From: an uncultured Fibrobacterota bacterium
GTDB lineage: Bacteria > Fibrobacterota > Fibrobacteria > Fibrobacterales > Fibrobacteraceae
Direction of reading: 5' to 3'
Assembly: GCA_903876665.1 (NCBI GenBank)
Contig: CAIRAY010000122.1
Coordinates: forward strand, 1 to 64,000
DNA: 64,000 bases
The translations under genes were made by a program, and so were the position numbers. Below are positions 1-64,000 of this stretch, piece by piece. Below the pieces are notes generated by a model. That model did no database searches, was not told the DNA's origin, and saw nothing but the letters and a program-made list of their open reading frames with translations. The first letter of the stretch is position 1, and every line of letters starts with the position of its first letter.

Positions 1-2
1 CC

Positions 3-1439
3 AGCTCCCACGCGTCGATGAGCTTCTTTGCGAAGATATTCTTTAACATCTTTTTTGTGGTTGCGGCCGTCTTTGATGTTCATATCATTAATATAGAAAA
101 TATTTTAACGAAATGTCTACCTATATATGTACTAGGTAGTATGTATTTCCAGAATGCACTGGACTTCAATTTGTGCATGGGGGCTTCGGAATCCATGCGC
201 CAGGGCTTTGTCCTATCCAATCCCCAGGATGCTGAACATGTGGTTAGCATGATCGGCGATTCGAGTGAATGCCACTCTGGAATGGATGCGACACGTAACG
301 CAATTTACCGAAAGATTCCTGGAGTGAAAATTGTTCTGGATAATCGCGCAATTGCGATGACGGGCGCCCAAGCCTCGCCTACAAGCACCAATTTTCCCTT
401 AGATCTCGTTAAGGCCCTGGAAGCAGAAGGAGCACGGGCCTTGCGAGTGGATGCATACGATCGCGATGCCGTCGAATGGGCATTGCTGGAAGCACTGCGT
501 CTGGCAGGGGAAGGGATTTTTACCACTTTGGTTTTGGATGGTAGCTGTATTGAAGTGGTTGACCGGTCAAGCCGGTCCGGAACTGTAATGCAGGTCGATG
601 CCGATCTGTGTGTTCAATGTGACTCCTGTAATATTTGCCCGGGGATCAATATCCCTTTTGGCGAGATTCCCCAATTTACGGACCTCTGTACTCAGTGTGG
701 GAATGGGGTCGAGCTGTGCAAATCTTCCTGCCCTGTCCAAGCCATCTCGTCGGTTCCTCGCAATCCGACTGGGCCACGCCCCAAATTACCTACACACAAG
801 CTCGATATCACCACGGCATCTCAGTCTCAAGAGCCCATTTTTCCTGATGCATTAAGAGTGGCTATTTGTGGGGTCGGGGGCCAAGGAAACCTATTTCTAG
901 GAAAGGTTTTAACCCAAGTCATGCGCTCCACTTCATACTTTCGGAAGAATGTGATCAAGGGAGACGTTCATGGAATGGCGCAGAAAGGAGGTGCCGTTTG
1001 GTCCACCTTTGCCTGTGGGAACGTTCATTCTCCTCTTTTCGCTGCGGGAAGCGTTGATTATCTCGTGGCGATGGAACGGGGTGAATTGCTTCGACCCCAA
1101 TTCCTACGATTTCTTAAACCAACGGGCATGATCATTTTAAATGATCATGCCATTTTGCCGACTGGACATGTTGCCGAAGATTATCCCCAACTATCGGCCA
1201 TTTTAGATTCCATCATTTCATTTAAGAAAGTTGTTGTGCGGGCGAATGAAGTCGCACCTCGCAACGCCAATTCCGTAATGCTGGGTATACTCTCAACTCT
1301 CCCGCCCTTCCTTCAAATACCCACGGAGATATGGATTGAAGCGCTGAGAAGCCTTTCGCGAAACGATAACATTGCGCAGGGGAATGTTTTCGGCTTTCTC
1401 GAAGGTCGACAAATAACATTTGAATTTGAAACTACCTAA
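3..1439 (+). CDS. Fused indolepyruvate:ferredoxin oxidoreductase (IorA-IorB type), 5' end cut by window
   Basis: This enzyme oxidatively decarboxylates aryl- or indolepyruvate to the acyl-CoA with ferredoxin as partner. The frame is open to the window edge, and the first codons (SSHAS) resemble the CPHR-type motif that begins the IorA thiamine-diphosphate domain, so the N-terminus is missing. Visible in order are a TPP-binding segment (GDSSECHSGMDATRN, then ILDNRAIAMTG-like residues), a 2[4Fe-4S] ferredoxin segment from about base 609 to 760 (CVQCDSC...LCTQCG...CPVQAI), and then an IorB/gamma-type domain starting at AICGVGGQGN. In most organisms alpha and beta are separate genes, so here they are fused. 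The adenylate cyclase gene follows within 13 bp. The first 180 bases are noticeably AT-rich. Family assignment is good; substrate preference is not determinable. Confidence 0.85.
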   Translation, partial: SSHASMSFFAKIFFNIFFVVAAVFDVHIINIENILTKCLPIYVLGSMYFQNALDFNLCMGASESMRQGFVLSNPQDAEHVVSMIGDSSECHSGMDATRNAIYRKIPGVKIVLDNRAIAMTGAQASPTSTNFPLDLVKALEAEGARALRVDAYDRDAVEWALLEALRLAGEGIFTTLVLDGSCIEVVDRSSRSGTVMQVDADLCVQCDSCNICPGINIPFGEIPQFTDLCTQCGNGVELCKSSCPVQAISSVPRNPTGPRPKLPTHKLDITTASQSQEPIFPDALRVAICGVGGQGNLFLGKVLTQVMRSTSYFRKNVIKGDVHGMAQKGGAVWSTFACGNVHSPLFAAGSVDYLVAMERGELLRPQFLRFLKPTGMIILNDHAILPTGHVAEDYPQLSAILDSIISFKKVVVRANEVAPRNANSVMLGILSTLPPFLQIPTEIWIEALRSLSRNDNIAQGNVFGFLEGRQITFEFETT

Positions 1440-1452
1440 ACCAAGGAATCCA

Positions 1453-2448
1453 ATGCTTGATTCTGTCAGGAATCGCTTACAACCACACCATGGCCATCTT
1501 GGAGGGAAATCCTATTTTAAGATCGGAATTGCTCTGTTCTTTTATTTGTCATTTTTCCTACTGGCATTTCAAAGCATAGGAACTCAGGCCACTAGTTTTG
1601 CTTATGTCTTTATTGCATATATTTCTTGGTTCTATGGGATCAGATCAGGAATTTTTGCGGTCCTTTTTTGTGCCATATTCACTGTGGCAACATTTGGAAC
1701 AACTCCACACGCCCAAATTGTTATTGGCGTGATTCTCTTTATTTTTGTATGCCTTGCCGTTGGCTTTGTGAGTCGTTTGTATGTAAAACTGAACAATACC
1801 GAAATTCTTCTGCGCCAGGAGCATGAAAAATCCGAGATGATTTTGCGGAATATTTTTCCCAAGACCATCGTGGAGCGCCTCAAAAATGGCGAGGTCCTGA
1901 TTGCAGACAAATATCTTGACACCACAATACTTTTTAGTGACTTGGTGGGCTTTACCCATTTGACCAAAGTCATGCCCCCTCATGATCTCATCAACCTATT
2001 GAACAAGGTCATCACAGGCTTCGACCAGCTCTCGGAAAAACTGGGCATTGAAAAAATCAAAACCATCGGAGATGCCTATTTGGTCGTGTCTGGCCTTCCC
2101 GATGTAAACTCCAATCATGCGCCGGCCATTGTGCAAATGGCCCTCGAGATGCAAAAGTTTATTGCCGAATTCAACCGAGCCGAAAACACCAACCTGCAGA
2201 TTCGCATCGGCATCCACAGTGGCGCTGTGATTGGCGGAATTATCGGACCCAAAAAATTCACTTTCGACCTTTGGGGCGACACCGTGAATTTTGCATCCCG
2301 CCTGGAATCTACCGGAGTCCCTGGCAAAATCCAGGTTTCCCAAGCCACTTACGAGCTGGTCAAAAACGCATTTCAGTTTGAAGCGGGCGAACCCTTCGAA
2401 ATGAAGGGGCACGGCCTGGTGCAGACCTATTTTCTGGTCATCACATAA
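1453..2448 (+). CDS. Membrane-anchored class III adenylate cyclase
   Basis: It makes cAMP from ATP. The N-terminal third holds about four to five hydrophobic segments; a short linker then leads to one cyclase homology domain. Key residues are present: metal-binding Asp163 (FSDLVGFT) and Asp207 (GDAY), adenine-binding Lys in EKIKTIGD (about 201) and Asp272 (FDLWGD), and transition-state Asn279 and Arg283 (VNFASRLE). The Lys/Asp pair favours adenylate over guanylate cyclase. ATG 1453 is chosen because AAGGA lies just upstream; an in-frame ATG at 1420 would overlap the previous gene by 20 bp. The gene is probably cotranscribed with the oxidoreductase. The single cyclase domain must homodimerise to be active. 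The membrane part has no recognised ligand domain, so the signal is unknown. Confidence 0.9.
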   Translation: MLDSVRNRLQPHHGHLGGKSYFKIGIALFFYLSFFLLAFQSIGTQATSFAYVFIAYISWFYGIRSGIFAVLFCAIFTVATFGTTPHAQIVIGVILFIFVCLAVGFVSRLYVKLNNTEILLRQEHEKSEMILRNIFPKTIVERLKNGEVLIADKYLDTTILFSDLVGFTHLTKVMPPHDLINLLNKVITGFDQLSEKLGIEKIKTIGDAYLVVSGLPDVNSNHAPAIVQMALEMQKFIAEFNRAENTNLQIRIGIHSGAVIGGIIGPKKFTFDLWGDTVNFASRLESTGVPGKIQVSQATYELVKNAFQFEAGEPFEMKGHGLVQTYFLVIT

Positions 2449-2466
2449 AGGAACAAATTTCGGCGA

Positions 2467-3078
2467 TCAATGGCCGCTGGGTTTGATGATCAGGCTTTGG
2501 TATTGTTCGAGCAAACGATCCGCCAGAGTGGCAGGTTCTCCAAGCAGGCGCAGGGCCAGCGCAGCTGCTTCCAATGTGGATAGTTTGTCTGCACGGACTT
2601 GATTTCGCAAAGACGGATGGGCAGGGTTGAGACTAACCCGGTTGAGGCGAAGTAACCAGGAATTGCGCCACCAAAGGGTTTTTGCTTGTTTCCAAGAACC
2701 ATCCAAAATAATGATACCCTTCAAGGGTGCCGCATCCACCTTTTCTTTGCCTTTGCGAAAAATCTCCAAAGGCTTCCCGCCTTCGTTTCCGGCCTTCAAA
2801 TGCAACACACCCCAATCTCCGGGCTGTTCGTTTTCACCCAAGACCGCACGATGGTTTTGCCACGACAAACCCACCACCAGTGCAGATTCAGCCAACGACA
2901 TGGTCAGAAGCTTGGCGGAATTGAACTGCTTCAGTTGCTCCTGGGGATGCTGTAAAACCACCACCTTGGTATGATTCTTCAGCACCTCAATTTTATCGCA
3001 GATGCATTGCTCTTTACGGCGCAGGCAGTTTGAGCAGGCAAGGCTCTTGGGAATTCGCTGGTCTTGGTGTTCCATCAT
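2467..3078 (-). CDS. tapT: DTW-domain tRNA-uridine aminocarboxypropyltransferase (TapT-like)
   Basis: Family members transfer the 3-amino-3-carboxypropyl group of SAM to a tRNA uridine (acp3U). The N-terminus has a four-cysteine cluster (CSNCLRRKEQCIC), followed by LQHPQE and the DTW-family signature DGSWKQAK with Asp126 and Trp129, then the conserved LSTLEAAALAL helix. The 203-aa length suits the family. Starts further upstream (to 3126) would add a hydrophobic stretch not expected for this soluble enzyme. ATG 3078 has no Shine-Dalgarno sequence but has TACCTT six bases before it and TTGCGG 17 bases further up, which favours a leaderless transcript. It converges with the cyclase gene. Confidence 0.85.
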   Translation of the reverse strand: MMEHQDQRIPKSLACSNCLRRKEQCICDKIEVLKNHTKVVVLQHPQEQLKQFNSAKLLTMSLAESALVVGLSWQNHRAVLGENEQPGDWGVLHLKAGNEGGKPLEIFRKGKEKVDAAPLKGIIILDGSWKQAKTLWWRNSWLLRLNRVSLNPAHPSLRNQVRADKLSTLEAAALALRLLGEPATLADRLLEQYQSLIIKPSGH

Positions 3079-3084
3079 GTTCCA

Positions 3085-3113
3085 AAGGTAGTAGAATATC
3101 CAGGCGACCGCAA
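3085..3113 (-). promoter_or_regulatory. Promoter of tapT, leaderless type
   Basis: On the minus strand TTGCGG (3113-3108), a 17-base spacer and TACCTT (3090-3085) end six bases before ATG 3078. Transcription would start at or next to the start codon. Confidence 0.5.
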
Positions 3114-3316
3114 TTGCCCAAATCACCTTACAGAATCGACCCGGCGAGATGGGATTGGCTATTCCTTCACATAGCCTAAATACTTTCCACTATGAACAGG
3201 AGGCACTCACCCTATTTACAACATTATTGAAATATTGTACGAACTAACCGTCTTGCAAGATCACTTACGTATTCATCAAAGATGATAAATCACCGCTCAG
3301 CTGTATGCACCTGTTT

Positions 3317-4093
3317 CTATTTTCGAAGAAAGGCCTTGTCTGCGAATTCACTTGAACCCTGAAGCCAAATGATCAAAGCAGAACTAGGCAGTGCATAACG
3401 TAGATTAGGGGAAATGTCTGAATATCGGCAGATTCTCAAAGAATCAGACCAATATAGCCGCGCTCCTTTGGAGAGGCTTGTAATGCAGATCTGGGAGGAC
3501 AGGTCAGCCTCTCGCTCGATGCCATTGGAACAACGATCACCTTTGATCCCTTCGATGGGGCTTAGATTGCAACTTTCCATGACAGTGAGATCAACAATTA
3601 CTCTCATCGATAAATGAGCTTTCCATCCGGGAATGAATTCATTGCCCCCCGATAACAAGGAATACATCGGCCTATCCAAATTGAAAAAATAGGCAATCGA
3701 ATGATTCCCCCAGATGGCAAGAGGACTTGATTGAACCGAGTGATTGAAAATGGAGTTATCGAGCTTCGCAATGGTGTCTAACAAATACACTCCGTTATCC
3801 ATTACAATAACCCGAACACGGCTTGGCTTATCTACCGCATATTGCAAATTCAATGACTTTCGGGTGAAAATATCCAAAGGTGAAAACCGGTAGTCCTTTA
3901 GATCCTGACGATCCGAAAACTTACCCTGCATAGTGAACTGATAAGCCTCAAAAAATGAAAAACTCTTTGAATCGTAGTCAGGCAGGAACAGCCGATCGAT
4001 AGCTACCTCCTGCTTGTTCCTGAATACCATGAGCAAATACCCAGATCCAACAAGGAACAAAACGACTACAAATCGAAAAAACGTAAACACCAC
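3317..4093 (-). CDS. Membrane-anchored protein of unknown function
   Basis: I do not recognise this 258-residue protein. One hydrophobic N-terminal segment (about residues 4-24) would anchor it, with the rest presumably periplasmic. No catalytic motif is evident. Four cysteines lie in the C-terminal half. It is the last gene of a three-gene operon with a small beta-barrel-like protein and a lipoprotein, so an envelope role is likely. The start codon is GTG, directly after the stop of the preceding gene, so expression is probably coupled. Its base composition is AT-richer than the flanking genes, as in the whole operon, which may indicate acquisition from elsewhere. Confidence 0.6.
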   Translation of the reverse strand: MVFTFFRFVVVLFLVGSGYLLMVFRNKQEVAIDRLFLPDYDSKSFSFFEAYQFTMQGKFSDRQDLKDYRFSPLDIFTRKSLNLQYAVDKPSRVRVIVMDNGVYLLDTIAKLDNSIFNHSVQSSPLAIWGNHSIAYFFNLDRPMYSLLSGGNEFIPGWKAHLSMRVIVDLTVMESCNLSPIEGIKGDRCSNGIEREADLSSQICITSLSKGARLYWSDSLRICRYSDISPNLRYALPSSALIIWLQGSSEFADKAFLRK

Positions 4094-4573
4094 CTAAAGC
4101 CGATAGAAAATGCCAACGGAAGGCAAGAAATAGTGCATCTTCAAATCCGTCTTCACCAGTTCTGAACTGTACTCTTTTGACCACGCAGTGCCTACTTCTG
4201 CATAAAAACCAATTTTTTCAAACAGGCGCGTATAGCCTATACCAAATCCGAAGGCTTGAAAAGGCATAAAAACAAATTCATTTTTGGAGGCATAGGACTT
4301 GGAGACTGCCGATGAATAGGATCCAACAGCATAGACGCGATGATTGACGGAGCCAAATGATTTTGACGCACTGAACGAAAATGGAATTGTCATGCTTCCA
4401 TACGACGTATAGCTGAATGTAGACCCGTGGGCGAGTCCAAATTCAATATAGCGGGTATCAACAACCAAACCAATGATCCCTCGGGTTGAGCCAGGAGACG
4501 CCAAAAAGGGTCTAAGCTCGTTAGCAGAGCCCAATGAATAGAAAAAGAGGAAGGCAATGAATATGCTTCTCAT
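4094..4573 (-). CDS. Small outer-membrane beta-barrel-like protein
   Basis: A 159-residue protein with a signal peptide (cleavage probably after GSAN). It then shows alternating hydrophobic and polar strands rich in Gly, Ser and aromatic residues and ends in FYRL, the pattern of a small outer-membrane barrel with a C-terminal aromatic strand. No specific family is recognised. Its start overlaps the upstream lipoprotein stop by four bases (ATGA), and the downstream gene follows directly, so the three are one translation-coupled unit. A function together with the lipoprotein is an inference from this arrangement. Confidence 0.6.
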   Translation of the reverse strand: MRSIFIAFLFFYSLGSANELRPFLASPGSTRGIIGLVVDTRYIEFGLAHGSTFSYTSYGSMTIPFSFSASKSFGSVNHRVYAVGSYSSAVSKSYASKNEFVFMPFQAFGFGIGYTRLFEKIGFYAEVGTAWSKEYSSELVKTDLKMHYFLPSVGIFYRL

Positions 4574-5808
4574 TTATGGCTCCATGAATTGTATTCGGTC
4601 ATGATATCATTACTACCTAGTCCCGATGATGTCATTGCCCTAAATTTCATTGTACCATGGTCAACACTGTGCATACTGACTACTGCATTTGGGATTTGGT
4701 GCTGAACATAGCCAAATCTAACTGGCATTTGAATGTAATTTATCCGATCTGCAATATTGTCGTGGAACCATGTGGCCAAACCAGCTAATTGAACTGTAGA
4801 AGCTTGATATTGAGATGGAATATTTTTGGTGACTCTCTTGATAGTCATAGCATTGTCATCATCAATTTTGCTTATCCAACTTTTATTCGTGCTGGCAGCC
4901 AAGGCATCAAAAAAGTTGGAGTTCACTCGTGGATCCCATGTGGATTCATTAAAAGAACCAGATATGGAAAAATTGAATGCAAAACTTTTTTCTTCGGTAT
5001 AGGCACTCTTCCACTCGAGATCAGACGAAGAACCCTGTGGTCCGAACTGGGCGCATGAGTTAATTAGTGCAGTAACAAAACTCCCAAGATTAGGATCCTT
5101 GACCACATCTGAAATTTTTGAACACTCAAAATAGTAAGATCGAATTGAGATCCGGTCGGCATCAACCTCATACCAATAACTGCCAAATGGCCAATACTTC
5201 TCGCGATACTTATGAAACGAGGTCATTCCACCTGTAGATGCATAACCATATCCCCCAAAATTGTTCCAGCTTTCTCCAATCATCTTATAGTCTCCATTCT
5301 TAATTGTGACGCTGGAAGATGGCCAGCCACTTGCAGTCACAGCAACCTTTTGCAAACCCTTGCTTTCTACCGAATCATCACCGACATATACACAGTTTTC
5401 CTCAAGTGATTGTTGACTCAATACGGTATCAGACCCAACAACGATCGTCCCAAACTTCCAGTAGAGAGCTAGCAAATTGATTTTGCAAGAGTAATTAAGA
5501 GGATAGGGAATAGAATCGATGAAAAGAGAATCGACAAGACGATGCTCGATTAGATCAAGGTTCGAAACATAAGTTGCACTATCCATGCGGGTAGTTTGTG
5601 TTGCATAATTAACGCCAGCAACACTAACATCCCCTAGTTTAGCTTGTTTTGCCAGAACGCGCTTTATTCCAACGTCACTTCCAAAAATAAACGCGTTGTC
5701 CCTAATCCGGTCTTCACGCAGGACCTCAACTTCCTCCGGAGTTGTGGTCAATCCACAAGACAAAAGGAAAGCTGAAAGCCCAATGCTCAAGTATGCCTTA
5801 ATATTCAT
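4570..5808 (-). CDS. Lipoprotein of unknown function
   Basis: A 412-residue protein whose N-terminus ends in a clear lipobox (LLSCG, lipidated Cys about residue 18). The remainder is a Ser/Tyr-rich extracytoplasmic region without a recognised domain; several cysteines (CKI, ENCVY, ECSKI, NSCAQ) could pair as disulfides. GAGGA sits five bases before ATG 5808. It is the first large gene of the operon, preceded by a 27-codon leader ORF and a consensus promoter with a CRP-type site. AT-rich composition sets it apart from neighbours. The lipoprotein call is firm; its function is unknown. Confidence 0.75.
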   Translation of the reverse strand: MNIKAYLSIGLSAFLLSCGLTTTPEEVEVLREDRIRDNAFIFGSDVGIKRVLAKQAKLGDVSVAGVNYATQTTRMDSATYVSNLDLIEHRLVDSLFIDSIPYPLNYSCKINLLALYWKFGTIVVGSDTVLSQQSLEENCVYVGDDSVESKGLQKVAVTASGWPSSSVTIKNGDYKMIGESWNNFGGYGYASTGGMTSFHKYREKYWPFGSYWYEVDADRISIRSYYFECSKISDVVKDPNLGSFVTALINSCAQFGPQGSSSDLEWKSAYTEEKSFAFNFSISGSFNESTWDPRVNSNFFDALAASTNKSWISKIDDDNAMTIKRVTKNIPSQYQASTVQLAGLATWFHDNIADRINYIQMPVRFGYVQHQIPNAVVSMHSVDHGTMKFRAMTSSGLGSNDIMTEYNSWSHK

Positions 5809-5823
5809 AAAATCCTCAATAAG

Positions 5824-5907
5824 TTAAAGACGAATAATTGTTTTTTTTAAGATGCGTTTGTCGGATGGATACGGCTTGGTTTGGCCTGGCTTGACTTGAC
5901 ATCTCAT
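5824..5907 (-). CDS. Putative 27-aa leader peptide ahead of the lipoprotein operon
   Basis: An ATG at 5907 is preceded by a strong Shine-Dalgarno sequence (AGGAG, six-base spacing). It opens a 27-codon frame starting MRCQVKPGQTKP, ending in a basic tail, and stopping 15 bases before the lipoprotein start. It lies between the predicted transcription start (near 5926) and the lipoprotein, so it would be translated first. A longer version starting near 6000 would span the -35/-10 elements and is unlikely. It could be a regulatory leader or an exported small peptide; no homolog is recognised. Confidence 0.4.
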   Translation of the reverse strand: MRCQVKPGQTKPYPSDKRILKKTIIRL

Positions 5908-5932
5908 TTTGACTCCTAAAAACTCGCGCTCA

Positions 5933-5961
5933 ATCATAACAAAAGATTTTTCCACGGTCAA
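5933..5961 (-). promoter_or_regulatory. Sigma-70-type promoter of the lipoprotein operon
   Basis: On the minus strand TTGACC (5961-5956), a 17-base spacer and TATGAT (5938-5933). The expected transcription start is near 5926, about 118 bases before the lipoprotein ATG. Confidence 0.65.
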
Positions 5962-6011
5962 TCCGAATATCAAGCGGTTTTTGTAAATTTTTTTTTTCAT
6001 TGTTCGCAATG

Positions 6012-6027
6012 TGTGACCAATATCACA
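6012..6027. promoter_or_regulatory. CRP-type binding site
   Basis: TGTGACCAATATCACA matches the classical CRP consensus TGTGA-N6-TCACA in both half-sites. Its centre lies about 93 bases upstream of the predicted start of the lipoprotein operon, a spacing used by class I CRP activation in enterobacteria. It also lies upstream of the divergent PilZ-like gene. A cAMP source (the cyclase at 1453) is close by. Confidence 0.5.
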
Positions 6028-6086
6028 ATAGGCTTGAGAAACACTGAAAAATCATCTAAACAAAATCCTGACCTTCTAGGGCTATT

Positions 6087-6215
6087 TAGATGCAATTGCC
6101 ATTCGGAAACTATATGAAACACGGTGATTGACTTTGCCATCAAGGCCACGACCTGTGCACATCCTATTTGTCAGCCCCGCGCAGAGAGTAATTCAGTTGA
6201 ACGGCATTGCATCTA
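6087..6215. repeat. Imperfect inverted repeat in an otherwise featureless gap
   Basis: TAGATGCAATTGCC (6087-6100) is mirrored with a one-base deletion by GGCATTGCATCTA (6203-6215), about 100 bases apart. The rest of 6028-6292 shows only a small hairpin (ACTCC-N5-GGAGT near 6231) and no gene. This may be chance. Confidence 0.25.
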
Positions 6216-6292
6216 ATAGGCTCGGTTTATACTCCGCCTTGGAGTGTTACCCCCTCTGCAAATAATCCGATGAATATAATGAGGATATACCT

Positions 6293-6706
6293 ATGCATGA
6301 ATTTGTAGAACATCCGGAAGAAATCCCCGTGGAGATGAGTTCACAGGACTCAGAATGCCCTTGCGAATCGGATTCCAGATCGTTTTGGGGGCTTCGGGTT
6401 CGCTCCTTTGTTCCCGTCTTTGCCGACACCTCCATCGAGGTCAAATTCAGCCTGGGGAAGCGCAAGGTCCATGCTTCGGGCAAGGTCGTCCGGTGCGACC
6501 GCAAAGCCAAAGGCTATATGCTTTGGGTGCAATTTTCCAGCTTTGTGGATTGTCATAAGGCACGGCTTGCGGAACAGGCCTGCCACATGGAATCATGGCG
6601 CATGCACCAGGAGGCCCTAGGCAAACCGGTCGACACACAAAACGCCTATGCGGAATGGCTCACTCTTTATGCGGCAAGCTTCCCCGGTATAGAGATGGAT
6701 TATTGA
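6293..6706 (+). CDS. PilZ-like domain protein
   Basis: A 137-residue soluble protein. Residues about 33-85 resemble the PilZ beta-barrel (an EVKFSL strand, GKVVRCD, then a GYMLWVQF strand). Canonical PilZ proteins bind cyclic di-GMP through RxxxR and (D/N)xSxxG motifs. Here neither is clearly present, so cyclic di-GMP binding is doubtful and it may be a degenerate adaptor. The acidic N-terminal 30 residues are probably disordered. The C-terminal part looks helical and is not recognised. Its stop overlaps the stop of the convergent pseudopilin-like gene by seven bases. Confidence 0.55.
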   Translation: MHEFVEHPEEIPVEMSSQDSECPCESDSRSFWGLRVRSFVPVFADTSIEVKFSLGKRKVHASGKVVRCDRKAKGYMLWVQFSSFVDCHKARLAEQACHMESWRMHQEALGKPVDTQNAYAEWLTLYAASFPGIEMDY

Positions 6707-7089
6707 TCCTTGAATACCTGCACCACAATGTCGTCCTCGTTTCCGCAGGATTTATCAGGGCCACAGCTTCGGAGGCAAAGCCAGCCCTTGACTTCGTCAC
6801 CCCGGTAAGGAGTCCCAAAAACATCAACTCCAGCGGGCTTCCCGGAAGACAGGTTGAAGTTTTGGGTCAGCCAGGACGAGACATCTTCTGGCAAGCGCGG
6901 ATTTTCGCCTTCAAGAACCTGATTGGTGAGATGGGCCTGCAAGGGGCTCAGGAAGCTGTTCATTTGCACCAGGGTTTCGGCCTTGGGCATCATTTTTTTC
7001 ATTCCCGCAATCCGCGAGACAATCGCATCGGACTGTTTGTAAATCAGAAGTCCCACCAGGCCTAAACCGACCACCCGACCCAGGCCCAT
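6700..7089 (-). CDS. Membrane-anchored protein with pseudopilin-like C-terminus
   Basis: A 129-residue protein starting MGLGRVVGLG with one N-terminal hydrophobic helix. Its C-terminus reads DVFGTPYRG...CGPDKSCGNEDDIV, resembling the calcium-loop end of major pseudopilins (GspG type: DPWGxPY...GxDGxxGGxxxDADI). The prepilin peptidase motif (G-FTLIE) is missing, so it is not a standard pilin. Two cysteines in the C-terminal loop may form a disulfide. The start is fixed by a TAATG overlap with the upstream cyclic-nucleotide-binding protein gene, implying coupled translation and a shared job. Fold similarity is an inference from motifs. Confidence 0.5.
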   Translation of the reverse strand: MGLGRVVGLGLVGLLIYKQSDAIVSRIAGMKKMMPKAETLVQMNSFLSPLQAHLTNQVLEGENPRLPEDVSSWLTQNFNLSSGKPAGVDVFGTPYRGDEVKGWLCLRSCGPDKSCGNEDDIVVQVFKDQ

Positions 7090-8825
7090 TAGAAGGCCCT
7101 CGCGCGCTGGTTCGCTAGGTCGGCAAGGACCTGCAAAAGGCCCGCCTGCATGACTTCGCCTTGCAACCATTCCGCTTCCCAGCGCCAGCAAAGGCAGTCC
7201 TCCTCGGCGGTGACCGTCGCCTTGCGGCTCCCGGTGGCCAGAAAGGCCATTTCACCGATGACAGAATCCGGACCAAGAGTTGCAAGCACTTTGCCTGTCT
7301 TTTCTATCCGCAATTTCCCCTTGACCAGAAGCGCCATCCAACGTTCGGGATCGCCCTCGTGAATGACCACCTCTCCAGCCACAAAATGACGTGGCATACC
7401 ATGGGCGAGCCAATGCTCCTTATTGGCATGGGTCATTCCCGTTAAAACGGAACACCGGTCAAAGGCCTGCGCAACGAGCACAAAATCCTTGAGACGGGCA
7501 CGAGCACTTTCGGAGAGAACCTCCGCTTCTTTTGCATCCAAACTCGCAGACACCACATCCTGGGTGGTCAGTACATCGGCCGTCCGGGGCTTCCCTTCCA
7601 AAAGCGCGATTTCTCCCACCGCACTTCCATCACGCACCGTAGCCCAATGAACCACATCGCCATTGGAATTGCGCCCCAAAACTTGCGCAGCTCCCGATTC
7701 AATCCAATGAAAAGTCCGATCCAACTCCCCATAGCGAATTAAAAAGGACCCTGGAGAAATGCGTCTCCAGACCCAAGGCAGATCGCCGAGCTCGGGCACA
7801 TGGAGAATCATGGCACAATGGGTCTTCCAAGCCTGGGCCATTTCGGGAGATGGACTAAAAGTGACCACCTGACCCTTTCCGCGAAGACGCAAGGCATTGC
7901 GGAAAATATTGGCCAAAACCCACAAGGTCCACAACACCCAAATTGCCTGAAGCACATTAAGGCTCATGGTCCAAAGAATAGACGTGAACCCACTTAGGGG
8001 AACCAAATCCGAGAGGAATTCAAGCGCCGCAGTAACTCCATAAGCCCACACAAAGGTGGAAAGGCCTCCGAGTGCCACGATCCAGCCACCCTTGGAAACG
8101 ATGGCCTGCCCTAAAGGGAGAAACCTTGCTGCGATGGCTAGGCGTAGAGTTCCTGGCCAATCTTCCGAATGGCTGATTCTTGAAAACGCCACACTGACTG
8201 GGCCGTGAATCAAGGGGCACGCCCGAACCGTGAAAACTAAAAACGAGGACAACAAAACCCCGGCAGAAACCCAACCGGGCAACCAGCCAGAGAGCGCAAG
8301 CAATGCAGTCGAAACCGGAATCAGCATGGATGCGACAACTGGAGTCGTTTGATCCACAACGGCCCAGGCAGCGGATTCCACCTTAGGACCAAAAGCTGAA
8401 ATGCGGAGAATGGGAGTGGTACATTTGAGCGTTGCCGTGAGGAGCATTGCATCCAAAGCTTCGTGGACCCAAATGGTGGCGAAGAACATTCCCACGAAAA
8501 CCCACCACGAGAACAGACCATCGCCCAAGGGAACCCAGGCGGAGGCGCCATGAACAGCAAGGCCGAACACCGAAAAGCCAGACACGCAAATAGCTAGGAG
8601 CAATTGAATCCAGCCCGAGATTCCAGGCACCTGCACGCCCCAGCCCAAAGCGGAACGGACAGTATGAGGATCGCCCGCCTCGGCTCCCGAAGAAAGCCTG
8701 AGCTGCAAACCCAGAGGAACCCCTTCTGATTCGGTCCAGGGTAAAGTCAAAAGCCAACGCGAACGGTCGGACTTGCGAGTCGCGACCCAGCGTCGGCTAG
8801 ATATCCATTGTAAATTTTCAGCCAT
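7089..8825 (-). CDS. Membrane protein with degenerate M50-like core and two cyclic-nucleotide-binding domains
   Basis: A 578-residue protein. Residues about 70-320 carry some six hydrophobic segments. One contains HEALD (His121, Glu122, Asp125), which looks like the HExxH zinc motif of site-2 protease (M50) membranes with the second His lost; a later CPLIHGP (about 202) sits where such proteins have NPxxDG. The C-terminal half has two cNMP-binding domains with phosphate-binding cassettes: GEIALLEGKPRTA and GEMAFLATGSRKA. Both keep the Gly-Glu and Arg needed to bind cyclic nucleotide. No Shine-Dalgarno sequence is seen; TACCTT ends six bases before ATG 8825. The likely role is a cAMP-responsive membrane sensor or pseudoprotease, with the pseudopilin-like protein as partner. 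The M50 link is tentative; the cNMP domains are firm. Confidence 0.75.
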   Translation of the reverse strand: MAENLQWISSRRWVATRKSDRSRWLLTLPWTESEGVPLGLQLRLSSGAEAGDPHTVRSALGWGVQVPGISGWIQLLLAICVSGFSVFGLAVHGASAWVPLGDGLFSWWVFVGMFFATIWVHEALDAMLLTATLKCTTPILRISAFGPKVESAAWAVVDQTTPVVASMLIPVSTALLALSGWLPGWVSAGVLLSSFLVFTVRACPLIHGPVSVAFSRISHSEDWPGTLRLAIAARFLPLGQAIVSKGGWIVALGGLSTFVWAYGVTAALEFLSDLVPLSGFTSILWTMSLNVLQAIWVLWTLWVLANIFRNALRLRGKGQVVTFSPSPEMAQAWKTHCAMILHVPELGDLPWVWRRISPGSFLIRYGELDRTFHWIESGAAQVLGRNSNGDVVHWATVRDGSAVGEIALLEGKPRTADVLTTQDVVSASLDAKEAEVLSESARARLKDFVLVAQAFDRCSVLTGMTHANKEHWLAHGMPRHFVAGEVVIHEGDPERWMALLVKGKLRIEKTGKVLATLGPDSVIGEMAFLATGSRKATVTAEEDCLCWRWEAEWLQGEVMQAGLLQVLADLANQRARAF

Positions 8826-8864
8826 GCAACTAAGGTAACAAGAATTGCACCGCCTGCGGGATCT

Positions 8865-9122
8865 TTAGGAGCAATGACCCCCACCGCAACAGCCACTTTT
8901 TTCCTTTTTCGCGTGAGTTCCGTCACAGAAAGGGCTATTACCCGTTTTGCCACAATCACAAATGAACACTTTTTTGATCTCGGTGATTTCAAAGACTTTG
9001 GATGATTTTCCTGAACCCTTATGGCTTCCGTCACAATAGGGCTTATTGTTGGAGTTGCCACAGGTGCAATAGTGCTTGGATCCAGGGGTTTCATCGACCA
9101 TGGTGGGTTTGTAGTTGTACAT
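8865..9122 (-). CDS. CDGSH iron-sulfur domain protein, two tandem motifs
   Basis: An 85-residue cytosolic protein with two copies of the mitoNEET/CDGSH motif: CTC...PYCDGSH and CDC...PFCDGTH. Each supplies three Cys and one His to a redox-active [2Fe-2S] cluster. Tandem CDGSH proteins occur in bacteria and are thought to act in electron or cluster transfer. A Cys-rich tail (GCCGGGHCS) follows. A strong AAGGAG stands six bases before the ATG. It lies alone between two operons, with its own palindrome-bearing promoter region. Confidence 0.88.
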   Translation of the reverse strand: MYNYKPTMVDETPGSKHYCTCGNSNNKPYCDGSHKGSGKSSKVFEITEIKKVFICDCGKTGNSPFCDGTHAKKEKSGCCGGGHCS

Positions 9123-9134
9123 AGAATCTCCTTA

Positions 9135-9153
9135 ATGGGTTAGACCCATAATA
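9135..9153 (-). promoter_or_regulatory. Extended -10 promoter overlapped by a palindrome (CDGSH gene)
   Basis: On the minus strand TGG-TATTAT (the hexamer occupies 9153-9148) resembles an extended -10. Directly over the expected transcription start lies ATGGGT-CTA-ACCCAT (9149-9135), a perfect 6-3-6 inverted repeat followed by the Shine-Dalgarno sequence. This suits a repressor operator; the regulator is unknown. Confidence 0.4.
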
Positions 9154-9224
9154 CCAATTTGTTCATGCTTGGGGAGCCATCATTTCGTGAAGGGAATGAT
9201 TCATCCGACGAAGGCCTTAAATTG

Positions 9225-10532
9225 TCAGATATTCGTCGATGCCACCGGCAATGATTTTTCCAAGCGAAACGCATCGGCAATACCCAATTCCTCCAGCTGA
9301 TTCCTGGCCAAATCGGCAACCAGGAGTACGGTCTTCCCTGGAGGCATTTGCTTGCGGATTTGCAACAAGGCGCTCACCACTACCTCGGGCAAGGTCTGTT
9401 TGAAATTCCTCAAATCATAGACCACATTGCCTGGACCTGCCTTCAATTTGGTGAAGGAATTGTTTATGCCGTCAACAAGACGAAGAGCGTTATCCTGAGG
9501 ATAAATCACCGCAACTGCAAATTCACCTTTCACATAATTAAAAGGCATGTTGTCGGACTTGTCTAAATTCCGGATTTCTTCCAATAATTTCTTTTGCGCA
9601 TCACTAATGGTTACCGGCATAAAGGGCATGAGTTCCAGATAGAGATCACCACGACCCGTGCCCCGGTACCTGGGGAAGCCTCGCCCCGGCAAAAGGATTT
9701 TTTGTTCCGTCTGCGAACAGGGAGGCACTTCGAAGGTCGCGTCTTCTCCATCCAAATGCGGGAAGGAATAGCGGCCCCCCAAAATCATCATGAAAAAATC
9801 CACCGGCACTTCCCGGGTAAGATCCGCCCCATCACGCTCGTAGCCTTTGGGGAATTCATCTTCAAAGCCGATGACCAGGTTTCCACTGGGGCCGCCAAAA
9901 ACGCCCGCATGGCCTTGCCCCGCACGCTCAATGAAATTTCCCTTTCCTACACCCTTGGGAATTTCGATGCGAACCAATTCTTCCACTTCTTTCCGCGCCA
10001 GACCATTGCAACTGGAACATAAACTTGGACTCGCTCCGCCCGGGGTTCCTTGTCCGTGGCAGGCCGGGCAGACAATCGAGCGCTTGAATTTGATTTTCCG
10101 AGAGCCACCGGCGATGACTTCCTGGGGCGTAACCTTCAGGCTGATGACAATGTCGTGCCCACGACGCGAAGCCTGTTCCGTACTCCCTTCGGGCGTAAAA
10201 TTGAAATCTCCATGCCCTAAATTTTCGAAGAATTTCCCCAGAGCCTCACCCAAATTCATGGACTTGGCAAAATCGGTACTGAATCCCCTGGGGGCTCCTG
10301 GAGCCATTCCCGGAGCGGGCTTGGGAGCCAACAAAGATTGATCATATTGCTGGCGAAGGACTGGATCGCGTAAAGTTTCGTAAGCCTTGGTCACTTCCGT
10401 AAACTGAGGCCCGGTGTCCTTGTCAGGGTTTTTGTCCGGATGCAGCTGGATGGCAAGCTTGCGATAGGCCGTTTTGATTTGGCCATCGTCAACCGAAGCG
10501 CCTACCCCCAATAATTCATAATAAGTTGCCAT
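9225..10532 (-). CDS. DnaJ-type co-chaperone fused to a C-terminal STAS-like domain
   Basis: The N-terminal J-domain (residues about 3-65) has the HPD motif (LHPDKNPD) needed to stimulate DnaK. A Gly/Pro/Phe-rich linker and DnaJ C-terminal peptide-binding domains follow. The zinc-finger region is reduced: one CPAC and one CSSC instead of four CxxCxGxG repeats, so at most one zinc site. After about residue 325 comes a roughly 100-aa segment (VVYDLRNFKQTLPEVVVSAL...VLLVADLARNQLEELGI) with the strand-helix pattern of STAS/anti-sigma-antagonist domains. This fusion is not a standard architecture. GTG 10535 is possible but ATG 10532 is preferred. It is the last gene of the giant-protein operon and overlaps or abuts the TPR/HEAT gene. 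Confidence 0.8.
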   Translation of the reverse strand: MATYYELLGVGASVDDGQIKTAYRKLAIQLHPDKNPDKDTGPQFTEVTKAYETLRDPVLRQQYDQSLLAPKPAPGMAPGAPRGFSTDFAKSMNLGEALGKFFENLGHGDFNFTPEGSTEQASRRGHDIVISLKVTPQEVIAGGSRKIKFKRSIVCPACHGQGTPGGASPSLCSSCNGLARKEVEELVRIEIPKGVGKGNFIERAGQGHAGVFGGPSGNLVIGFEDEFPKGYERDGADLTREVPVDFFMMILGGRYSFPHLDGEDATFEVPPCSQTEQKILLPGRGFPRYRGTGRGDLYLELMPFMPVTISDAQKKLLEEIRNLDKSDNMPFNYVKGEFAVAVIYPQDNALRLVDGINNSFTKLKAGPGNVVYDLRNFKQTLPEVVVSALLQIRKQMPPGKTVLLVADLARNQLEELGIADAFRLEKSLPVASTNI

Positions 10533-10534
10533 CA

Positions 10535-11866
10535 CTAATTCTCAAGGGACTCTATCAGTTCAACGAGGTGCAATTTTTCTTCATCCGACATGGCAAAACT
10601 CGCCTTCTGCTGAATCTTTCTTGCGGACGTCAATAAATTGTGGGTAATGATTTCATCGGATTTGTCGATAGATGGGCTCTTTAATATTTCAAAGGCTTCG
10701 CGGGTGTTGATCTCGCCCAAGGACCAAATTGCCGAAGCCGCCATGCGCTTGGAACCCGATTCCACCATATTCCCCAAGGTCTTGAGAGCAAGGTCCGGGT
10801 AATATTTGAAAAGCACAAAAGCGGTGTTGGCGCGAACACGGTTACTGGAATCATCCAGAAGAACCTTCAGTTTTTCGAGCTTGGCGATGTTTCCCGGAGA
10901 GGTGGGCGCCGCCGCAATTTCTGCGGCCACTTTCTCAACCGCATCTGCTCTTTCCTTGTCATCATGGGACTCCAGCTTGTTCTCTGCACTGGAGACCACC
11001 TGGGCGTCTGTGGATGCTTGTTGTCCTGGTGTCGATCCACCTGGCCCCGCAAGGAGCAACTGAGGTGCACCTCCATTCTGACCGTGCATGGCCGATGTTG
11101 CGGCAGTGAGAAGGAGTTGCTGAATAACCTCTTGATTCTGTTGCTGGAATTTTTGGCTGGATTTGAGGGAGGAACGAACCACCACCACAATAATCAGCAC
11201 CACAATCAGCACCAGGCCTGCCACAATACCCGAAACAATCAGAATGGTGTTCTGCGAGGAGGCGGCTCCTTCTTGGGCGGAGTTCTTCAGCATGTCCACC
11301 ATGCGTTGCTGTTCAACCGCCCGGAGGGAATCTGAATACCGTTGGGCCGCACCCGCATCTTTATTGCTCCGGTCCAACGAAGCCAAAAATCCCTGCAGCA
11401 TGGCTTCGCTTCCCTCGCCCTGGGCGGGAGCCTGAATCACGATCTGCTGGGGAGCGACAGGCTGAGGTGGCGGTGGTGGCGCGACGTACTCTTGCCGTGG
11501 TTGGACAACCACTTTGGGAGCCAAGGCCCGCTGGATTTTTGCCGCCAAGGCTTTTCCCTTAGCATTTTCAGGATCATAGGTAAATAACTGGTCCAGTTGC
11601 TCCTGTGCCATTTGGGCTTCGCCCTTGGCAAAGTATTGCTCCGCCCGATTGTAATAACAGAGCGCCAGCAATTTATTGGCCTGGGCATTGCCCGGATTCA
11701 CCTGCAGGACTTGTTCCAAATATTGAATGGCTCCAGAAAAGTCCTTGACCACATAAGCCTTCATCGCCTTATTGGTGTAGACTGTTTCCAGATTGTCGGA
11801 CCCTTGGGCCACAAGGGGCGCACTCGCCAACAGAACACATAGAATCAGAAGCAAAAAGCGCCTCAT
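10535..11866 (-). CDS. TPR / single-TM / HEAT-repeat membrane protein
   Basis: A 443-residue protein with a signal peptide (cleavage near LVAQG). Two to three TPR-like repeats (residues about 25-110) would lie in the periplasm. A Pro-rich stretch, one transmembrane helix (about 205-230: ILIVSGIVAGLVLIVVLII) and a Gln-rich segment follow. A cytoplasmic C-terminal part contains HEAT-like helical pairs (RVRANTAFVLFKYY, KRMAASAIWSLGEI). This topology links periplasm to cytoplasm. It overlaps the upstream PorV-like gene by four bases (ATGA) and meets the DnaJ-STAS gene at its stop. I infer a scaffold that couples the outer-membrane partner to the cytoplasmic chaperone-like protein. Confidence 0.7.
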   Translation of the reverse strand: MRRFLLLILCVLLASAPLVAQGSDNLETVYTNKAMKAYVVKDFSGAIQYLEQVLQVNPGNAQANKLLALCYYNRAEQYFAKGEAQMAQEQLDQLFTYDPENAKGKALAAKIQRALAPKVVVQPRQEYVAPPPPPQPVAPQQIVIQAPAQGEGSEAMLQGFLASLDRSNKDAGAAQRYSDSLRAVEQQRMVDMLKNSAQEGAASSQNTILIVSGIVAGLVLIVVLIIVVVVRSSLKSSQKFQQQNQEVIQQLLLTAATSAMHGQNGGAPQLLLAGPGGSTPGQQASTDAQVVSSAENKLESHDDKERADAVEKVAAEIAAAPTSPGNIAKLEKLKVLLDDSSNRVRANTAFVLFKYYPDLALKTLGNMVESGSKRMAASAIWSLGEINTREAFEILKSPSIDKSDEIITHNLLTSARKIQQKASFAMSDEEKLHLVELIESLEN

Positions 11867-14145
11867 TGCATAACCTCCTTCATTTCTTTCAGCATCTTGT
11901 AGGCACTGGAAGCGGATTTATTGTCTGGATTGCGCAACAGCAATCCGTTCAGTTTCTTTTCGGCACTGGGCAAATCACCCGATTCGATCAGCTTGTATAT
12001 GTCCAGAACTTCCTGTTCTGCCTCAACCCGAAGTTCCAGTTTTCTAGACTCTTCGGTTTCCAGCGCTGTTCCCTTCAAGAACTCGATGGCCTGACGAGCC
12101 TCGTCAATCAAGGTTGGCTTTCCTTCGGCCTCAAAAGTTGTAAGCTTGTTGCTTGCCTGTTGCATGGCTGCCTTTACCAGGTCTCTGCGGAGATCGAGCA
12201 AATTCTTGTCGTCGGCACGGACCCGAAGCGCACTGTCCAGCAAGCTTGCACAGGCTTTGTTTTCTCCCTTGTTGAAGAGGCGCAATGCTTCCTGGAATTG
12301 ATCCTCGGCAGCATACTGTTTGCGCTTTTCGCCAATTTCAGTTTGCAGAGCCAAGGCATATTCATTCTGAGGCTCCTGTTGCAAAGCCTTGGAAACCTCG
12401 ACCTCAGCGGCCTTCCAGTCACCGGCTTTCAACAATTTGCGGGCTTGTAAAATACGATCTGAAACATCCAGTTTAAGCATCTTCCCTAATTGCTCGGTGT
12501 TTGCATTGCCACCGTTGATTCCGACCTGCTTAAGGAAATAATCCCGCAAGGCTTCGGTTACCGTCTTGTAGAAGGTCTGGATGTCCGCATTTTCTGGTGT
12601 CAGGGCTAGCGCTTTCTGCAACAAGGTATGGGCTTTTTCCACGTCTTTCTTTTCATGGTATTCCGATGTGGCTTCATCGAACAGGGCCTTGGCCTGGCCG
12701 GCTTTGACCAACGGCAACATTTTCTTCTGAATGGCCAGTGCGCGCTCATCTTTGGGATTCTTGGCCAGAACCTCGTCAGCGAGGCGGGCGATTTCGTCCC
12801 ATTGGGTTGCCGGATCCAGGGAATCCGCCCGGGTCAGTTTCTGTTCCGATTCTTTGCCCATGATCAATCTGGATTGCATGGTGGGCAAATTTTCGTACTG
12901 GGGATTCAAATGGACCACCTGAACCACGATTTCCCCCGCTTGGGTAAATTCCTTCTGGGTAAGCAAGGAGTCGAATTCGGCTTGTAGAACCTTGACCTTG
13001 GTGGCATTCAAGCTCGCACGGACACGGGTGCGGAATTTGACTGCCGTACTGTCGCCCGGAACCTTTTTCAAGTAGGCCTCTACAAAATCCATGGCATCCG
13101 GGAAATTATCCACCAAGAAATTTGCGCGGGCATTTTCCAACAATCCGTTGGTGCGACGAATGTCCAAGGAATCCATTAGGTCCTTCTTCTCCTTGGGAAT
13201 AGGCTTTCCAATATCCCAATGCAAGCCAACAAAATGGCTTAAGCCCAAATCATTATTTTCATCCCGGTAGGGAATGCCGACCGCATAATCCACGCGGAAT
13301 CCACCTGCGGCAAGCCCAACACCGTAGGAGTGGTTCCGATCATTGATCCCTGCGCGCAAAAAGGCCCAATCAAAGGGCGTGAATTCCAGTCCGGCCTGGT
13401 AGCGGTTGGCTCGCTCGCGCATGGCACCTGAAAAATCAGTGACCGAAAATATGTTGGTTTTAGCAAGATCCAGGGAAAGGCGAATGCGCTTTTTCCAGAA
13501 GGTCGCGGCGGCGCCCCCTTTGAAAACGGTGGAATAGATGTCGGGCTCCTGGTCAAGGGTGATACTTGGGCCATAGATATTCACCAGGGAAGATCCCAGG
13601 GTGAGCCACTCAGTGGGGCGCAATTGGAAACCTGCGTCAAAGCCAAAACCCCAGCCCGAAAGGTCTGCCACACTTTGGGAGGCAAATTTGAAATCAAGAC
13701 CTACGCTGAATTTTTTGTCGTAGGCCCAAGCGTAGGTTAGCGCAATACTGCGTTCGCCCCCCTCATGGGTGCCCACATGCTCTCCATCCCAGGCATAATC
13801 CTGCACAGGATTATTGGGCGCAATGCTTACGAATGTTGCACCCACAGCACCTGCCCGATCAAATGGATAAACCATAGAAAGAACTGTGAAATTGAAGTCT
13901 TCGATCAGCCACATGCGGGAGAGTTCGATTTGCCGGTAATCGGACATGGCAATACCCGCCGGATTATGGTATAGCGCATCCGTACCTGCGTCGGTTACCG
14001 AGCCTCCGCCACGGGCATACGCCCCTGCACCAGGAGCCAGCTCGAATAAGTAATCACCAGCCTCCCCGTAACTTCCATTGGGGTCAATTTGAGCCTGTGC
14101 AAGCCCAGTCAGGGCAATTACCGATATGATGATTCGACTTAGCAT
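11863..14145 (-). CDS. PorV/PorQ-like outer-membrane barrel with C-terminal TPR region
   Basis: A 760-residue protein: signal peptide (cleavage after AQA), then about 300 residues of outer-membrane barrel. It opens with GAGAYARGGGSVTDAGTDAL and YHNPAGIA, the hallmark of the PorV/PorQ/UPF0164 family. In Bacteroidota PorV carries substrates of the type IX secretion system. From residue about 330 on it is helical with many TPR-like repeats. That extension is absent from PorV itself and would be periplasmic. AAGGGGC precedes the ATG. It lies nine bases after the giant Fn3-repeat gene, so the giant protein is the obvious client or partner. Family call good; role inferred. Confidence 0.75.
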   Translation of the reverse strand: MLSRIIISVIALTGLAQAQIDPNGSYGEAGDYLFELAPGAGAYARGGGSVTDAGTDALYHNPAGIAMSDYRQIELSRMWLIEDFNFTVLSMVYPFDRAGAVGATFVSIAPNNPVQDYAWDGEHVGTHEGGERSIALTYAWAYDKKFSVGLDFKFASQSVADLSGWGFGFDAGFQLRPTEWLTLGSSLVNIYGPSITLDQEPDIYSTVFKGGAAATFWKKRIRLSLDLAKTNIFSVTDFSGAMRERANRYQAGLEFTPFDWAFLRAGINDRNHSYGVGLAAGGFRVDYAVGIPYRDENNDLGLSHFVGLHWDIGKPIPKEKKDLMDSLDIRRTNGLLENARANFLVDNFPDAMDFVEAYLKKVPGDSTAVKFRTRVRASLNATKVKVLQAEFDSLLTQKEFTQAGEIVVQVVHLNPQYENLPTMQSRLIMGKESEQKLTRADSLDPATQWDEIARLADEVLAKNPKDERALAIQKKMLPLVKAGQAKALFDEATSEYHEKKDVEKAHTLLQKALALTPENADIQTFYKTVTEALRDYFLKQVGINGGNANTEQLGKMLKLDVSDRILQARKLLKAGDWKAAEVEVSKALQQEPQNEYALALQTEIGEKRKQYAAEDQFQEALRLFNKGENKACASLLDSALRVRADDKNLLDLRRDLVKAAMQQASNKLTTFEAEGKPTLIDEARQAIEFLKGTALETEESRKLELRVEAEQEVLDIYKLIESGDLPSAEKKLNGLLLRNPDNKSASSAYKMLKEMKEVMQ

Positions 14146-14154
14146 TTTTGCCCC

Positions 14155-17100
14155 TTACTTGTAAACTGCAATGATTTGCTTGACATGGTGAACGCCCCCG
14201 CTCTGTCTGGGTCGCGCGGTTACATGAACCACATAATATCCATTTCCGACATAGGCCCCCGCTTGGTTGCGCCCATCCCAGAGAACTTCGTTTTTGCTTC
14301 CGCCACTAGGCCTATCCAGCATGGATTTCTTCCACACTAGTCCTCCCGTGCGTGAATAAATGGCCACCTCGATCTGAGTGGTTTCGGTGATCAAATAGCT
14401 GATGCGAGCCTGGTTCAATGTGGCCTGAGGCGCACTCAGCTTGACGGGCGAAGGAAACACTAGGAAGTCGGAGAATGGAGCCGTAGAAGGATTAGCAGCC
14501 ATCAATGTGTAAATACTGAAATGAGTGGTTTCCATTGAAACCCAAGGCCGGGCCATGGTTTTTGCGGAAGCGGCCTTGCGGGCTAAGGACGGGCCCGTTA
14601 CAAACGAACTACCCTGTTGCCTTGCCCAACGGTTCTTCTTTTCGTCCAAGCGATAGAACGCAAGCATATTCACATCAAAGTCACTCTTGACCTTGGGCTT
14701 GCCTGGTGTGGCGAAATGGACAACCTGGGTCCCATCATCCAATGTATCCAGAAACTGTGGAATATAGCGCAACTCCACCGCGTGGCTGTCTGCGGGCTGT
14801 ACAATCTCGCCCGTGCGCAAATCCCGTGCCTCAATAATGAATTGTTTTTGCCCGAGCGGACGTGTGTTTCGATCGGCATGAACAAAATGGCCTGCAGTAT
14901 CTGCGGCTAGAACCTGCCTGCGGGTGGTGGTGTCGAGGTCTGCAATTTTCACCTTTGCCGTGTCGGGCATTTCCCGCAACACCAGACCCACTGTTCCGAC
15001 AAATGCACTATCGGGAATTACAATGGCCAAGGTGGAGTCTGCAGACTGGATCAGGGTTGAATTCTTTCCCACTAGCCAAGCGGCCGTGGTGTTCTTTGAG
15101 TCGGCCTGGGTTGAATCGCCCATAAAGAAGTGCATAGGAGCCGAGAAGGAACCCACCTTCCCATACAAAGTATCCAGGGCACGAATTTGCCACCAATGGA
15201 AGGTTCCGGAATGGAGGTTTTCTCCTAGTGCCGACTCCAGCTGGGCCACCGTAAGGCCCACATGGGAAAGGGAATCGATTTGTAGGGATTGGATCGGGAA
15301 TGTGTCTCGGACGGAGCTGTCGAGACTCATCATGGCAATTTCAAAGCGGACATTCTTGTATTGGGGTAGACTCCAAGCGAGAGTGTCCTGAGGGAACACC
15401 ACCGAGCCACTGCCATCCAAGACCAAAGGAATATCGAGTAACTTGCTGGTCCAGGTTCGAATCCCAAATGTTTTGGTGACGGACCATTCCGAAACCAGAC
15501 CACCCGTATCGGTTGCGGCGATGCGCCAGTAGTACAGTTTGCCCACCTGCAAATTGCTGAGCAGTTTGGGTAGCTGATCCAGACGAATCTGGGTGGTCGT
15601 AAGGCCCGCACTATCCGCGAGTAGCGCCCCGAATCCAGAGCTCCGGCTCACCTGCAACCGGTATTTCAGGGTGGCGATATCCAGGTTGTTGGGATCACGG
15701 CCTTGCCAATGCAGGGACTGGAAGGAATAGAGGAGACTGTCCTCTTGCAAGCCATTTACCAGTGGTGCAAAGGGCGCCTCGTTTCCACGATTGAAGATAA
15801 AGATACGCGGAGTCGAAAATGTGCCGATTTTCCCGTGGCTGTCCAACGCCCGCACCCGCCATACCAGGGTATCATTGCTTTCGAACCCGGACTGCCCTGG
15901 AAGGTCCATAATCAACTGGGAAGTATCGGAAACCGTATCACGGATAATGATCGTACCAAATAGATCAGAAGTATCCACTTCAACAATGTAGCGCAAAGAG
16001 TCCTGTGGACCCGCATCCACATCAATGGCAGGATGCCAAAGCAATGGCGTAGTCGGCAGGGCCTGGGCGCTGTCCCGGGGCGATATCACCTCTGGCGCAT
16101 CAGGTGCGGTGGAAACAAAACGATACTCGGCGGAATCCGCAAGGCTATGGAAATTCTCGGGATCGTAGGACCGGATGGACCAACGGAACACAGTACTGTC
16201 CTTCCATGATTTGAAGCCGGCAATTTGCCGCACATCCAATGAAGTCCCCGTTACTCCACGTTTCCAATATAGTGCCTGGGAGGAATCGGAAGGAGCCATG
16301 GCATTTGCAAGGCTAATCAGCACCTCGTACTTTAGCAAGGCACCATCAGCATCCGTTGCGGCGGACCAGGACAAAAGATTCGAAGGCTGGAGCGTCTGGG
16401 AATTCTTGGGAAAAATAATTCCGGGTTTGGTTGGCCGTTGATTGGCTGTGGAAAGAACAAAGCGCGTCGCGACGGTCCAGCCCGCGGTCTGATTGGCGAG
16501 GTCCAGGGCGCGGACACGGGCAAAGTAGGTGTTACCCGGAATAAGCCACTGGGCACCTGTCATTGCGGTGATTGCGACGGCGGTGTCCGCTTCACCCAGG
16601 GTTGCTGTTGCCTTGATGCCGGTGAAAAGAGAATCTAGAGCCACCTGCACCGTGTAAATGATGGAATCGCGCAAATCCGGTTGCCCACTGGGCTGCCAGG
16701 AAATCCCCTGCGTGTCCCAGAGAGAGTCTCCCGGATTGGGGCGAACCAGACTGGTCAAGGTCGGGAGATCATTTTCCGTGTTGGTCAACACCCGGAGCCA
16801 GGCTGTATAAGGAGAAGACGCAGCATGATTATCATTGGCGCGAATTCTCAGAAATAGGATTTTGTCATCTAAAATGCTGTCACCCGTACTCATCGTGTCC
16901 GCAATGATCAGTTGTGAAAATGTGTTGGATGTATCTGCTACCACAGAAACCATTCGCCGAGAAGATCCCGTGGTATCTTCAGTAGCCTCAAGCTGGTATT
17001 GCACCGGATTCCCGTCAGGGTCGGTCGATTTGAGCCAACGCAAATTCGAGGTGAGAGTCAGCATGGAATCGGCCATGGGCAAAATCCAAGCGGTGGCCGT

Positions 17101-20100
17101 GGGAGGTGAATTTGTATGTAGGAAAATTAGGGAGCGCACATCGGTGGTATCGGAGCGGGAACCATGATTATCTACCGCCCACACACGCCAGTAGTAGGTG
17201 GAATCATCCTGGAAATTTGCATAATTCTGCAGGGTACTCACCAGAACAGAATCACCCAAAACCCCTACTGTGCTACTCATTATGGCATTAAAGACCGCGT
17301 CGCGGGCAAGCTCAACGGTATAGGTCCAGGAGTCCGGAGTTCTTCCCATGGCGTCCGCATCCAGCGAAGAAAAACGCAAATACATGGACGAGGTGACCAC
17401 GCTACCAGAAGACGGACTCAGACTGGAAGGCATGGAGGGCTTTTCGTTCAGGTTGTTGAAATAAAAGAAAGAATCTGGGCTAGTGAAGGCCGAAAGCAAA
17501 CCGGCTTTATCCTTGCTTTGGACTTCCCAATAGTATTTCCCATTTTCCCTTAAATTTTCGGAACCAGCATAATCTTGCAACCGAGCTTTGGCTTTGGTGA
17601 GTCCATTCAATGCGATTAAAGGAAAGGCAAAGTTTGCATCCGCAGATACACGCAGATTGTAGGTCAAAGTATCCCGTGGATCCGAGTCTAGGCCTGTCCA
17701 CCCAAGGGAATCGACCAGCGCACGTTCGGTGCCATTCGCGATATTCAATGGCAATGGAATGGAGGGGGATTCATTGGCTTGATTCACCACAAAGCTATCG
17801 ACCACGCTTAAGGTGGAATCCCCAAACTGATCCCGAGCCCAGACGCGCCAATATTGGATGCTGTTATCCGCAATGAAAAGGCCTTGACCAGAAAAACTAA
17901 AGCCTGAGGTCACAGTGTTGAAGCTCGATTTTTCTGTGAACACACTATTATTCGCCAGCTCCACCGAATAGGATGTGGGAGTTCCGCCGGTTACCGCCAA
18001 ATCGGGCCAATCCAGATTGGGTTGCAAATTTGTAAGCGTGCTATTGGCCAGAGGCGATTCGTTGTTTGAACCCAAGTCAACAGTGGCGAGTGCTACGGTG
18101 TTCAGCTTAAGCGCACGCCACGTGGAATAGGCGGAACCGAAACCGGTATTATCCACAGCACGGATGCGGAAAAACAGCCGGAGATTGTCAAAGCTCGCAA
18201 CAGTTGTACTACCCGTTGAATTCAAGGCGATCAAAGCCGAAAGGGTTGCCGATGAGCCAGTCAATGAAGCCGTCAATTGCCGCGTCAGGGAACTGGTGTC
18301 CGATCCGGCCTCGATTTGGTAGGTGATGGTGTTGCCAACATCGGGATCCGTGGAGGCTGTCCATTGAAGAGTTGACCCAGCCCGATAGATAGAATCCGTG
18401 GGTATGCCCGAAAATGCAGTGACGGTCGGTGCCGAGTTTGTGTATTGGTAAACAAAGGTTCTGGCTCCGCTAAATCCAGAAGTGGCACCATGATTGTCCC
18501 TGGCCGCAACTCGCCAATAATAGGTGGTGCCGTTTAACAGTGTACCTGAAGAGCTCAATCCACTAAGAAGCACCCCGGAAGCCACTCCAGAAGTGGTACT
18601 CACAATGGAAGTAAATCCCGCATTTAAAGATATTTCGATGTTATAGGTCATTATGTCTGGAGTCAACCCCAAACTATCCGGATCCTTCGCCACAAAGGAA
18701 AATAGGTCGCTTTGTGTGACAATGGCGCCCTGCGCCGGTAAAGAAGGAACCGGGGTTGCGGGCGCATCATTGGTGGGATTAAACACAAAATAGTGTGTTG
18801 CGCTCGAGTAGGGGGAACAAACGGAAAACACATCGCAAGCACGAATTTTCCAATAGTACTTTCCATCATCCACTAAAGAACCCGAGCCAGTCAAATCAGC
18901 AATACGCATTTTCGAAAGCGAGAGACCCACCTGGTCGATTTCAGGAGAATTGAAACCCACATCCTCATCCACCTGAATTTCATAAGTCAATACGGCATGA
19001 GGATCAGGATCAGTGGCGGACCAACCCAAACTATCGCTCAAAATGCGCTCGGTTCCATCCGCCACATTCAACGAAGCCGATAGGACCGGTGCATCATTGG
19101 TCAAATTCACCAGTAGGCTATCCATCGCACTAACCGTGGAATCCCCAAACTGGTCATGAGCCCAGACCCGCCAATATTGCATACTATTATCCGAATAGGT
19201 GATTCCTTGCGAGCCCAGACTGAGCGTGGAGTTTGCAATGCTAACCCGGGTGGGCGCACTAAACCCAACCGTTTCGGAAAGCTCCAGCGTATAGGAATTG
19301 GGAGATCCGCCCGAAGGATTCAGGTCATCCCAATTGAGCGTTGGCTGCAACGTGGTGATGGTTGCATTGTTCTGGGGAGAGGTCGTGCCAGAGCTTAGGT
19401 CCACCGTCGCCAGGGCAACAGTATTGAATTTCACCCGACGCCAGGCAGAGAAATTGGATGCAAAACCAGTATTATCCACCGCGCGGATACGCACAAAGTA
19501 ACGCTGGTTGTCAAAACTCGATGCGGTGGTGCTACCCGAGGTATTGTCCACAATCAAGTTTTGTAGGGAAACAGATTTATCGGTGCGGGTTTCTTTCAGC
19601 TCCCGGGTTGCAGACAATGTATCTGTTTCCGCCTCAATGATATAGCTGACCACATTTCCCACATCGGGATCCGTGGATTCGTTCCATTGCAGGGTTGAGG
19701 TCAAACGGTAGATGGAGTCCGCAGGCACTCCGATAAAAAGGGTTGAGGTCGGTGGCGAATTGGTGCTTTGGTAAAGGAAGGAGCGGCCAGCCGTAGGACT
19801 GGAAGACGCCCCATGCGGGTCACGGGCAGCCACGCGCCAGTAATAGGTGTTTCCGTTGATCAAATTTGCAGCATTGTCCAGCTGACCCACAATGATTCCG
19901 CTAACCGTTCCCGTGGTTGTGCTGATGATGGAGGTGAACCCGGCATTCTGGGAAACCTCGACTGTGAAAGTAGGAACGTCGGGGGAAAGTCCTTGATTAT
20001 CTGGATCAACGGAGCTAAAGGAAAATGCATCGGTTGAAGTGAGGGTGGCGGCATCCGCCGGGGAAGCGATGGTCGGCGTTCCGGGAGCATTATTGATGGG

Positions 20101-23100
20101 ATTGAAAATGAAGTAGTGGGTCGCAATGGAATAGGGTGAACAGGCTGCGTGACTGTCGCAGGCACGGACCTTCCAATAGTATTTGCCATTGTCCACCAAG
20201 GCACCCGAGCCCGTCAGATCTGCGATGCGCACTTTGGAAAGACTGGAGGCCAAAATGGATATTTCGGGTGATCCAAAGCCACCATCGTCATCCACTTGAA
20301 TATCAAAGGTAATGGGGTCTGCGGGATCCGGATCCGTCGAGTTCCAACCCAAACTATCGGAAAGAATGCGCTCGGTACCATCAGCGATATTTAAAGAAGC
20401 AGGCACCGTGGGCGTTTCGTTCGCTTGGTTAATATGCATGCTATCGATGACGCTTGCGGTGGAATCGCCAAACTGGTCGTGAGCCCAAACACGCCAATAG
20501 TAAGTGGTATTGTCGGTTAGAGTTACGCTTTGAGTGGCAAGGTTTATGGTAGACACCGCAACACTTTTTCGTGTAGGGGAGGTGAAGGAAATGTTGGTGG
20601 AGAGGTCCACCGTATAGGAACTTGGAACACCACCCGATGCAATTAAATCATCCCAATTCAGTGTAGGTTGCAAAGAGGTGACCGTAGTGTTGTTCAAGGG
20701 GCTTGTTGTTCCCGAGGCTAAATCTACCGTAGCTAAATCCACTGTATTGAATTTGACGCGACGCCATGCTGAAAACGCAGAGGTCAGGCCGGAATTATCC
20801 ATGGAGCGCACACGTACAAAGTATCGCTGATTATCGAAACTCGATGCGACGGTGCTGCCTGTGCTGTTGGCTGCGATTAGCGCAGAAATGGTTGCGGAGG
20901 TTCCCGTGCGTGATACGGTCAGTTCCCGCGTTCCCGTTGTGGTGTCGGTTTCGGCTTCAATGACATAGCTTACCGTATTGTCCAAATCGGCGTCAGTAGA
21001 CAGGGTCCACTCGAGACTTGAGGTCAAACCATAAATGGAGTCCGAAGGAACATTGGCGAGAGTTGTGGCCGTGGGAGCTGTATTGCTAAGCTGAAAAAGG
21101 AACGAACGCCCAGCACAGGGACTTGAGCTCAAGCCATGCGGGTCACGGGCGGTGGCACGCCAATAGTAGGTATTGCCATTAACCAGACTGCCGAAATTAT
21201 TCAGAGCACTCAACAATACCCCAGATGATTTACCGATAGAAGTGCTGATTACCGCTGTAAAACCCGCATTCTGGGATATCTCTACAGTAAAGGTTGGCAC
21301 GTCTGGAGTCAAGCCCTGCTGATCCGCATCTGTAGAAGTAAAGGTTAGCTCATCACTAGGCACCACCGTTGTTGCATTAGCGGGCAAACTCAAAACAGGT
21401 GTGGTTGGTGCATCGTTGGTGGGGTTATAAAAGAAATTATTGGTTGCCACGGAAAAGGGTGAATAGGCACCCAAAGCATCTTCAGCGCGCACCTTCCAAT
21501 AATATATTCCATCGTCCACCAAAGCTCCAAATCCAGTCAAACCCGAGAGAGTCACTGTATTTGAAGCAATGCCAGTCATGGATATTTCTGGAGATGAAAA
21601 ATCCGAATTATTATCCACCATCAAATCATAGCTCAAGGATTCATTGGGGTCCGGATCGAAAGCCGTCCAAACTAGATTGTCGGCTGCAACACGTTCCGTG
21701 CCCGAAGGGACATCAATGGAGCTAATCGTTGGATCTTGAGCAAGTGCATTCGTATAGAGTATTTGGGAATTCGACAGAGTGGAGTCGCCATGACTATCCT
21801 TGGCGTACACCCGCCAATAGTAGGTCGAATTATCCACTAATCCATCGCCAACTTGCACGGCGTATGTCGTCCCCGAGCCCACAACCTTATTGATTAGAGG
21901 AGATCCAAATGCCGGATCATCATCGAGCTGCAAGCGGTAGCTTAAACTTGCATCCTCAGCATCCACATCCGCGGACACCTCCCAGGAGAGAGAGGGAAGT
22001 ACCGTCGTTTGCACAGACTGGTGCACAGGCAAATTCAGCGAAAATGCATCAGGGATGTCGTTGACTACAAGACTAACAGCCTCAAGGTATGGCGTGGCGA
22101 TTCCCGCCTGAGAATATAGCAGAGCTCGATAAAGGAAACTACCCCCTCCCAAAGAGGTGCCGTTTGCATGAATATCAATTGCGGAACTGGTTTGGGCGTA
22201 GGCGCAAGTGGAACTCGCCCATTGCACACCATTGAACCAAAGCCAACTTGTACCCCCATCCTTACTCACACAAAAGCGGATTCCTGTTCCCGATGCTTCT
22301 GTAGTGGTTGCGCCAAAACTGATGAAGCGATCATAGAGTGGTACGGTGGCGTTAGGGTATACATAAGGGCTCAACGCAGAAAAGCGCGTTTGCTCAGATT
22401 GAATGGTTTGGGTTGGCTCATTCGCCACATAGCTTCGAACACGTACAAACTTCCAAAAGGCAGCGGTAACCTGTGTATATACAGCATCATCGTAACGCTT
22501 TCCAAGTGCAATAACTTCGTTTAATATTCCGTTGGGGTGAGCATAGGTTACTGCATTACGAACATAAGAAAGTGTCAGCAAATTCTGGGTCGTAACAATC
22601 ATTTGCGTGCTATTGGGAGCCACGAGTTTCAAGGAGTGCCAGTTGTTATCGGTATGATTGACGCCAAGAGAGGTAAATGCCGCATTATTTCTGTAATAGT
22701 CGTTACCATTTAGCACCAATATCCCAAAGCCATTCGTGGTGGCATTCCAGAACCCACCAACCATATAGCCATTGGTTGGCGCTCCGACCACCGCCGGGGA
22801 ATTCAAAAACTCGGATTCGTACACGAGGGGGTAAGTGAAGGCTTTCAGGCTCTTCAAACGAGCCTTGCTGCTATCCATCTTGAGCATGCCGCCGGCGACC
22901 GTAAAGGCCGAAGCCACCTGAGTTACATCCCATATACTGGTATTAATGGAAGACCCTTCGAAGCTATCATAAAACTGAAATACGCGATTTCCATCCTGTG
23001 GAGGTGCTACAGACTCATTGGAATTGCCGTAATAAAGGAAGTAATTGGAATCTGCCTGCCCCGCAGCAATTGCCTTTCCTAGAGCAAACCAAATCTTAAC

Positions 23101-23562
23101 GTTGTTGTCCTTGGGGTAGGAACCACCACCCAGGGGCTCAAGGACCACATCCATGCCCACCCTTCCCACATCAGAAACCCAGCTAACACCATCAAAACGT
23201 TCATAGCGGTTATTCGTGGAATTCCAGTAGGCCAAGCGCAAATCCTTTCCATCATTAAGGAGCTTCCCATCATTCACCATTACATAAAAATTCTTATTGG
23301 TTGAAACCGTAAAATTTGCGGCTACCGCATCGGTGCCCGCGCTCACCTTGATGCGGGTGCGGTACAAATAATTGTTGTCAAACCATACCGGCGATGGAGC
23401 CTCGATCAAGTGCGCATTCCCACCGGATACCTCCACATTACTCGGATCGCTGGCAGAATAATCCCCCGAGGTATTAAAATCCCAGGTTTTTGTCGTAGCC
23501 AAGGCTTGCCCAAATACCACGAGGCACAGGAGACCCAAAAGGCAATAATTTCTATTCATCAT
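14155..23562 (-). CDS. Giant secreted multi-Fn3-like repeat surface protein
   Basis: About 3,135 residues. A signal peptide (cleavage after QALA) is followed by a DUF2341-like segment (KIWFALGKAI...YFLYYGNSN) and a LamG-like region to about residue 500. Then come some twenty Fn3/Ig-like domains of about 105-110 aa, each ending in a YYWRVRA-type strand and a (N)APxxP-type boundary. Sixteen of them form four super-repeats; the later ones are more divergent. The C-terminus ends in a FlgD-like/sorting-type module (FPSPVKLSAP..., WDGRNQAGAYVGNGYYVVHV). GTG 23565, ATG 23562 and ATG 23559 are all possible after AGAGGAA; the spacing suits 23562 or 23559. It heads a four-gene operon with the PorV-like, TPR/HEAT and DnaJ-STAS genes. 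Likely a surface adhesin or fibre; no catalytic domain seen. Confidence 0.8.
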   Translation of the reverse strand: MMNRNYCLLGLLCLVVFGQALATTKTWDFNTSGDYSASDPSNVEVSGGNAHLIEAPSPVWFDNNYLYRTRIKVSAGTDAVAANFTVSTNKNFYVMVNDGKLLNDGKDLRLAYWNSTNNRYERFDGVSWVSDVGRVGMDVVLEPLGGGSYPKDNNVKIWFALGKAIAAGQADSNYFLYYGNSNESVAPPQDGNRVFQFYDSFEGSSINTSIWDVTQVASAFTVAGGMLKMDSSKARLKSLKAFTYPLVYESEFLNSPAVVGAPTNGYMVGGFWNATTNGFGILVLNGNDYYRNNAAFTSLGVNHTDNNWHSLKLVAPNSTQMIVTTQNLLTLSYVRNAVTYAHPNGILNEVIALGKRYDDAVYTQVTAAFWKFVRVRSYVANEPTQTIQSEQTRFSALSPYVYPNATVPLYDRFISFGATTTEASGTGIRFCVSKDGGTSWLWFNGVQWASSTCAYAQTSSAIDIHANGTSLGGGSFLYRALLYSQAGIATPYLEAVSLVVNDIPDAFSLNLPVHQSVQTTVLPSLSWEVSADVDAEDASLSYRLQLDDDPAFGSPLINKVVGSGTTYAVQVGDGLVDNSTYYWRVYAKDSHGDSTLSNSQILYTNALAQDPTISSIDVPSGTERVAADNLVWTAFDPDPNESLSYDLMVDNNSDFSSPEISMTGIASNTVTLSGLTGFGALVDDGIYYWKVRAEDALGAYSPFSVATNNFFYNPTNDAPTTPVLSLPANATTVVPSDELTFTSTDADQQGLTPDVPTFTVEISQNAGFTAVISTSIGKSSGVLLSALNNFGSLVNGNTYYWRATARDPHGLSSSPCAGRSFLFQLSNTAPTATTLANVPSDSIYGLTSSLEWTLSTDADLDNTVSYVIEAETDTTTGTRELTVSRTGTSATISALIAANSTGSTVASSFDNQRYFVRVRSMDNSGLTSAFSAWRRVKFNTVDLATVDLASGTTSPLNNTTVTSLQPTLNWDDLIASGGVPSSYTVDLSTNISFTSPTRKSVAVSTINLATQSVTLTDNTTYYWRVWAHDQFGDSTASVIDSMHINQANETPTVPASLNIADGTERILSDSLGWNSTDPDPADPITFDIQVDDDGGFGSPEISILASSLSKVRIADLTGSGALVDNGKYYWKVRACDSHAACSPYSIATHYFIFNPINNAPGTPTIASPADAATLTSTDAFSFSSVDPDNQGLSPDVPTFTVEVSQNAGFTSIISTTTGTVSGIIVGQLDNAANLINGNTYYWRVAARDPHGASSSPTAGRSFLYQSTNSPPTSTLFIGVPADSIYRLTSTLQWNESTDPDVGNVVSYIIEAETDTLSATRELKETRTDKSVSLQNLIVDNTSGSTTASSFDNQRYFVRIRAVDNTGFASNFSAWRRVKFNTVALATVDLSSGTTSPQNNATITTLQPTLNWDDLNPSGGSPNSYTLELSETVGFSAPTRVSIANSTLSLGSQGITYSDNSMQYWRVWAHDQFGDSTVSAMDSLLVNLTNDAPVLSASLNVADGTERILSDSLGWSATDPDPHAVLTYEIQVDEDVGFNSPEIDQVGLSLSKMRIADLTGSGSLVDDGKYYWKIRACDVFSVCSPYSSATHYFVFNPTNDAPATPVPSLPAQGAIVTQSDLFSFVAKDPDSLGLTPDIMTYNIEISLNAGFTSIVSTTSGVASGVLLSGLSSSGTLLNGTTYYWRVAARDNHGATSGFSGARTFVYQYTNSAPTVTAFSGIPTDSIYRAGSTLQWTASTDPDVGNTITYQIEAGSDTSSLTRQLTASLTGSSATLSALIALNSTGSTTVASFDNLRLFFRIRAVDNTGFGSAYSTWRALKLNTVALATVDLGSNNESPLANSTLTNLQPNLDWPDLAVTGGTPTSYSVELANNSVFTEKSSFNTVTSGFSFSGQGLFIADNSIQYWRVWARDQFGDSTLSVVDSFVVNQANESPSIPLPLNIANGTERALVDSLGWTGLDSDPRDTLTYNLRVSADANFAFPLIALNGLTKAKARLQDYAGSENLRENGKYYWEVQSKDKAGLLSAFTSPDSFFYFNNLNEKPSMPSSLSPSSGSVVTSSMYLRFSSLDADAMGRTPDSWTYTVELARDAVFNAIMSSTVGVLGDSVLVSTLQNYANFQDDSTYYWRVWAVDNHGSRSDTTDVRSLIFLHTNSPPTATAWILPMADSMLTLTSNLRWLKSTDPDGNPVQYQLEATEDTTGSSRRMVSVVADTSNTFSQLIIADTMSTGDSILDDKILFLRIRANDNHAASSPYTAWLRVLTNTENDLPTLTSLVRPNPGDSLWDTQGISWQPSGQPDLRDSIIYTVQVALDSLFTGIKATATLGEADTAVAITAMTGAQWLIPGNTYFARVRALDLANQTAGWTVATRFVLSTANQRPTKPGIIFPKNSQTLQPSNLLSWSAATDADGALLKYEVLISLANAMAPSDSSQALYWKRGVTGTSLDVRQIAGFKSWKDSTVFRWSIRSYDPENFHSLADSAEYRFVSTAPDAPEVISPRDSAQALPTTPLLWHPAIDVDAGPQDSLRYIVEVDTSDLFGTIIIRDTVSDTSQLIMDLPGQSGFESNDTLVWRVRALDSHGKIGTFSTPRIFIFNRGNEAPFAPLVNGLQEDSLLYSFQSLHWQGRDPNNLDIATLKYRLQVSRSSGFGALLADSAGLTTTQIRLDQLPKLLSNLQVGKLYYWRIAATDTGGLVSEWSVTKTFGIRTWTSKLLDIPLVLDGSGSVVFPQDTLAWSLPQYKNVRFEIAMMSLDSSVRDTFPIQSLQIDSLSHVGLTVAQLESALGENLHSGTFHWWQIRALDTLYGKVGSFSAPMHFFMGDSTQADSKNTTAAWLVGKNSTLIQSADSTLAIVIPDSAFVGTVGLVLREMPDTAKVKIADLDTTTRRQVLAADTAGHFVHADRNTRPLGQKQFIIEARDLRTGEIVQPADSHAVELRYIPQFLDTLDDGTQVVHFATPGKPKVKSDFDVNMLAFYRLDEKKNRWARQQGSSFVTGPSLARKAASAKTMARPWVSMETTHFSIYTLMAANPSTAPFSDFLVFPSPVKLSAPQATLNQARISYLITETTQIEVAIYSRTGGLVWKKSMLDRPSGGSKNEVLWDGRNQAGAYVGNGYYVVHVTARPRQSGGVHHVKQIIAVYK
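16436..21740 (-). repeat. Four tandem ~1.32-kb super-repeats inside the giant gene
   Basis: Unit boundaries fall near 21740, 20415, 19095, 17770 and 16436, a spacing of 1,320-1,335 bases (about 440 residues). Each unit encodes four Fn3-like domains in the same order, beginning near GTERxxxDSLGW. Units 1-3 are very alike (shared blocks such as FNTVxLATVDL and YYWRVWAHDQFGDST); unit 4 is clearly more diverged. Confidence 0.75.
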
Positions 23563-23644
23563 CACTTCCTCTGCACATGACTAAGCGCCGGGTACCGGCA
23601 AGTACCCAGCCATCCAGTCGATCGGCAACGTTGACATTGTACAT
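23552..23644 (-). CDS. Possible 30-aa upstream ORF coupled to the giant gene
   Basis: ATG 23644 has a perfect AAGGAG six bases upstream. It opens a 30-codon frame (start MYNVNVADRL) whose stop overlaps the giant gene's first codons, an arrangement that would couple translation. A competing reading of the same bases as a promoter (TACAAT at 23641-23636) would place transcription start after this ATG, so both cannot hold together. Confidence 0.3.
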   Translation of the reverse strand: MYNVNVADRLDGWVLAGTRRLVMCRGSDDE

Positions 23645-23665
23645 TCGTAACTCCTTTTTTGTCAA
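23636..23665 (-). promoter_or_regulatory. Candidate promoter of the giant-protein operon
   Basis: On the minus strand TTGACA (23665-23660), an 18-base spacer and TACAAT (23641-23636). The leader downstream contains GGGTAC-N6-GTACCC (23590-23607), a perfect inverted repeat that could be an operator or a leader hairpin. Confidence 0.45.
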
Positions 23666-23805
23666 CAAGTTACCCCAAGTTGGACTAATTATTTCCTTGG
23701 CAAGTTTTTGGGCCCGTCATGGAAAACCCCACCTCTTGGCGGAATACTTGACCATTCCAGCGGATTATTGAAGCCATTCATCCTGCTTTAGGTACATTTG
23801 GGATT

Positions 23806-25647
23806 ATGTCCCAAACGTGGCTACCTATCTCCAAAGAAGACCTCGATGATCGTGGTTGGGACTCCCTCGATGTCATTATCGTTTCGGGCGATGCCTATGT
23901 GGATCACCCTTCCTTTGGCCATGCCGTGATTGGACGCCTGCTGGAAGCCGAAGGACTTCGTGTTGCCATTTTGCCCCAGCCCAACTGGCGCGATGATTTG
24001 CGCGACTTCAAAAAGCTAGGTGCTCCCAAGTTATTTTTTGGAGTGACTGCCGGTTGCATGGATTCCATGGTGAACCACTACACAGCGAACCGTCGCCTGC
24101 GTTCGGACGATGCCTACACTCCAGGCGGGAAGTCGGGATTTCGCCCCGATTACGCTGTGACTGTTTACACACAAATTTTGAAAAAACTCTACCCCGACAC
24201 CCCGGTCATGATCGGGGGAATCGAGGCCAGCCTTCGGCGCGTGAGCCATTATGACTATTGGTCGGACAGCCTCAAGCCTTCCGTACTGGTCGACTCGGGT
24301 GCGGACTTGCTGGTGTACGGAATGGGAGAAGAACCCCTGCTCCAGCTGGCTGGATTTTTGAAAAAAGGCATTCCCTTCAAAACCTTGCGGACCATACCCC
24401 AGACCGCGTTCCTGATGAACGCCGGCGAGCCACTTCCCATGCATAAAAAGTGGGAAGACCTGATTCTCCACAGTCACGAAGAATGCCTGGAGCATCGGGA
24501 AATGTACGCCCAGAATTTTCGCCACATCGAAACCGAATCCAACCGGGTCCATGCCCGGCGATTGTTGCAGAATGTCGGTGATCAAACCTTGGTCATCAAT
24601 CCGCCCGCACCGCCCCAGGCCATTGGCGCCATTGACCGCAGCTTTGATCTGCCCTACACGCGCCTGCCCCACCCCAGGTACAAAAAGCGTGGCTTGATCA
24701 CGGCCTACGAGATGATCAAATTTTCCGTAAACTTGCATCGTGGCTGCTTCGGTGGCTGTAGCTTCTGCACCATCTCGGCGCACCAAGGAAAATTCATCGC
24801 GAGCCGTAGCAAACAAAGTATTCTGAAAGAAGTCGATGCCATGGTCGCCATGCCCGAATTCCATGGCACCATTACCGATCTTGGAGGCCCTTCGGCCAAT
24901 ATGTACCGCATGGAAGGCAAAGACCTGAAGCGTTGTGACACCTGTGAGCGCCCCAGCTGCCTTTATCCGCAAGTCTGTTCGAACCTCGACACCCGCCATG
25001 CTCCCTTGCTTGAAATTTACGATGCCGTGCGTCGGAATCCCAAGGTAAAACATGCCTTCGTGGGTTCCGGAATCCGCTACGATCTTTTCTTGCACCCTAC
25101 GGAAGACAAGGCGCTGCAAGCCGATCACGATCTGTACATCAATACCGTGATCAGGCACCATGTCTCTGGTCGCCTCAAAGTGGCCCCCGAACACACCAGC
25201 GAAAAAGTTCTCAAAATCATGCGGAAGCCAAGCTTCTCCATGTTCGAGGAATTCAAAGCCAAATTCGAAGCCATTAACCGGGACGCAGGACTCAAGCAAC
25301 AATTGATTCCGTATTTCATCTCCAGCCATCCGGCCAGCGAACTTGCCGACATGGCAGAGCTCGCCCTGAAGACCAAGCAGCTGGGCTACAAGCTCGAACA
25401 GGTGCAGGATTTTACCCCCACCCCCATGACCCTTTCCACCGAAATCTATGCAACGGGGATTCACCCCATTTCCATGAAGCCGGTTTTCACTGCCCGCACT
25501 CCGGAACAGAAACTGGAACAGCGCATGTTCTTTTTCTGGTATCTCCCCGAAAACCGGGTCTGGATCCGCAAAGTCCTGGACAAGCTGAAATTGGGAAAAA
25601 TCTCCCGTCAGCTTCTATCCCTTACCCGAAACGAGGTTGAGGAATGA
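23806..25647 (+). CDS. ygiQ: YgiQ-family radical SAM protein
   Basis: A 613-residue member of the YgiQ (UPF0313) family. It has an N-terminal cobalamin-binding-like domain (SGDAYVDHPSFGHAVIGRLL) and a radical SAM core with the CxxxCxxC motif at Cys314, Cys318 and Cys321 (RGCFGGCSFC). A second Cys cluster (CDTCERPSCLYPQVC) is typical of the family. The substrate of YgiQ proteins is not established. ATG 23806 has no Shine-Dalgarno sequence; TACATT lies seven bases upstream. The stop overlaps the acpH start by four bases, so the two are cotranscribed. Confidence 0.93.
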   Translation: MSQTWLPISKEDLDDRGWDSLDVIIVSGDAYVDHPSFGHAVIGRLLEAEGLRVAILPQPNWRDDLRDFKKLGAPKLFFGVTAGCMDSMVNHYTANRRLRSDDAYTPGGKSGFRPDYAVTVYTQILKKLYPDTPVMIGGIEASLRRVSHYDYWSDSLKPSVLVDSGADLLVYGMGEEPLLQLAGFLKKGIPFKTLRTIPQTAFLMNAGEPLPMHKKWEDLILHSHEECLEHREMYAQNFRHIETESNRVHARRLLQNVGDQTLVINPPAPPQAIGAIDRSFDLPYTRLPHPRYKKRGLITAYEMIKFSVNLHRGCFGGCSFCTISAHQGKFIASRSKQSILKEVDAMVAMPEFHGTITDLGGPSANMYRMEGKDLKRCDTCERPSCLYPQVCSNLDTRHAPLLEIYDAVRRNPKVKHAFVGSGIRYDLFLHPTEDKALQADHDLYINTVIRHHVSGRLKVAPEHTSEKVLKIMRKPSFSMFEEFKAKFEAINRDAGLKQQLIPYFISSHPASELADMAELALKTKQLGYKLEQVQDFTPTPMTLSTEIYATGIHPISMKPVFTARTPEQKLEQRMFFFWYLPENRVWIRKVLDKLKLGKISRQLLSLTRNEVEE

Positions 25648-26231
25648 ACTTGTTGGCCCATGCCACCTTTGTCCCCTTTGGCGACCCCCTGCGAATGACA
25701 GCCTCCATTGTGGCAGACCACATTCGTGGCCCACTGGATTCCCCAGAAAACGCCAACCTGCACCCTTCCGTCCTCCAAGGAGCCCGGCTGCACCGGTCCT
25801 TGGACACACTTTCCGATAGCCATCCTTCCCTTTTGGCCGCCAAAGCCCTCTTTCCCGATTCCAACCGGCGGTTTGCCGGCGTGGCCATCGATCTGCTGGG
25901 GGACTGGATTCTGTGGAGACATTGGCGTGAGTTCCATAACGAGCCCCAGTGGGACTTCATCAAAAAATGCGAGCGCTCCATGGCAGCAGCTCGCATTCAT
26001 TTGCCACCCACCGCGACCGAGTGGGCCACCCGTATACTTTCCTCACACCTGTTGACGGCCTGCACATCTCCCCAGGGCATCCGCATTGCCAGTCGTCGGG
26101 TTTCCGGCCGATTGTCCCAACCGGACGGTCTCCAGTCCGCCTGCGAAACAGCCATTCTTGGAATATCCGCAATTGAACCGAAAATGCTCGATTTTTTCGA
26201 TTCGGCTCGGCAGTTTTTGGTACACTCTTAG
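25644..26231 (+). CDS. acpH: Acyl carrier protein phosphodiesterase-like protein (AcpH/DUF479)
   Basis: A 195-residue protein matching AcpH in length and motifs: N-terminal MNLLAHATF, SIVADHIRG (metal-binding Asp-His region of this HD-like fold), GARLHRSLD and FAGVAIDLLGDWIL. AcpH hydrolyses the 4'-phosphopantetheine arm from holo-ACP. The ATG overlaps the ygiQ stop (ATGA). Functional linkage to ygiQ is unclear. Some C-terminal divergence from the enterobacterial enzyme is visible, so activity is likely but not certain. Confidence 0.8.
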   Translation: MNLLAHATFVPFGDPLRMTASIVADHIRGPLDSPENANLHPSVLQGARLHRSLDTLSDSHPSLLAAKALFPDSNRRFAGVAIDLLGDWILWRHWREFHNEPQWDFIKKCERSMAAARIHLPPTATEWATRILSSHLLTACTSPQGIRIASRRVSGRLSQPDGLQSACETAILGISAIEPKMLDFFDSARQFLVHS

Positions 26232-26232
26232 G

Positions 26233-26577
26233 ATGGATCAAAAAAGTTTATTTGACGCAATTTTGGGCAATAAGCCCGAAGCATTCCAAAAAATTTGGCC
26301 CACTTACAAGCAGTTTCTGGAAAGCACCAATGTTTCCGAAAAGGCTGAAATCTATTTTCTGGATAAGCAGCAGCTCATTAACGATTTCTTTCGCTGGCTT
26401 TCCAGTTCCGGCCATAGAGAGGAACTCACCGCCATCGATCGACGTAGTGGCACAGACCGCCGTGGCGACGGCCGTCCCGATGCGCCTGGTCGCCGGCAAA
26501 GCGACATCGAACGCCGGAATTCCATCGACCCCGCGGCCCAGATCCAGAGCCCAAGCCCCTTTGCGAAGAAAGAATAG
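26233..26577 (+). CDS. Small charged protein of unknown function
   Basis: A 114-residue soluble protein. The N-terminal 60 residues look helical (KSLFDAILGNKPEAFQKIW). The C-terminal half is very basic and Arg-rich (DRRSGTDRRGDG, GRRQSDIERR), the DRR-type repeat seen in many bacterial tails of unknown role, probably disordered. TACACT ends six bases before ATG 26233 and no Shine-Dalgarno sequence is seen, so it may have its own leaderless transcript despite lying one base after acpH. No family recognised. Confidence 0.55.
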   Translation: MDQKSLFDAILGNKPEAFQKIWPTYKQFLESTNVSEKAEIYFLDKQQLINDFFRWLSSSGHREELTAIDRRSGTDRRGDGRPDAPGRRQSDIERRNSIDPAAQIQSPSPFAKKE

Positions 26578-26601
26578 GAAGGATCTCGGCACGGAGCGCG
26601 A

Positions 26602-26803
26602 GTGGAAAGTGAACAGCCTGCATCTCTGCGCGACACCCTAGTGGAAAACGGAAAATTGCGGGCGAATTTCCCTGAAAGAGAATACATTTCGCAATTTTCC
26701 ACTTAATAGTGACCGTTCCGCCCAGGCGGAATACGGGAACTTATACACCCCTGTGTATTCCACTAACCAAGCTCTCCCGCAACCCGGGCTGTTCACTTTC
26801 CAC
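26602..26803. repeat. Intergenic palindromic element bounded by a 17-bp inverted repeat
   Basis: GTGGAAAGTGAACAGCC (26602-26618) recurs as its exact reverse complement at 26787-26803. Inside are further hairpins: AAAATTGCG with CGCAATTTT (26652-26698), TTCCGCC-CA-GGCGGAA (26716-26731), and ATACACCCCTGTGTAT around 26744-26758. CTTTCCACTTGTATCC also repeats directly just downstream. The left end resembles a sequence near 58580. No gene is seen inside. It may be a REP/MITE-like element. Confidence 0.55.
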
Positions 26804-26830
26804 TTGTATCCTTCTTCCACAACTTTCCAC

Positions 26831-26859
26831 TTGTATCCCCCTCCTCACGGGTGTATTTT
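26831..26859 (+). promoter_or_regulatory. Leaderless-type promoter of the lipoprotein gene at 26866
   Basis: TTGTAT (26831-26836), a 17-base spacer and TATTTT (26854-26859), followed after six bases by ATG 26866. Confidence 0.4.
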
Positions 26860-26865
26860 CCCAAC

Positions 26866-27705
26866 ATGCACAAAAATGGGATAGGTGAATTTATGCGTAT
26901 TTGGAACGTCCTGGGAATGGTCGCGGTGGGTTTTTTCCTTTCTTGTGGCGGAGACAAAAAGCCTACCGGGCTTGAGGAAACATCGAATCCGATTTCCGCC
27001 AAACCCGTGCGCTACCTGGCCTCCCAAAATTTCCAAGTCACCCAGGATGCGGAACTTGGGTTGCTGACCATCGCCAAGCCCATCTTGATTTGCAACGGGG
27101 CAGAAGCGTCTACCGTGGACAGCATTCTCTGGTCCTTTCAATACCAAATCAGCAAAGGCACCCTGTACCTCTGGGATTCCCTGCAATGTACAGGCCTCAA
27201 ATTTGGTGGAGGCAACACGTCACTGGTGGGTAATTGGGAATTCATGGATACCTTGGTGTTCCCAATTGAGGATTGGGATTCCCGCGTCAGCCCCAGTTGC
27301 GAATCCGTGACTACGGAACCCTGGGAAAATGTTTCCATGGATTTTTCCACGAGCTCCGTAACCGTTCTCGGAATACAGGACAGCTTCTGCCTGGTGGACG
27401 ATTCTCCCGTCATGCAGGATTTAAAGAAAAAGGGATTCAAGGGCGCGACTCTCACCAAGAAGGACTGCAAAACCTTCACCGCCGAGATAAACGGGCATTC
27501 AGCGACCTTTGAAATCCTCACCTTTGATCCCGTCACCAATGCCCGAAGCACGGTATTCACTTTCGAGGGAAAACCCTGCACGGAAGAAATCCCAGCCCAG
27601 GCTACGGAATGCTCCAGCACAGCCCAGGACCCATTAAAAGCGGCGGAGTTCACCCTCTGCGTGATGAATTCCGGATTCCTTACGGCCGATTCTACTTCGC
27701 CGTAA
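26866..27705 (+). CDS. Cys-rich lipoprotein of unknown function
   Basis: A 279-residue protein with a lipobox (GFFLSCGG) after a hydrophobic segment. A post-Cys motif GLEETSNP resembles the GIEIGNP and GVDETSN motifs of two other lipoproteins in this window. At least eight further cysteines (CNG, LQCTG, SCESV, SFCLV, DCKTF, CTEE, ECSS, LCVM) suggest a disulfide-rich extracytoplasmic domain. No family is recognised. ATG 26866 is favoured by the leaderless promoter. ATG 26893, with AGGTG upstream, is an alternative that removes nine residues. The gene end overlaps the convergent hydrolase gene by 14 bases. Confidence 0.65.
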   Translation: MHKNGIGEFMRIWNVLGMVAVGFFLSCGGDKKPTGLEETSNPISAKPVRYLASQNFQVTQDAELGLLTIAKPILICNGAEASTVDSILWSFQYQISKGTLYLWDSLQCTGLKFGGGNTSLVGNWEFMDTLVFPIEDWDSRVSPSCESVTTEPWENVSMDFSTSSVTVLGIQDSFCLVDDSPVMQDLKKKGFKGATLTKKDCKTFTAEINGHSATFEILTFDPVTNARSTVFTFEGKPCTEEIPAQATECSSTAQDPLKAAEFTLCVMNSGFLTADSTSP

Positions 27706-28426
27706 ACGCAGTTCTCAGCTGTTCTGGACGGTTTTTGACCCACCAGGACAGGTCGTGTTCTCCCTGGGGTTCCCAGACCAAGGTCGCCCGCGGTACTTGG
27801 GCGCAGAACGCCTGAATCCAGGGCCGGGTGGCTTCGCCCGGAAAATTTTTGTCCGCACCACCTTGCAGAAAAAGCCAGGACCCCTGTGAAAACTGGGGTG
27901 CGACCTCGGAAATGGATTGCGCAGGGATCCAAGCCCCCACATGGGTGCTCACCAGCACACGACGCGCAATTGTCCGCTTGCCCTTGAGGCTGTAATGAGC
28001 CACCCCAAAACCCCCATCCGAAACGCCTACCAGGTCAATGCGGGACCTATCGATGGGGAACCGCTTCATTGCAGAATCAATCAGGGATTCCATGGCCTCG
28101 AGGCCGGCATCGGAAAGCCAATTGCGGGCACCGCACGCCGAGGGGCTCGCGACGACTACATTTTGCCCGGAAACCCACGGCAACAAAGCCTTCCCCGCCT
28201 GTAGACCCTTTTCGCAGTTGGGCCCCTGCATTCCACCATGCATCCAGACCATCAGCCCCATGGGCTTTTTTGATGACTTTTTTTGTGCCCAAATTCCTGC
28301 TGCAGAAGCTTGAGAACCTACCCGAATTTGCAGACTGTCCCACTCCATTTTTGCAGGACCTGCAGCCTGCAAAACCACCGCGCACGAAAGCAGAATACAG
28401 AGGGAAGGCCCTAGGCGAAAATACAT
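27692..28426 (-). CDS. Secreted alpha/beta-hydrolase (esterase-like)
   Basis: A 244-residue protein with a signal peptide (MYFRLGPSLCILLSCAVV, cleavage near LQAAG; the Cys in LLSC could alternatively be a lipobox). It then has an alpha/beta-hydrolase core: an oxyanion strand (MVWMHGGMQG), the nucleophile elbow GVSDGGFG (Ser), and a late EHDLSWW with the likely catalytic His. Similar proteins act as esterases or peptidases. The start is set by a TAATG overlap with the upstream membrane protein, so they are cotranscribed. Substrate unknown. Confidence 0.7.
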   Translation of the reverse strand: MYFRLGPSLCILLSCAVVLQAAGPAKMEWDSLQIRVGSQASAAGIWAQKKSSKKPMGLMVWMHGGMQGPNCEKGLQAGKALLPWVSGQNVVVASPSACGARNWLSDAGLEAMESLIDSAMKRFPIDRSRIDLVGVSDGGFGVAHYSLKGKRTIARRVLVSTHVGAWIPAQSISEVAPQFSQGSWLFLQGGADKNFPGEATRPWIQAFCAQVPRATLVWEPQGEHDLSWWVKNRPEQLRTAFTAK

Positions 28427-28950
28427 TAATCGGCCTTTCGGGGAATCCGAAGCCACGGCCTATGGCGGTAAAAGGCATGGTAATCCCGACCGAGCCAACG
28501 GAGACCTAAAATCGCCAAATAGGCAAAGCCGAGGCTAAGCACGAACATGGCAATTCTCCAGCGCAATAGCTCCTGACGGTCAAGCCCACCATAGGCGCAG
28601 TCCAACCCGGAAACAAGCCATTCTCCACCCAAGGAGCGGCGAGCCTCAATGCGGAACCCCCGCTGGGGCCCAAACCATTGGTCAAATTTCTTCCGGTTGT
28701 CCGGATTCATCCAAAGCATAAAATTCGCGTCATTGTCGCCATTGACATGAAATGAAACTCGCCCAAAAAGTGAGGACTGACGCGCTTCGGAAACCATTCC
28801 GTAAAACAACTCGTCGTTGCCACCGATGGTTGCCAGAACAGGAACGACCTGCATGACCCACCAAATGGCAGACACCGCGAGCAAAAACATGAGGTTTAGA
28901 CACAATAGACGACTGCAACGCCGGCGCATCCAGGATTGAAGAGGAGTCAT
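28426..28950 (-). CDS. Two-TM membrane protein of unknown function
   Basis: A 174-residue protein with one hydrophobic helix near residues 15-40 and another near 130-152. The ~90 residues between them are predicted extracytoplasmic, and the C-terminus is basic. No motif or family is recognised. It overlaps its upstream neighbour by four bases (ATGA) and its downstream neighbour by the TAATG junction, so the three genes form one coupled operon. Confidence 0.55.
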   Translation of the reverse strand: MTPLQSWMRRRCSRLLCLNLMFLLAVSAIWWVMQVVPVLATIGGNDELFYGMVSEARQSSLFGRVSFHVNGDNDANFMLWMNPDNRKKFDQWFGPQRGFRIEARRSLGGEWLVSGLDCAYGGLDRQELLRWRIAMFVLSLGFAYLAILGLRWLGRDYHAFYRHRPWLRIPRKAD

Positions 28951-29750
28951 CGACGAATCCTTACCAAAAGGACCACGACAACGAGCAGGGCGATAAGCGA
29001 AAGGAGATAAAAAGCTCCGTTGATGCGGTCCTTCTCTGCAAGATTTTTTCGCATCTCCTCCTGATAGGCCCGGATCAAGTCGTCAAGGAGCAGTTGAAGC
29101 TTTTGCTGTCGCAAATTTTTAAAGGCTGAATTCTGTTGGGCCGCAACAACGATCAAGCCCTGAATTTCAGAATTCGCATTGGATAAAGGAGGTGTCCAGC
29201 CTAGGCGTATTTTCCAAAGCGAATCGATCTGGGCCTGCATAAATGGGGAGACCTTCTTGGTCTGGGATAAGGAATCCTGCAGGACACTTCGAAGTGAATC
29301 AACCTTTGCCACCAAAATGGCCCGATCGCGAATGAGGACACGGGAAAGCATCAAACGAGCATTTAGTTCTCTGCCGACGGCTGCCAGGAGCGAATCAGGA
29401 ACCCATCCACCCCGCTCAATTTGGAGTATGGTGTTCTCTTCCAGATTTCTCCCCAAATCTTGCAAAACGGAGAGCGTGGACAGGACCTGCGAGGTATCCA
29501 AAGGCTGCAACCCTTTGGCGGCCTCAAGATGCCGGTCCAGCCTCGCATCGAAATATTTGAATTCAGAAAGATTGAGGATGATAATGGAGGTATTTTGAGC
29601 CTCCATGGACTGGGCCTTCCAGAACAGCAGGGTTGAAACCACCGTCACCACAAGGATTCCAGAAACCGTACGGTAGCTTATGGGTCGCTTGAGGAAGCGC
29701 TGAATGCGTCCATCACCAAAGATTCCCATCGCAAATGAAAAAATGGTCAT
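28947..29750 (-). CDS. Two-TM protein with helical periplasmic domain
   Basis: A 267-residue protein with transmembrane helices near the N-terminus (VSGILVVTVVSTLLFW) and at the C-terminus (FYLLSLIALLVVVVLLVRI). Between them is a long helical domain resembling four-helix-bundle sensor regions of chemoreceptors and kinases, but no output domain follows, only a short basic tail. ATG 29750 is chosen because TATTTT lies seven bases upstream; ATGs at 29828 and 29768 are alternatives, but the first would overlap the divergent MORN-repeat gene. It heads the operon with the hydrolase. Possibly a partner for another signalling protein. Confidence 0.6.
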   Translation of the reverse strand: MTIFSFAMGIFGDGRIQRFLKRPISYRTVSGILVVTVVSTLLFWKAQSMEAQNTSIIILNLSEFKYFDARLDRHLEAAKGLQPLDTSQVLSTLSVLQDLGRNLEENTILQIERGGWVPDSLLAAVGRELNARLMLSRVLIRDRAILVAKVDSLRSVLQDSLSQTKKVSPFMQAQIDSLWKIRLGWTPPLSNANSEIQGLIVVAAQQNSAFKNLRQQKLQLLLDDLIRAYQEEMRKNLAEKDRINGAFYLLSLIALLVVVVLLVRIRR

Positions 29751-29808
29751 ACGGGTCAAAATAGTCATATTCAGTGATTTTCCACCACGAAATTCTAATT
29801 TCTGGAAT

Positions 29809-31041
29809 ATGTCCTTTGCAACCCGCAATACAAAACCCCTGTTTGCCTGCCTTATGGCTTTAGCACTCCTTGTCGCCTGCAGGGGGAAAACCCACGAGGT
29901 GATTACGGAATTTCATGAAAACGGGAATCCCAAGACCATACAAATCCTGGACGAATCCGGTGCAATTGTGGAACTTCGAACCTTCCATTTCAACAAAATT
30001 CGGGAGTCCTACTTGGAATTCGAGGACGGCAAACCCCATGGCGAGCTGCATCGCTGGGGCACCAACGGAGTTCTGCAGGAAACTGCAGAATTCGAAAAGG
30101 GAAAACGCCATGGCATCACGGAAACCTGGTACGAGGACCGCCTTCTCTTGAGTCGTGCCACCTACGAGAACGGGAAACTTCAAGGGGAGCGCATTCAATG
30201 GTTTGCAAATGGAGACAACCAATGGCAGGAATTCTGGAAGGCCGGCATACCTAGCGGAACCTGGACCGAATGGTTTGCCTCGGGCCAAATGAAGTGGGTC
30301 AACAGCTGCCACGCCGATGTTCCTCAAGGAATGCAGATCGAGTACTCCCCCCAGGGAATGATGCTACGCACCGAGGAATGCCAAAGCGGAATTCGCCAAG
30401 GCCGCTATTTGGAGAACTATGAATCGGGTCAGGCCAAAGTGCAAGGAAATTTCCGCAACGGAAAATCCCATGGCCATTGGACCTTCTTCCGCGCAGACGG
30501 GAAGAAGTGGATCGAACTCGACATGGAAAACGGGCTCCGCCATGGGTTATTGCGACGCTTCGACCCCCAGGAAAACCTGCTGGCAGAGTTTCCTTTTGTT
30601 CAGGGATCGGGTTCCGTAGCCATTCGATGCCCTCCGCCCGATTCAAATCTATTTTGCGCAGAATCCACCTGGGTTGCAGGATATCTCGACGGTCCCACCC
30701 GGGTCCTGGATTTGGAAAAATGGATTCAGACCGAGCGAATCTGGAAGGCTGGATCCCTTGAATCCGAACAAAGCGCACGCATTGACCGTAGCGGAAACTC
30801 CTTGCAGACACTGCTCGCGGGGGGTTATGAAAAAAACAAACGCTCGGGAATTTGGAGAACATGGTTCGACAATGGCACTCTCAAAGAATCCCTCAATTAC
30901 CAGGGGGGCGAACTGTGGGGAACTCAACGTTATTTCGATAGCACCGGTCATTTATATTTGGAAAAAAGACATCAAGGAATCAGAGGCCAGGTTATTATCG
31001 ACAAATTAGACCCAAGGCCATTCCCCGGGACAAAAAAATGA
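29809..31041 (+). CDS. MORN-repeat (YwqK-like) lipoprotein
   Basis: A 410-residue lipoprotein: lipobox LLVACRG, then ten or more variant MORN_2 repeats of about 22 residues, with the pattern YENGKLQGERIQWFANG and NGKSHGHWTFFRADG. Such proteins are often labelled YwqK-family antitoxins, but no toxin gene is adjacent. Here lipidation and length suggest a surface or periplasmic binding protein. TAATTT ends seven bases before ATG 29809, with no Shine-Dalgarno sequence. Its stop overlaps the receiver-domain gene by four bases, which itself overlaps mutT. Confidence 0.75.
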   Translation: MSFATRNTKPLFACLMALALLVACRGKTHEVITEFHENGNPKTIQILDESGAIVELRTFHFNKIRESYLEFEDGKPHGELHRWGTNGVLQETAEFEKGKRHGITETWYEDRLLLSRATYENGKLQGERIQWFANGDNQWQEFWKAGIPSGTWTEWFASGQMKWVNSCHADVPQGMQIEYSPQGMMLRTEECQSGIRQGRYLENYESGQAKVQGNFRNGKSHGHWTFFRADGKKWIELDMENGLRHGLLRRFDPQENLLAEFPFVQGSGSVAIRCPPPDSNLFCAESTWVAGYLDGPTRVLDLEKWIQTERIWKAGSLESEQSARIDRSGNSLQTLLAGGYEKNKRSGIWRTWFDNGTLKESLNYQGGELWGTQRYFDSTGHLYLEKRHQGIRGQVIIDKLDPRPFPGTKK

Positions 31042-31430
31042 TCTGGCTGATCGATGACAACAGCGACGACCTGTATTTGATCTGTAAAGCAATCAGGCGT
31101 CAATCCCCCTTGATGCATGTTGTATGCTTTGAAGATCCCAATCAGGCATTGGCAGCCTTCTTGGAGCTGGATTCAAAACATTCCTCCGGGCCCAGCTTAG
31201 TGGTCAGCGACCTCAACTTCCCCGGAGAGAGCGGCATTATTTTTTTAACCAAGCTTGAAGATTACTGCAGGACTCATTCCCTCGCACTTCCTTCCTCCAT
31301 TTTGGTTTCCACCATCCTCCCAGAAGACCTTTCTGCCCAGACGGCACATCTGCGCTCATTAAAAATGGTTTTGCAAAAATCGGACTATCCCGAGGAATTC
31401 TGCCGGGTCCTTCTTGGATATTTACCATGA
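31038..31430 (+). CDS. Stand-alone response-regulator receiver protein
   Basis: A 130-residue single REC domain. It has the acidic pair in WLIDDNSDD, the phospho-acceptor Asp in VVSDLNFPGESG and the conserved Lys in VLQKSD. There is no output domain, so it would act by protein contacts, like CheY or Spo0F. It overlaps the MORN-repeat lipoprotein gene upstream and mutT downstream by four bases each. No kinase gene is adjacent. Confidence 0.82.
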   Translation: MIWLIDDNSDDLYLICKAIRRQSPLMHVVCFEDPNQALAAFLELDSKHSSGPSLVVSDLNFPGESGIIFLTKLEDYCRTHSLALPSSILVSTILPEDLSAQTAHLRSLKMVLQKSDYPEEFCRVLLGYLP

Positions 31431-31810
31431 AGGTCGTCACGGCGGGAATTCTGCGCAACGATCAAGAATCCATTTTGCTTTGTCGCAGGGCTCCGGGTCA
31501 GTCCAACGCCGGTTTCTGGGAATTTCCCGGAGGAAAGCAGGAAGTGGGCGAATCCCTGGAGGCATGTCTCGAGCGCGAATTATGGGAAGAGCTTGATTTG
31601 TTGGTGCAATGTGGCGAAAGGGTCGCGACCTCGGAATATCAGTACGGCCATGGGTGCATTCAGCTGGTCGCATTTTCGGCCAAAATATTGTCCGGAGTTC
31701 TCAAGCTACGGGTCCATGACCAAGTGGCCTGGGTTCCGCCTGCCCGGCTTTTGGACTACCCTTTGACCCCTGCCGACGTTCCTGTTGCCCGCGTACTCAT
31801 CACACCATAA
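31427..31810 (+). CDS. mutT: MutT-type Nudix hydrolase
   Basis: A 127-residue Nudix protein close to MutT in size. The Nudix box is complete: GGKQEVGESLEACLEREL followed by WEELDL. The preceding NAGFWEFPGG is typical of 8-oxo-dGTP diphosphatases, which cleanse the nucleotide pool of oxidised dGTP. It is the last gene of the overlapping trio, and its 3' end overlaps the convergent MFS gene by 55 bases. Confidence 0.88.
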   Translation: MKVVTAGILRNDQESILLCRRAPGQSNAGFWEFPGGKQEVGESLEACLERELWEELDLLVQCGERVATSEYQYGHGCIQLVAFSAKILSGVLKLRVHDQVAWVPPARLLDYPLTPADVPVARVLITP

Positions 31811-32925
31811 ACCAGGGCCAGCAAAAGAACCAGGAGCGCAGCCGATTTGAATACTGCATCCAAACTCCCCATACTATTTTTGACAAGCCCAGTAAATATT
31901 GGTGACATGAATTGCCCCAGGAAAAAGAAGCTGCTCATGAAGCCCATGACGCGCCCACGCATTTGCGGAGCCGAATATTCCAGCACCGACCCAGAGGCAT
32001 TGGGAAACAGGAGTCCCAGCCCAATGCCGTGGCAAAGCAAGCCCACCAGGAACCAGGGCAGGGAATGGGCCCAGGAAATAATCCACATGGCCAGGGACAT
32101 GCAAACAAAGGTGATGGCAAAAACCCGTTCTCGTCCCAACCGGGCAAGAAGCCGTGAAAATAGCATGGAAGAAGTTGCCGCGGTCAAGGTGGAAGAAGCC
32201 ATGACGAGCCCCACCGATACGCCCACCATGTCAAAGCGCTCGCGCAGTAGAAAGGGTACATTGACGGGAATCAGGAAAAAACTGGTGATCCCCAGAAACC
32301 CAGTCAGATACACAAAGGCGATGCGGCTCCAGCGAGTGGATTTTTGTCCTGGCGCTCCCGCACCGCCGTGGGACTTGTGTTTCAAAGGTTCGGGCAGATA
32401 CAAAAAGGCCAAACCCGCCATCAAGATTCCAAAGCCATAGACAGCAAAGGGCGCCCGCCAACTCAACGCACTCAGTGCGCCACCCAGGGTAATGAATACT
32501 ACGCCACCCAGAGAATTGGACATGCCCTGATAGCCCATGACTTTTGCCCGCACGGGCCCTTCATAGTAGTCCCCAATCAAAGCGGAGCTTGAAGACATCA
32601 GCATGCCCATGGCAATTCCCAGAAGAAACCGGCTGACCATCAAAACATGCAGGTCATTGATCCAGAGCCCTGCCGTGCCAAACAAGGTAAACAACACCAG
32701 ACCCATTACCACAATGGGAACGCGCTTCCAGTGGTCACCCCAAAACCCCGCGAGGGGTGCTGCGAAAATGGTCACCAGGGCCGGAGCGGTAAGGAGCATG
32801 CGGCTGCGGATTCCGCCGGGGTCTTCCCCCAGAAAAGCGGCAGCAATGATGGGAAGAGCGGGTGCAATTACCGTCGTTGCCATCAAAGTAACGGAAGTAA
32901 CCAGAAGAATCACAATTAGTTGCAT
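31756..32925 (-). CDS. MFS drug/solute exporter (Bcr/CflA-like)
   Basis: A 389-residue protein with twelve predicted transmembrane helices. MFS motif A-like residues occur after helix 2 (GFWGDHWKRVPI) and the RFLLGIAMGM pattern in helix 4. It is divergent from a MarR regulator, the usual arrangement for a drug efflux pump and its repressor. ATG 32925 is chosen because TAATTT ends seven bases upstream; a TTG at 32934 is possible but poorer. Substrate unknown. Confidence 0.85.
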   Translation of the reverse strand: MQLIVILLVTSVTLMATTVIAPALPIIAAAFLGEDPGGIRSRMLLTAPALVTIFAAPLAGFWGDHWKRVPIVVMGLVLFTLFGTAGLWINDLHVLMVSRFLLGIAMGMLMSSSSALIGDYYEGPVRAKVMGYQGMSNSLGGVVFITLGGALSALSWRAPFAVYGFGILMAGLAFLYLPEPLKHKSHGGAGAPGQKSTRWSRIAFVYLTGFLGITSFFLIPVNVPFLLRERFDMVGVSVGLVMASSTLTAATSSMLFSRLLARLGRERVFAITFVCMSLAMWIISWAHSLPWFLVGLLCHGIGLGLLFPNASGSVLEYSAPQMRGRVMGFMSSFFFLGQFMSPIFTGLVKNSMGSLDAVFKSAALLVLLLALVYGVMSTRATGTSAGVKG

Positions 32926-32952
32926 AATCAACAAATTAGCAAAGCGATGTGC

Positions 32953-32962
32953 TTATGCATAA
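32953..32962. promoter_or_regulatory. Palindrome between MFS and MarR genes, likely MarR operator
   Basis: TTATGCATAA is a perfect 10-bp palindrome lying just upstream of the marR -10-like element (TATTTT, 32966-32971). A second TGCATAA copy (32921-32927) overlaps the MFS start codon. Binding here could block both divergent promoters. Confidence 0.45.
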
Positions 32963-32978
32963 ATCTATTTTTGTTCCC

Positions 32979-33476
32979 ATGGATTATGACCAAAACAAGC
33001 CACCTCTCGGGCATTTACTTTCCCAGACAAGTCGGCTGATGCTGACCCTGCTGCATCGGAATTTTCGCAAAGCGGGGTACCACCTGTCCCCCGAACAGTG
33101 GATCATTCTTTTGAATTTATGGCATGCGAACGGAAACCCAATGAGCCAGCATACCATAGGAATTCGCACCGGGAAAGACAAAGCAAGCATTACCCGGCTG
33201 GTGCAAAGCCTTGAAACGGCAGGCCTCGTGACTCGCAAGCCAGACCCCCTGGATGCCAGGATCCGCCTTGTGCTGGCCACGGCCAAGGGCCACAAGCTCG
33301 AGCAGGCTGCAACGAAAGTTCTCATCGAAACAACGCAACAAACCGAAGGGGAAATGTCCTCCGAAGAACTGGACACCTTGCGCGGATTACTGATGCGCAT
33401 CAGCAACAACACCCGGCAAGCCATGGGTAGCAAAGAATCAACCGACCCGGATCTTGATCTTTTCATTTCTCATTAA
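32979..33476 (+). CDS. MarR-family transcriptional regulator
   Basis: A 165-residue winged-helix protein. The recognition region (GIRTGKDKASITRLVQSLE) and wing (GLVTRKPDPLDARIRLVLAT) with the DxR motif are clear. MarR proteins usually repress an adjacent exporter and release DNA on binding a small phenolic or similar ligand. The divergent MFS gene is the probable target, and autoregulation is likely. ATG 32979 is chosen over GTG 32949 and ATG 32955 because TATTTT ends seven bases upstream and homologs start near this point. Confidence 0.88.
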   Translation: MDYDQNKPPLGHLLSQTSRLMLTLLHRNFRKAGYHLSPEQWIILLNLWHANGNPMSQHTIGIRTGKDKASITRLVQSLETAGLVTRKPDPLDARIRLVLATAKGHKLEQAATKVLIETTQQTEGEMSSEELDTLRGLLMRISNNTRQAMGSKESTDPDLDLFISH

Positions 33477-33564
33477 CTCGTTAGAAATCCGTTAGCCTCC
33501 GCCCTTTGCTAAAACAAGTGGGTATGTTTAGAGAAACCAAACGAAAAACAAAAGAAAAGAGGCG

Positions 33565-33708
33565 ATGATGAATACAATTTCTCAAGAATTTGAAACTGGC
33601 AACGAAGCAAGCCTGCGCCCAGATTGGGACATGCTCCTGATTGACGACTCTCTCGAATCCTGCACAGGAAACCAGCCGGTCAGCTCCTGGTGGGCGGACG
33701 AAAAATAA
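33565..33708 (+). CDS. 47-aa acidic small protein
   Basis: A 47-codon frame with a good Shine-Dalgarno sequence (AAGAGG). Start at 33565 or 33568 (two adjacent ATGs). It is acidic, with one Cys, and ends in SSWWADEK; no signal peptide or membrane segment. No family is recognised. It lies between marR and the ABC-F gene and stops 27 bases before the latter. It could be a leader ORF, a small regulatory protein or a peptide precursor; coding status rests on the ribosome site and length only. Confidence 0.4.
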   Translation: MMNTISQEFETGNEASLRPDWDMLLIDDSLESCTGNQPVSSWWADEK

Positions 33709-33735
33709 TTCCTAATACCTTGCTAGATTTGGTCG

Positions 33736-35601
33736 GTGATCCAACTTCAGAATCTCACCAAATCCTTTGGACTGCAAGAGCTGTTCCATAATGTCACGTT
33801 TCAGGTCGGTCCAGGCGAACGCATCGGAATCGCCGGGCGCAATGGAAGTGGCAAGTCCACCTTGTTTCACCTTCTGATTGGTGAAGACTACCCGGATTCC
33901 GGTAGCATCAACATCCCCAAGGGCTACACCCTCGGTCATTTGAAGCAGCACATCTCCTTTCAATTGCCTACAGTCCTTGAGGAGGCTGTGTCTTCGCTAA
34001 AACCCCACGAAGATGGATTCACCGAAGACCACCGGGCCGAATCGATTTTGTTTGGCCTGGGGTTCACCCGGGACGACCTGGGGCGCAGCCCACAAATGCT
34101 TTCGGGCGGTTTTCAGATTCGCCTGAACCTGGCCAAGGTTCTGCTTTCCGAGCCCAGCATGCTTTTGCTCGATGAGCCCACGAATTACCTGGACATCATT
34201 TCGGTGCGGTGGATCGAGCGTTTTCTCCGCAACTGGCCGGGCGAGCTCATGATCATCACCCATGACCGGAACTTCATGAACCGGGTTTGCACCCACACGG
34301 TCGCCATCCATCGTTGCCAAATGCGAAAAATTCAAGGGTCGGTGGAAAAGCTGATGGAGACGATTATCGCGGACGAAGAAGTCCAGCTGCGCACGGCTGA
34401 AAACGAAGCCAAAAAGCGCGAACAGCTGGAGAAATTCATTACCCGCTTCCGCGCCCAGGCCAGCCGGGCTTCGGCCGTCCAATCCAAAGTCAAGGCGCTT
34501 CTGCGCCAAGGCGCACCCCAAGGTGCCCTCGCCACCATCAAGGATTTGGATTTTGTTTTTACCTCTTCGCCCTTCCCCGGCAAAAGAGCTCTCCAGGTCC
34601 AGGAGCTCTCCTTCCGCTGGAACGAAAACACCCCGTGGCTCCTTCAAGACCTGTCCTTTGAAATTTTCAAAGGGGACCGCATCGCCGTAATCGGACCCAA
34701 CGGACGAGGCAAGACCACACTGTTAAACCTGCTCGCGCGCGAATTCACTCCCCACTCAGGGTCGGTTCTTTACAACCCCAACATCCAACTCGGATATTTC
34801 GGACAAACAAACATTCAACGCCTCGATATGGAAAAATCCGTGGAGGACGAAATCCAATCCGGCATCAAGGATGCTGCCCGGGGCAGAGCCAGGTCTTTGG
34901 CCGGACTCATGATGTTCGAGGGCGATGCTGCGCTAAAAAAAGTCAAGGTTTTATCGGGTGGGGAACGGAGCCGAGTGCTCCTGGCCAAAATCCTCGGCCA
35001 GCCCTGCAATTTATTGCTCCTGGACGAACCCACCAACCATCTGGATATGGAATCCGTGGATTCCCTGGTCGAAGCGATTGGCGATTTCGACGGCTCCGTG
35101 GTTTTTGTTACCCATGACGAAGGCTTGCTCCACGCCTTGGCAACCCGGCTGATTGTTTTCGATGGGGGCAGGGTTTTTCTTTTTGAGGGTGGGTACGCAG
35201 AATTTTTGGAGCGCGTCGGCTGGGTCGAAGAGGAAGCTGATGCTCCCTCGGTTCATGTTACCGGCAAATCCACCGCAGAAATTCCTCAGACTCCTGGCAA
35301 TGATCGCTCCAAGGAAGGCCGGCGGGCCCGGGCCGAATTCATTGCCGAACGGGCGCGAACATTGAAGCCCATCGAGCAGAGAATCTCCCAATCCGAGCGC
35401 ACCATCGAAGAGGGTGAAGTTTGTGTGCAAGAGATTGAAACCCAACTGGTGGAGGCCTCCGAGGCCAATGACGCCAACCGGATCACCTCCCTTGCCAAGA
35501 AACTCGAAGCCACCCGCACACAAATGGAAGCGGCCTACCTCGCCTGGGAAGTGGCTCAAAATGACTTGGAAGAGGCCAAATCCGTCTTTCCAATGGAATA
35601 G
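33736..35601 (+). CDS. ABC-F family ATPase (ribosome-associated)
   Basis: A 621-residue protein with two ABC domains and no membrane part. Walker A motifs are GRNGSGKST and GPNGRGKTT, signatures LSGGFQIRLNLAKVLL and LSGGERSRVLLAKIL, Walker B motifs LLLDEPTNYLD and LLLDEPTNHLD. A linker with many charged residues separates them and a coiled-coil C-terminal extension follows, as in the Uup/YheS group. ABC-F proteins act on ribosomes to rescue stalls or modulate translation. The GTG start at 33736 has no Shine-Dalgarno sequence but TAGATT six bases upstream. Subfamily uncertain. Confidence 0.92.
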   Translation: MIQLQNLTKSFGLQELFHNVTFQVGPGERIGIAGRNGSGKSTLFHLLIGEDYPDSGSINIPKGYTLGHLKQHISFQLPTVLEEAVSSLKPHEDGFTEDHRAESILFGLGFTRDDLGRSPQMLSGGFQIRLNLAKVLLSEPSMLLLDEPTNYLDIISVRWIERFLRNWPGELMIITHDRNFMNRVCTHTVAIHRCQMRKIQGSVEKLMETIIADEEVQLRTAENEAKKREQLEKFITRFRAQASRASAVQSKVKALLRQGAPQGALATIKDLDFVFTSSPFPGKRALQVQELSFRWNENTPWLLQDLSFEIFKGDRIAVIGPNGRGKTTLLNLLAREFTPHSGSVLYNPNIQLGYFGQTNIQRLDMEKSVEDEIQSGIKDAARGRARSLAGLMMFEGDAALKKVKVLSGGERSRVLLAKILGQPCNLLLLDEPTNHLDMESVDSLVEAIGDFDGSVVFVTHDEGLLHALATRLIVFDGGRVFLFEGGYAEFLERVGWVEEEADAPSVHVTGKSTAEIPQTPGNDRSKEGRRARAEFIAERARTLKPIEQRISQSERTIEEGEVCVQEIETQLVEASEANDANRITSLAKKLEATRTQMEAAYLAWEVAQNDLEEAKSVFPME

Positions 35602-35780
35602 TCCAGATCGGACGGAAAACCGTACCTCTTTTCATTTAATCATGTTTTGTGATTATTCTATTTTTTAAGTAGAAATAGAGGAATTTCTCTGTTTCCGTAC
35701 CCACTTCTTGCATTTCAGCTCAATTTGATTGAGTCGCACCAGGAGGCTTCGAGTATACATTTCATTCAGGAATCGAATCT

Positions 35781-36899
35781 ATGGAACTAACGACAACATC
35801 CCTGCTTGAAATATTGCCTCAAGCGGCCATCACCGTTTCAGGAGATGGCCGTATTGTCAATTGCAACCAGCAGGCCTTGGATTTGCTGGGCTCGCCAGGA
35901 TTCGAATTCATCCGTACCATCAATGTCCTGAGGTTTCCCGCCCTGGTAAAATCGGGCCTTTCCGAAATGGTCCGCCTGGCGCTACACGAAAAGAAATCGG
36001 TCCAGGCAGAGAAAACCTTCCAGAGCAGCTGGGGCAAAGAGCTTATCCTCAAATTCACTTGTACGCCCATTCCGGGAATCGAATCCCCCGAGGATGAATG
36101 CCTGTTCATTTTTTTACAGGATTTGACGGAAGAACGCAACCTAACCATGGAACTGACTGCGGCCAACAAGTCCAAAACCCAATTTCTCGCTAACATGAGT
36201 CATGAAGTCCGGACGCCCCTCAATGGTGTTATCGGGTTTTTGTCTCTCCTGGAGCGCCATGTTCAGGATTCGGAGGCCCGCGAATTCGTCGATGCGGCAA
36301 AGTCCTCGGCAAAATCCTTGCTCCGTCTGATCAATGAAGTCCTTGATGTTGCCAAGATCGAAGCAGGCACCTTGGTTGTGGATAAAAAACCGTTCCATGT
36401 CCGCCCCTTGGTGGATTCCGTTCTGGAACAGGTCAAGCCCCTGCTGAACGAGCACCCCATTAGCCTCAACGTCCATGTGCCAAACGACCTGCGCCAATTG
36501 CAGGGAGATTCCATCCGTTACACACAAGTGCTCATGAATCTTGTTTCCAATGCCATCAAATTTAGCTTGCAAGGGTCCGTGACCATTAAAGCATCGATCA
36601 TCGGTGCGAGAGGGCAGGAATCTCTGCTCACTGAAGTTCTGGATACGGGTGTCGGCATTGCCCTGGAACACCAACAGGCCATTTTCCAACCTTTCGTCCA
36701 AATGGATGGAAGCCATACCCGGCGCCGTGATGGCGCAGGCCTCGGACTCTCCATTAGCAAGTCGCTGATCCAATTGATGCAAGGTCAAATGGGGCTCGAG
36801 AGCAAACAAAATGAAGGTTCTCGTTTCTGGTTCACCGTTCCGGTAAACCCAGTTTTGCGCGAAGGCGACAGCGCCCTTTCCCGCGTCTACCGAGCCTAA
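35781..36899 (+). CDS. Cytoplasmic PAS histidine kinase
   Basis: A 372-residue kinase: PAS domain (about 5-120), DHp with phospho-acceptor His141 (ANMSHEVRTPLNG), and a HATPase domain with N box (LMNLVSNAIKF), DTGVGI and GAGLGLSI. There is no transmembrane segment, so it senses an internal signal through PAS. No response regulator adjoins, so it is an orphan kinase. AGGAA precedes the ATG at about eight bases. Confidence 0.92.
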   Translation: MELTTTSLLEILPQAAITVSGDGRIVNCNQQALDLLGSPGFEFIRTINVLRFPALVKSGLSEMVRLALHEKKSVQAEKTFQSSWGKELILKFTCTPIPGIESPEDECLFIFLQDLTEERNLTMELTAANKSKTQFLANMSHEVRTPLNGVIGFLSLLERHVQDSEAREFVDAAKSSAKSLLRLINEVLDVAKIEAGTLVVDKKPFHVRPLVDSVLEQVKPLLNEHPISLNVHVPNDLRQLQGDSIRYTQVLMNLVSNAIKFSLQGSVTIKASIIGARGQESLLTEVLDTGVGIALEHQQAIFQPFVQMDGSHTRRRDGAGLGLSISKSLIQLMQGQMGLESKQNEGSRFWFTVPVNPVLREGDSALSRVYRA

Positions 36900-37088
36900 G
36901 GGGCTCCTAATTCCGAGGACGGCAACGAAGGTGGGCGGAAAAAGATCCGGCGAGAATGTATCGGTTATTTCTTTACACTGCCTAAGAGTAATCCAACTAA
37001 ACTTCAATGCAATCCCTTATAAAACGGGATTTCCGAGCTGCATTGCGCCTAGGGCGTCCATTTCAGGATACATAGCTAGTTTTGGGAC

Positions 37089-38135
37089 ATGACAAAGGCC
37101 AGAACTCCTGTTTTTGATTCCATCCGCGGAATGCTTTTGATCCTGATGACCCTGGATCATCTAGGCGGGCCTATTGCGGGCGTGCTGTATGGGAGGCTCG
37201 GATTCTTCAGTGCGGCCGAAGGATTTTTTTTCCTTTCGGGATTTATCGCCACCCGGGTTGCCCTGAATAAACCCGATCCCGCTAGGTGGTTCCGAGCTAG
37301 AGCATTCACCATTTGGTCTTGGCATATTTTATCGGTCCTTGCGGTTTCCTTCCTGGTTTTGGTTTTTCATGCGCAGGGCTTCGCGCCCATGCCCGGCCTG
37401 GAGCGACTCTCCGAACAGCCCCTCCCGATTCTCGCGGGTGCGGTTGCCATGATTCATTTACCGGACTATCTGGATGTCCTTCCTCTTTATGTCCTCCTGA
37501 TGTTTTTTGGAAATCTGGTGCTGCTTGCCTGCCTAAAACTCCATGCCAGCAAAGCCAGGTGGCTGATCCTGGGAGGAAGCATTGCCCTTTGGGGCCTAGG
37601 GACGGCAGGACTCTGGAGCCATGTTCGCAGTACCCTTCCCTCCTGGATGCACCCAGGAACCTTTGACCCCCTCTGCTGGCAATTGGTTTTCACCGCCGGC
37701 GCGCTCCTCGCCTCATTTCTGCACGACAAGCACCAGCAAGGCGAAGCCAGTCCCTCCATTTCCCGGAGAACATTCCTCCTCGCCACGGTGGCTTCCCTGG
37801 TTTTCCTGGCCTGGAAGAATTCCTGGCTACCTTTGCCCATTTTTGGAGATGACGGCCTGCTGGCCTCCCGCTCTCACCTCGGAATTCTTCGCATCATTTC
37901 TTTTTCGGCCATTGCGGTGGTGGCGACGTATTTGCTGACACACCATCCGGCCTGGCTAACCTTCCGTTTTTCCACCCTGCTTGGACGGCACTCCCTCCAA
38001 GTTTTCACCTGGCACATTCCCTTGGTTTATTTGTGGTTGTCCCGGCCCTGGCATGGCCCAACATTTCTCGTCATCGCAGTCCCTCTCGCCATTGTCGCGA
38101 GCCTGTCCATTCCTGCTCTGATTCGGGAACACTAA
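37089..38135 (+). CDS. opgC: OpgC-like membrane acyltransferase-superfamily protein
   Basis: A 348-residue integral membrane protein with about ten hydrophobic segments. Motifs match OpgC/MdoC: FDSIRGMLLILMTLDHL, FFFLSGFIATRV, DVLPLYVLLMFF and FDPLCWQLVFTAGALL. OpgC succinylates osmoregulated periplasmic glucans. No opgGH genes are nearby, so the acceptor here may be another envelope glycan. TAGTTT lies six bases before ATG 37089 with no Shine-Dalgarno sequence. Confidence 0.75.
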   Translation: MTKARTPVFDSIRGMLLILMTLDHLGGPIAGVLYGRLGFFSAAEGFFFLSGFIATRVALNKPDPARWFRARAFTIWSWHILSVLAVSFLVLVFHAQGFAPMPGLERLSEQPLPILAGAVAMIHLPDYLDVLPLYVLLMFFGNLVLLACLKLHASKARWLILGGSIALWGLGTAGLWSHVRSTLPSWMHPGTFDPLCWQLVFTAGALLASFLHDKHQQGEASPSISRRTFLLATVASLVFLAWKNSWLPLPIFGDDGLLASRSHLGILRIISFSAIAVVATYLLTHHPAWLTFRFSTLLGRHSLQVFTWHIPLVYLWLSRPWHGPTFLVIAVPLAIVASLSIPALIREH

Positions 38136-38195
38136 AAGAACACTTTTTCCTTCCCAAACAAGCCGGGCCGCCAGCCCAAAGGATAGATTCAAGGA

Positions 38196-40115
38196 ATGAA
38201 TATCAAACACATCCTTTTTTCTTGTCTGATGCTCGTCGCAATGGCTTCTGCGGCCTTCGACCCCTGCAAATTCAATTTCGGCCGTGGCTGGAAAAACAAC
38301 GCCAATTTGACGGGAATGGACTACGTCACCATTTATGGTGGCGACAACGGTGCCTGGAACAACTATTGGCACGGTTCCATGGTGACTGCTGCCCGCGATG
38401 CCGGGGCAACACCGGTTTTCTACGGATACCTGACGGCGTTCATGGCCCGCGCCAATGCCGGCCTTGCCGACTGTGATGTGGGTGAACCCAGCCTTTGCTC
38501 CGGTGGCGCCAACTACATTCGCCAAAATCGGACTGCGATCATCAACCTCTACAAGACGTACGCCCAGAATACCGCAGCCATCATTGGCGCAACTGGCGCG
38601 TCCATTTGGCTGATCGAACCGGATTTGTACCAGTATTCCGTTTCTGGCGACAACCAAAGGGTCAACAACATGCACAAAACCGGGCAAGCGGGCGGTGGCA
38701 TCCCCGATGCAGATATTGCCCTTTATTTTAAAGACATCGCCACGGCCATCCGCACCTACCTTCCCTCGGCAAAAGTCGCCATTGACCTCTCCCCCTGGAT
38801 GACAAACCCCACCACCTGGTATGCGAATTTTGACAAGTCGATCATCGATTACGCGTTTACCTCTGGCGGAAGAACCGAGGCGGGCAACACCAAAATTCGT
38901 TCTGCAGATGCCATGACTTGGGCAAGTGCGCACTCCATAACCGGAAAGTTCATCATCGCCGACGCAGGCTATGGGACCGGTGGCGGGGGAACAGGCCACG
39001 ACGCCAATTGGGACGTCGAAGCCAATATCAAAGCCCGCATTACGGACGGCGTCCTGGGCATCACCCAGTTCAACGCCCGCGATGACTGGAATTCTGCAAT
39101 TCTGACCGCGCTTCGTCCAAAGCTTCCTTCCGGGGGCACATGTCAGGTTTCGAGTTCATCCACTCTAGCCTCCAGCTCTTCGGCCATCATCCCATCCAGC
39201 TCCTCCTCCAGACCGTCGAGCTCTTCCGCGATCGCCCCATCCAGCTCCTCAGCCATCATCCCGTCAAGCTCTTCAGCTCAGCCCTCCAGCTCTTCGGCCA
39301 TCATCCCATCCAGCTCCTCCTCCAGACCGTCGAGTTCTTCCGCGATCGTCCCATCCAGTTCCTCGGCCATCATCCCATCCAGCTCCTCTTCCCGGCCGTC
39401 GAGTTCTTCCGCGGTCAACCCCTCAAGCAACTTTGTGCGTAATGGGGGTTTTTCCCAGGGTACAACGGGGTGGGCGCTTGTTCCAAGCGGTTCCGCAGGC
39501 GCCTCGGGCACCACAGCGGTAAACGCAGGCGTGTTTAATCTGGTGGTGAATTGGGGCGGTGGCGCACAAGAGGAATTGACCCTGGCCCAGACCGGCATCA
39601 CCCTCCCCGCAGGAGAATACGTGCTATCCTTTACCGCCTGGGCCGAACTTGGAGCATCCCGTCCGCTCGGGTACCGCGTCAATCTAGGGACCAGCAATGT
39701 CTGCACCCGAATTGCCACCCTCAGCGAAAACCCAAGCGACTTGCAATGCACCTTCTCCGTTGCCACCCAAACCACAGTTTCCCTAGAGTTTTTAGCGGGA
39801 GGCCCCTACTGGCAAGACGTCCAGATGGACAACGTGAGCATTGTCTCCTCCTCGGGGCAAACACCGGTTCGCCAAAAACTTCAAAAGAATTTCCTTTCCG
39901 AAATTCACATCCAAAGGACCGGGAACCGAATGGAGATTTTCCATACTGCCACATTGAAAATGGAACTGTTGAACACGGCGGGCCGCTCCGTCCAAGTTAT
40001 CCCAAGCCACTTGGGATCTACCTCCCTGGATCTTGGACCCCTGCCACGTGGCATCTATTTGCTTCGATTCAGTGGCAAAGGACAATCCCGGGCGATTCCC
40101 GTCCTCCGGAAATAA
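38196..40115 (+). CDS. Secreted carbohydrate-active protein: unassigned catalytic-like domain, Ser linker, CBM4/9-like module, sorting-like tail
   Basis: A 639-residue protein. A signal peptide (cleavage near ASAA) precedes a ~300-residue domain with conserved-looking acidic motifs (WLIEPDLYQY, KVAIDLSPWM, KFIIADAGYGTGG) that look like strands of a TIM-barrel hydrolase; I cannot name the family. A Ser/Pro linker of about 90 residues (roughly 318-408) follows, then a CBM4/9-type beta-sandwich (NGGFSQGTTGW ... WQDVQMDNVSIV). The last 80 residues resemble a T9SS-type A sorting domain (LNTAGRSVQVI, LPRGIYLLRF). The architecture is that of Fibrobacter plant-cell-wall enzymes. TAGATT ends six bases before ATG 38196. 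A strong terminator follows the gene. Confidence 0.75.
   Translation: MNIKHILFSCLMLVAMASAAFDPCKFNFGRGWKNNANLTGMDYVTIYGGDNGAWNNYWHGSMVTAARDAGATPVFYGYLTAFMARANAGLADCDVGEPSLCSGGANYIRQNRTAIINLYKTYAQNTAAIIGATGASIWLIEPDLYQYSVSGDNQRVNNMHKTGQAGGGIPDADIALYFKDIATAIRTYLPSAKVAIDLSPWMTNPTTWYANFDKSIIDYAFTSGGRTEAGNTKIRSADAMTWASAHSITGKFIIADAGYGTGGGGTGHDANWDVEANIKARITDGVLGITQFNARDDWNSAILTALRPKLPSGGTCQVSSSSTLASSSSAIIPSSSSSRPSSSSAIAPSSSSAIIPSSSSAQPSSSSAIIPSSSSSRPSSSSAIVPSSSSAIIPSSSSSRPSSSSAVNPSSNFVRNGGFSQGTTGWALVPSGSAGASGTTAVNAGVFNLVVNWGGGAQEELTLAQTGITLPAGEYVLSFTAWAELGASRPLGYRVNLGTSNVCTRIATLSENPSDLQCTFSVATQTTVSLEFLAGGPYWQDVQMDNVSIVSSSGQTPVRQKLQKNFLSEIHIQRTGNRMEIFHTATLKMELLNTAGRSVQVIPSHLGSTSLDLGPLPRGIYLLRFSGKGQSRAIPVLRK
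39169..39425 (+). repeat. Ser/Pro linker repeats with a 114-bp duplicated block
   Basis: Short units encoding PSSSSA(I/V)-type peptides repeat here. A longer block starting at 39169 recurs at 39283 with very few differences over more than 70 bases, indicating a recent 38-codon duplication. The repeat is in frame and within the gene. Confidence 0.75.
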
Positions 40116-40136
40116 CCCATCCCAACTCCTGCCCTC

Positions 40137-40174
40137 AAACCGCCTTGGCACCTGCCAGGGCGGTTTTTCTTTTC
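40137..40174 (+). terminator. Rho-independent terminator after the secreted CAZyme-like gene
   Basis: AAACCGCC pairs with GGCGGTTT around an inner TGGCA/TGCCA stem, followed by TTTCTTTT. Confidence 0.85.
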
Positions 40175-40214
40175 TCGGCATTGACGACGGAAGAAATAAT
40201 TCATAGATTTTGAT

Positions 40215-40229
40215 TGAGACTTAGTCTCA
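40215..40229. promoter_or_regulatory. Fur-type operator upstream of feoAB
   Basis: TGAGACT-T-AGTCTCA is a perfect 7-1-7 inverted repeat of the Fur-box form (compare TGATAAT-N-ATTATCA). It ends three bases before ATG 40233 and overlaps the likely -10 element TAGTCT, so bound regulator would block iron uptake when iron is plentiful. Confidence 0.65.
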
Positions 40230-40232
40230 TTC

Positions 40233-40511
40233 ATGGAATACCTGATGCAAATGCCCGACCGCACACCAATCATTCCCCATGTCCACCTCGGTGAGCTCAC
40301 CATTGGGGAACAGGCGACCATTGTCGGCTATGACAAAGAACACCTGCGCTACCTTCACCGGCTTTTGGCCATGGGGCTTACCCGGGGAACAAAAATTCTG
40401 CTGGTGCGCAAGGCCCCCATGGGGGATCCTTTGGATATTTCCCTTCGCGGGTACAACATTTCGTTGCGCAGGGATGAAGCTTCAGTTCTTCGCTTGGAGC
40501 GCACCCCATGA
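40233..40511 (+). CDS. feoA: Ferrous iron transport protein A
   Basis: A 92-residue FeoA with the SH3-like fold: LGELTIGEQATIVGY, LLAMGLTRGTKILLV, DPLDISLRGYNISLRRDEA. FeoA is a small cytoplasmic partner required for FeoB function. ATG 40233 would give a leaderless transcript (TAGTCT five bases upstream). In-frame ATGs at 40245 and 40251 are alternatives, the former with GGAA six bases before it. It overlaps feoB by four bases. Confidence 0.92.
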   Translation: MEYLMQMPDRTPIIPHVHLGELTIGEQATIVGYDKEHLRYLHRLLAMGLTRGTKILLVRKAPMGDPLDISLRGYNISLRRDEASVLRLERTP

Positions 40512-42685
40512 ACCCGACCCAAGCCAGCCACTTGACCATTGCGCTCGTGGGCAATCCGAATAGCGGAAAAACCACCCTTTACAACGACCTCACCGGCTCA
40601 AGTCAAATGGTGGGCAATTGGCCCGGAGTGACCGTGGAGCGCAAAGAGGGTTTTTGCGAACTCGGAAAGCAAAGAATACGCGTGGTTGATCTCCCAGGAA
40701 TCTACTCCCTGGTCGCCCATTCCGAAGATGAACGGGTGTCGCGTGATTATTTGCTTTCGGGCGAAGCCAGTCTGGTTATCAACGTGGTAGATTCCACTAA
40801 CCTGGAACGAAACTTGTACTTGACCATCCTTTTGCGGGAGGCTGGAATCCCGGTTGTGGTTGCCCTCAATATGTGGGATCTCGCCTCGAAGCGCGGTATT
40901 GTTTTTGACATTCCAACCTTGGAAGGGAAACTCGGCGCCCCCTGCATCCCCGTTTCGGCCACCCATGCAAAAACCGTGGCAAAATTCAAGGAAAGACTCA
41001 GCCAGATTCTCGTGGAGGCCGCTACGCCCCAGGTTTTTGCGGACACAGAAATCCCGGACTTGATCCACCAGGCATCCGAGGCTCTAGGCGGTGGCTGGAA
41101 GGGACTTGCAGCCCTGGAAAGCATGGAACATCCCCAGGCCAAATACTGGTCGGATCAAATTGAAACGGAACTCGGCGAGGTCCCCCAGGTTTTGCTTGCC
41201 GAAGCGAGGTACCGGTTTATTGGAAAAGTGCTTTCCCAGACTACTCGCACCCCCGGCCATGAGTCCATCCTTTCCAAGCGCCTCGACCAGCTCCTCCTGC
41301 ATCGCATCTGGGGCCTTCCCCTCTTTTTTCTGGCCATGTATCTGGTGTTCTGGACCACCATCCACCTGGGAGGTGCCTTTATCGATTTCTTTGACATTTC
41401 TGTGGGCGCACTTCTCGTGGACGGCACCCGGCAGGCCCTCACCGCAATGGGATTTCCGGACATCGCCATCGTGGTTGTAGCCGATGGAATCGGGGGTGGA
41501 ATCCAAACACTCTCCACCTTTATCCCGATCATTTTTGTCCTTTTTCTCCTTCTTTCCACGCTGGAGGATTCCGGGTACATGTCGCGCGCAGCCTTCCTCA
41601 TGGATCGGTTCATGCGCATCCTGGGCTTGCCGGGCAAGGCATTTGTGCCCCTATTGGTCGGTTTCGGATGTACTGTTCCTGCCATCATGGCGACGCGGAC
41701 CTTGGAGCACAAACGGGACCGGATAATGACCATTTTGATGGCACCCTTCATGAGTTGCGGAGCCAAAATGCCCGTTTACGCGCTGTTCGCCGTTGCTTTT
41801 TTTCCGGGCGGTGGCCAAAATGCAGTTTTCCTGCTGTATATCGCCGGGATCATTGTGGCCATAGGAACCGGACTTCTCCTTAAAAAAAGCCTGCTTCAAG
41901 GCGAGCCCGCGCGTTTTGTGATGGAGCTTCCTCCCTACCATATTCCCCATCCCCAGGGAATTGTCCGCCACGCCTGGTTCCGGCTCAAAGATTTTATTTC
42001 CAAGGCGGGAAAGGTCTTGATTGTGGTCATGGCAATTCTTGGAACATTGAACGCAATCGACAGCGAGGGCAATATTGGTGTGGCTCCTGGGAAGCATTCC
42101 TTGCTTGCCACTGCAGGGCTCGCGGTGGCTCCCGTATTTGCCCCCATGGGCGTAGAAAAGGAAAACTGGCCCGCTTCGGTCGCACTATTCATGGGCGTCT
42201 TTGCCAAGGAAATTGTGGTGGGAACGTTGAATGCACTTTATCTGCAACAGGCAGGCCTGGAGCAAGTTGGCCAAATTGCCACCACCAAACCAAGCCTAGT
42301 TGAATCCATGAAAACGGCGGTTACTACGACGGCTCAAAACCTGAAAGAGTTATTCATTACGACAAGCGCCAATTCCTCAGAGTCGAATCCGGTGCTCGGC
42401 CTTTTGAGGAAAAACTTCAGCAAAGGACCCTTGCAAGCCTTCGCTTTCTTGCTATTTGTACTCCTTTATGTGCCTTGCGTGTCGGCGGTTTCCACTGCCG
42501 CCCGCGAGCTCGGAACCCGCATGACATTCTTTATGGTTCTCTATACCACGGGGCTTGCCTGGACCCTATCCACCCTATTCTACCAGGTGACCCTCGGTCA
42601 TGATCTGGTTTGGATTTCCATTTCTCTGGCGATCATGGGAATTGGCCTTGGCTCCCTTCTGGCCCTAGGAAGGAGCCCAAAATAA
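40508..42685 (+). CDS. feoB: Ferrous iron transporter B
   Basis: A 725-residue FeoB. The N-terminal G domain has G1 GNPNSGKTT, a switch G2 region (NWPGVTVE), G3 DLPG and G4 NMWD; a helical insert follows. The membrane part contains both Gate motifs with conserved Cys (VGFGCTVPAIMATRTL and PFMSCGAKMPVY). It imports Fe2+ across the inner membrane in a GTP-dependent way. The C-terminus lacks an obvious FeoC. The ATGA overlap couples it to feoA, and a terminator follows at its stop codon. Confidence 0.96.
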   Translation: MNPTQASHLTIALVGNPNSGKTTLYNDLTGSSQMVGNWPGVTVERKEGFCELGKQRIRVVDLPGIYSLVAHSEDERVSRDYLLSGEASLVINVVDSTNLERNLYLTILLREAGIPVVVALNMWDLASKRGIVFDIPTLEGKLGAPCIPVSATHAKTVAKFKERLSQILVEAATPQVFADTEIPDLIHQASEALGGGWKGLAALESMEHPQAKYWSDQIETELGEVPQVLLAEARYRFIGKVLSQTTRTPGHESILSKRLDQLLLHRIWGLPLFFLAMYLVFWTTIHLGGAFIDFFDISVGALLVDGTRQALTAMGFPDIAIVVVADGIGGGIQTLSTFIPIIFVLFLLLSTLEDSGYMSRAAFLMDRFMRILGLPGKAFVPLLVGFGCTVPAIMATRTLEHKRDRIMTILMAPFMSCGAKMPVYALFAVAFFPGGGQNAVFLLYIAGIIVAIGTGLLLKKSLLQGEPARFVMELPPYHIPHPQGIVRHAWFRLKDFISKAGKVLIVVMAILGTLNAIDSEGNIGVAPGKHSLLATAGLAVAPVFAPMGVEKENWPASVALFMGVFAKEIVVGTLNALYLQQAGLEQVGQIATTKPSLVESMKTAVTTTAQNLKELFITTSANSSESNPVLGLLRKNFSKGPLQAFAFLLFVLLYVPCVSAVSTAARELGTRMTFFMVLYTTGLAWTLSTLFYQVTLGHDLVWISISLAIMGIGLGSLLALGRSPK

Positions 42686-42713
42686 AAAGCGTCCGGAATT
42701 CCCGAACGCTTTT
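42685..42713. terminator. Terminator between feoB and the convergent porin gene
   Basis: AAAAGCGT (42685-42692) pairs with ACGCTTTT (42706-42713), with an inner CCGGAA/TTCCCG stem. The A and T tracts on both sides allow bidirectional use. Confidence 0.75.
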
Positions 42714-42738
42714 GAATGGGTTCAAACCCGTGGCGTGA

Positions 42739-43803
42739 TTAATCCACCGCAATCGTCAGACGAGATCCAATTTGCACAGAAGCTGCGGAGGCAGCTGTTG
42801 GGTCGCTGAAGGCAAAAAGTTGAAGCTTGGTGCGCTTGCCAAACTTCTGCACCAGGGCAATATTCCAATCAAAGGGACGATCCTTCAAGGCATTCCCATC
42901 ATTGATGTCCGCGACCTTGCGGTCCTTTTCAAATTGGCTTTCGATATTCACTTGGCTATTCTTGAGTCCGAGCATTGCCATGGGAATTTGCACACCCACA
43001 TTGGCCACGCCTTGCTGCTTCTCGACCAAAACTCCCTTAGTTACCACATCAATCATGGCCACTTCGGCATAGGGTATCAGGCCGGGCATGATGGTGTCTT
43101 GTAGCCGCACAAAAAACCGGTTGTACAACTTGTTTTTGGAGTCGGAATATCCGAGACTATCCAAAACATTTCCACGCCATCCCGCGTCGACCACCAATTT
43201 GATTTGAGGAACCTTCACCGTCTCCACCACCCTCACATATCCGGTGTTCATCAATTTATCGGAACCACCCACCAGAACGGCGGAAGAAACAGGGCCCGAC
43301 TTGTAGGTAAATTCAACCGCGTCATGGTAATACACCCGGCTCAGGAACAGCTTGGTTGGATCCACATTATTGTCGATATAATTACCAAATAATCCAACAA
43401 TGGAGTAATCCGAAGCCCAGCGTCCAATCCGGATGGAGAGATCCTTCATGGGCTTTAAGTCCACAATGGCCTTTTCCAAAACAAAATTATCGACCGCCTT
43501 GGTGGTAATGACGGAGTCCTTGTCCTTGGTCTTGTCGGCAAGAACCAAATTTCCAAAGGTCGGCCCAAACCCACGGATATTGAATTCACCTGTAACATCT
43601 TCTGCAGTGTACTTACCGCCAAAATTTGCGCGGATGTAATACTTGTCCAGCAAGTCTTGCGCACCATCATCCCACAGGCGTTTTTCGCCATGGAGCTGAA
43701 CGCTGGCCTTTACTTGGAATCCTTGGGGTGGAGTATCTGCGGACCAGGCGGCATTCGCCGCGAGAGCCATGCTTGCAAGTACAAGTGTTTTTGTCCCCTT
43801 CAT
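42739..43803 (-). CDS. Outer-membrane porin-like protein
   Basis: A 354-residue protein: signal peptide (cleavage after AWSA), then alternating amphipathic strands (FQVKASVQLHGEKRL, DKYYIRANFGG, LSIRIGRWASD) and a final short barrel strand ending TIAVD. The pattern is of a 16- to 18-strand porin; the exact family is not recognised. A perfect GGAGG stands before ATG 43803, with a good promoter and a strong palindrome upstream, so it is probably abundant and regulated. Confidence 0.72.
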   Translation of the reverse strand: MKGTKTLVLASMALAANAAWSADTPPQGFQVKASVQLHGEKRLWDDGAQDLLDKYYIRANFGGKYTAEDVTGEFNIRGFGPTFGNLVLADKTKDKDSVITTKAVDNFVLEKAIVDLKPMKDLSIRIGRWASDYSIVGLFGNYIDNNVDPTKLFLSRVYYHDAVEFTYKSGPVSSAVLVGGSDKLMNTGYVRVVETVKVPQIKLVVDAGWRGNVLDSLGYSDSKNKLYNRFFVRLQDTIMPGLIPYAEVAMIDVVTKGVLVEKQQGVANVGVQIPMAMLGLKNSQVNIESQFEKDRKVADINDGNALKDRPFDWNIALVQKFGKRTKLQLFAFSDPTAASAASVQIGSRLTIAVD

Positions 43804-43838
43804 AAGAACCTCCGATAAGAAATCAAGTTGTTGAAGAA

Positions 43839-43867
43839 AGAATATACAAGCCCGCTCTTTATGTCAA
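43839..43867 (-). promoter_or_regulatory. Sigma-70-type promoter of the porin-like gene
   Basis: On the minus strand TTGACA (43867-43862), a 17-base spacer and TATTCT (43844-43839); TATATT at 43846-43841 is an alternative -10. Confidence 0.65.
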
Positions 43868-43877
43868 TACATATTTT

Positions 43878-43898
43878 CCCTGTCAAATTTTGACAGGG
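43878..43898. promoter_or_regulatory. 10-1-10 palindrome upstream of the porin promoter
   Basis: Arms CCCTGTCAAA and TTTGACAGGG flank a single T with no mismatch, ending ten bases upstream of the -35. It also lies 14 bases past the stop of the histidine-kinase gene. Its length and symmetry suit a regulator operator; as a terminator its one-base loop would be unusual. Confidence 0.5.
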
Positions 43899-43912
43899 CA
43901 TTTCGCAAAGAA

Positions 43913-46061
43913 CTATTGCTGAACAGGCAAAATAACTTGAAAACTGGTTCCCCGTCCCACCTCGCTATGGAACAAAAGATCACCACGATGCTTTTGAATA
44001 ATACCATAGGATATGTATAGGCCAAGCCCTGTCCCCTGCCCCACCGCCTTGGTGGTGAAGAAGGGATCAAACAGGCGTGAGTAATGTTCCTTGGGGATTC
44101 CATGCCCGGTATCCGAAACAACCACCAGCACATGGGTGCCTTTATTCATGATCTTCAAGGAAATCACCCCTTCGCCCTCCATGGCCTGAGCCGCATTCAG
44201 CAAAAGATTGATAAATACCTGGGACAGCTGGATGCGACTTCCGAAAATGGCCGGCGCTTCGACATATTCCTTATTCACCTCGAAACGCTTTACCTGCCCC
44301 CAGACAATATTGAGGGCTTCATCCAACACTTCGGAAACGGAAAGTTCTTGCCAGGATGAATTGTCGGGATGCGAAAATGAACGCAGACTCCGCACGATTT
44401 CGATTACGCGGGCAAGGCCTTTTGCGGGACTCGGCAATCAGGTCGCCCACATCATTGCGGATTTGGTCGTAGCGCAATTCTTCTTTGGCCTGCCTCACTT
44501 CATTCACCACGGAATCAACCTTGCCGGGCTCCTGGTCCAGGACACCATATCCATCCAAAACTTTGTCGTAAACTTGTATGTAACGGGTGAGCATTTCCAA
44601 ATTCACATTGACAAAGCCAATGGGATTATTGATTTCGTGGGCGATGCCTGCGGAAAGCTGGCCCATCGCTTCCATCTTTTGCGCTTCCACCAGTTTGGCT
44701 TCCAGTTGCTTGCGCCCTTCAAGCTCGGACCGCATTTTGTCATTGACCAAAGCAAGCTCCGCAGTCCGCTGGCTGATCAGGCGCCGCAATCCTTGTTCGT
44801 GCCGTTCGCGACCTTCGCCCTGCTCCCTCTGGGCAGTGACATCGTGCATGACGATTCCAAAAATGGATGCCCCGAAGGCATTGGAGGCCACGGGAAAAAG
44901 ACTGAATTGCACGGGAAGCAGGCGTGATCCATCCCGGGTGACCAGCTCCAATTCTCCGAAAGCATGTCCATTCTGGACCGCCCGGTCAAACAGATTGCGC
45001 AACAGACTGCTTCCTGTGGCCCGGTTCACAATCTTGGAGAATGGCAGCCCCTCCCGCTCGCTCAGAGGAATGCCCAAATTTTCGACCAGGGCCCGGTTGC
45101 AATAGCTCATCTCGCCCTGGGATCCCACCAGACCAATCATCTCGGAGGTATTGTCTACCAAAGCCACAAGCATTCTACGATCCCTCTCGGACCGCTCCCG
45201 CTCGCTGACTTCCATGTCCAAACGATGGTGGATATCTACATAGTCCTTGAGCAAACCCAGGGCTGGCACCATGTAGGAAATCACCTTAAATATATGAGCC
45301 AAATTATAACTGTTGTCGAATAACTCCGTAGACCCAAAAGCCATGTGCAATTGCGCAACGATATCCGGAATTACGCTGATCCAGACCGCAAAAGAAAAAG
45401 AGTCCCTGCGGGCTGCGTGGAATTTGCGAAAAACCCACAAACCCGCAAGCGCATAAATAAACAAAGGAATCACATCCCAGGGGCGGGAAATCAGCAAATC
45501 CGGAAATACGATCTGGGGCAGGTTACTGGAGTTGGCCAAAAAATCCATGATCGCGAAAGCGGCAAGACCAAAAGCAATTGCGAGCAAAAAGAAGAACCGT
45601 GCATTGCCCCTCTCATTTCCCCGATATTTGCGGACCATCAGAATCATGACACCCAGGAGCAAAATGAAAATTCCAAAAGACCTGCCAATAGCCCAGGTAA
45701 AGGGAATCAAAAGGGACGAGTCCGCCGTGTTCTGAATAAACCGGTCCACCGCCAAGGTCTGAAACAGGTCGATGAACCCCCCCCAGAGGATTGAAATTCC
45801 GATAACCGGAGTCACAAAATCCCGACGCACATAGTAATGGAAAAAGGCCAGCGCAAACGTGAAAAACGCCATGCAGGTGGCGGACCACAGCAAAATAGTA
45901 TGAAGGAGAAGCCCACGGACATTGCCCAGGGGGCTAAATCCATCTGCCTTGAGCCCAAAGTCAACTCCCGCCAAATTGAGCAGACTAGGAACCACGCAAA
46001 TGAGTCCAACCATGGCTAAAAGCCACAGATTGAAGCGCAAAGGATGCCGGAAGGAAACCAT
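43913..46061 (-). pseudogene. Membrane PAS histidine kinase split by a +1 frameshift
   Basis: The first reading frame (from ATG 46061) encodes about eight transmembrane helices of MASE-like type, a PAS domain, a coiled coil and the DHp His motif (GIAHEINNPIGF). It then turns out of frame after DLIAESR. The adjoining frame continues with GLARVIEIVRSLRSF and a complete HATPase (LLLNAAQAM, DTGHGIP, GTGLGL) ending at 43913. Removing one A from the AAAA run (bases 44420-44423, TTTT on the plus strand) restores one ~715-residue kinase. It is either a recent inactivating indel or a sequence error. The promoter is excellent: TTGAAG-N17-TATAAT, then ATG after six bases. No adjacent response regulator. 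Confidence 0.8.
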
Positions 46062-46067
46062 AAGCGG

Positions 46068-46096
46068 ATTATACCCATTTATGGACAATCCTTCAA
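46068..46096 (-). promoter_or_regulatory. Promoter of the split kinase, leaderless type
   Basis: TTGAAG (46096-46091), a 17-base spacer and TATAAT (46073-46068) on the minus strand, six bases before ATG 46061. Confidence 0.7.
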
Positions 46097-46123
46097 TGGA
46101 TTCTGCATTTCTACTTTTATTCC

Positions 46124-47533
46124 ATGGCTAAAGTACACCCTCCCGGAGGTTTGCGGGAACTGCTGCTGGTTTCAGTTCCCCTGATTCTGAGCGCAGGCTC
46201 GTCCTCCATTCAGCAATTCATTGACCGGGTCTTCCTCAGTCACTGGTCCCCGGTATCCGTTGCCGCAGGAATGCCGGCGGGTGCGCTCAACTTTTCCTTC
46301 CTGTGCATTTTCATGGGAACCGCCTTTTACTGTGGCACCTTTATTTCCCAATACCAAGGTGCAAAACGGAATGACCAGATTGGCCCGGCCATGTGGCAAG
46401 GAGTCTGGATCGGGCTGGTGGGTGCCATCGCCATGATTCCTCCCATCATTTTTGCTCCCGGGTTTTTTGCCTTTTTCAATCATCCGCCTGCTGTGATCGC
46501 CGAGGAAGTGATCTATTTTCGCATTCTAACCCTAGGCACTTTTCCCATCGTGGCCTCCAGCGCACTTTCCTGTTTTTTCAGCGGTCGCGGAGACACCTGG
46601 ACCGTGCTGTGGGTGAATTTGACCATTAGCATCGTCAATGCAGTTCTCGACTACGCCATGATTTTTGGGCATGGTCCCTTCCCCGCCATGGGGATTGAGG
46701 GCGCTGCCATTGCCACGGTAATCGCCCATTCGGTGGCCTTGGTGATTTACCTGGTCCTGGTCCTGCGTCCCAAGAACCAGACCGTTTTCCATACCCGCAG
46801 TGGTTGGCGCTTCAACCCGGAACTGATGAGGAGATTGTTGCGCTTTGGACTTCCCAGCGGCCTGCACTGGTTTGTGGACATCGCCGGATTTACCGTATTC
46901 AACTTGCTTCTGGGCCAACTGGGGGTGGTCGCTTTGGCTGCCACGAATATTGCTTTTCAGATTGACCTGCTCGGTCTGATTCCCATGACCGGAATCGGAA
47001 TCGGCGTTTCCATTTTGGTGGGGAAGTACATCGGTGCAGGCCAAGTTGAAGATGCGGAGCGGGCCGGATGGTCGGGAATGAAAATGGCACTCCTCTACAT
47101 CATTCCTTTATCGACAGCCTATGTCCTTTTACCCGATCTGTTCCTCTTGCCTTTCCGGGAGGCGGGTGGAAAAAATAACGAGGTTCTTGCCGTCGCCTCT
47201 TCGCTCCTGGTTTTCGCGGCGGTGGTCTCTATTTTTGATGCCGTGGCCATCGCCACCAGTTCCGCCATCAAAGGCGCCGGAGACACCCACTTTGTAGTTT
47301 GGCTTTTGGCAATTACATCTCCCTTTTGTCTTATTCTTCCCACTTGGCTCGCCTTATCCGTATTCCACTGTGGCCTTTTTGCCGTCTGGACCATTGCCAT
47401 CACCTATTGGTGTTCGCTCGCCATTGGATTTTTCTTACGCTTCCGCCAAGGAAAATGGAAGACCATGAAAGTCATCGAAGAAGAACTGCAAATTCCCGAA
47501 GTTCAAGAGCCGATCGACTTATTACCTAGATAA
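46124..47533 (+). CDS. MATE-family multidrug efflux transporter
   Basis: A 469-residue protein with twelve predicted transmembrane helices in two related halves. MATE/NorM signatures are visible (SVPLILSAGSSSIQQFIDRV in helix 1, LPSGLHWFVDIAGF at the start of the second half). It exports cationic drugs or metabolites using Na+ or H+. TACTTT ends six bases before ATG 46124 with no Shine-Dalgarno sequence. The 3' end overlaps the convergent GH9 gene by 31 bases. Confidence 0.92.
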   Translation: MAKVHPPGGLRELLLVSVPLILSAGSSSIQQFIDRVFLSHWSPVSVAAGMPAGALNFSFLCIFMGTAFYCGTFISQYQGAKRNDQIGPAMWQGVWIGLVGAIAMIPPIIFAPGFFAFFNHPPAVIAEEVIYFRILTLGTFPIVASSALSCFFSGRGDTWTVLWVNLTISIVNAVLDYAMIFGHGPFPAMGIEGAAIATVIAHSVALVIYLVLVLRPKNQTVFHTRSGWRFNPELMRRLLRFGLPSGLHWFVDIAGFTVFNLLLGQLGVVALAATNIAFQIDLLGLIPMTGIGIGVSILVGKYIGAGQVEDAERAGWSGMKMALLYIIPLSTAYVLLPDLFLLPFREAGGKNNEVLAVASSLLVFAAVVSIFDAVAIATSSAIKGAGDTHFVVWLLAITSPFCLILPTWLALSVFHCGLFAVWTIAITYWCSLAIGFFLRFRQGKWKTMKVIEEELQIPEVQEPIDLLPR

Positions 47534-49179
47534 TACGTCGATAAACCTGCGGCCAGGTAAGCGACGGGCGCACTCCAATTGATGGCGATCTCATTAGATG
47601 CATAGGAAAACAAATGGTCCTGGTACGCCAAAGCAGGGGCACTACTCGGATATTCCGGACAATTTCGCGCATCTTGCCGTCCCGGATTGGGACCGCCGAC
47701 CAAAAGTCCCGGAACCGGCGCAATGACAGCGTCCGCCTCGGAAATTCGATGATGGGGGTGCAGAGGAGACTGAAGCCCCTGACCCGTAATGAAGCACATG
47801 CGCAGAGGATTGCACCCCACTAAATAATCCATCATATGGACAGAGGCCTCGAGATAAGCAACTTTATTTGTCAACTGGTACGCAACCAAAAGGACTACCC
47901 CCTGATTGGCGGCCATGCCGTTGGAGCCCCAGACAAAATCTTCCATGGTCATGCTGACGCGGTAGGCATTCCGCGACTGGCGTTCCAGGAGCTGATCTGC
48001 GAGGCCCAATAAAATATTTCGCGACCAAAGATCATTGCGCCGCAGAGCCATTGAAATGAGCCCAAGGGAACCCACGCGTTGCCAAACGGGTATCCCGTAA
48101 TCTCCGGTCTGGGCACTCCGAGCAATACGTTCAAATTCTTCTTCTCCTGTCGAAATAAATAATTCGAAGGCCGCCCACTGTAGCTCATCTTCCAGTTGCT
48201 CGTCATCGTATCGCCCCGTCCTCACGTCTTCCGGCTGACGGTAAGGCCGCTGGGGATTCTCCATGCCCCAAACAAATGCCTGCCGGGCCATTTGAATGCA
48301 CTGCGTAGCGAACACCGCGTCAAAGGGCTGGTAAATCCGGCTTGCCTGGGCCATGGTCGCAGCAAAATGAAAACTCGCGGCCGTACTTTTCATCACGGCA
48401 TAGCGGGCGTTCTTACATTCCTCAGGCATAACCATGGCATCAAAGCGCAAATTGGTAAGCTTGTGATACACCCCTCCGTCCAAGGGATCCTGCATGCATT
48501 GCATCCAGTCCAGATTCCATTTCACCTCGGCGAGCAGATCAGGGAGCGGGCCACGGCTCTCGGGAATATTGAGGGCCAGGGTTTTTGCATAGGCCGGGAA
48601 ATTCTCATAAATGGACAGCAAAGTCCAGACGCTGATTCCAGAATTTACCATGTACTTGTTATAATCTCCCGCATCATACCAACCCTTGGGCGCGGAGATC
48701 ACGGTGCCCTCCGGACGGGACTCACTCGCCGCACTCGCGTGGATCAGCACCGACGAATCGGGATGGCCGGCCTGGCGGGCAAAGGCCCCCGCATGCTCTT
48801 CCTTAAGCTCCATGGAGGCTCGCTGAAAATAGAAGCCCTTGAGCAAGGCGACAGACAAATCCACCCAGGGAGCCTGCTCCACCCGGACAGGCAAACGAAT
48901 GCCATAGGAAGGTATTTCGATGACATACTCGCCTGCTTGGGTGACGCAGGAGAAGTCCAAAGCCCGGGAGGCTCCGGTATCCGCTTCCCAACATTTCGCT
49001 TCACCCAACTCGCCATTGCACACAACACATCCAAGGGAGGAATAGACGCAGAAACTTGTAGCCCCTGCATCCTGGACCACAAGGATCTTAGGACCTTGGG
49101 CCGCAAAGCCCACCTGCGAAAATCCGACCCGGTCCAGGATTTCCGCATTGACCTGATGCTGTTTTTCAACGACCTTCAT
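47503..49179 (-). CDS. GH9 cellulase/cellodextrinase without signal peptide
   Basis: A 558-residue GH9: N-terminal Ig-like domain (about 10-95), then the (alpha/alpha)6 barrel. Catalytic motifs are present: KGWYDAGDYNKY (Asp base and nucleophilic-water Asp), PHHRIS, and SYASNEIAINW with the acid Glu near residue 535. The N-terminus (MKVVEKQHQVNAEI) is charged with no signal peptide, so it is probably cytoplasmic and would cleave imported cello-oligosaccharides. Cysteines in the N-terminal domain fit a reducing location. Its start overlaps the secreted GH9 gene by 14 bases, so both are made from one mRNA. Confidence 0.93.
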   Translation of the reverse strand: MKVVEKQHQVNAEILDRVGFSQVGFAAQGPKILVVQDAGATSFCVYSSLGCVVCNGELGEAKCWEADTGASRALDFSCVTQAGEYVIEIPSYGIRLPVRVEQAPWVDLSVALLKGFYFQRASMELKEEHAGAFARQAGHPDSSVLIHASAASESRPEGTVISAPKGWYDAGDYNKYMVNSGISVWTLLSIYENFPAYAKTLALNIPESRGPLPDLLAEVKWNLDWMQCMQDPLDGGVYHKLTNLRFDAMVMPEECKNARYAVMKSTAASFHFAATMAQASRIYQPFDAVFATQCIQMARQAFVWGMENPQRPYRQPEDVRTGRYDDEQLEDELQWAAFELFISTGEEEFERIARSAQTGDYGIPVWQRVGSLGLISMALRRNDLWSRNILLGLADQLLERQSRNAYRVSMTMEDFVWGSNGMAANQGVVLLVAYQLTNKVAYLEASVHMMDYLVGCNPLRMCFITGQGLQSPLHPHHRISEADAVIAPVPGLLVGGPNPGRQDARNCPEYPSSAPALAYQDHLFSYASNEIAINWSAPVAYLAAGLSTYYLGNKSIGS

Positions 49180-51841
49180 GGACCCAACGAGCCGATTGAT
49201 TGATGTGGGAGGTCTTCACCCGGACCACGGCTACCCCGCGGAACTGGCCAACCAGTGAGCTCAAATCCACCCGATCCAATGCGCCTGCCAGGTAGTTCAG
49301 CTCACCCAATTTGGAACCATCCAGACCAAAGAGACGAACCGCGACACCTTCTCCGGTAGGGGCCTGCACTTGTAGCCAGCGACCTTGGATGTGCATCGAC
49401 CCTTGGAGCGGGCTTGCATATTGAGGAGTTTTTATATCCGTTACAATATCGCCAGGCTTGGTTCCGGTAATCAGTTTGAGACTCACGTTGTCGAAAGCAA
49501 CCCATGCCGTGTCTGCGCCCACAAAAAACCGAATCGTTACATTTTCATCCATATTTTTTGAAATGGAGAAGGAGACTCGATAATGAGAAAATGAATTTGG
49601 ACCCACGGTTACGGCAAAAGTCGCCAACTGGCCTTCCAGTCCCAAAAGTTCCCCAGTAACCGGGCGGGTGGCGAGGGATTTTGCATCAAACTCAAGCGTA
49701 TAGGATTGCCCCTTGGCGACCCGGATTCCCCTCTGTAACATATAGACCTTGGTAATTGCAGTTCCAGGAAGGAAGGGAATGATATTCAAGGAGCTATCCG
49801 CGCTCCAAGACATTTGGGGCCAGGCGGCAATGGTTCCATCGATATAGGGAGATGCTTCCCAATAATGGAGACTATCGATAAACTTCCCATTCTTGATCAG
49901 CTCGACTCCAGGATTTTCGAAAATGCCCTGAATGTAGAGATCTTTGCTGATGACCAAGGTCGTGTCCACATTTGCTCCCCCCAGGGCTCCCGACCATCCC
50001 AAAAACACCGAACCCGATGTTGGTGCGCCCACAATATGGAGCGTATCTCCCACGGTATAGGAAGCCTTCTGCGGAGTAACCGAAATGGTGCCATTTCCGA
50101 GCACATCGAGCACGAGCCCGGGGCTGAATGTGGCAATGGAATTTTGCGAATTGCCACCCAATACCGCATCAATGCTTCCTAACAGAGCGAGCACCGGGGC
50201 CTGCCAGTTGATGGCGATTTCATTGGTGGCGTAGCTTCCCACAATATCCGCGTAGCAAGATGCAGGCAAGCAGCCCGCCAGTTTGGTTGCAGCACCGTCA
50301 GCCGTTGGAACACTTTCGTTGGGCCCTCCAACCACATAACCCGGAAGGGGATCCACGATCCCATCGCCTTGCATGATACGCGAATGCGGAGCTTTGGGGA
50401 ACTTGTTTCCGATGCCGGTGAGATAGGTGGTGCTCAAAGGATTGCGGCCCAGGAGATAATCTGCGATTTCGGCTGCGGCCCGGATGTAGGACGTATCCTT
50501 TTCAAACTGGAAGGCGACGACCAAATTCATTGCATCGCTTGCGATGCCCCCGTTGCTACCCCAGTTGAAGTCCATGTTGGGCAAGCGATATGGATTCGCG
50601 GAAATTTGCGTCTTCATGGCATCGGCCCTGGTTTTGATCAGGGCACGGGCTGCAGTTTTCAATGTGGCGTCGGGAGCCACGCCGTCTTCCAGAGAAAGGC
50701 TATAAAGACCGAGGGTCCAGACCTGGGGCCAATCCGCTTTGGCTGCAGAACCAAGTCCCGTGGCGGAAGGCTTGTAGGTTGCCTTTCCCGTGGTCAACCA
50801 CAGCTCGCATTTGGCCCAGAAGAATTCATCGGTGAAAGTCCCGTCTCCATAATATCCGGTATTCACATCAGGGAACAAGCTGCCGCCACCTTGGCCATAG
50901 GCTATGGAATTATTTACGGAAGCCCACGCATAGGCAGCCTCTGCGGCTACTGTAAGACTATCGGAAAAGGCTGGGTCCAAGACGGAGTAGCGACGGGCGG
51001 CCTGAGCAATTATCCCGGCAAAATCCAACGTTGAAGCGGTCGTTTTTCCGATAACCCAACGTTTGCTCGCGTCTTTGCCGGGCAAAACCATGGCCTCAAA
51101 ATTTTTGGGGGTAATTTTAAAATACACTCCACCATCCGTGGCCTGCATGCGCAACAGCCATTCAAGCTCCCAACGCGTTTCGTCAAGCAGATCGGCGCGC
51201 CCATTTCCACTCTCGGGAATATTCATGATGGAATCACCGGAATACTGGGGGAAGGTTCCTAGGAAGGTTTGCATAATTCCCATAGTGACACCGGCATTGA
51301 CCAAATATTTACCATAATCGCCCGCATCGTACCAACCCTTCTGGACATTGCGGGTTGCGCCCGTGCCCATCTTCAGGCTATCATGATAAGCGACCGCAGT
51401 ATCCGGATGCCCAAAGGGGCGCGCAAATTTTCCACCATTTTCGGCCTTGATGTCCGTCGATGCGCGCCAGAAGAAGAAGGCTCGCTGAACATCACGATAT
51501 GCGGAGGCATAGGCCTTAGTGCTGATGCGGAATGGTTCGGAACGACCCACATCCTTGATTTCAACATAATAGAGACCTTCTGTCTGCAAACTAGATAAAT
51601 CGCCCTGCTGAACTAGTTCACCCGATTTGTCCCAGGAAGTTTGTGCGGACAAAGCCGCACTCAGTACCTGACTATTGTCCGATACTTTTTTTACCAAAAA
51701 CGAATCCGCATGGACATGGGCTAGCACAAATACTTTGTTACTTGTTGGATAATAACCCAGCTGATTCATGCGGATCACACCTGCCTGGGAAATTCCCACC
51801 AGTGAAGCACAAATTAAAGCGACCGAAAATATTTTTGCCAT
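49166..51841 (-). CDS. Secreted multidomain GH9 endoglucanase
   Basis: An 891-residue enzyme. In order: signal peptide (cleavage after SQAG), Ig-like CelD_N domain (RMNQLGYYPTSNKVFVL), GH9 catalytic barrel (KGWYDAGDYGKY; PHSRI; SYATNEIAINW with acid Glu near 541), a small beta domain like divergent InlB B-repeats (GNGTISVTPQKASYTVGD ... FLGWSGA), a CBM4/9-like module (NGKFIDSLHYWE ... WVAFDNVSLKL), and a C-terminal sorting-like module. It should hydrolyse cellulose outside the cell. A perfect GGAGG precedes ATG 51841. Confidence 0.93.
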   Translation of the reverse strand: MAKIFSVALICASLVGISQAGVIRMNQLGYYPTSNKVFVLAHVHADSFLVKKVSDNSQVLSAALSAQTSWDKSGELVQQGDLSSLQTEGLYYVEIKDVGRSEPFRISTKAYASAYRDVQRAFFFWRASTDIKAENGGKFARPFGHPDTAVAYHDSLKMGTGATRNVQKGWYDAGDYGKYLVNAGVTMGIMQTFLGTFPQYSGDSIMNIPESGNGRADLLDETRWELEWLLRMQATDGGVYFKITPKNFEAMVLPGKDASKRWVIGKTTASTLDFAGIIAQAARRYSVLDPAFSDSLTVAAEAAYAWASVNNSIAYGQGGGSLFPDVNTGYYGDGTFTDEFFWAKCELWLTTGKATYKPSATGLGSAAKADWPQVWTLGLYSLSLEDGVAPDATLKTAARALIKTRADAMKTQISANPYRLPNMDFNWGSNGGIASDAMNLVVAFQFEKDTSYIRAAAEIADYLLGRNPLSTTYLTGIGNKFPKAPHSRIMQGDGIVDPLPGYVVGGPNESVPTADGAATKLAGCLPASCYADIVGSYATNEIAINWQAPVLALLGSIDAVLGGNSQNSIATFSPGLVLDVLGNGTISVTPQKASYTVGDTLHIVGAPTSGSVFLGWSGALGGANVDTTLVISKDLYIQGIFENPGVELIKNGKFIDSLHYWEASPYIDGTIAAWPQMSWSADSSLNIIPFLPGTAITKVYMLQRGIRVAKGQSYTLEFDAKSLATRPVTGELLGLEGQLATFAVTVGPNSFSHYRVSFSISKNMDENVTIRFFVGADTAWVAFDNVSLKLITGTKPGDIVTDIKTPQYASPLQGSMHIQGRWLQVQAPTGEGVAVRLFGLDGSKLGELNYLAGALDRVDLSSLVGQFRGVAVVRVKTSHINQSARWVHEGR

Positions 51842-51931
51842 GAGGCCTCCAATTGATACCCCAAACCTATCTCCAAAAGGGATTCACCCCATGACCCCAA
51901 TTGGAGGAATCGTTTACCCGGGGAAACGCAC

Positions 51932-51960
51932 AAAAAAGGCCATCCTTGTGGGATGGCCTT
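51932..51960 (-). terminator. Strong terminator of the four-repeat protein gene
   Basis: On the minus strand AAGGCCATCC pairs with GGATGGCCTT around a five-base loop, followed by a run of T. Confidence 0.9.
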
Positions 51961-51980
51961 GATACTCAAAATCTTTTGGA

Positions 51981-52646
51981 TTAGAGTGGGAACTTTGGAG
52001 CGAAGTCCTTGGCCTTGAACACCTTGGTCCAAGCCTTGCCAGGAATGGAATACTTGGCAAACTGGGAACCATCAGCGGAGAAGAGCCAGTAGTTGTCTTC
52101 TGTAGGATGGTACATGACTGCACCGGCTGCTGCGATTGGATTACCTGGTGCGAAATCCTTGATTGCAAAGATCTCAGACCAGCTCTTGGTGGCCAAGGTG
52201 AACTTGGCAAACTGGGAGCCGTCCTTGCTGAATACGTAGAAGATGTTTTCGTTGCCATTGAAGGCAAAGGAGGAGAGGTTGGTGAACGGGCACTTTGGAG
52301 CAAACTGAGCGGATTTGAATACCTTGGACCAGCTCTTGGTGGCCAAGTCAAACTTGGCAAACTGGGAGCCATCTTTGCTCAACACCCAGTAGTTGTTCTC
52401 GTTAGGATGATACATCAAGCCACCGATCGCGTCGAAAGGCATGCCAGGTGCGAAGGACTTAGCCACATCGACCGCGCTCCAGGACTTGGTGCCGAGATCA
52501 AATTTGGCGAATTTTGCGCCATCACCGCTGACGACCCAGAAGACCTTTTCGGTCTGGTGGAACATCGCTGCTGCGATGTTTTGAGCGGAAACGGTTGCGA
52601 CCGACACAACGAGAGTTGCGAGGGCGAGAATTTTCATTGCTTTCAT
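51981..52646 (-). CDS. Secreted protein of four 50-residue repeats
   Basis: A 221-residue protein: signal peptide (cleavage after VSAQ), then four tandem 50-aa repeats with the core DGSQFAKFDLATKSWS and (D/A)FAPG(N/M)P, each with MYHPNENNYWVLSK-like strands. The repeat resembles a beta-propeller blade; four blades would match a hemopexin-like fold, but no homolog is named. ATG 52646 follows a strong GGAGG, whereas starts up to 52694 lie before the signal peptide. Consensus promoter, strong ribosome site and strong terminator mark it as a highly expressed single-gene unit. Function unknown; surface binding is plausible. Confidence 0.75.
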   Translation of the reverse strand: MKAMKILALATLVVSVATVSAQNIAAAMFHQTEKVFWVVSGDGAKFAKFDLGTKSWSAVDVAKSFAPGMPFDAIGGLMYHPNENNYWVLSKDGSQFAKFDLATKSWSKVFKSAQFAPKCPFTNLSSFAFNGNENIFYVFSKDGSQFAKFTLATKSWSEIFAIKDFAPGNPIAAAGAVMYHPTEDNYWLFSADGSQFAKYSIPGKAWTKVFKAKDFAPKFPL

Positions 52647-52702
52647 GATGCCTCCAAGCTTTAGCTTGATTTGGGTTACTGGTTTAGGATCCAATGCGCA
52701 AG

Positions 52703-52731
52703 ATTATACAAAACAGATTTCCTCATGGCAA
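52703..52731 (-). promoter_or_regulatory. Consensus promoter of the four-repeat protein gene
   Basis: TTGCCA (52731-52726), a 17-base spacer and TATAAT (52708-52703) on the minus strand. The leader to ATG 52646 is about 50 bases. Confidence 0.8.
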
Positions 52732-52824
52732 GAGAGGAAACTCAAATCAAGCCAAGAGAGGCTTTTTTGCTGAAATTTGGCAGAAATTTGAAACGAGAAC
52801 GTGTTCTATATCACTATTCCGTCA

Positions 52825-54063
52825 CTATTCGACCAGCTGCACTAGGCTGACATCTTTGATGCGCACACCCCGGGAATACCCGCCCAAGTTGAATTCCAGA
52901 CGGCCAAAAGGATTGGTTTCCTTGGCGGAGAATTCAAACTCGAAGATTTTTGGAGCCTTCCCCAAAGGAGCCAGGAAATCCTCATTTCCCAAATCCAAAT
53001 TGTCGTATGGCGCATAAAAACGACCAACGCGAGCCATCATCAGGGTTGAATCCTTGTCCGACCAAGCAGTAAAACGAAGGCGATACCAACGGGATTGGAT
53101 GAGTTCAATGTCTTCTTGCATCCATTGGATGGAATAGTTTTGAGTACCCCCTTCCCAAATATTGATGATCACCGCTCCATCGGAAAAACTGGTATCGGCA
53201 GAACCACCCAACTGAGAAATCAAAATCCAGTTTTTTCCATGCTCCGCAAAGGCGCCATTGAGAATCCGATCCACATTGGGTTTGTCATATTCGGAAAGAG
53301 CGGCGGGCAAAACTCCGCTGAGCATTTCGGATTTTCCGATCCGGTATTTGTAACGCAAGGCATTGAAGGAACGGGCCATGTTTTCCAAATCCACCGAACC
53401 CAGGCGAATCACCCGGAGACCCATAGAATCCTCGCTGATCGAGGAAAAATCAAGGGACTCCAGGAGAATTTTGGGATGAAAACGTACGGGCAAAACCAAT
53501 TTGCCCGTGTCACCCACTTGAACCAGTTGGGAATGGTGGAAACGAAGATCCAGTTGCACCGAATCCGCGAAACGCACCTCGACCGGACCACATTCCGCAT
53601 TAGGCGGACACCAGGTGCCTTTGTAGACCCAGGAGGAAAAATCAAACAGGAGCCCCACTTCCTTGAGATAGCTGCGGCTGGGGATGTTCATATCCTCGAA
53701 ATCGGCATCCAAAGTGTCGCCATCCAGGATGTCAATGGGAAGTAAAGTGTCCAGGCCCGTTGCAGGCCAAAGCTTGGAGCCCTCGGTTGGGTCTTCGGGC
53801 CGATAATAATAGAAGCTCCCGAAGTAGCGAACCTCAGTCAAAGGCAAGCGCAAATCGGTCCAAACCACTTCCGACACTGCGGTGGCCACGGTCCCCACGC
53901 GGGCAAGGGGAGTGAAAATTGGATCACCGGAAGCCAATTCGAACTGGGCACTGACGGTGACGGTGGGATTGCCAATTTCGATGCCCGTGCGCTCGGAATC
54001 CTTGTTTCCGCAGGAAACCAGGGCTAAAAAAGCCATTACCAAGCAGAAAATTCGCACGAGCAT
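52825..54063 (-). CDS. Lipoprotein with C-terminal CBM-like domain, partner of a TIGR02147 regulator
   Basis: A 412-residue lipoprotein (lipobox ALVSCG) with the post-Cys motif GIEIGNPTV. The middle part is beta-rich and unrecognised (residues about 30-265). The last ~140 residues (NGAFAEHGKNW ... GVRIKDVSLV) look like a CBM4/9-type carbohydrate-binding sandwich. It lies two bases after the TIGR02147 regulator gene, so the pair is cotranscribed. A surface glycan-binding role is inferred from the CBM-like fold and lipidation. Confidence 0.7.
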   Translation of the reverse strand: MLVRIFCLVMAFLALVSCGNKDSERTGIEIGNPTVTVSAQFELASGDPIFTPLARVGTVATAVSEVVWTDLRLPLTEVRYFGSFYYYRPEDPTEGSKLWPATGLDTLLPIDILDGDTLDADFEDMNIPSRSYLKEVGLLFDFSSWVYKGTWCPPNAECGPVEVRFADSVQLDLRFHHSQLVQVGDTGKLVLPVRFHPKILLESLDFSSISEDSMGLRVIRLGSVDLENMARSFNALRYKYRIGKSEMLSGVLPAALSEYDKPNVDRILNGAFAEHGKNWILISQLGGSADTSFSDGAVIINIWEGGTQNYSIQWMQEDIELIQSRWYRLRFTAWSDKDSTLMMARVGRFYAPYDNLDLGNEDFLAPLGKAPKIFEFEFSAKETNPFGRLEFNLGGYSRGVRIKDVSLVQLVE

Positions 54064-54065
54064 GT

Positions 54066-54896
54066 TTATTCCTGGGACAGGGGGAATAGCTGGATGTTCA
54101 CTTGAACGATCTCTTCGCCATCACCGGGCCCTGCTTGGAAATTTAACAGTTCTTTTCGCATAAGTTGCAAATGTTTTTTTAATACGGAAAAATCCTTGCG
54201 CCGGATCGAAAAGGTCAGGGCAGAAATGTCGCGCCGCTCCGCGGGTTGCTGCATCAACGCATTCTGGGCCTGGGCGATCATTTGCTGGTGATATTGCTTC
54301 ACCAGTAAATCGGAAACCTCGTCATCCGTGGTCAATAATGGGTCCACTTGCTTGAACCCATTGGCGGTACGGGTCAGGAAGCCTAGCTCCTGCAATAGCT
54401 TCAAGGATTCTTGCACCCGCTGAACCGGAATCCGGTCCACCGTATGTCTCGAAATCCATTCGGGTGCGCCATTGAAGTCCTTAAGAGTCACCATCTCGCG
54501 GATTACACTGTGGTACCATTCCTTGAAAATCCGGAACTGCGACTCATCCAGCTTACGCAGCTTGGAGGTGGGGCTGATGCGCACGAGTTTATCGTAATAA
54601 ATTTGCTTTTCACGATCCGTTTTTGCCTGATTGAAAAAAATCAGGTTCTCGAAGTATTCTGCCCTGCGCCCCTGTAGCCCAAGCCCAATAATCAGTTTGG
54701 TCGCGGTTTCCTTAGTGATGTTGCGCTTGCCGTCCATGGTCAGCTTTAGATGGGCATGACTGGAGAGGCCAGACTTTTCAGCAAAGAAACGCAAGGAGAA
54801 CGCTACCGAATGCTTTTTTCGATAATCATAATAGTCCTTCAAGTAGACACGATAGTTCGTGTACTGGAGGACATCGGGTTCTTGTTCTGTAGCCAT
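54066..54896 (-). CDS. TIGR02147-family regulator (HTH + DUF4423)
   Basis: A 276-residue protein. The N-terminal part (YTNYRVYLKDYYDYRKK; then FFAEKSGLSS and the DGKRNITKETATKLI helix) resembles an XRE-like helix-turn-helix. The middle and C-terminal part is DUF4423-like, with a winged-helix-like segment (VQESLKLLQELGFLTRT) and the ending VNIQLFPLS. TIGR02147 is a large paralog family of Fibrobacter; a DNA-binding role is likely but not proven. No Shine-Dalgarno sequence; TATACT lies six bases before ATG 54896. The lipoprotein gene follows directly. Confidence 0.85.
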   Translation of the reverse strand: MATEQEPDVLQYTNYRVYLKDYYDYRKKHSVAFSLRFFAEKSGLSSHAHLKLTMDGKRNITKETATKLIIGLGLQGRRAEYFENLIFFNQAKTDREKQIYYDKLVRISPTSKLRKLDESQFRIFKEWYHSVIREMVTLKDFNGAPEWISRHTVDRIPVQRVQESLKLLQELGFLTRTANGFKQVDPLLTTDDEVSDLLVKQYHQQMIAQAQNALMQQPAERRDISALTFSIRRKDFSVLKKHLQLMRKELLNFQAGPGDGEEIVQVNIQLFPLSQE

Positions 54897-54923
54897 GTTA
54901 CAAGTATACCCAGTTGCGAAGGG

Positions 54924-55505
54924 TCAATTTGCCCCGCTGACGGGAAAATGGTTACTACCGTATCCAGATAAAAAATCCTGTTTCAGCATGGAAAAGCCCA
55001 AATGATCCTCAAAGATCCCATGTAGCTTCTCGGATTGCCGGCGAATTCCCTCTTCTTGGAAGCCCAGTTTCTTGGCCAATGCCAGGCTTGGTAGATTCCG
55101 GACCGCCACACTGATTTCAATGCGATTGAGCTGGAGATCGACAAAGCCGTGTTGCAACAACTGGAGACAAGCCTCACGGGCAAAGCCCTTGCCTGTGGCA
55201 GATTGCTTGAGCCAATAGCCCATGGAAGCCGAGGCATGTTCCCACTGGATCCAATGGAGCGCAACGGTACCCATCAATTCCTTTGAAACAAAAATACCCC
55301 AAAGCCCCCCATTATCCAACTCTTCTTGCATTTCCGCCGCTGCCAAAAAACTTTGCGAGTGCCCCTCGGTCTGGTGGTCTTCCACCCAAGGCAACCATTG
55401 GTGCAGATGGGCGCGGCTACTTTCAACCATCGCAAAAAAATCTTCCGAATCGTCCTCTGTTAGACGCCGCAGGGCCAGGCGGGCACTCCGCAAAATCGGA
55501 TCCAT
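54924..55505 (-). CDS. GNAT acetyltransferase, RimJ/RimL type
   Basis: A 193-residue acetyltransferase: N-terminal RLALRRLTEDDSEDFF, the acetyl-CoA-binding motif A region (YWLKQSATGKGFAREA) and motif B (NRIEISVAVRNLPSLALAKKLGF). RimL-type enzymes acetylate N-termini of ribosomal proteins or small amines; the acceptor is unknown. Its start overlaps the upstream lipoprotein stop (TAATG), so the two are cotranscribed. Confidence 0.87.
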   Translation of the reverse strand: MDPILRSARLALRRLTEDDSEDFFAMVESSRAHLHQWLPWVEDHQTEGHSQSFLAAAEMQEELDNGGLWGIFVSKELMGTVALHWIQWEHASASMGYWLKQSATGKGFAREACLQLLQHGFVDLQLNRIEISVAVRNLPSLALAKKLGFQEEGIRRQSEKLHGIFEDHLGFSMLKQDFLSGYGSNHFPVSGAN

Positions 55506-55945
55506 TATTGGACTTCCAAAATGCGCTCTACCTCAATTCCATTCTGGCATTGGCACAGGGAGGCCTCTGCGCAAATTTCCTTGGCCGGATAAAAAAGTCC
55601 TTCGGCTTTCACTTGCACCTGAAGGGATGTGTCGGCTTGGAACGCCTTGACATCATCGGGGCAAACCACCACCCCGGGCCGGGTATCCGAAGCCAATGTT
55701 TTTGGATAACACACAAAAACGGACGCAGTGGAATCTTCCAGGTAATACGCTCCCGCAAGGCAACGGGTGGCATCCTTGCGAAATACCAGCTTTCCTTCGA
55801 TGGTGGCGCAATAGTTGGTTCCAGGTGCCGTGGCTTGCATGGTCAACAGGTCTGCAACCGTGCGTGAATCACACCAATCCTTGCTGACCGGTTTTTTGTC
55901 ACAGCCAAGGAGAAAGAATATCAGAAGAAGTGCGAGGATTTTCAT
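55505..55945 (-). CDS. Small Cys-rich lipoprotein
   Basis: A 146-residue lipoprotein (lipobox FFLLGC). About eight cysteines follow (WCDSR, NYCAT, RCLAG, FVCYP, VVCPDD, EICAEASLCQCQ). The segment VEFRKDAT...YYLEDSTASVFVCYP-like region suggests an OB-type fold, but no family is named. TATAAT ends six bases before ATG 55945 with no Shine-Dalgarno sequence, so it likely starts its own leaderless transcript, which continues into the acetyltransferase gene. Confidence 0.65.
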   Translation of the reverse strand: MKILALLLIFFLLGCDKKPVSKDWCDSRTVADLLTMQATAPGTNYCATIEGKLVFRKDATRCLAGAYYLEDSTASVFVCYPKTLASDTRPGVVVCPDDVKAFQADTSLQVQVKAEGLFYPAKEICAEASLCQCQNGIEVERILEVQ

Positions 55946-55975
55946 GAACCAATTATACCAAAATTTCCCTTAGGA

Positions 55976-57655
55976 CTACTTAATCCGTTGAACGGTGATC
56001 CAGGCAATTGCACCACTCTGGGATATTGCAGATAAACGAATCCAGTCATCGGAACGGGCGACACGGGAAATTCGCAATTCCTCCATGGAGCCATGGAATG
56101 CCCGAGCCGAATCCTGCCAGGTGCCCACATAAATCGAGTCCAGGGGACCATCCCCTTCCAGAAGGGCTAGTGCGCTGGATGTAGGGACCGGAGTCCCATC
56201 CATAAACCACTTTGCCTGTCCATACAAGGAGTCGTTCACTGTCCTGCGCATGGCCAAGTGCGTCCATTTTGCACTATCAACAGCAAGGGAACAAGTCATA
56301 TAGACATTGGGATTTCCCCATCCTAAAAAATCCGGATGCCAGCCCACGCCATTCACTCCGTATTTCAAGTCCCCCAGGAATAATTCACGCTCCCGGTGAT
56401 TCCACCCGTTGGAAAGATCGCTCCGACGAAGGAAGGTCCCTGGGGCATCAAAGCGCACCCACAATTCCAGGGTAATATCCCGAACCCCGAACTCCACATT
56501 GGGAGCAAAAATGCTGAGTCCGCTTTCCACTCCTGCAAAAATCATCCCCCCGGATATGGGACCGTCGCTCCCCCAATTGCCTGCACCTTGGATGAGCGCA
56601 TGATGGCCCGCCCCCGTTGCATCGGGGGTGCGCAATTCCCTGGCTGAATCCAGGAACCCCCGTTGCAAATGCCAGACGCCCGACCAGCCTTGTGCCGTAT
56701 CGAAGGTGGCCTGGGAAGATGAGTGTGGCAAAGTCAAAACGCGCCCCCAACGTAATAATAGACCTTGCGTAGAGTCATTGGCGAGTACCGAATCCAGCCC
56801 TACCCAAATCAAAGCGCGCAGACCGATGGAATCCCAGGACACGATTTCAAAAGGCAGCTCCTTTTCCTGCAAATCAAGGACGCGCAGGTCTGTTCCTCCA
56901 AAAGAGGCTTCCCGGGGGAAATTCGCACCCTCCAATCGAAGTAGCAGAGGGAAATTCCCGACTCCCTGGGCAAGGGATATCCCACTGGACCGGGTATTGA
57001 GGGACACCCGGGCCCCGAACATAAAGGTTAGGGCCGTTTCGGCCGGAGGAAGAAGGCTGATCGAATCCGAAAGGACTCCGGAGGCGACCGTCACCTCGAC
57101 CGAGCCCAGCAGAGAATCACTGGCAGGCACTACTGCACGTAGCGAAATTTCACCGGGTGGCAAGGAGTCGAGACGAAAGAATCCCTCCCCATCCGTTTCT
57201 ACCGCCATATCCAATCCCAAAACCTGCACCCAAGCGATTTTTACGCCGGGTGGCAAAGAAACACGACCCAGAACGGAACCCATTTTTTGCAGATGAACAG
57301 TATCCTCAATAACCCCCCGCGACCCGGAATCCAGACGCACCAAGGCTCCCTGGCCTCCACTCTTCACCTGGATACACCAAGATTCTTGCGGAATGGAATC
57401 CAGATAGGCCATGCCGAATTTGTTGGTGAAGGTGTCAAGTGGCCGGGACGCTTGCTGCAGGCCCGGTTGGGGTACAAAATTACAAGTTCGTACTTGGAGC
57501 CGCGCACCCATTACCGGATGCCCAATGGAATCGGAAACCAGAATGGCGACCCCATTGGAGGTCTCGTCCACACCGGGTTTTCCGCTCAGCTCCAACTCAC
57601 GGGAACACCCCAGAAAACTCCAGGCCATCACCAATGCCAACAGGCCCCATTTCAT
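55976..57655 (-). CDS. Lipoprotein with carboxypeptidase-regulatory-like, DUF2341-like and LamG-like domains; TIGR02147 partner
   Basis: A 559-residue lipoprotein (lipobox SFLGCS) with a GVDETSN motif after the Cys. It then has a carboxypeptidase-regulatory-like beta domain (VAILVSDSIGHPVMGARLQV) and a second such segment (VLGRVSLPPGVKIAWVQVLG). A DUF2341-like part (FPLLLRLEGANFP...LRALIWVGLDS) and a LamG/concanavalin-type domain (DITLELWVRFDAPG ... SMEELRISRVARS) follow. The start is fixed by an ATGA overlap with the TIGR02147 gene; longer starts would lie inside that gene. Likely a surface binding protein. Confidence 0.78.
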   Translation of the reverse strand: MKWGLLALVMAWSFLGCSRELELSGKPGVDETSNGVAILVSDSIGHPVMGARLQVRTCNFVPQPGLQQASRPLDTFTNKFGMAYLDSIPQESWCIQVKSGGQGALVRLDSGSRGVIEDTVHLQKMGSVLGRVSLPPGVKIAWVQVLGLDMAVETDGEGFFRLDSLPPGEISLRAVVPASDSLLGSVEVTVASGVLSDSISLLPPAETALTFMFGARVSLNTRSSGISLAQGVGNFPLLLRLEGANFPREASFGGTDLRVLDLQEKELPFEIVSWDSIGLRALIWVGLDSVLANDSTQGLLLRWGRVLTLPHSSSQATFDTAQGWSGVWHLQRGFLDSARELRTPDATGAGHHALIQGAGNWGSDGPISGGMIFAGVESGLSIFAPNVEFGVRDITLELWVRFDAPGTFLRRSDLSNGWNHRERELFLGDLKYGVNGVGWHPDFLGWGNPNVYMTCSLAVDSAKWTHLAMRRTVNDSLYGQAKWFMDGTPVPTSSALALLEGDGPLDSIYVGTWQDSARAFHGSMEELRISRVARSDDWIRLSAISQSGAIAWITVQRIK

Positions 57656-58500
57656 GTGCGCCTCCGTTTGGATGCCACGTCCGGCTCCTGGTTCCAGACC
57701 ACGGGAAACAAGGCAAAGTCGGCCTGGATCACACAGTCCGAGTCCTCCAAGCCTAGTGTCCACTGGGCGACCTGGCGCCGGAACTCCCGCACCATTTCCT
57801 GAAGGGTGGGAATCTCCTTGGCGGGGATGGCGAGAGTCATGGTGGAGACCTCCCTTATATCTGGCGAATGGCGCTTGAGGGATTCCGCGGCCAGGGTCAG
57901 AGTCTGCTCCTGAAACTCCCGGATGGCCAGACTTTGCCATGCATCCTGGGTGGAAATATGCGCATCCAGAACGGTGTAGATTCCCGAATCTTCCTTGCGC
58001 ACCAAGGCCATTTCTTGCAATACCTGCACGGCCTCCTGGGCCTGCTTCATGGAAATGGCGGGAGAAAGCCGGCGGGCAAGGTCCGCAAAATCTCCCCGGA
58101 ACTCAAAGGTCAACATGGCAAGCCGAACTGCAGGGTAGTACCAAAAGGACCAGTACCTGGCCTGGCGATCCGAGAGCAGTCGGGCGCTGGTGCTACGCAG
58201 GGCCATCAGCTTCTGAAAGCGCTCCTTGATTTCCCTTTCGCTTTTGGCCCGGGAAAAAAGCACCAGCTCATGGAAGTATTTGGCGTCGCGCCCCTTGAGC
58301 CGCAACAGATCGATCACGGCGTCAATGGATGATTCTGCGATGTGTTTGGAGCTTTGAAATACGTGGGCCAGATAGCCTGCATCAATACCGGTCTTTTTAC
58401 TCATGTACCGAAAGGAAAGAAATGATTGTTCCTTTTTTGCATCCTCAAACCATTCGCGCCAATAAGCCCGGTAGTCGGTATGTTTGTATAAGTCCGGCAT
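57652..58500 (-). CDS. TIGR02147-family regulator (HTH + DUF4423), second copy
   Basis: A 282-residue paralog of the protein at 54066, with the same layout: YKHTDYRAYWREWFED at the N-terminus, an HTH-like stretch (YMSKKTGIDAGYLAHVF), a winged-helix-like part (QAQEAVQVLQEMALVRK), and the end VIQADFALFPV. The C-terminal tail is basic. ATG 58500 (TATCTT seven bases upstream) is preferred over a TTG at 58521. It overlaps its lipoprotein partner by four bases. Confidence 0.85.
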   Translation of the reverse strand: MPDLYKHTDYRAYWREWFEDAKKEQSFLSFRYMSKKTGIDAGYLAHVFQSSKHIAESSIDAVIDLLRLKGRDAKYFHELVLFSRAKSEREIKERFQKLMALRSTSARLLSDRQARYWSFWYYPAVRLAMLTFEFRGDFADLARRLSPAISMKQAQEAVQVLQEMALVRKEDSGIYTVLDAHISTQDAWQSLAIREFQEQTLTLAAESLKRHSPDIREVSTMTLAIPAKEIPTLQEMVREFRRQVAQWTLGLEDSDCVIQADFALFPVVWNQEPDVASKRRRT

Positions 58501-58579
58501 CTGGATTAAGATACATCCCAAATTCCCAAAGTGACTGGAGGAGTTCTTCTGATGTTGAGCAAGGGGTCAACGGGAGGAA

Positions 58580-58673
58580 AGGAAAGTGAACAGCCAGCAT
58601 CTCAGCACGAAATGCTAGGTTAGAGGTTAAAGGTTAGAGATGGGGTCTGGGATGATACCTCTAACTTTTACCC
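58580..58673. repeat. Intergenic repeat related to 26602 element, plus hairpin
   Basis: GGAAAGTGAACAGCC (58581-58595) and the following GCATCTC-N-GC-N-CGA match the left end of the element at 26602. Next to it GGTTAAAGGTTAGAG (58625-58639) is nearly complementary to CCTCTAACTTTTACC (58658-58672), forming a hairpin. No gene is seen in 58501-58737. Confidence 0.5.
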
Positions 58674-58700
58674 TCTACCCTGCAACCATCGCCACCCCCC

Positions 58701-58729
58701 TTGACTCTCTCTCGGAAAAAGGTCACAAT
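58701..58729 (+). promoter_or_regulatory. Promoter of the receiver-PAS gene
   Basis: TTGACT (58701-58706), a 17-base spacer and CACAAT (58724-58729), ending eight bases before ATG 58738; the transcript would be leaderless or nearly so. Confidence 0.5.
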
Positions 58730-58737
58730 ACTGGAAC

Positions 58738-59961
58738 ATGCTGAACTACCGCCATATCTTTATTGTAGACGACGACACGAGTATTCTAGACTATTATCGC
58801 AAAATATTTTCCCCCTCGTTCGATGAATTCGACATTCTAGGTGGAGAAAAGAATAAATCCGGAGATGAGGTGGTCTTGCAACTTTTTGCAAAGCCCGTTG
58901 GCCTCCTTTCATATTTTTCTTCCGCCCACCAGTCCGGACAACGGTTTCCTCTCTGCATTCTCGACATGCGCATGCCAGAGCTCAATGGTCTGGAGACCGC
59001 ACTGAGGCTCCGCGAGCAGGATCCGGACATCAACATCATCATTTGTTCGGCCTATTCGGATGCGACAACAAGCGTCATCAAACAAAAACTGGATAACCGT
59101 GTATTTTTTGTCCACAAACCATTTGCTCCTGATGAGTTCAAACTTTTAGTATTCTCCATTCTGCGGGAATGGGAAGGCAAGCAAGCCTTGCGGAAAAGCG
59201 AGGCGCGACTTCTGCAAATCATTGAGGCCACTCGCACGGGGATTTGGGAGTGGAACATCGAAACCGCCGAGACCATTTTAGATAAGCGCTGGGCAAAAAT
59301 TGTGGGATACACTCTGGAGGAACTAGGTTCTCCCACTACGGTCGATACCTGGGCCAAGCTGACTCATCCCGACGATCTGAAAAATGCTTCGGGGCAGATC
59401 GAAAAACTTCTCGCCAACGAAAACTCCTACTACGATACCGAATTTCGCATGCGGCACAAGGACGGAACCTGGGTCTGGGTGCACTCCCGGGGGCAGGTGA
59501 CAGAACGCAATGCCAATCGGAAGGCGATTCGCATCAGTGGCACACATACGGACATTACCGCCCGCAAACAGTCCGAAGAAAAACTGCAATTGGAAACCGC
59601 CTTGTTGCTCGCCCAGACCGAAGCAACCATTGACGGCATTTTGATTGTGGACGAGAACAGAAAACGGGTCTTAGCCAATTCCAAAATTGCGGAGCTGTTC
59701 CATGTTCCTCCGCATATCATGAAGGATGAGAACGACCAATCCCTGCTGCAACACGTGGTGCAACGGACTAAAAATCCCGAGGAATTCCTGAAAAAGGTTC
59801 TGTATCTCTATGAGCATACCCAAGAAACCAGTCGGGACGAAGTGGAAATGAAAAGCGGAATGTTGCTTGAGCGGTATTCTGCGCCTGTGATTGGCAAAAA
59901 CGGAACCATTTTTGGCCGGATCTGGTCCTTCCGCGACATCACGGGCCTGCGCAAAGGCTGA
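58738..59961 (+). CDS. Receiver-PAS-PAS signalling protein without output domain
   Basis: A 407-residue protein. The REC domain (about 5-140) has VDDDTS, the phospho-Asp in CILDMRMPELNG and Lys in FVHKPF. A PAS_3/PAC domain follows (ARLLQIIEATRTGIWEWN ... GTHTDITARKQSEEK), then a second PAS (ATIDGILIVDENRKRVL ... FRDITGLRKG), and the protein stops there. No kinase, GGDEF, EAL or HTH domain follows, and the end coincides with a strong terminator, so it is not obviously truncated by frameshift. It could act as a phospho- and ligand-dependent adaptor. Confidence 0.88.
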   Translation: MLNYRHIFIVDDDTSILDYYRKIFSPSFDEFDILGGEKNKSGDEVVLQLFAKPVGLLSYFSSAHQSGQRFPLCILDMRMPELNGLETALRLREQDPDINIIICSAYSDATTSVIKQKLDNRVFFVHKPFAPDEFKLLVFSILREWEGKQALRKSEARLLQIIEATRTGIWEWNIETAETILDKRWAKIVGYTLEELGSPTTVDTWAKLTHPDDLKNASGQIEKLLANENSYYDTEFRMRHKDGTWVWVHSRGQVTERNANRKAIRISGTHTDITARKQSEEKLQLETALLLAQTEATIDGILIVDENRKRVLANSKIAELFHVPPHIMKDENDQSLLQHVVQRTKNPEEFLKKVLYLYEHTQETSRDEVEMKSGMLLERYSAPVIGKNGTIFGRIWSFRDITGLRKG

Positions 59962-59993
59962 AAAAAGGGCCGTGCTTCGCGCACGACCCTTTT
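59961..59993. terminator. Bidirectional terminator between the receiver-PAS gene and the carboxylase operon
   Basis: AAAAGGGC-CGTGC and GCACGACCCTTTT pair around TTCGC, with A/T runs on both flanks. It serves the plus-strand gene and the convergent minus-strand operon. Confidence 0.9.
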
Positions 59994-60014
59994 CCAATTC
60001 TTCATTCCTGTGGG

Positions 60015-60527
60015 TTAACCGATTTCGAGAATCAGGTCGCCCTTCATGATCGCCTTGCCCGGGACTGCGGTAATTTGCTTGATTTTACCGTTGCGGGGGG
60101 CCAGGATCTCATTTTCCATTTTCATGGCTTCCAAGATTCCGAGGGGTTGGCCCTTTTCGACTTCGTCACCGACGGAGACAAACAAGGATGTAACCTGACC
60201 GGGAAGATCGGCCCGGACTTGACCGGAGGCCTGCTTGGTCGATGCAGGGGGTTTAAAGCGGGTGCTCTCCACCTTATCAATGCTGAGCGGATAGGATACA
60301 CCGTTCAGATACACGCGCTCAGGAAGGCCGTCGGTACGACGGTCCACTTGCACGGGAATCACACGGTTGTTGATCATGACCAGACGCAGGGAGCCATCGG
60401 CATTGGTTTCAAGAATGCGGACCGCGATGGTCTTGCCCTTCATTTCCACGGAAAATTCAGACGAGAAATCGGTCTTGTTGGGAATTTGGAATTCGTGTTT
60501 TTCAACGCTTCGGACTGTGTACTTCAT
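60015..60527 (-). CDS. Biotin carboxyl carrier protein subunit
   Basis: A 170-residue protein whose last ~75 residues form a biotinyl domain with the canonical EAMKMEN (biotin on Lys). The N-terminal half (residues 1-90) is a beta-rich domain with MKYTVRSVEKHEFQI. The Pro/Ala linker is short. Start ATG 60527 lies one base after the upstream stop; longer starts would run inside that gene. It carries carboxyl groups between partner subunits of the acyl-CoA carboxylase/decarboxylase encoded upstream. Confidence 0.9.
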   Translation of the reverse strand: MKYTVRSVEKHEFQIPNKTDFSSEFSVEMKGKTIAVRILETNADGSLRLVMINNRVIPVQVDRRTDGLPERVYLNGVSYPLSIDKVESTRFKPPASTKQASGQVRADLPGQVTSLFVSVGDEVEKGQPLGILEAMKMENEILAPRNGKIKQITAVPGKAIMKGDLILEIG

Positions 60528-60528
60528 A

Positions 60529-62016
60529 TCAGAACTCCATCTTCTTGCGGTTGAGGACGCGGCTCGCCATGGACCACAGCAGGCCTCCATGTTGTGCGCT
60601 ATCCATAATCTGGGTGGCATTTGCATCGCTGTTCAAGGCAAGTGCAGCAACAAGGGAGGCAATCTCATCGTCCTCGGAATTGCGCAGGCTCTTGAGCAGG
60701 GATACACGACGATCTTCGGTAAACAGGTAGGATGTGGTCACCTCGCCCTTCACGAAGTCCGCCGATTCCACAATAGCACGCATCAGAGGAAGCGTGGTCT
60801 GAATTCCATCGATAAAGAAATCTGCGAGGGCAAGACGCATCCGGGTAATCGCCTCATCACGAGTCGCATCCATCACCAGAAGCTTCGCGATATTGGGATC
60901 ATAATGTGGACTTACAATATCACCAGCAGTCACCGCCGTGTGAAGGAATATCCCTTCGCCCGTAGGTGCATGAAACCGTTCCACCCGACCTGGGCAAGGC
61001 GCGAACTTGCGATAAGGATCCATGGCATACAAAAGAACGCCGATGACATGCCCTTTGCGCTGAATCTGTTCGGCCTGAATGCGCAGAGCTTCTCCCGAGG
61101 CAACCCGGATCTGTTCCCGGATAATGTTTACCCCAGTCAGAAGCCCTGTGGCGCTGTGCGAAGCCTGAATGGATCCATCCACTTCGGCAAGGTAGGCTTC
61201 TCCATTCACCACTTGGAAAATGACAGAAGCAAAGCCGACCAAGCCAAGCTGGTTGACCAGCGCAGGAATGGAGGACTCAAGCTTTCCACGCAGCGAAGAC
61301 TTCAAAGAAGGAGCAGGGCATTCCACCAAATGCTTGGAAAACCGGCGCTGCACCGAAGATTCCATTTCGGGAAGGACCAGGACCTTTCCGGAGTGGTCGC
61401 GCAAAACAGGAAATTCCACCTGATGGGCGTTGACCAAATACTTTTCAAGCACGATTTCGGCAGGAACCCCATGGCGCTCACAGGCCTTGGAAACATGGTC
61501 CCAAGCGGGCTTCAGTTCGGAGGCGTCGTTCACAACACGCGAAGCCCATCCACCGTAACCCGATACAGCCTTGACCACCTGGGGGAAGCCAACGGAGACC
61601 GCAGAGGATTCGGCCTCGGACCAACCGCGCAGGATTGGAGTCCCAGGCAGAATTCCGATTCCAGCCTTTTGGGCGATTTCTTTGGCACGGGGGAAACTGG
61701 GGGAGGAGATCAGGGTGATTCCGCGCTCCTTGAGCCGGGTCGCTAGTTCCTGGCTCTTGGCCAAAAACCCATGACCGGGATGCACGGCATCGGCGCCCAC
61801 CTTGACGGCGGCTTCCACGATGGCGCCCACATCCAGATAGGCGGTAGAACCATTGCTGGAGCTGATTTCGATGGCTTCATCGGCGGCCCGGACAGCGGCG
61901 CTGCCCAAGTCGGAGGTTTCGTACACCGCAGCGGACTTTGCGCCGAGCTCCCGAATGGCTCGCACGCAGTTTGCGGCAACGAGCCCGCGGTTTGCAACCA
62001 ATACTTTTTTAAACAT
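60529..62016 (-). CDS. Biotin-carboxylase-like subunit lacking catalytic residues
   Basis: A 495-residue full-length relative of AccC/PccA: MFKKVLVANRG start, EKYLVNAHQVEFPVL, VQRRFSK, and the C-terminal YDPNIAKLLVMDATRDEAITRM. By alignment to E. coli AccC many essential positions are changed: the ATP-grasp glycine loop GGGGRGM is SGYGGWAS, the NTRIQVEH motif is DGSIQASH (Asn290, Arg292, Val295 and Glu296 lost), Glu276 is not Glu, His209 and His236 are replaced, and Arg338 in ECRI is lost (GVLL). Lys159-type and Glu288-type residues remain. The frame is intact, so it looks like a maintained pseudoenzyme, perhaps a structural subunit. It sits between the carboxyltransferase and carrier genes. 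Confidence 0.85.
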   Translation of the reverse strand: MFKKVLVANRGLVAANCVRAIRELGAKSAAVYETSDLGSAAVRAADEAIEISSSNGSTAYLDVGAIVEAAVKVGADAVHPGHGFLAKSQELATRLKERGITLISSPSFPRAKEIAQKAGIGILPGTPILRGWSEAESSAVSVGFPQVVKAVSGYGGWASRVVNDASELKPAWDHVSKACERHGVPAEIVLEKYLVNAHQVEFPVLRDHSGKVLVLPEMESSVQRRFSKHLVECPAPSLKSSLRGKLESSIPALVNQLGLVGFASVIFQVVNGEAYLAEVDGSIQASHSATGLLTGVNIIREQIRVASGEALRIQAEQIQRKGHVIGVLLYAMDPYRKFAPCPGRVERFHAPTGEGIFLHTAVTAGDIVSPHYDPNIAKLLVMDATRDEAITRMRLALADFFIDGIQTTLPLMRAIVESADFVKGEVTTSYLFTEDRRVSLLKSLRNSEDDEIASLVAALALNSDANATQIMDSAQHGGLLWSMASRVLNRKKMEF

Positions 62017-62047
62017 AGACTGAATCCAAAAGTTATGAGTTATTGTT

Positions 62048-62106
62048 TTGAGTGATGAGTGAAATGCGATTCATACGGGTTTCCATACTCATCGCTCATC
62101 ACTCAA
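62048..62106. repeat. Intergenic inverted repeat between carboxyltransferase and BC-like genes
   Basis: TTGAGTGATGAG (62048-62059) is the exact reverse complement of CTCATCACTCAA (62095-62106). Additional TCATCAC copies lie at its right. In the mRNA it would form a long hairpin within the operon, possibly altering subunit ratios, or it may be a dispersed element. Confidence 0.55.
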
Positions 62107-62138
62107 ACTCTCATCACTAACATGATTCGCTGAAATGC

Positions 62139-63722
62139 TTACAGTGGGATATTTCCGTGCTTGCGCTTGGGGCCTTCCTGGTGCTTGCCCGACAAGGCGG
62201 CTAGGTGCATCAGGAGCAATTGGCGGGTCTGGGCGGGTTCAATCACATCGTCCACATAACCCAGAGCGGCAGCTACGCGAGGGTTCGCGAAGTTGTCGCA
62301 ATAAAGCTGTTCACATTCCTGCGCTTTGGCGGTCTGGGCTTCGGCGTCGCCACCGGCTTCTTTGACCTTCTCGATGTCTTTGCGGAACACGATATTCACC
62401 GCACCCTTGGGGCCCATGACGGCGATTTCGGCACCAGGCCAGGCGAGAACCACATCGGCACCCAAATGCTTGGAGCACATGCAGATATATGCGCCACCGT
62501 AGGACTTGCGCAAAATGACCGTGGTCTTGGGAACCGTTGCTTCGGAGAATGCATAGAGGAGCTTGGCGCCATGGCGAATAATGCCCGCGTATTCTTGGTC
62601 GGTGCCAGGCAAAAAGCCGGGAACATCGACCAGCGTGACGAGAGGAATATTGAAGGCATCACAGAAACGCACAAAACGCGCGGCCTTGTCGGAGGCGTTC
62701 ACATCGATGCAACCCGCGAGCTGATTGGGGTTGTTCGCGACCACGCCCACCGTGCGGCCACCCATGCGGGCCAGACCGATGATGATATTCTTGGCGTATT
62801 CATTCTGCAATTCGGTGAAAGAACCCGGATCAAAAACCGCACTGATGACTTCGGTCATTTCGTAGGGCTTGTTCGCGCTGGAAGGAACAATGTTTTCGAG
62901 CGCAACGGGCATCTCTACTTTGAGTTCAGCAGCATTGAGAACGGGTGGATTTTCCAGATTGTTGCTGGGCAAATAACCTAGAAGCTTTTTCACCCAATCC
63001 AGAGTCGATTCATCATCTTCGCCCACATGGCAAACCACGCCGGACTTGGACATGTGCACATCGGGGCCACCGAGGTCTTCCATGCTGACCAGCTCGCCGG
63101 TCACGGTCTTGATGACTTCTGGACCCGTAATGAACATCTGGGAAGTGCCACGCACCATCACCACAAAGTCGGTCATTCCTGGGCTATAAACCGCGCCACC
63201 GGCACAAGGGCCCATGATCACGGAAATCTGAGGAATCACACCCGAAGCCCGGGTATTGCGATAGAAAATATCGCCGTAACCGCACATGGAGGCAATGCCT
63301 TCTTGAACGCGGGCTCCACCCGAGTCGTTCAGGCAAACCATGGGGGCGCCATTCTGCACGGCCAAATCCATGGCTGCGGCAATCTTCTTGCCATGCATTT
63401 CACCCAAGGAACCACCGATGACGGTAAAGTCCTGGGCAGCACAATAAACCAATCTTCCATTGACGCGGCCAAAGCCCGTCACTACGCCGTCGCCGGCCTT
63501 CTTCATCTTTCCAACGCCGAAATAGTCCGCGCGGAGCTCCACAAAAGCGCCCACTTCCACAAAGGTGCCGGCATCAAAAAAGTACTCAAGGCGCTCCCAA
63601 ACGGTAAGCTTGCCTTTCTTGTGTTGGCCGTCGATTTTGTCCTGACCGCCGCCTAGGCGCATTTCTGCTTTTTTGGCACGGAGCGCATCGATTCGCTCTT
63701 GATTGACGATATCTTCTGACAA
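62139..63722 (-). CDS. mmdA: Acyl-CoA carboxyltransferase (MmdA/PccB type)
   Basis: A 527-residue carboxyltransferase with two crotonase-like halves: IDGQHKKGKLTVWERL, DFTVIGGSLGEMHGKKI, the oxyanion-hole loops (DSGGARVQEG and CAGGAVYSPGMTDF), and the second-half VDVPGFLPGTDQEYAGIIRHG and PGAEIAVMGPKGA. Family members move a carboxyl between biotin and propionyl/methylmalonyl-CoA or acetyl-CoA. An ATG at 63734 is available, but GGAGG within its first codons stands five bases before TTG 63722, so TTG is the better start. It heads the operon with the BC-like and carrier genes; no MmdB sodium-pump gene is in view. Confidence 0.92.
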   Translation of the reverse strand: MSEDIVNQERIDALRAKKAEMRLGGGQDKIDGQHKKGKLTVWERLEYFFDAGTFVEVGAFVELRADYFGVGKMKKAGDGVVTGFGRVNGRLVYCAAQDFTVIGGSLGEMHGKKIAAAMDLAVQNGAPMVCLNDSGGARVQEGIASMCGYGDIFYRNTRASGVIPQISVIMGPCAGGAVYSPGMTDFVVMVRGTSQMFITGPEVIKTVTGELVSMEDLGGPDVHMSKSGVVCHVGEDDESTLDWVKKLLGYLPSNNLENPPVLNAAELKVEMPVALENIVPSSANKPYEMTEVISAVFDPGSFTELQNEYAKNIIIGLARMGGRTVGVVANNPNQLAGCIDVNASDKAARFVRFCDAFNIPLVTLVDVPGFLPGTDQEYAGIIRHGAKLLYAFSEATVPKTTVILRKSYGGAYICMCSKHLGADVVLAWPGAEIAVMGPKGAVNIVFRKDIEKVKEAGGDAEAQTAKAQECEQLYCDNFANPRVAAALGYVDDVIEPAQTRQLLLMHLAALSGKHQEGPKRKHGNIPL

Positions 63723-63940
63723 AAGAACCTCCATAAAGGATCAAGGGATGGACGAAAGGTAAAAAAACTCTTGATTCGGTAAACCCTAAAAGACAGATGC
63801 AAACAATCTATCAACACAGTTACATGATTGAGCTTCCTTTCGCACATCAATCCAACGGATTCAAAGGAAAAATCAAACCGGAACAAAATAAATCAAGCAT
63901 ATCCCTTCAATTTGGACTAAATCCTGTACATAAGACTTTG

Positions 63941-63954
63941 CAAATGATCATTTG
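63941..63954. promoter_or_regulatory. 14-bp perfect palindrome near the right edge
   Basis: CAAATGATCATTTG is fully symmetric. It stands between the carboxyltransferase gene and a possible plus-strand reading frame beginning at 63967. Otherwise 63723-63940 shows no gene. Confidence 0.3.
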
Positions 63955-63966
63955 AACCCCCGAAAG

Positions 63967-64000
63967 ATGGACAATGAAAGGCTTAGAAAATTTCTTTATC
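63967..64000 (+). CDS. Possible start of a gene cut by the right edge
   Basis: ATG 63967 opens a frame (MDNERLRKFLY) that runs off the window. There is only a weak GAAAG upstream. Eleven codons cannot establish coding. Confidence 0.15.
   Translation, partial: MDNERLRKFLY

Follow-up and report, generated by a model that had tools for sequence, protein, structure and literature searches.

A four-gene operon of an uncultured Fibrobacterota bacterium, kept in the same order in a second family of the phylum, encodes four proteins: a giant built of Ig/Fn3 domains, a barrel of the PorV family that carries a TPR tail, a TPR-TM-HEAT protein predicted to reside in the inner membrane, and a J-protein. 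The giant is most likely a cargo of the type IX secretion system (T9SS). We propose, giving the proposal about an even chance, that a dedicated carrier holds it as an adhesin and that an envelope-spanning tether connects it to an Hsp70 co-chaperone in the cytoplasm.

A four-gene block shared by two families

The DNA analysed here, referred to as the window, is a stretch of 64,000 nucleotides. According to the ORF list and translations, four abutting ORFs are located on its minus strand at positions 9225-23565 (Table 1), and they are transcribed in the order giant (gene 4), PorV-TPR (gene 3), TPR-TM-HEAT (gene 2) and J-protein (gene 1). In agreement with the initial annotation, the genes are tightly packed: a gap of 9 bp separates genes 4 and 3, genes 3 and 2 overlap by 4 bp (ATGA), and the junction of genes 2 and 1, TAGTGATG, is a 1-bp overlap if gene 1 starts at GTG or a 2 bp gap if it starts at the likely ATG. 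For the whole region, the number of sigma-70-like promoter matches was not above that obtained with shuffled sequences. Pfam and NCBIfam back every domain of the four proteins with three exceptions in the window copies: the STAS domain of the J-protein, and the barrel of gene 3 and the sorting domain of the giant, both of which stay below the curated thresholds of these collections.

Table 1. Positions of the four genes and associated features in the window.
Feature	Position	Strand	Size and basis
Giant surface protein (gene 4)	14155..23565	-	3,135-3,136 aa; domain searches, hydropathy, G022 orthologue
C-terminal sorting-type Ig domain of the giant	14158..14520	-	PDB profile and T9SS CTD profile
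PorV-family outer-membrane barrel with periplasmic TPR tail (gene 3)	11863..14145	-	NF033709, AlphaFold, Foldseek
Inner-membrane TPR-TM-HEAT protein (gene 2)	10535..11866	-	Pfam domains, hydropathy, G022 comparison
J-protein with degenerate STAS-like tail (gene 1)	9225..10535	-	Pfam, motifs, G022 orthologue with two STAS domains
Sigma-70-like promoter match upstream of the giant	23636..23665	-	TTGACA-18-TACAAT, 11/12; best match, consensus only

All four genes are present, in the same order and orientation, in the Chitinivibrionales MAG PL23a_bin.29 (G022; contig JANQEN010000263.1), which belongs to a different family than the window genome (G000). Its J-protein, TPR-TM-HEAT, PorV-TPR and giant proteins are 588, 441, 782 and 2,546 aa long, respectively. 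The three accessory proteins of the two genomes share 25-32% identity and their canonical DnaJ proteins 48%; the giants align with 820 bits. A comparison of the entire window with the entire G022 contig (51 kb) showed collinearity for the four-gene block alone: the flanks are not syntenic, and the four matches found beyond the block lack synteny. The adjacency is therefore not restricted to the window genome, and the shared gene order argues that the block is more than a chance arrangement. Together with the domains and the predicted topology, this synteny bears out the earlier view of the genes as one operon whose products span several compartments.

The same data bear on the possibility that only carrier and cargo (genes 3 and 4) work together, with genes 1 and 2 travelling in the operon as passengers. 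Pairs of cargo and carrier that suffice by themselves are known (PMC9143113, PMC12618676), but the linkage of exactly these four genes has been kept between families at the low identity given above and between different flanks, and we regard the passenger reading as improbable.

Among 168 genomes from the phylum, two were found to carry the block. A search of these 168 genomes with a gene 2 profile recovered the full-length protein in G000 and G022 only, and single-protein searches gave clear full-length matches to genes 2 and 3 in G022 only; weaker matches to these two genes were rejected as orthologues, being general HEAT, TPR or PorV proteins. A scan of the genomes of 84,980 species with two short patterns gave only the G022 record among the matches listed, and the block was not found in viral contigs. 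We conclude that the four-gene block is real, that it is rare in this phylum, and that it is either old or transferred.

The giant protein is most likely a T9SS cargo

The giant starts with a hydrophobic segment (residues 7-25) that hydropathy alone predicts to be a Sec signal peptide, and contains Ig_Rha78A_N/fn3, DUF2341 and FlgD_ig domains (Pfam/NCBIfam). DUF2341 and a variable N-terminal region extend up to about residue 505 and are followed by a stalk of 21 contiguous Ig/Fn3 units of ~105 aa (residues 512-2820; 15 units in G022), a module conserved with G022 and, at ~3030-3136, a T9SS-CTD-like C-terminus. No significant similarity was detected between the N-terminal regions of the window and G022 giants; the stalk, the pre-CTD module and the CTD are conserved between them. 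A variable N-terminus carried on such conserved parts is the pattern that would be expected of an adhesin.

In several searches the C-terminus resembles T9SS sorting domains. Among PDB profiles, the giant CTD matches the PorU C-terminus best (6za2, E 0.0015), and a genome search with the PorU model also matched the giant C-terminus. In addition, tiles of each giant were scored against a profile built from 20 T9SS CTDs (G000, G022 and G001), and in both proteins the top score went to the C-terminal tile. The T9SS CTD match of the giant is weak, lying under the curated Pfam and NCBIfam cut-offs. With the last ~320 residues as query in ten genomes, matches over the full stretch were obtained for the two giants only, and other proteins matched the C-terminal part alone.

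SprA, the T9SS translocon, is encoded in all 168 genomes of the phylum, including the window genome (contig C93; 645 bits, cut-off 200). The latter also encodes a homologue of PorU (346 bits; below the cut-off, 420), PorV-family proteins and further T9SS CTDs besides that of the giant. With the GldM/PorM model (TIGR03517), neither the controls nor G000, G001 and G022 gave a match. For Fibrobacter, proteomics has led to the proposal that T9SS is used (PMC6851124). Given SprA, the PorU homologue, the other T9SS CTDs and the CTD-like C-terminus, export of the giant by T9SS is the economical reading.

These results do not support two claims of the initial annotation, that the genes form a self-contained machine and that they match no known system. 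SprA, PorU-like and PorV-family proteins are encoded in the same genome, and a cargo with a dedicated barrel is of an already known kind, pairs of cargo and cognate carrier, or shuttle, being established in Bacteroidota (SprB-SprF and PG1035-PorP; PMC9143113, PMC12618676). The most probable role of the giant is therefore that of a T9SS cargo whose dedicated carrier is unusually extended.

A probable carrier of the PorV family with a periplasmic TPR tail

Gene 3 encodes a putative PorV-family barrel (residues ~30-315) followed by a ~440-aa periplasmic TPR tail (320-760). The protein scored 81 bits against NF033709 (PorV_fam; cut-off 90), and its G022 orthologue exceeded the cut-off of the PorV family model with 117 bits. 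In the AlphaFold model the TPR tail is helical, with pLDDT values of mostly ~80-90, and the barrel is of low confidence. The best Foldseek match, which is to be read with this low pLDDT of the query barrel, was 8gl6_F, a chain of a T9SS RemA-CTD complex; further matches included TPR proteins and FadL-type barrels. A PDB sequence profile search with PorV-TPR returned general TPR matches only.

Specific shuttles are encoded immediately 3' of their substrates (PMC12618676), and the PorV-TPR gene lies directly downstream of the giant gene in both genomes, overlapping it by 4 bp in G022. Another PorV-TPR family, of ~780 aa, exists in other Fibrobacterota, and in three genomes (G024, G050 and G060) it comes after a protein whose C-terminus is FlgD-like, which supports the view that PorV-TPR proteins act as cargo carriers in this phylum. 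Read by eye, the sequence of that neighbouring protein has a PA14/fibro-slime character.

The inner-membrane protein and the J-protein

Gene 2 encodes a protein with a signal peptide, TPRs, a single TM segment at ~210-228 and HEAT repeats (HEAT_2). The net charge is -1 before and +3 after the TM segment, which fits an N-out/C-in orientation; the TPRs would thus be located outside and the HEAT repeats in the cytoplasm. HEAT-STAS fusion proteins are encoded in three other Fibrobacterota (G002, G005 and G131) and rank with the nearest relatives of the gene 2 HEAT domain. These fusions suggest possible binding between the HEAT end of gene 2 and the STAS end of gene 1, a link that is not exclusive, since HEAT-only proteins score about as well against the gene 2 HEAT domain.

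The J-domain of gene 1 (PF00226, 1.2e-20) has an intact HPD motif (HPDKN), and Pfam assigns the protein both DnaJ and DnaJ_C. Its DnaJ C-terminal domain has only two CxxC motifs; the G022 orthologue has all four. A canonical DnaJ of 386 aa is encoded on another contig (C45) of the window genome, and the possibility that gene 1 is the housekeeping DnaJ was rejected.

The initial annotation assigned a STAS domain to this protein. That call was right for the family: the G022 orthologue has two STAS domains in Pfam, and a paralogue elsewhere in the window genome (contig C8) combines a DnaJ C-terminal domain with a Pfam STAS domain. It is weak for the window copy itself, of which the tail (~326-436) is degenerate. 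Pfam gave no STAS match for this tail, nor did an HMM derived from the STAS domains of relatives separate it from shuffled sequences. Its alignment extends into the STAS region of the paralogue, with 5/500 and 8/500 shuffles scoring equally high. The AlphaFold model (mean pLDDT 43) is not usable beyond the J-domain and offers no interpretable STAS fold. We take the tail, weakly, as a possible degenerate relative of STAS.

STAS domains are typical of partner switching, and the best PDB matches are anti-sigma-factor antagonists; moreover, the first STAS domain of the G022 J-protein retains a DSA motif. An alternative function would be envelope signalling, in which PorV-TPR and TPR-TM-HEAT read the state of the surface protein and pass it to the STAS-bearing J-protein, an analogue of partner switching that would alter gene expression or proteostasis. 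The window copy, however, has TLPEVVVSA in place of the DSA motif and the block contains no kinase or phosphatase gene, and we consider such signalling quite unlikely.

Discussion

The model that we propose builds on what was observed, namely the gene order and its conservation, the domains, the presence of T9SS, the CTD-likeness of the giant and the anatomy of its stalk. The operon would constitute a display and anchoring module dedicated to one giant adhesin. Sec would take the giant across the inner membrane, and the SprA/T9SS translocon would take it, by means of its C-terminal Ig domain, across the outer one. The PorV-family barrel would collect it and retain it on the surface, as SprF does with SprB, and the periplasmic TPR tail of the barrel, in place of the short C-tail of SprF, would dock on the periplasmic TPRs of gene 2. 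On the cytoplasmic side, the J-protein would be bound at its STAS-like end by the HEAT repeats of gene 2 and would bring DnaK to the HEAT-STAS site, so that the adhesin would be tethered across the whole envelope. This arrangement could either provide Hsp70 where the ~3,100-aa client, just synthesized, enters Sec, or signal the condition of the adhesin once it is anchored.

The carrier-cargo half of this model draws on known T9SS logic (PMC9143113, PMC12618676, PMC12635249). From synteny and the domain fusions we infer the cytoplasmic half, that is, HEAT-STAS binding and the recruitment and purpose of DnaK, and likewise the TPR-TPR docking. A continuous linkage from the surface to Hsp70, running from the adhesin over the carrier barrel, the periplasmic TPRs and TPR-TM-HEAT to the J-protein via a HEAT-STAS contact, is a tentative proposal that we judge somewhat more likely to be wrong than right. 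To our knowledge, no such linkage is known in T9SS or in other display systems.

Alternatively, the sole role of genes 1 and 2 might be to prevent the giant from folding and to bring it to Sec, the J-protein acting with DnaK inside and the TPRs handing over outside, with no lasting tether. A cytoplasmic J-protein that shares an operon with a ~3,100-aa secreted client and has kept its HPD motif would suit such an export-chaperone relay, and the shorter G022 giant likewise has a J-protein of its own. The relay, however, does not need STAS, the HEAT module or the ~440-aa TPR tail of the carrier. Moreover, SprB (669 kDa; PMC9143113) is exported by T9SS. We know of no J-protein dedicated to it. We therefore consider a relay without a tether unlikely.

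As far as the searched literature shows, what is new is that one conserved operon combines a PorV-family carrier bearing a TPR tail with a TPR-TM-HEAT partner in the inner membrane and a J-protein bearing STAS; no description of a J-STAS or PorV-TPR arrangement was found in the open-access literature, a scope outside which most subscription journals fall. Known T9SS carriers are joined to outer-membrane or peptidoglycan-bound parts. If the model is correct, the display of one surface protein would be tied, mechanically or informationally, to the cytoplasm, and STAS-bearing J-proteins and HEAT-STAS fusions would gain a concrete function.

The closest known counterpart is SprB-SprF of Flavobacterium johnsoniae, a type B T9SS cargo with its PorP-like carrier (PMC9143113, PMC12635249). 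In both cases the gene of a giant repetitive surface protein is immediately followed by that of a barrel of the PorV/PorP kind, and the carrier has a periplasmic C-terminal part, which in SprF connects the protein to the gliding track (PMC12635249). The carrier described here differs from SprF in being of PorV type with a TPR tail of ~440 aa, and the operon additionally encodes the inner-membrane TPR-TM-HEAT protein and the J-protein. In PG1035-PorP-PorE of Porphyromonas gingivalis a barrel also holds a surface cargo and is joined to a periplasmic anchor; that anchor, PorE, is a periplasmic outer-membrane lipoprotein that binds peptidoglycan (PMC9143113), whereas the candidate partner here is in the inner membrane. 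PorW/SprE is likewise a periplasmic T9SS TPR protein that bridges components (PMC8754138), but PorW is a separate lipoprotein anchored in the outer membrane, and the TPRs here are fused to the barrel and to the inner-membrane protein. Finally, the J-protein shares with class I DnaJ (Hsp40) the J-domain with HPD and the DnaJ C-terminal domain, from which it differs by the additional STAS-like tail and, in the window copy and unlike G022, by the absence of two of the four CxxC motifs.

Genes related or adjacent to the four-gene operon

All four CxxC zinc motifs are present in the J-protein of the Chitinivibrionales genome G022; the J-protein of the operon retains two, and so does its paralogue on another contig (C8) of the genome of the window. 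The C8 paralogue has a DnaJ C-terminal domain and a Pfam STAS domain; no Pfam J-domain was detected in it, though an HPD triplet is located near its N-terminus. Its gene adjoins what appears to be an oligopeptide ABC transporter operon.

The membrane protein encoded 400 bp downstream of the operon contains an HExxD motif within a transmembrane region and looks like a degenerate site-2-protease type. No counterpart of its gene adjoins the four-gene block in G022.

In two of the three Fibrobacterota genomes encoding HEAT-STAS fusions, pdxA and an MFS transporter gene adjoin the fusion gene. The conserved three-gene block encodes a TPR protein of ~1,600 aa, a fibro-slime type protein of 745-833 aa with a FlgD-like C-terminus, and a PorV-TPR protein of ~780 aa; it is possibly a second cargo-carrier module. 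Of two other PorV-family fusions encoded in the genome of the window, one has a beta-propeller-like region at its C-terminus, and in the second a two-component-regulator-type propeller repeat precedes the barrel part.

Positions of the genes and blocks described (G000 denotes the genome of the window)
Feature	Position	Strand	Size
J-protein	window 9225-10535	-	
Membrane protein with two cyclic-nucleotide-binding domains	window 7089-8825	-	
Second DnaJ-type protein with STAS	L105:8619-10178 (G000:C8)		519 aa
HEAT-STAS fusion proteins	L014:10716-11951; L015:3709-4998; L017:4794-6053		411-429 aa
Three-gene block with PorV-TPR	L064:7661-17414; L066:361-10129; L056:2002-11537		
PorV-family fusions	L132:5654-8542 (G000:C15); L133:6776-8983 (G000:C158)
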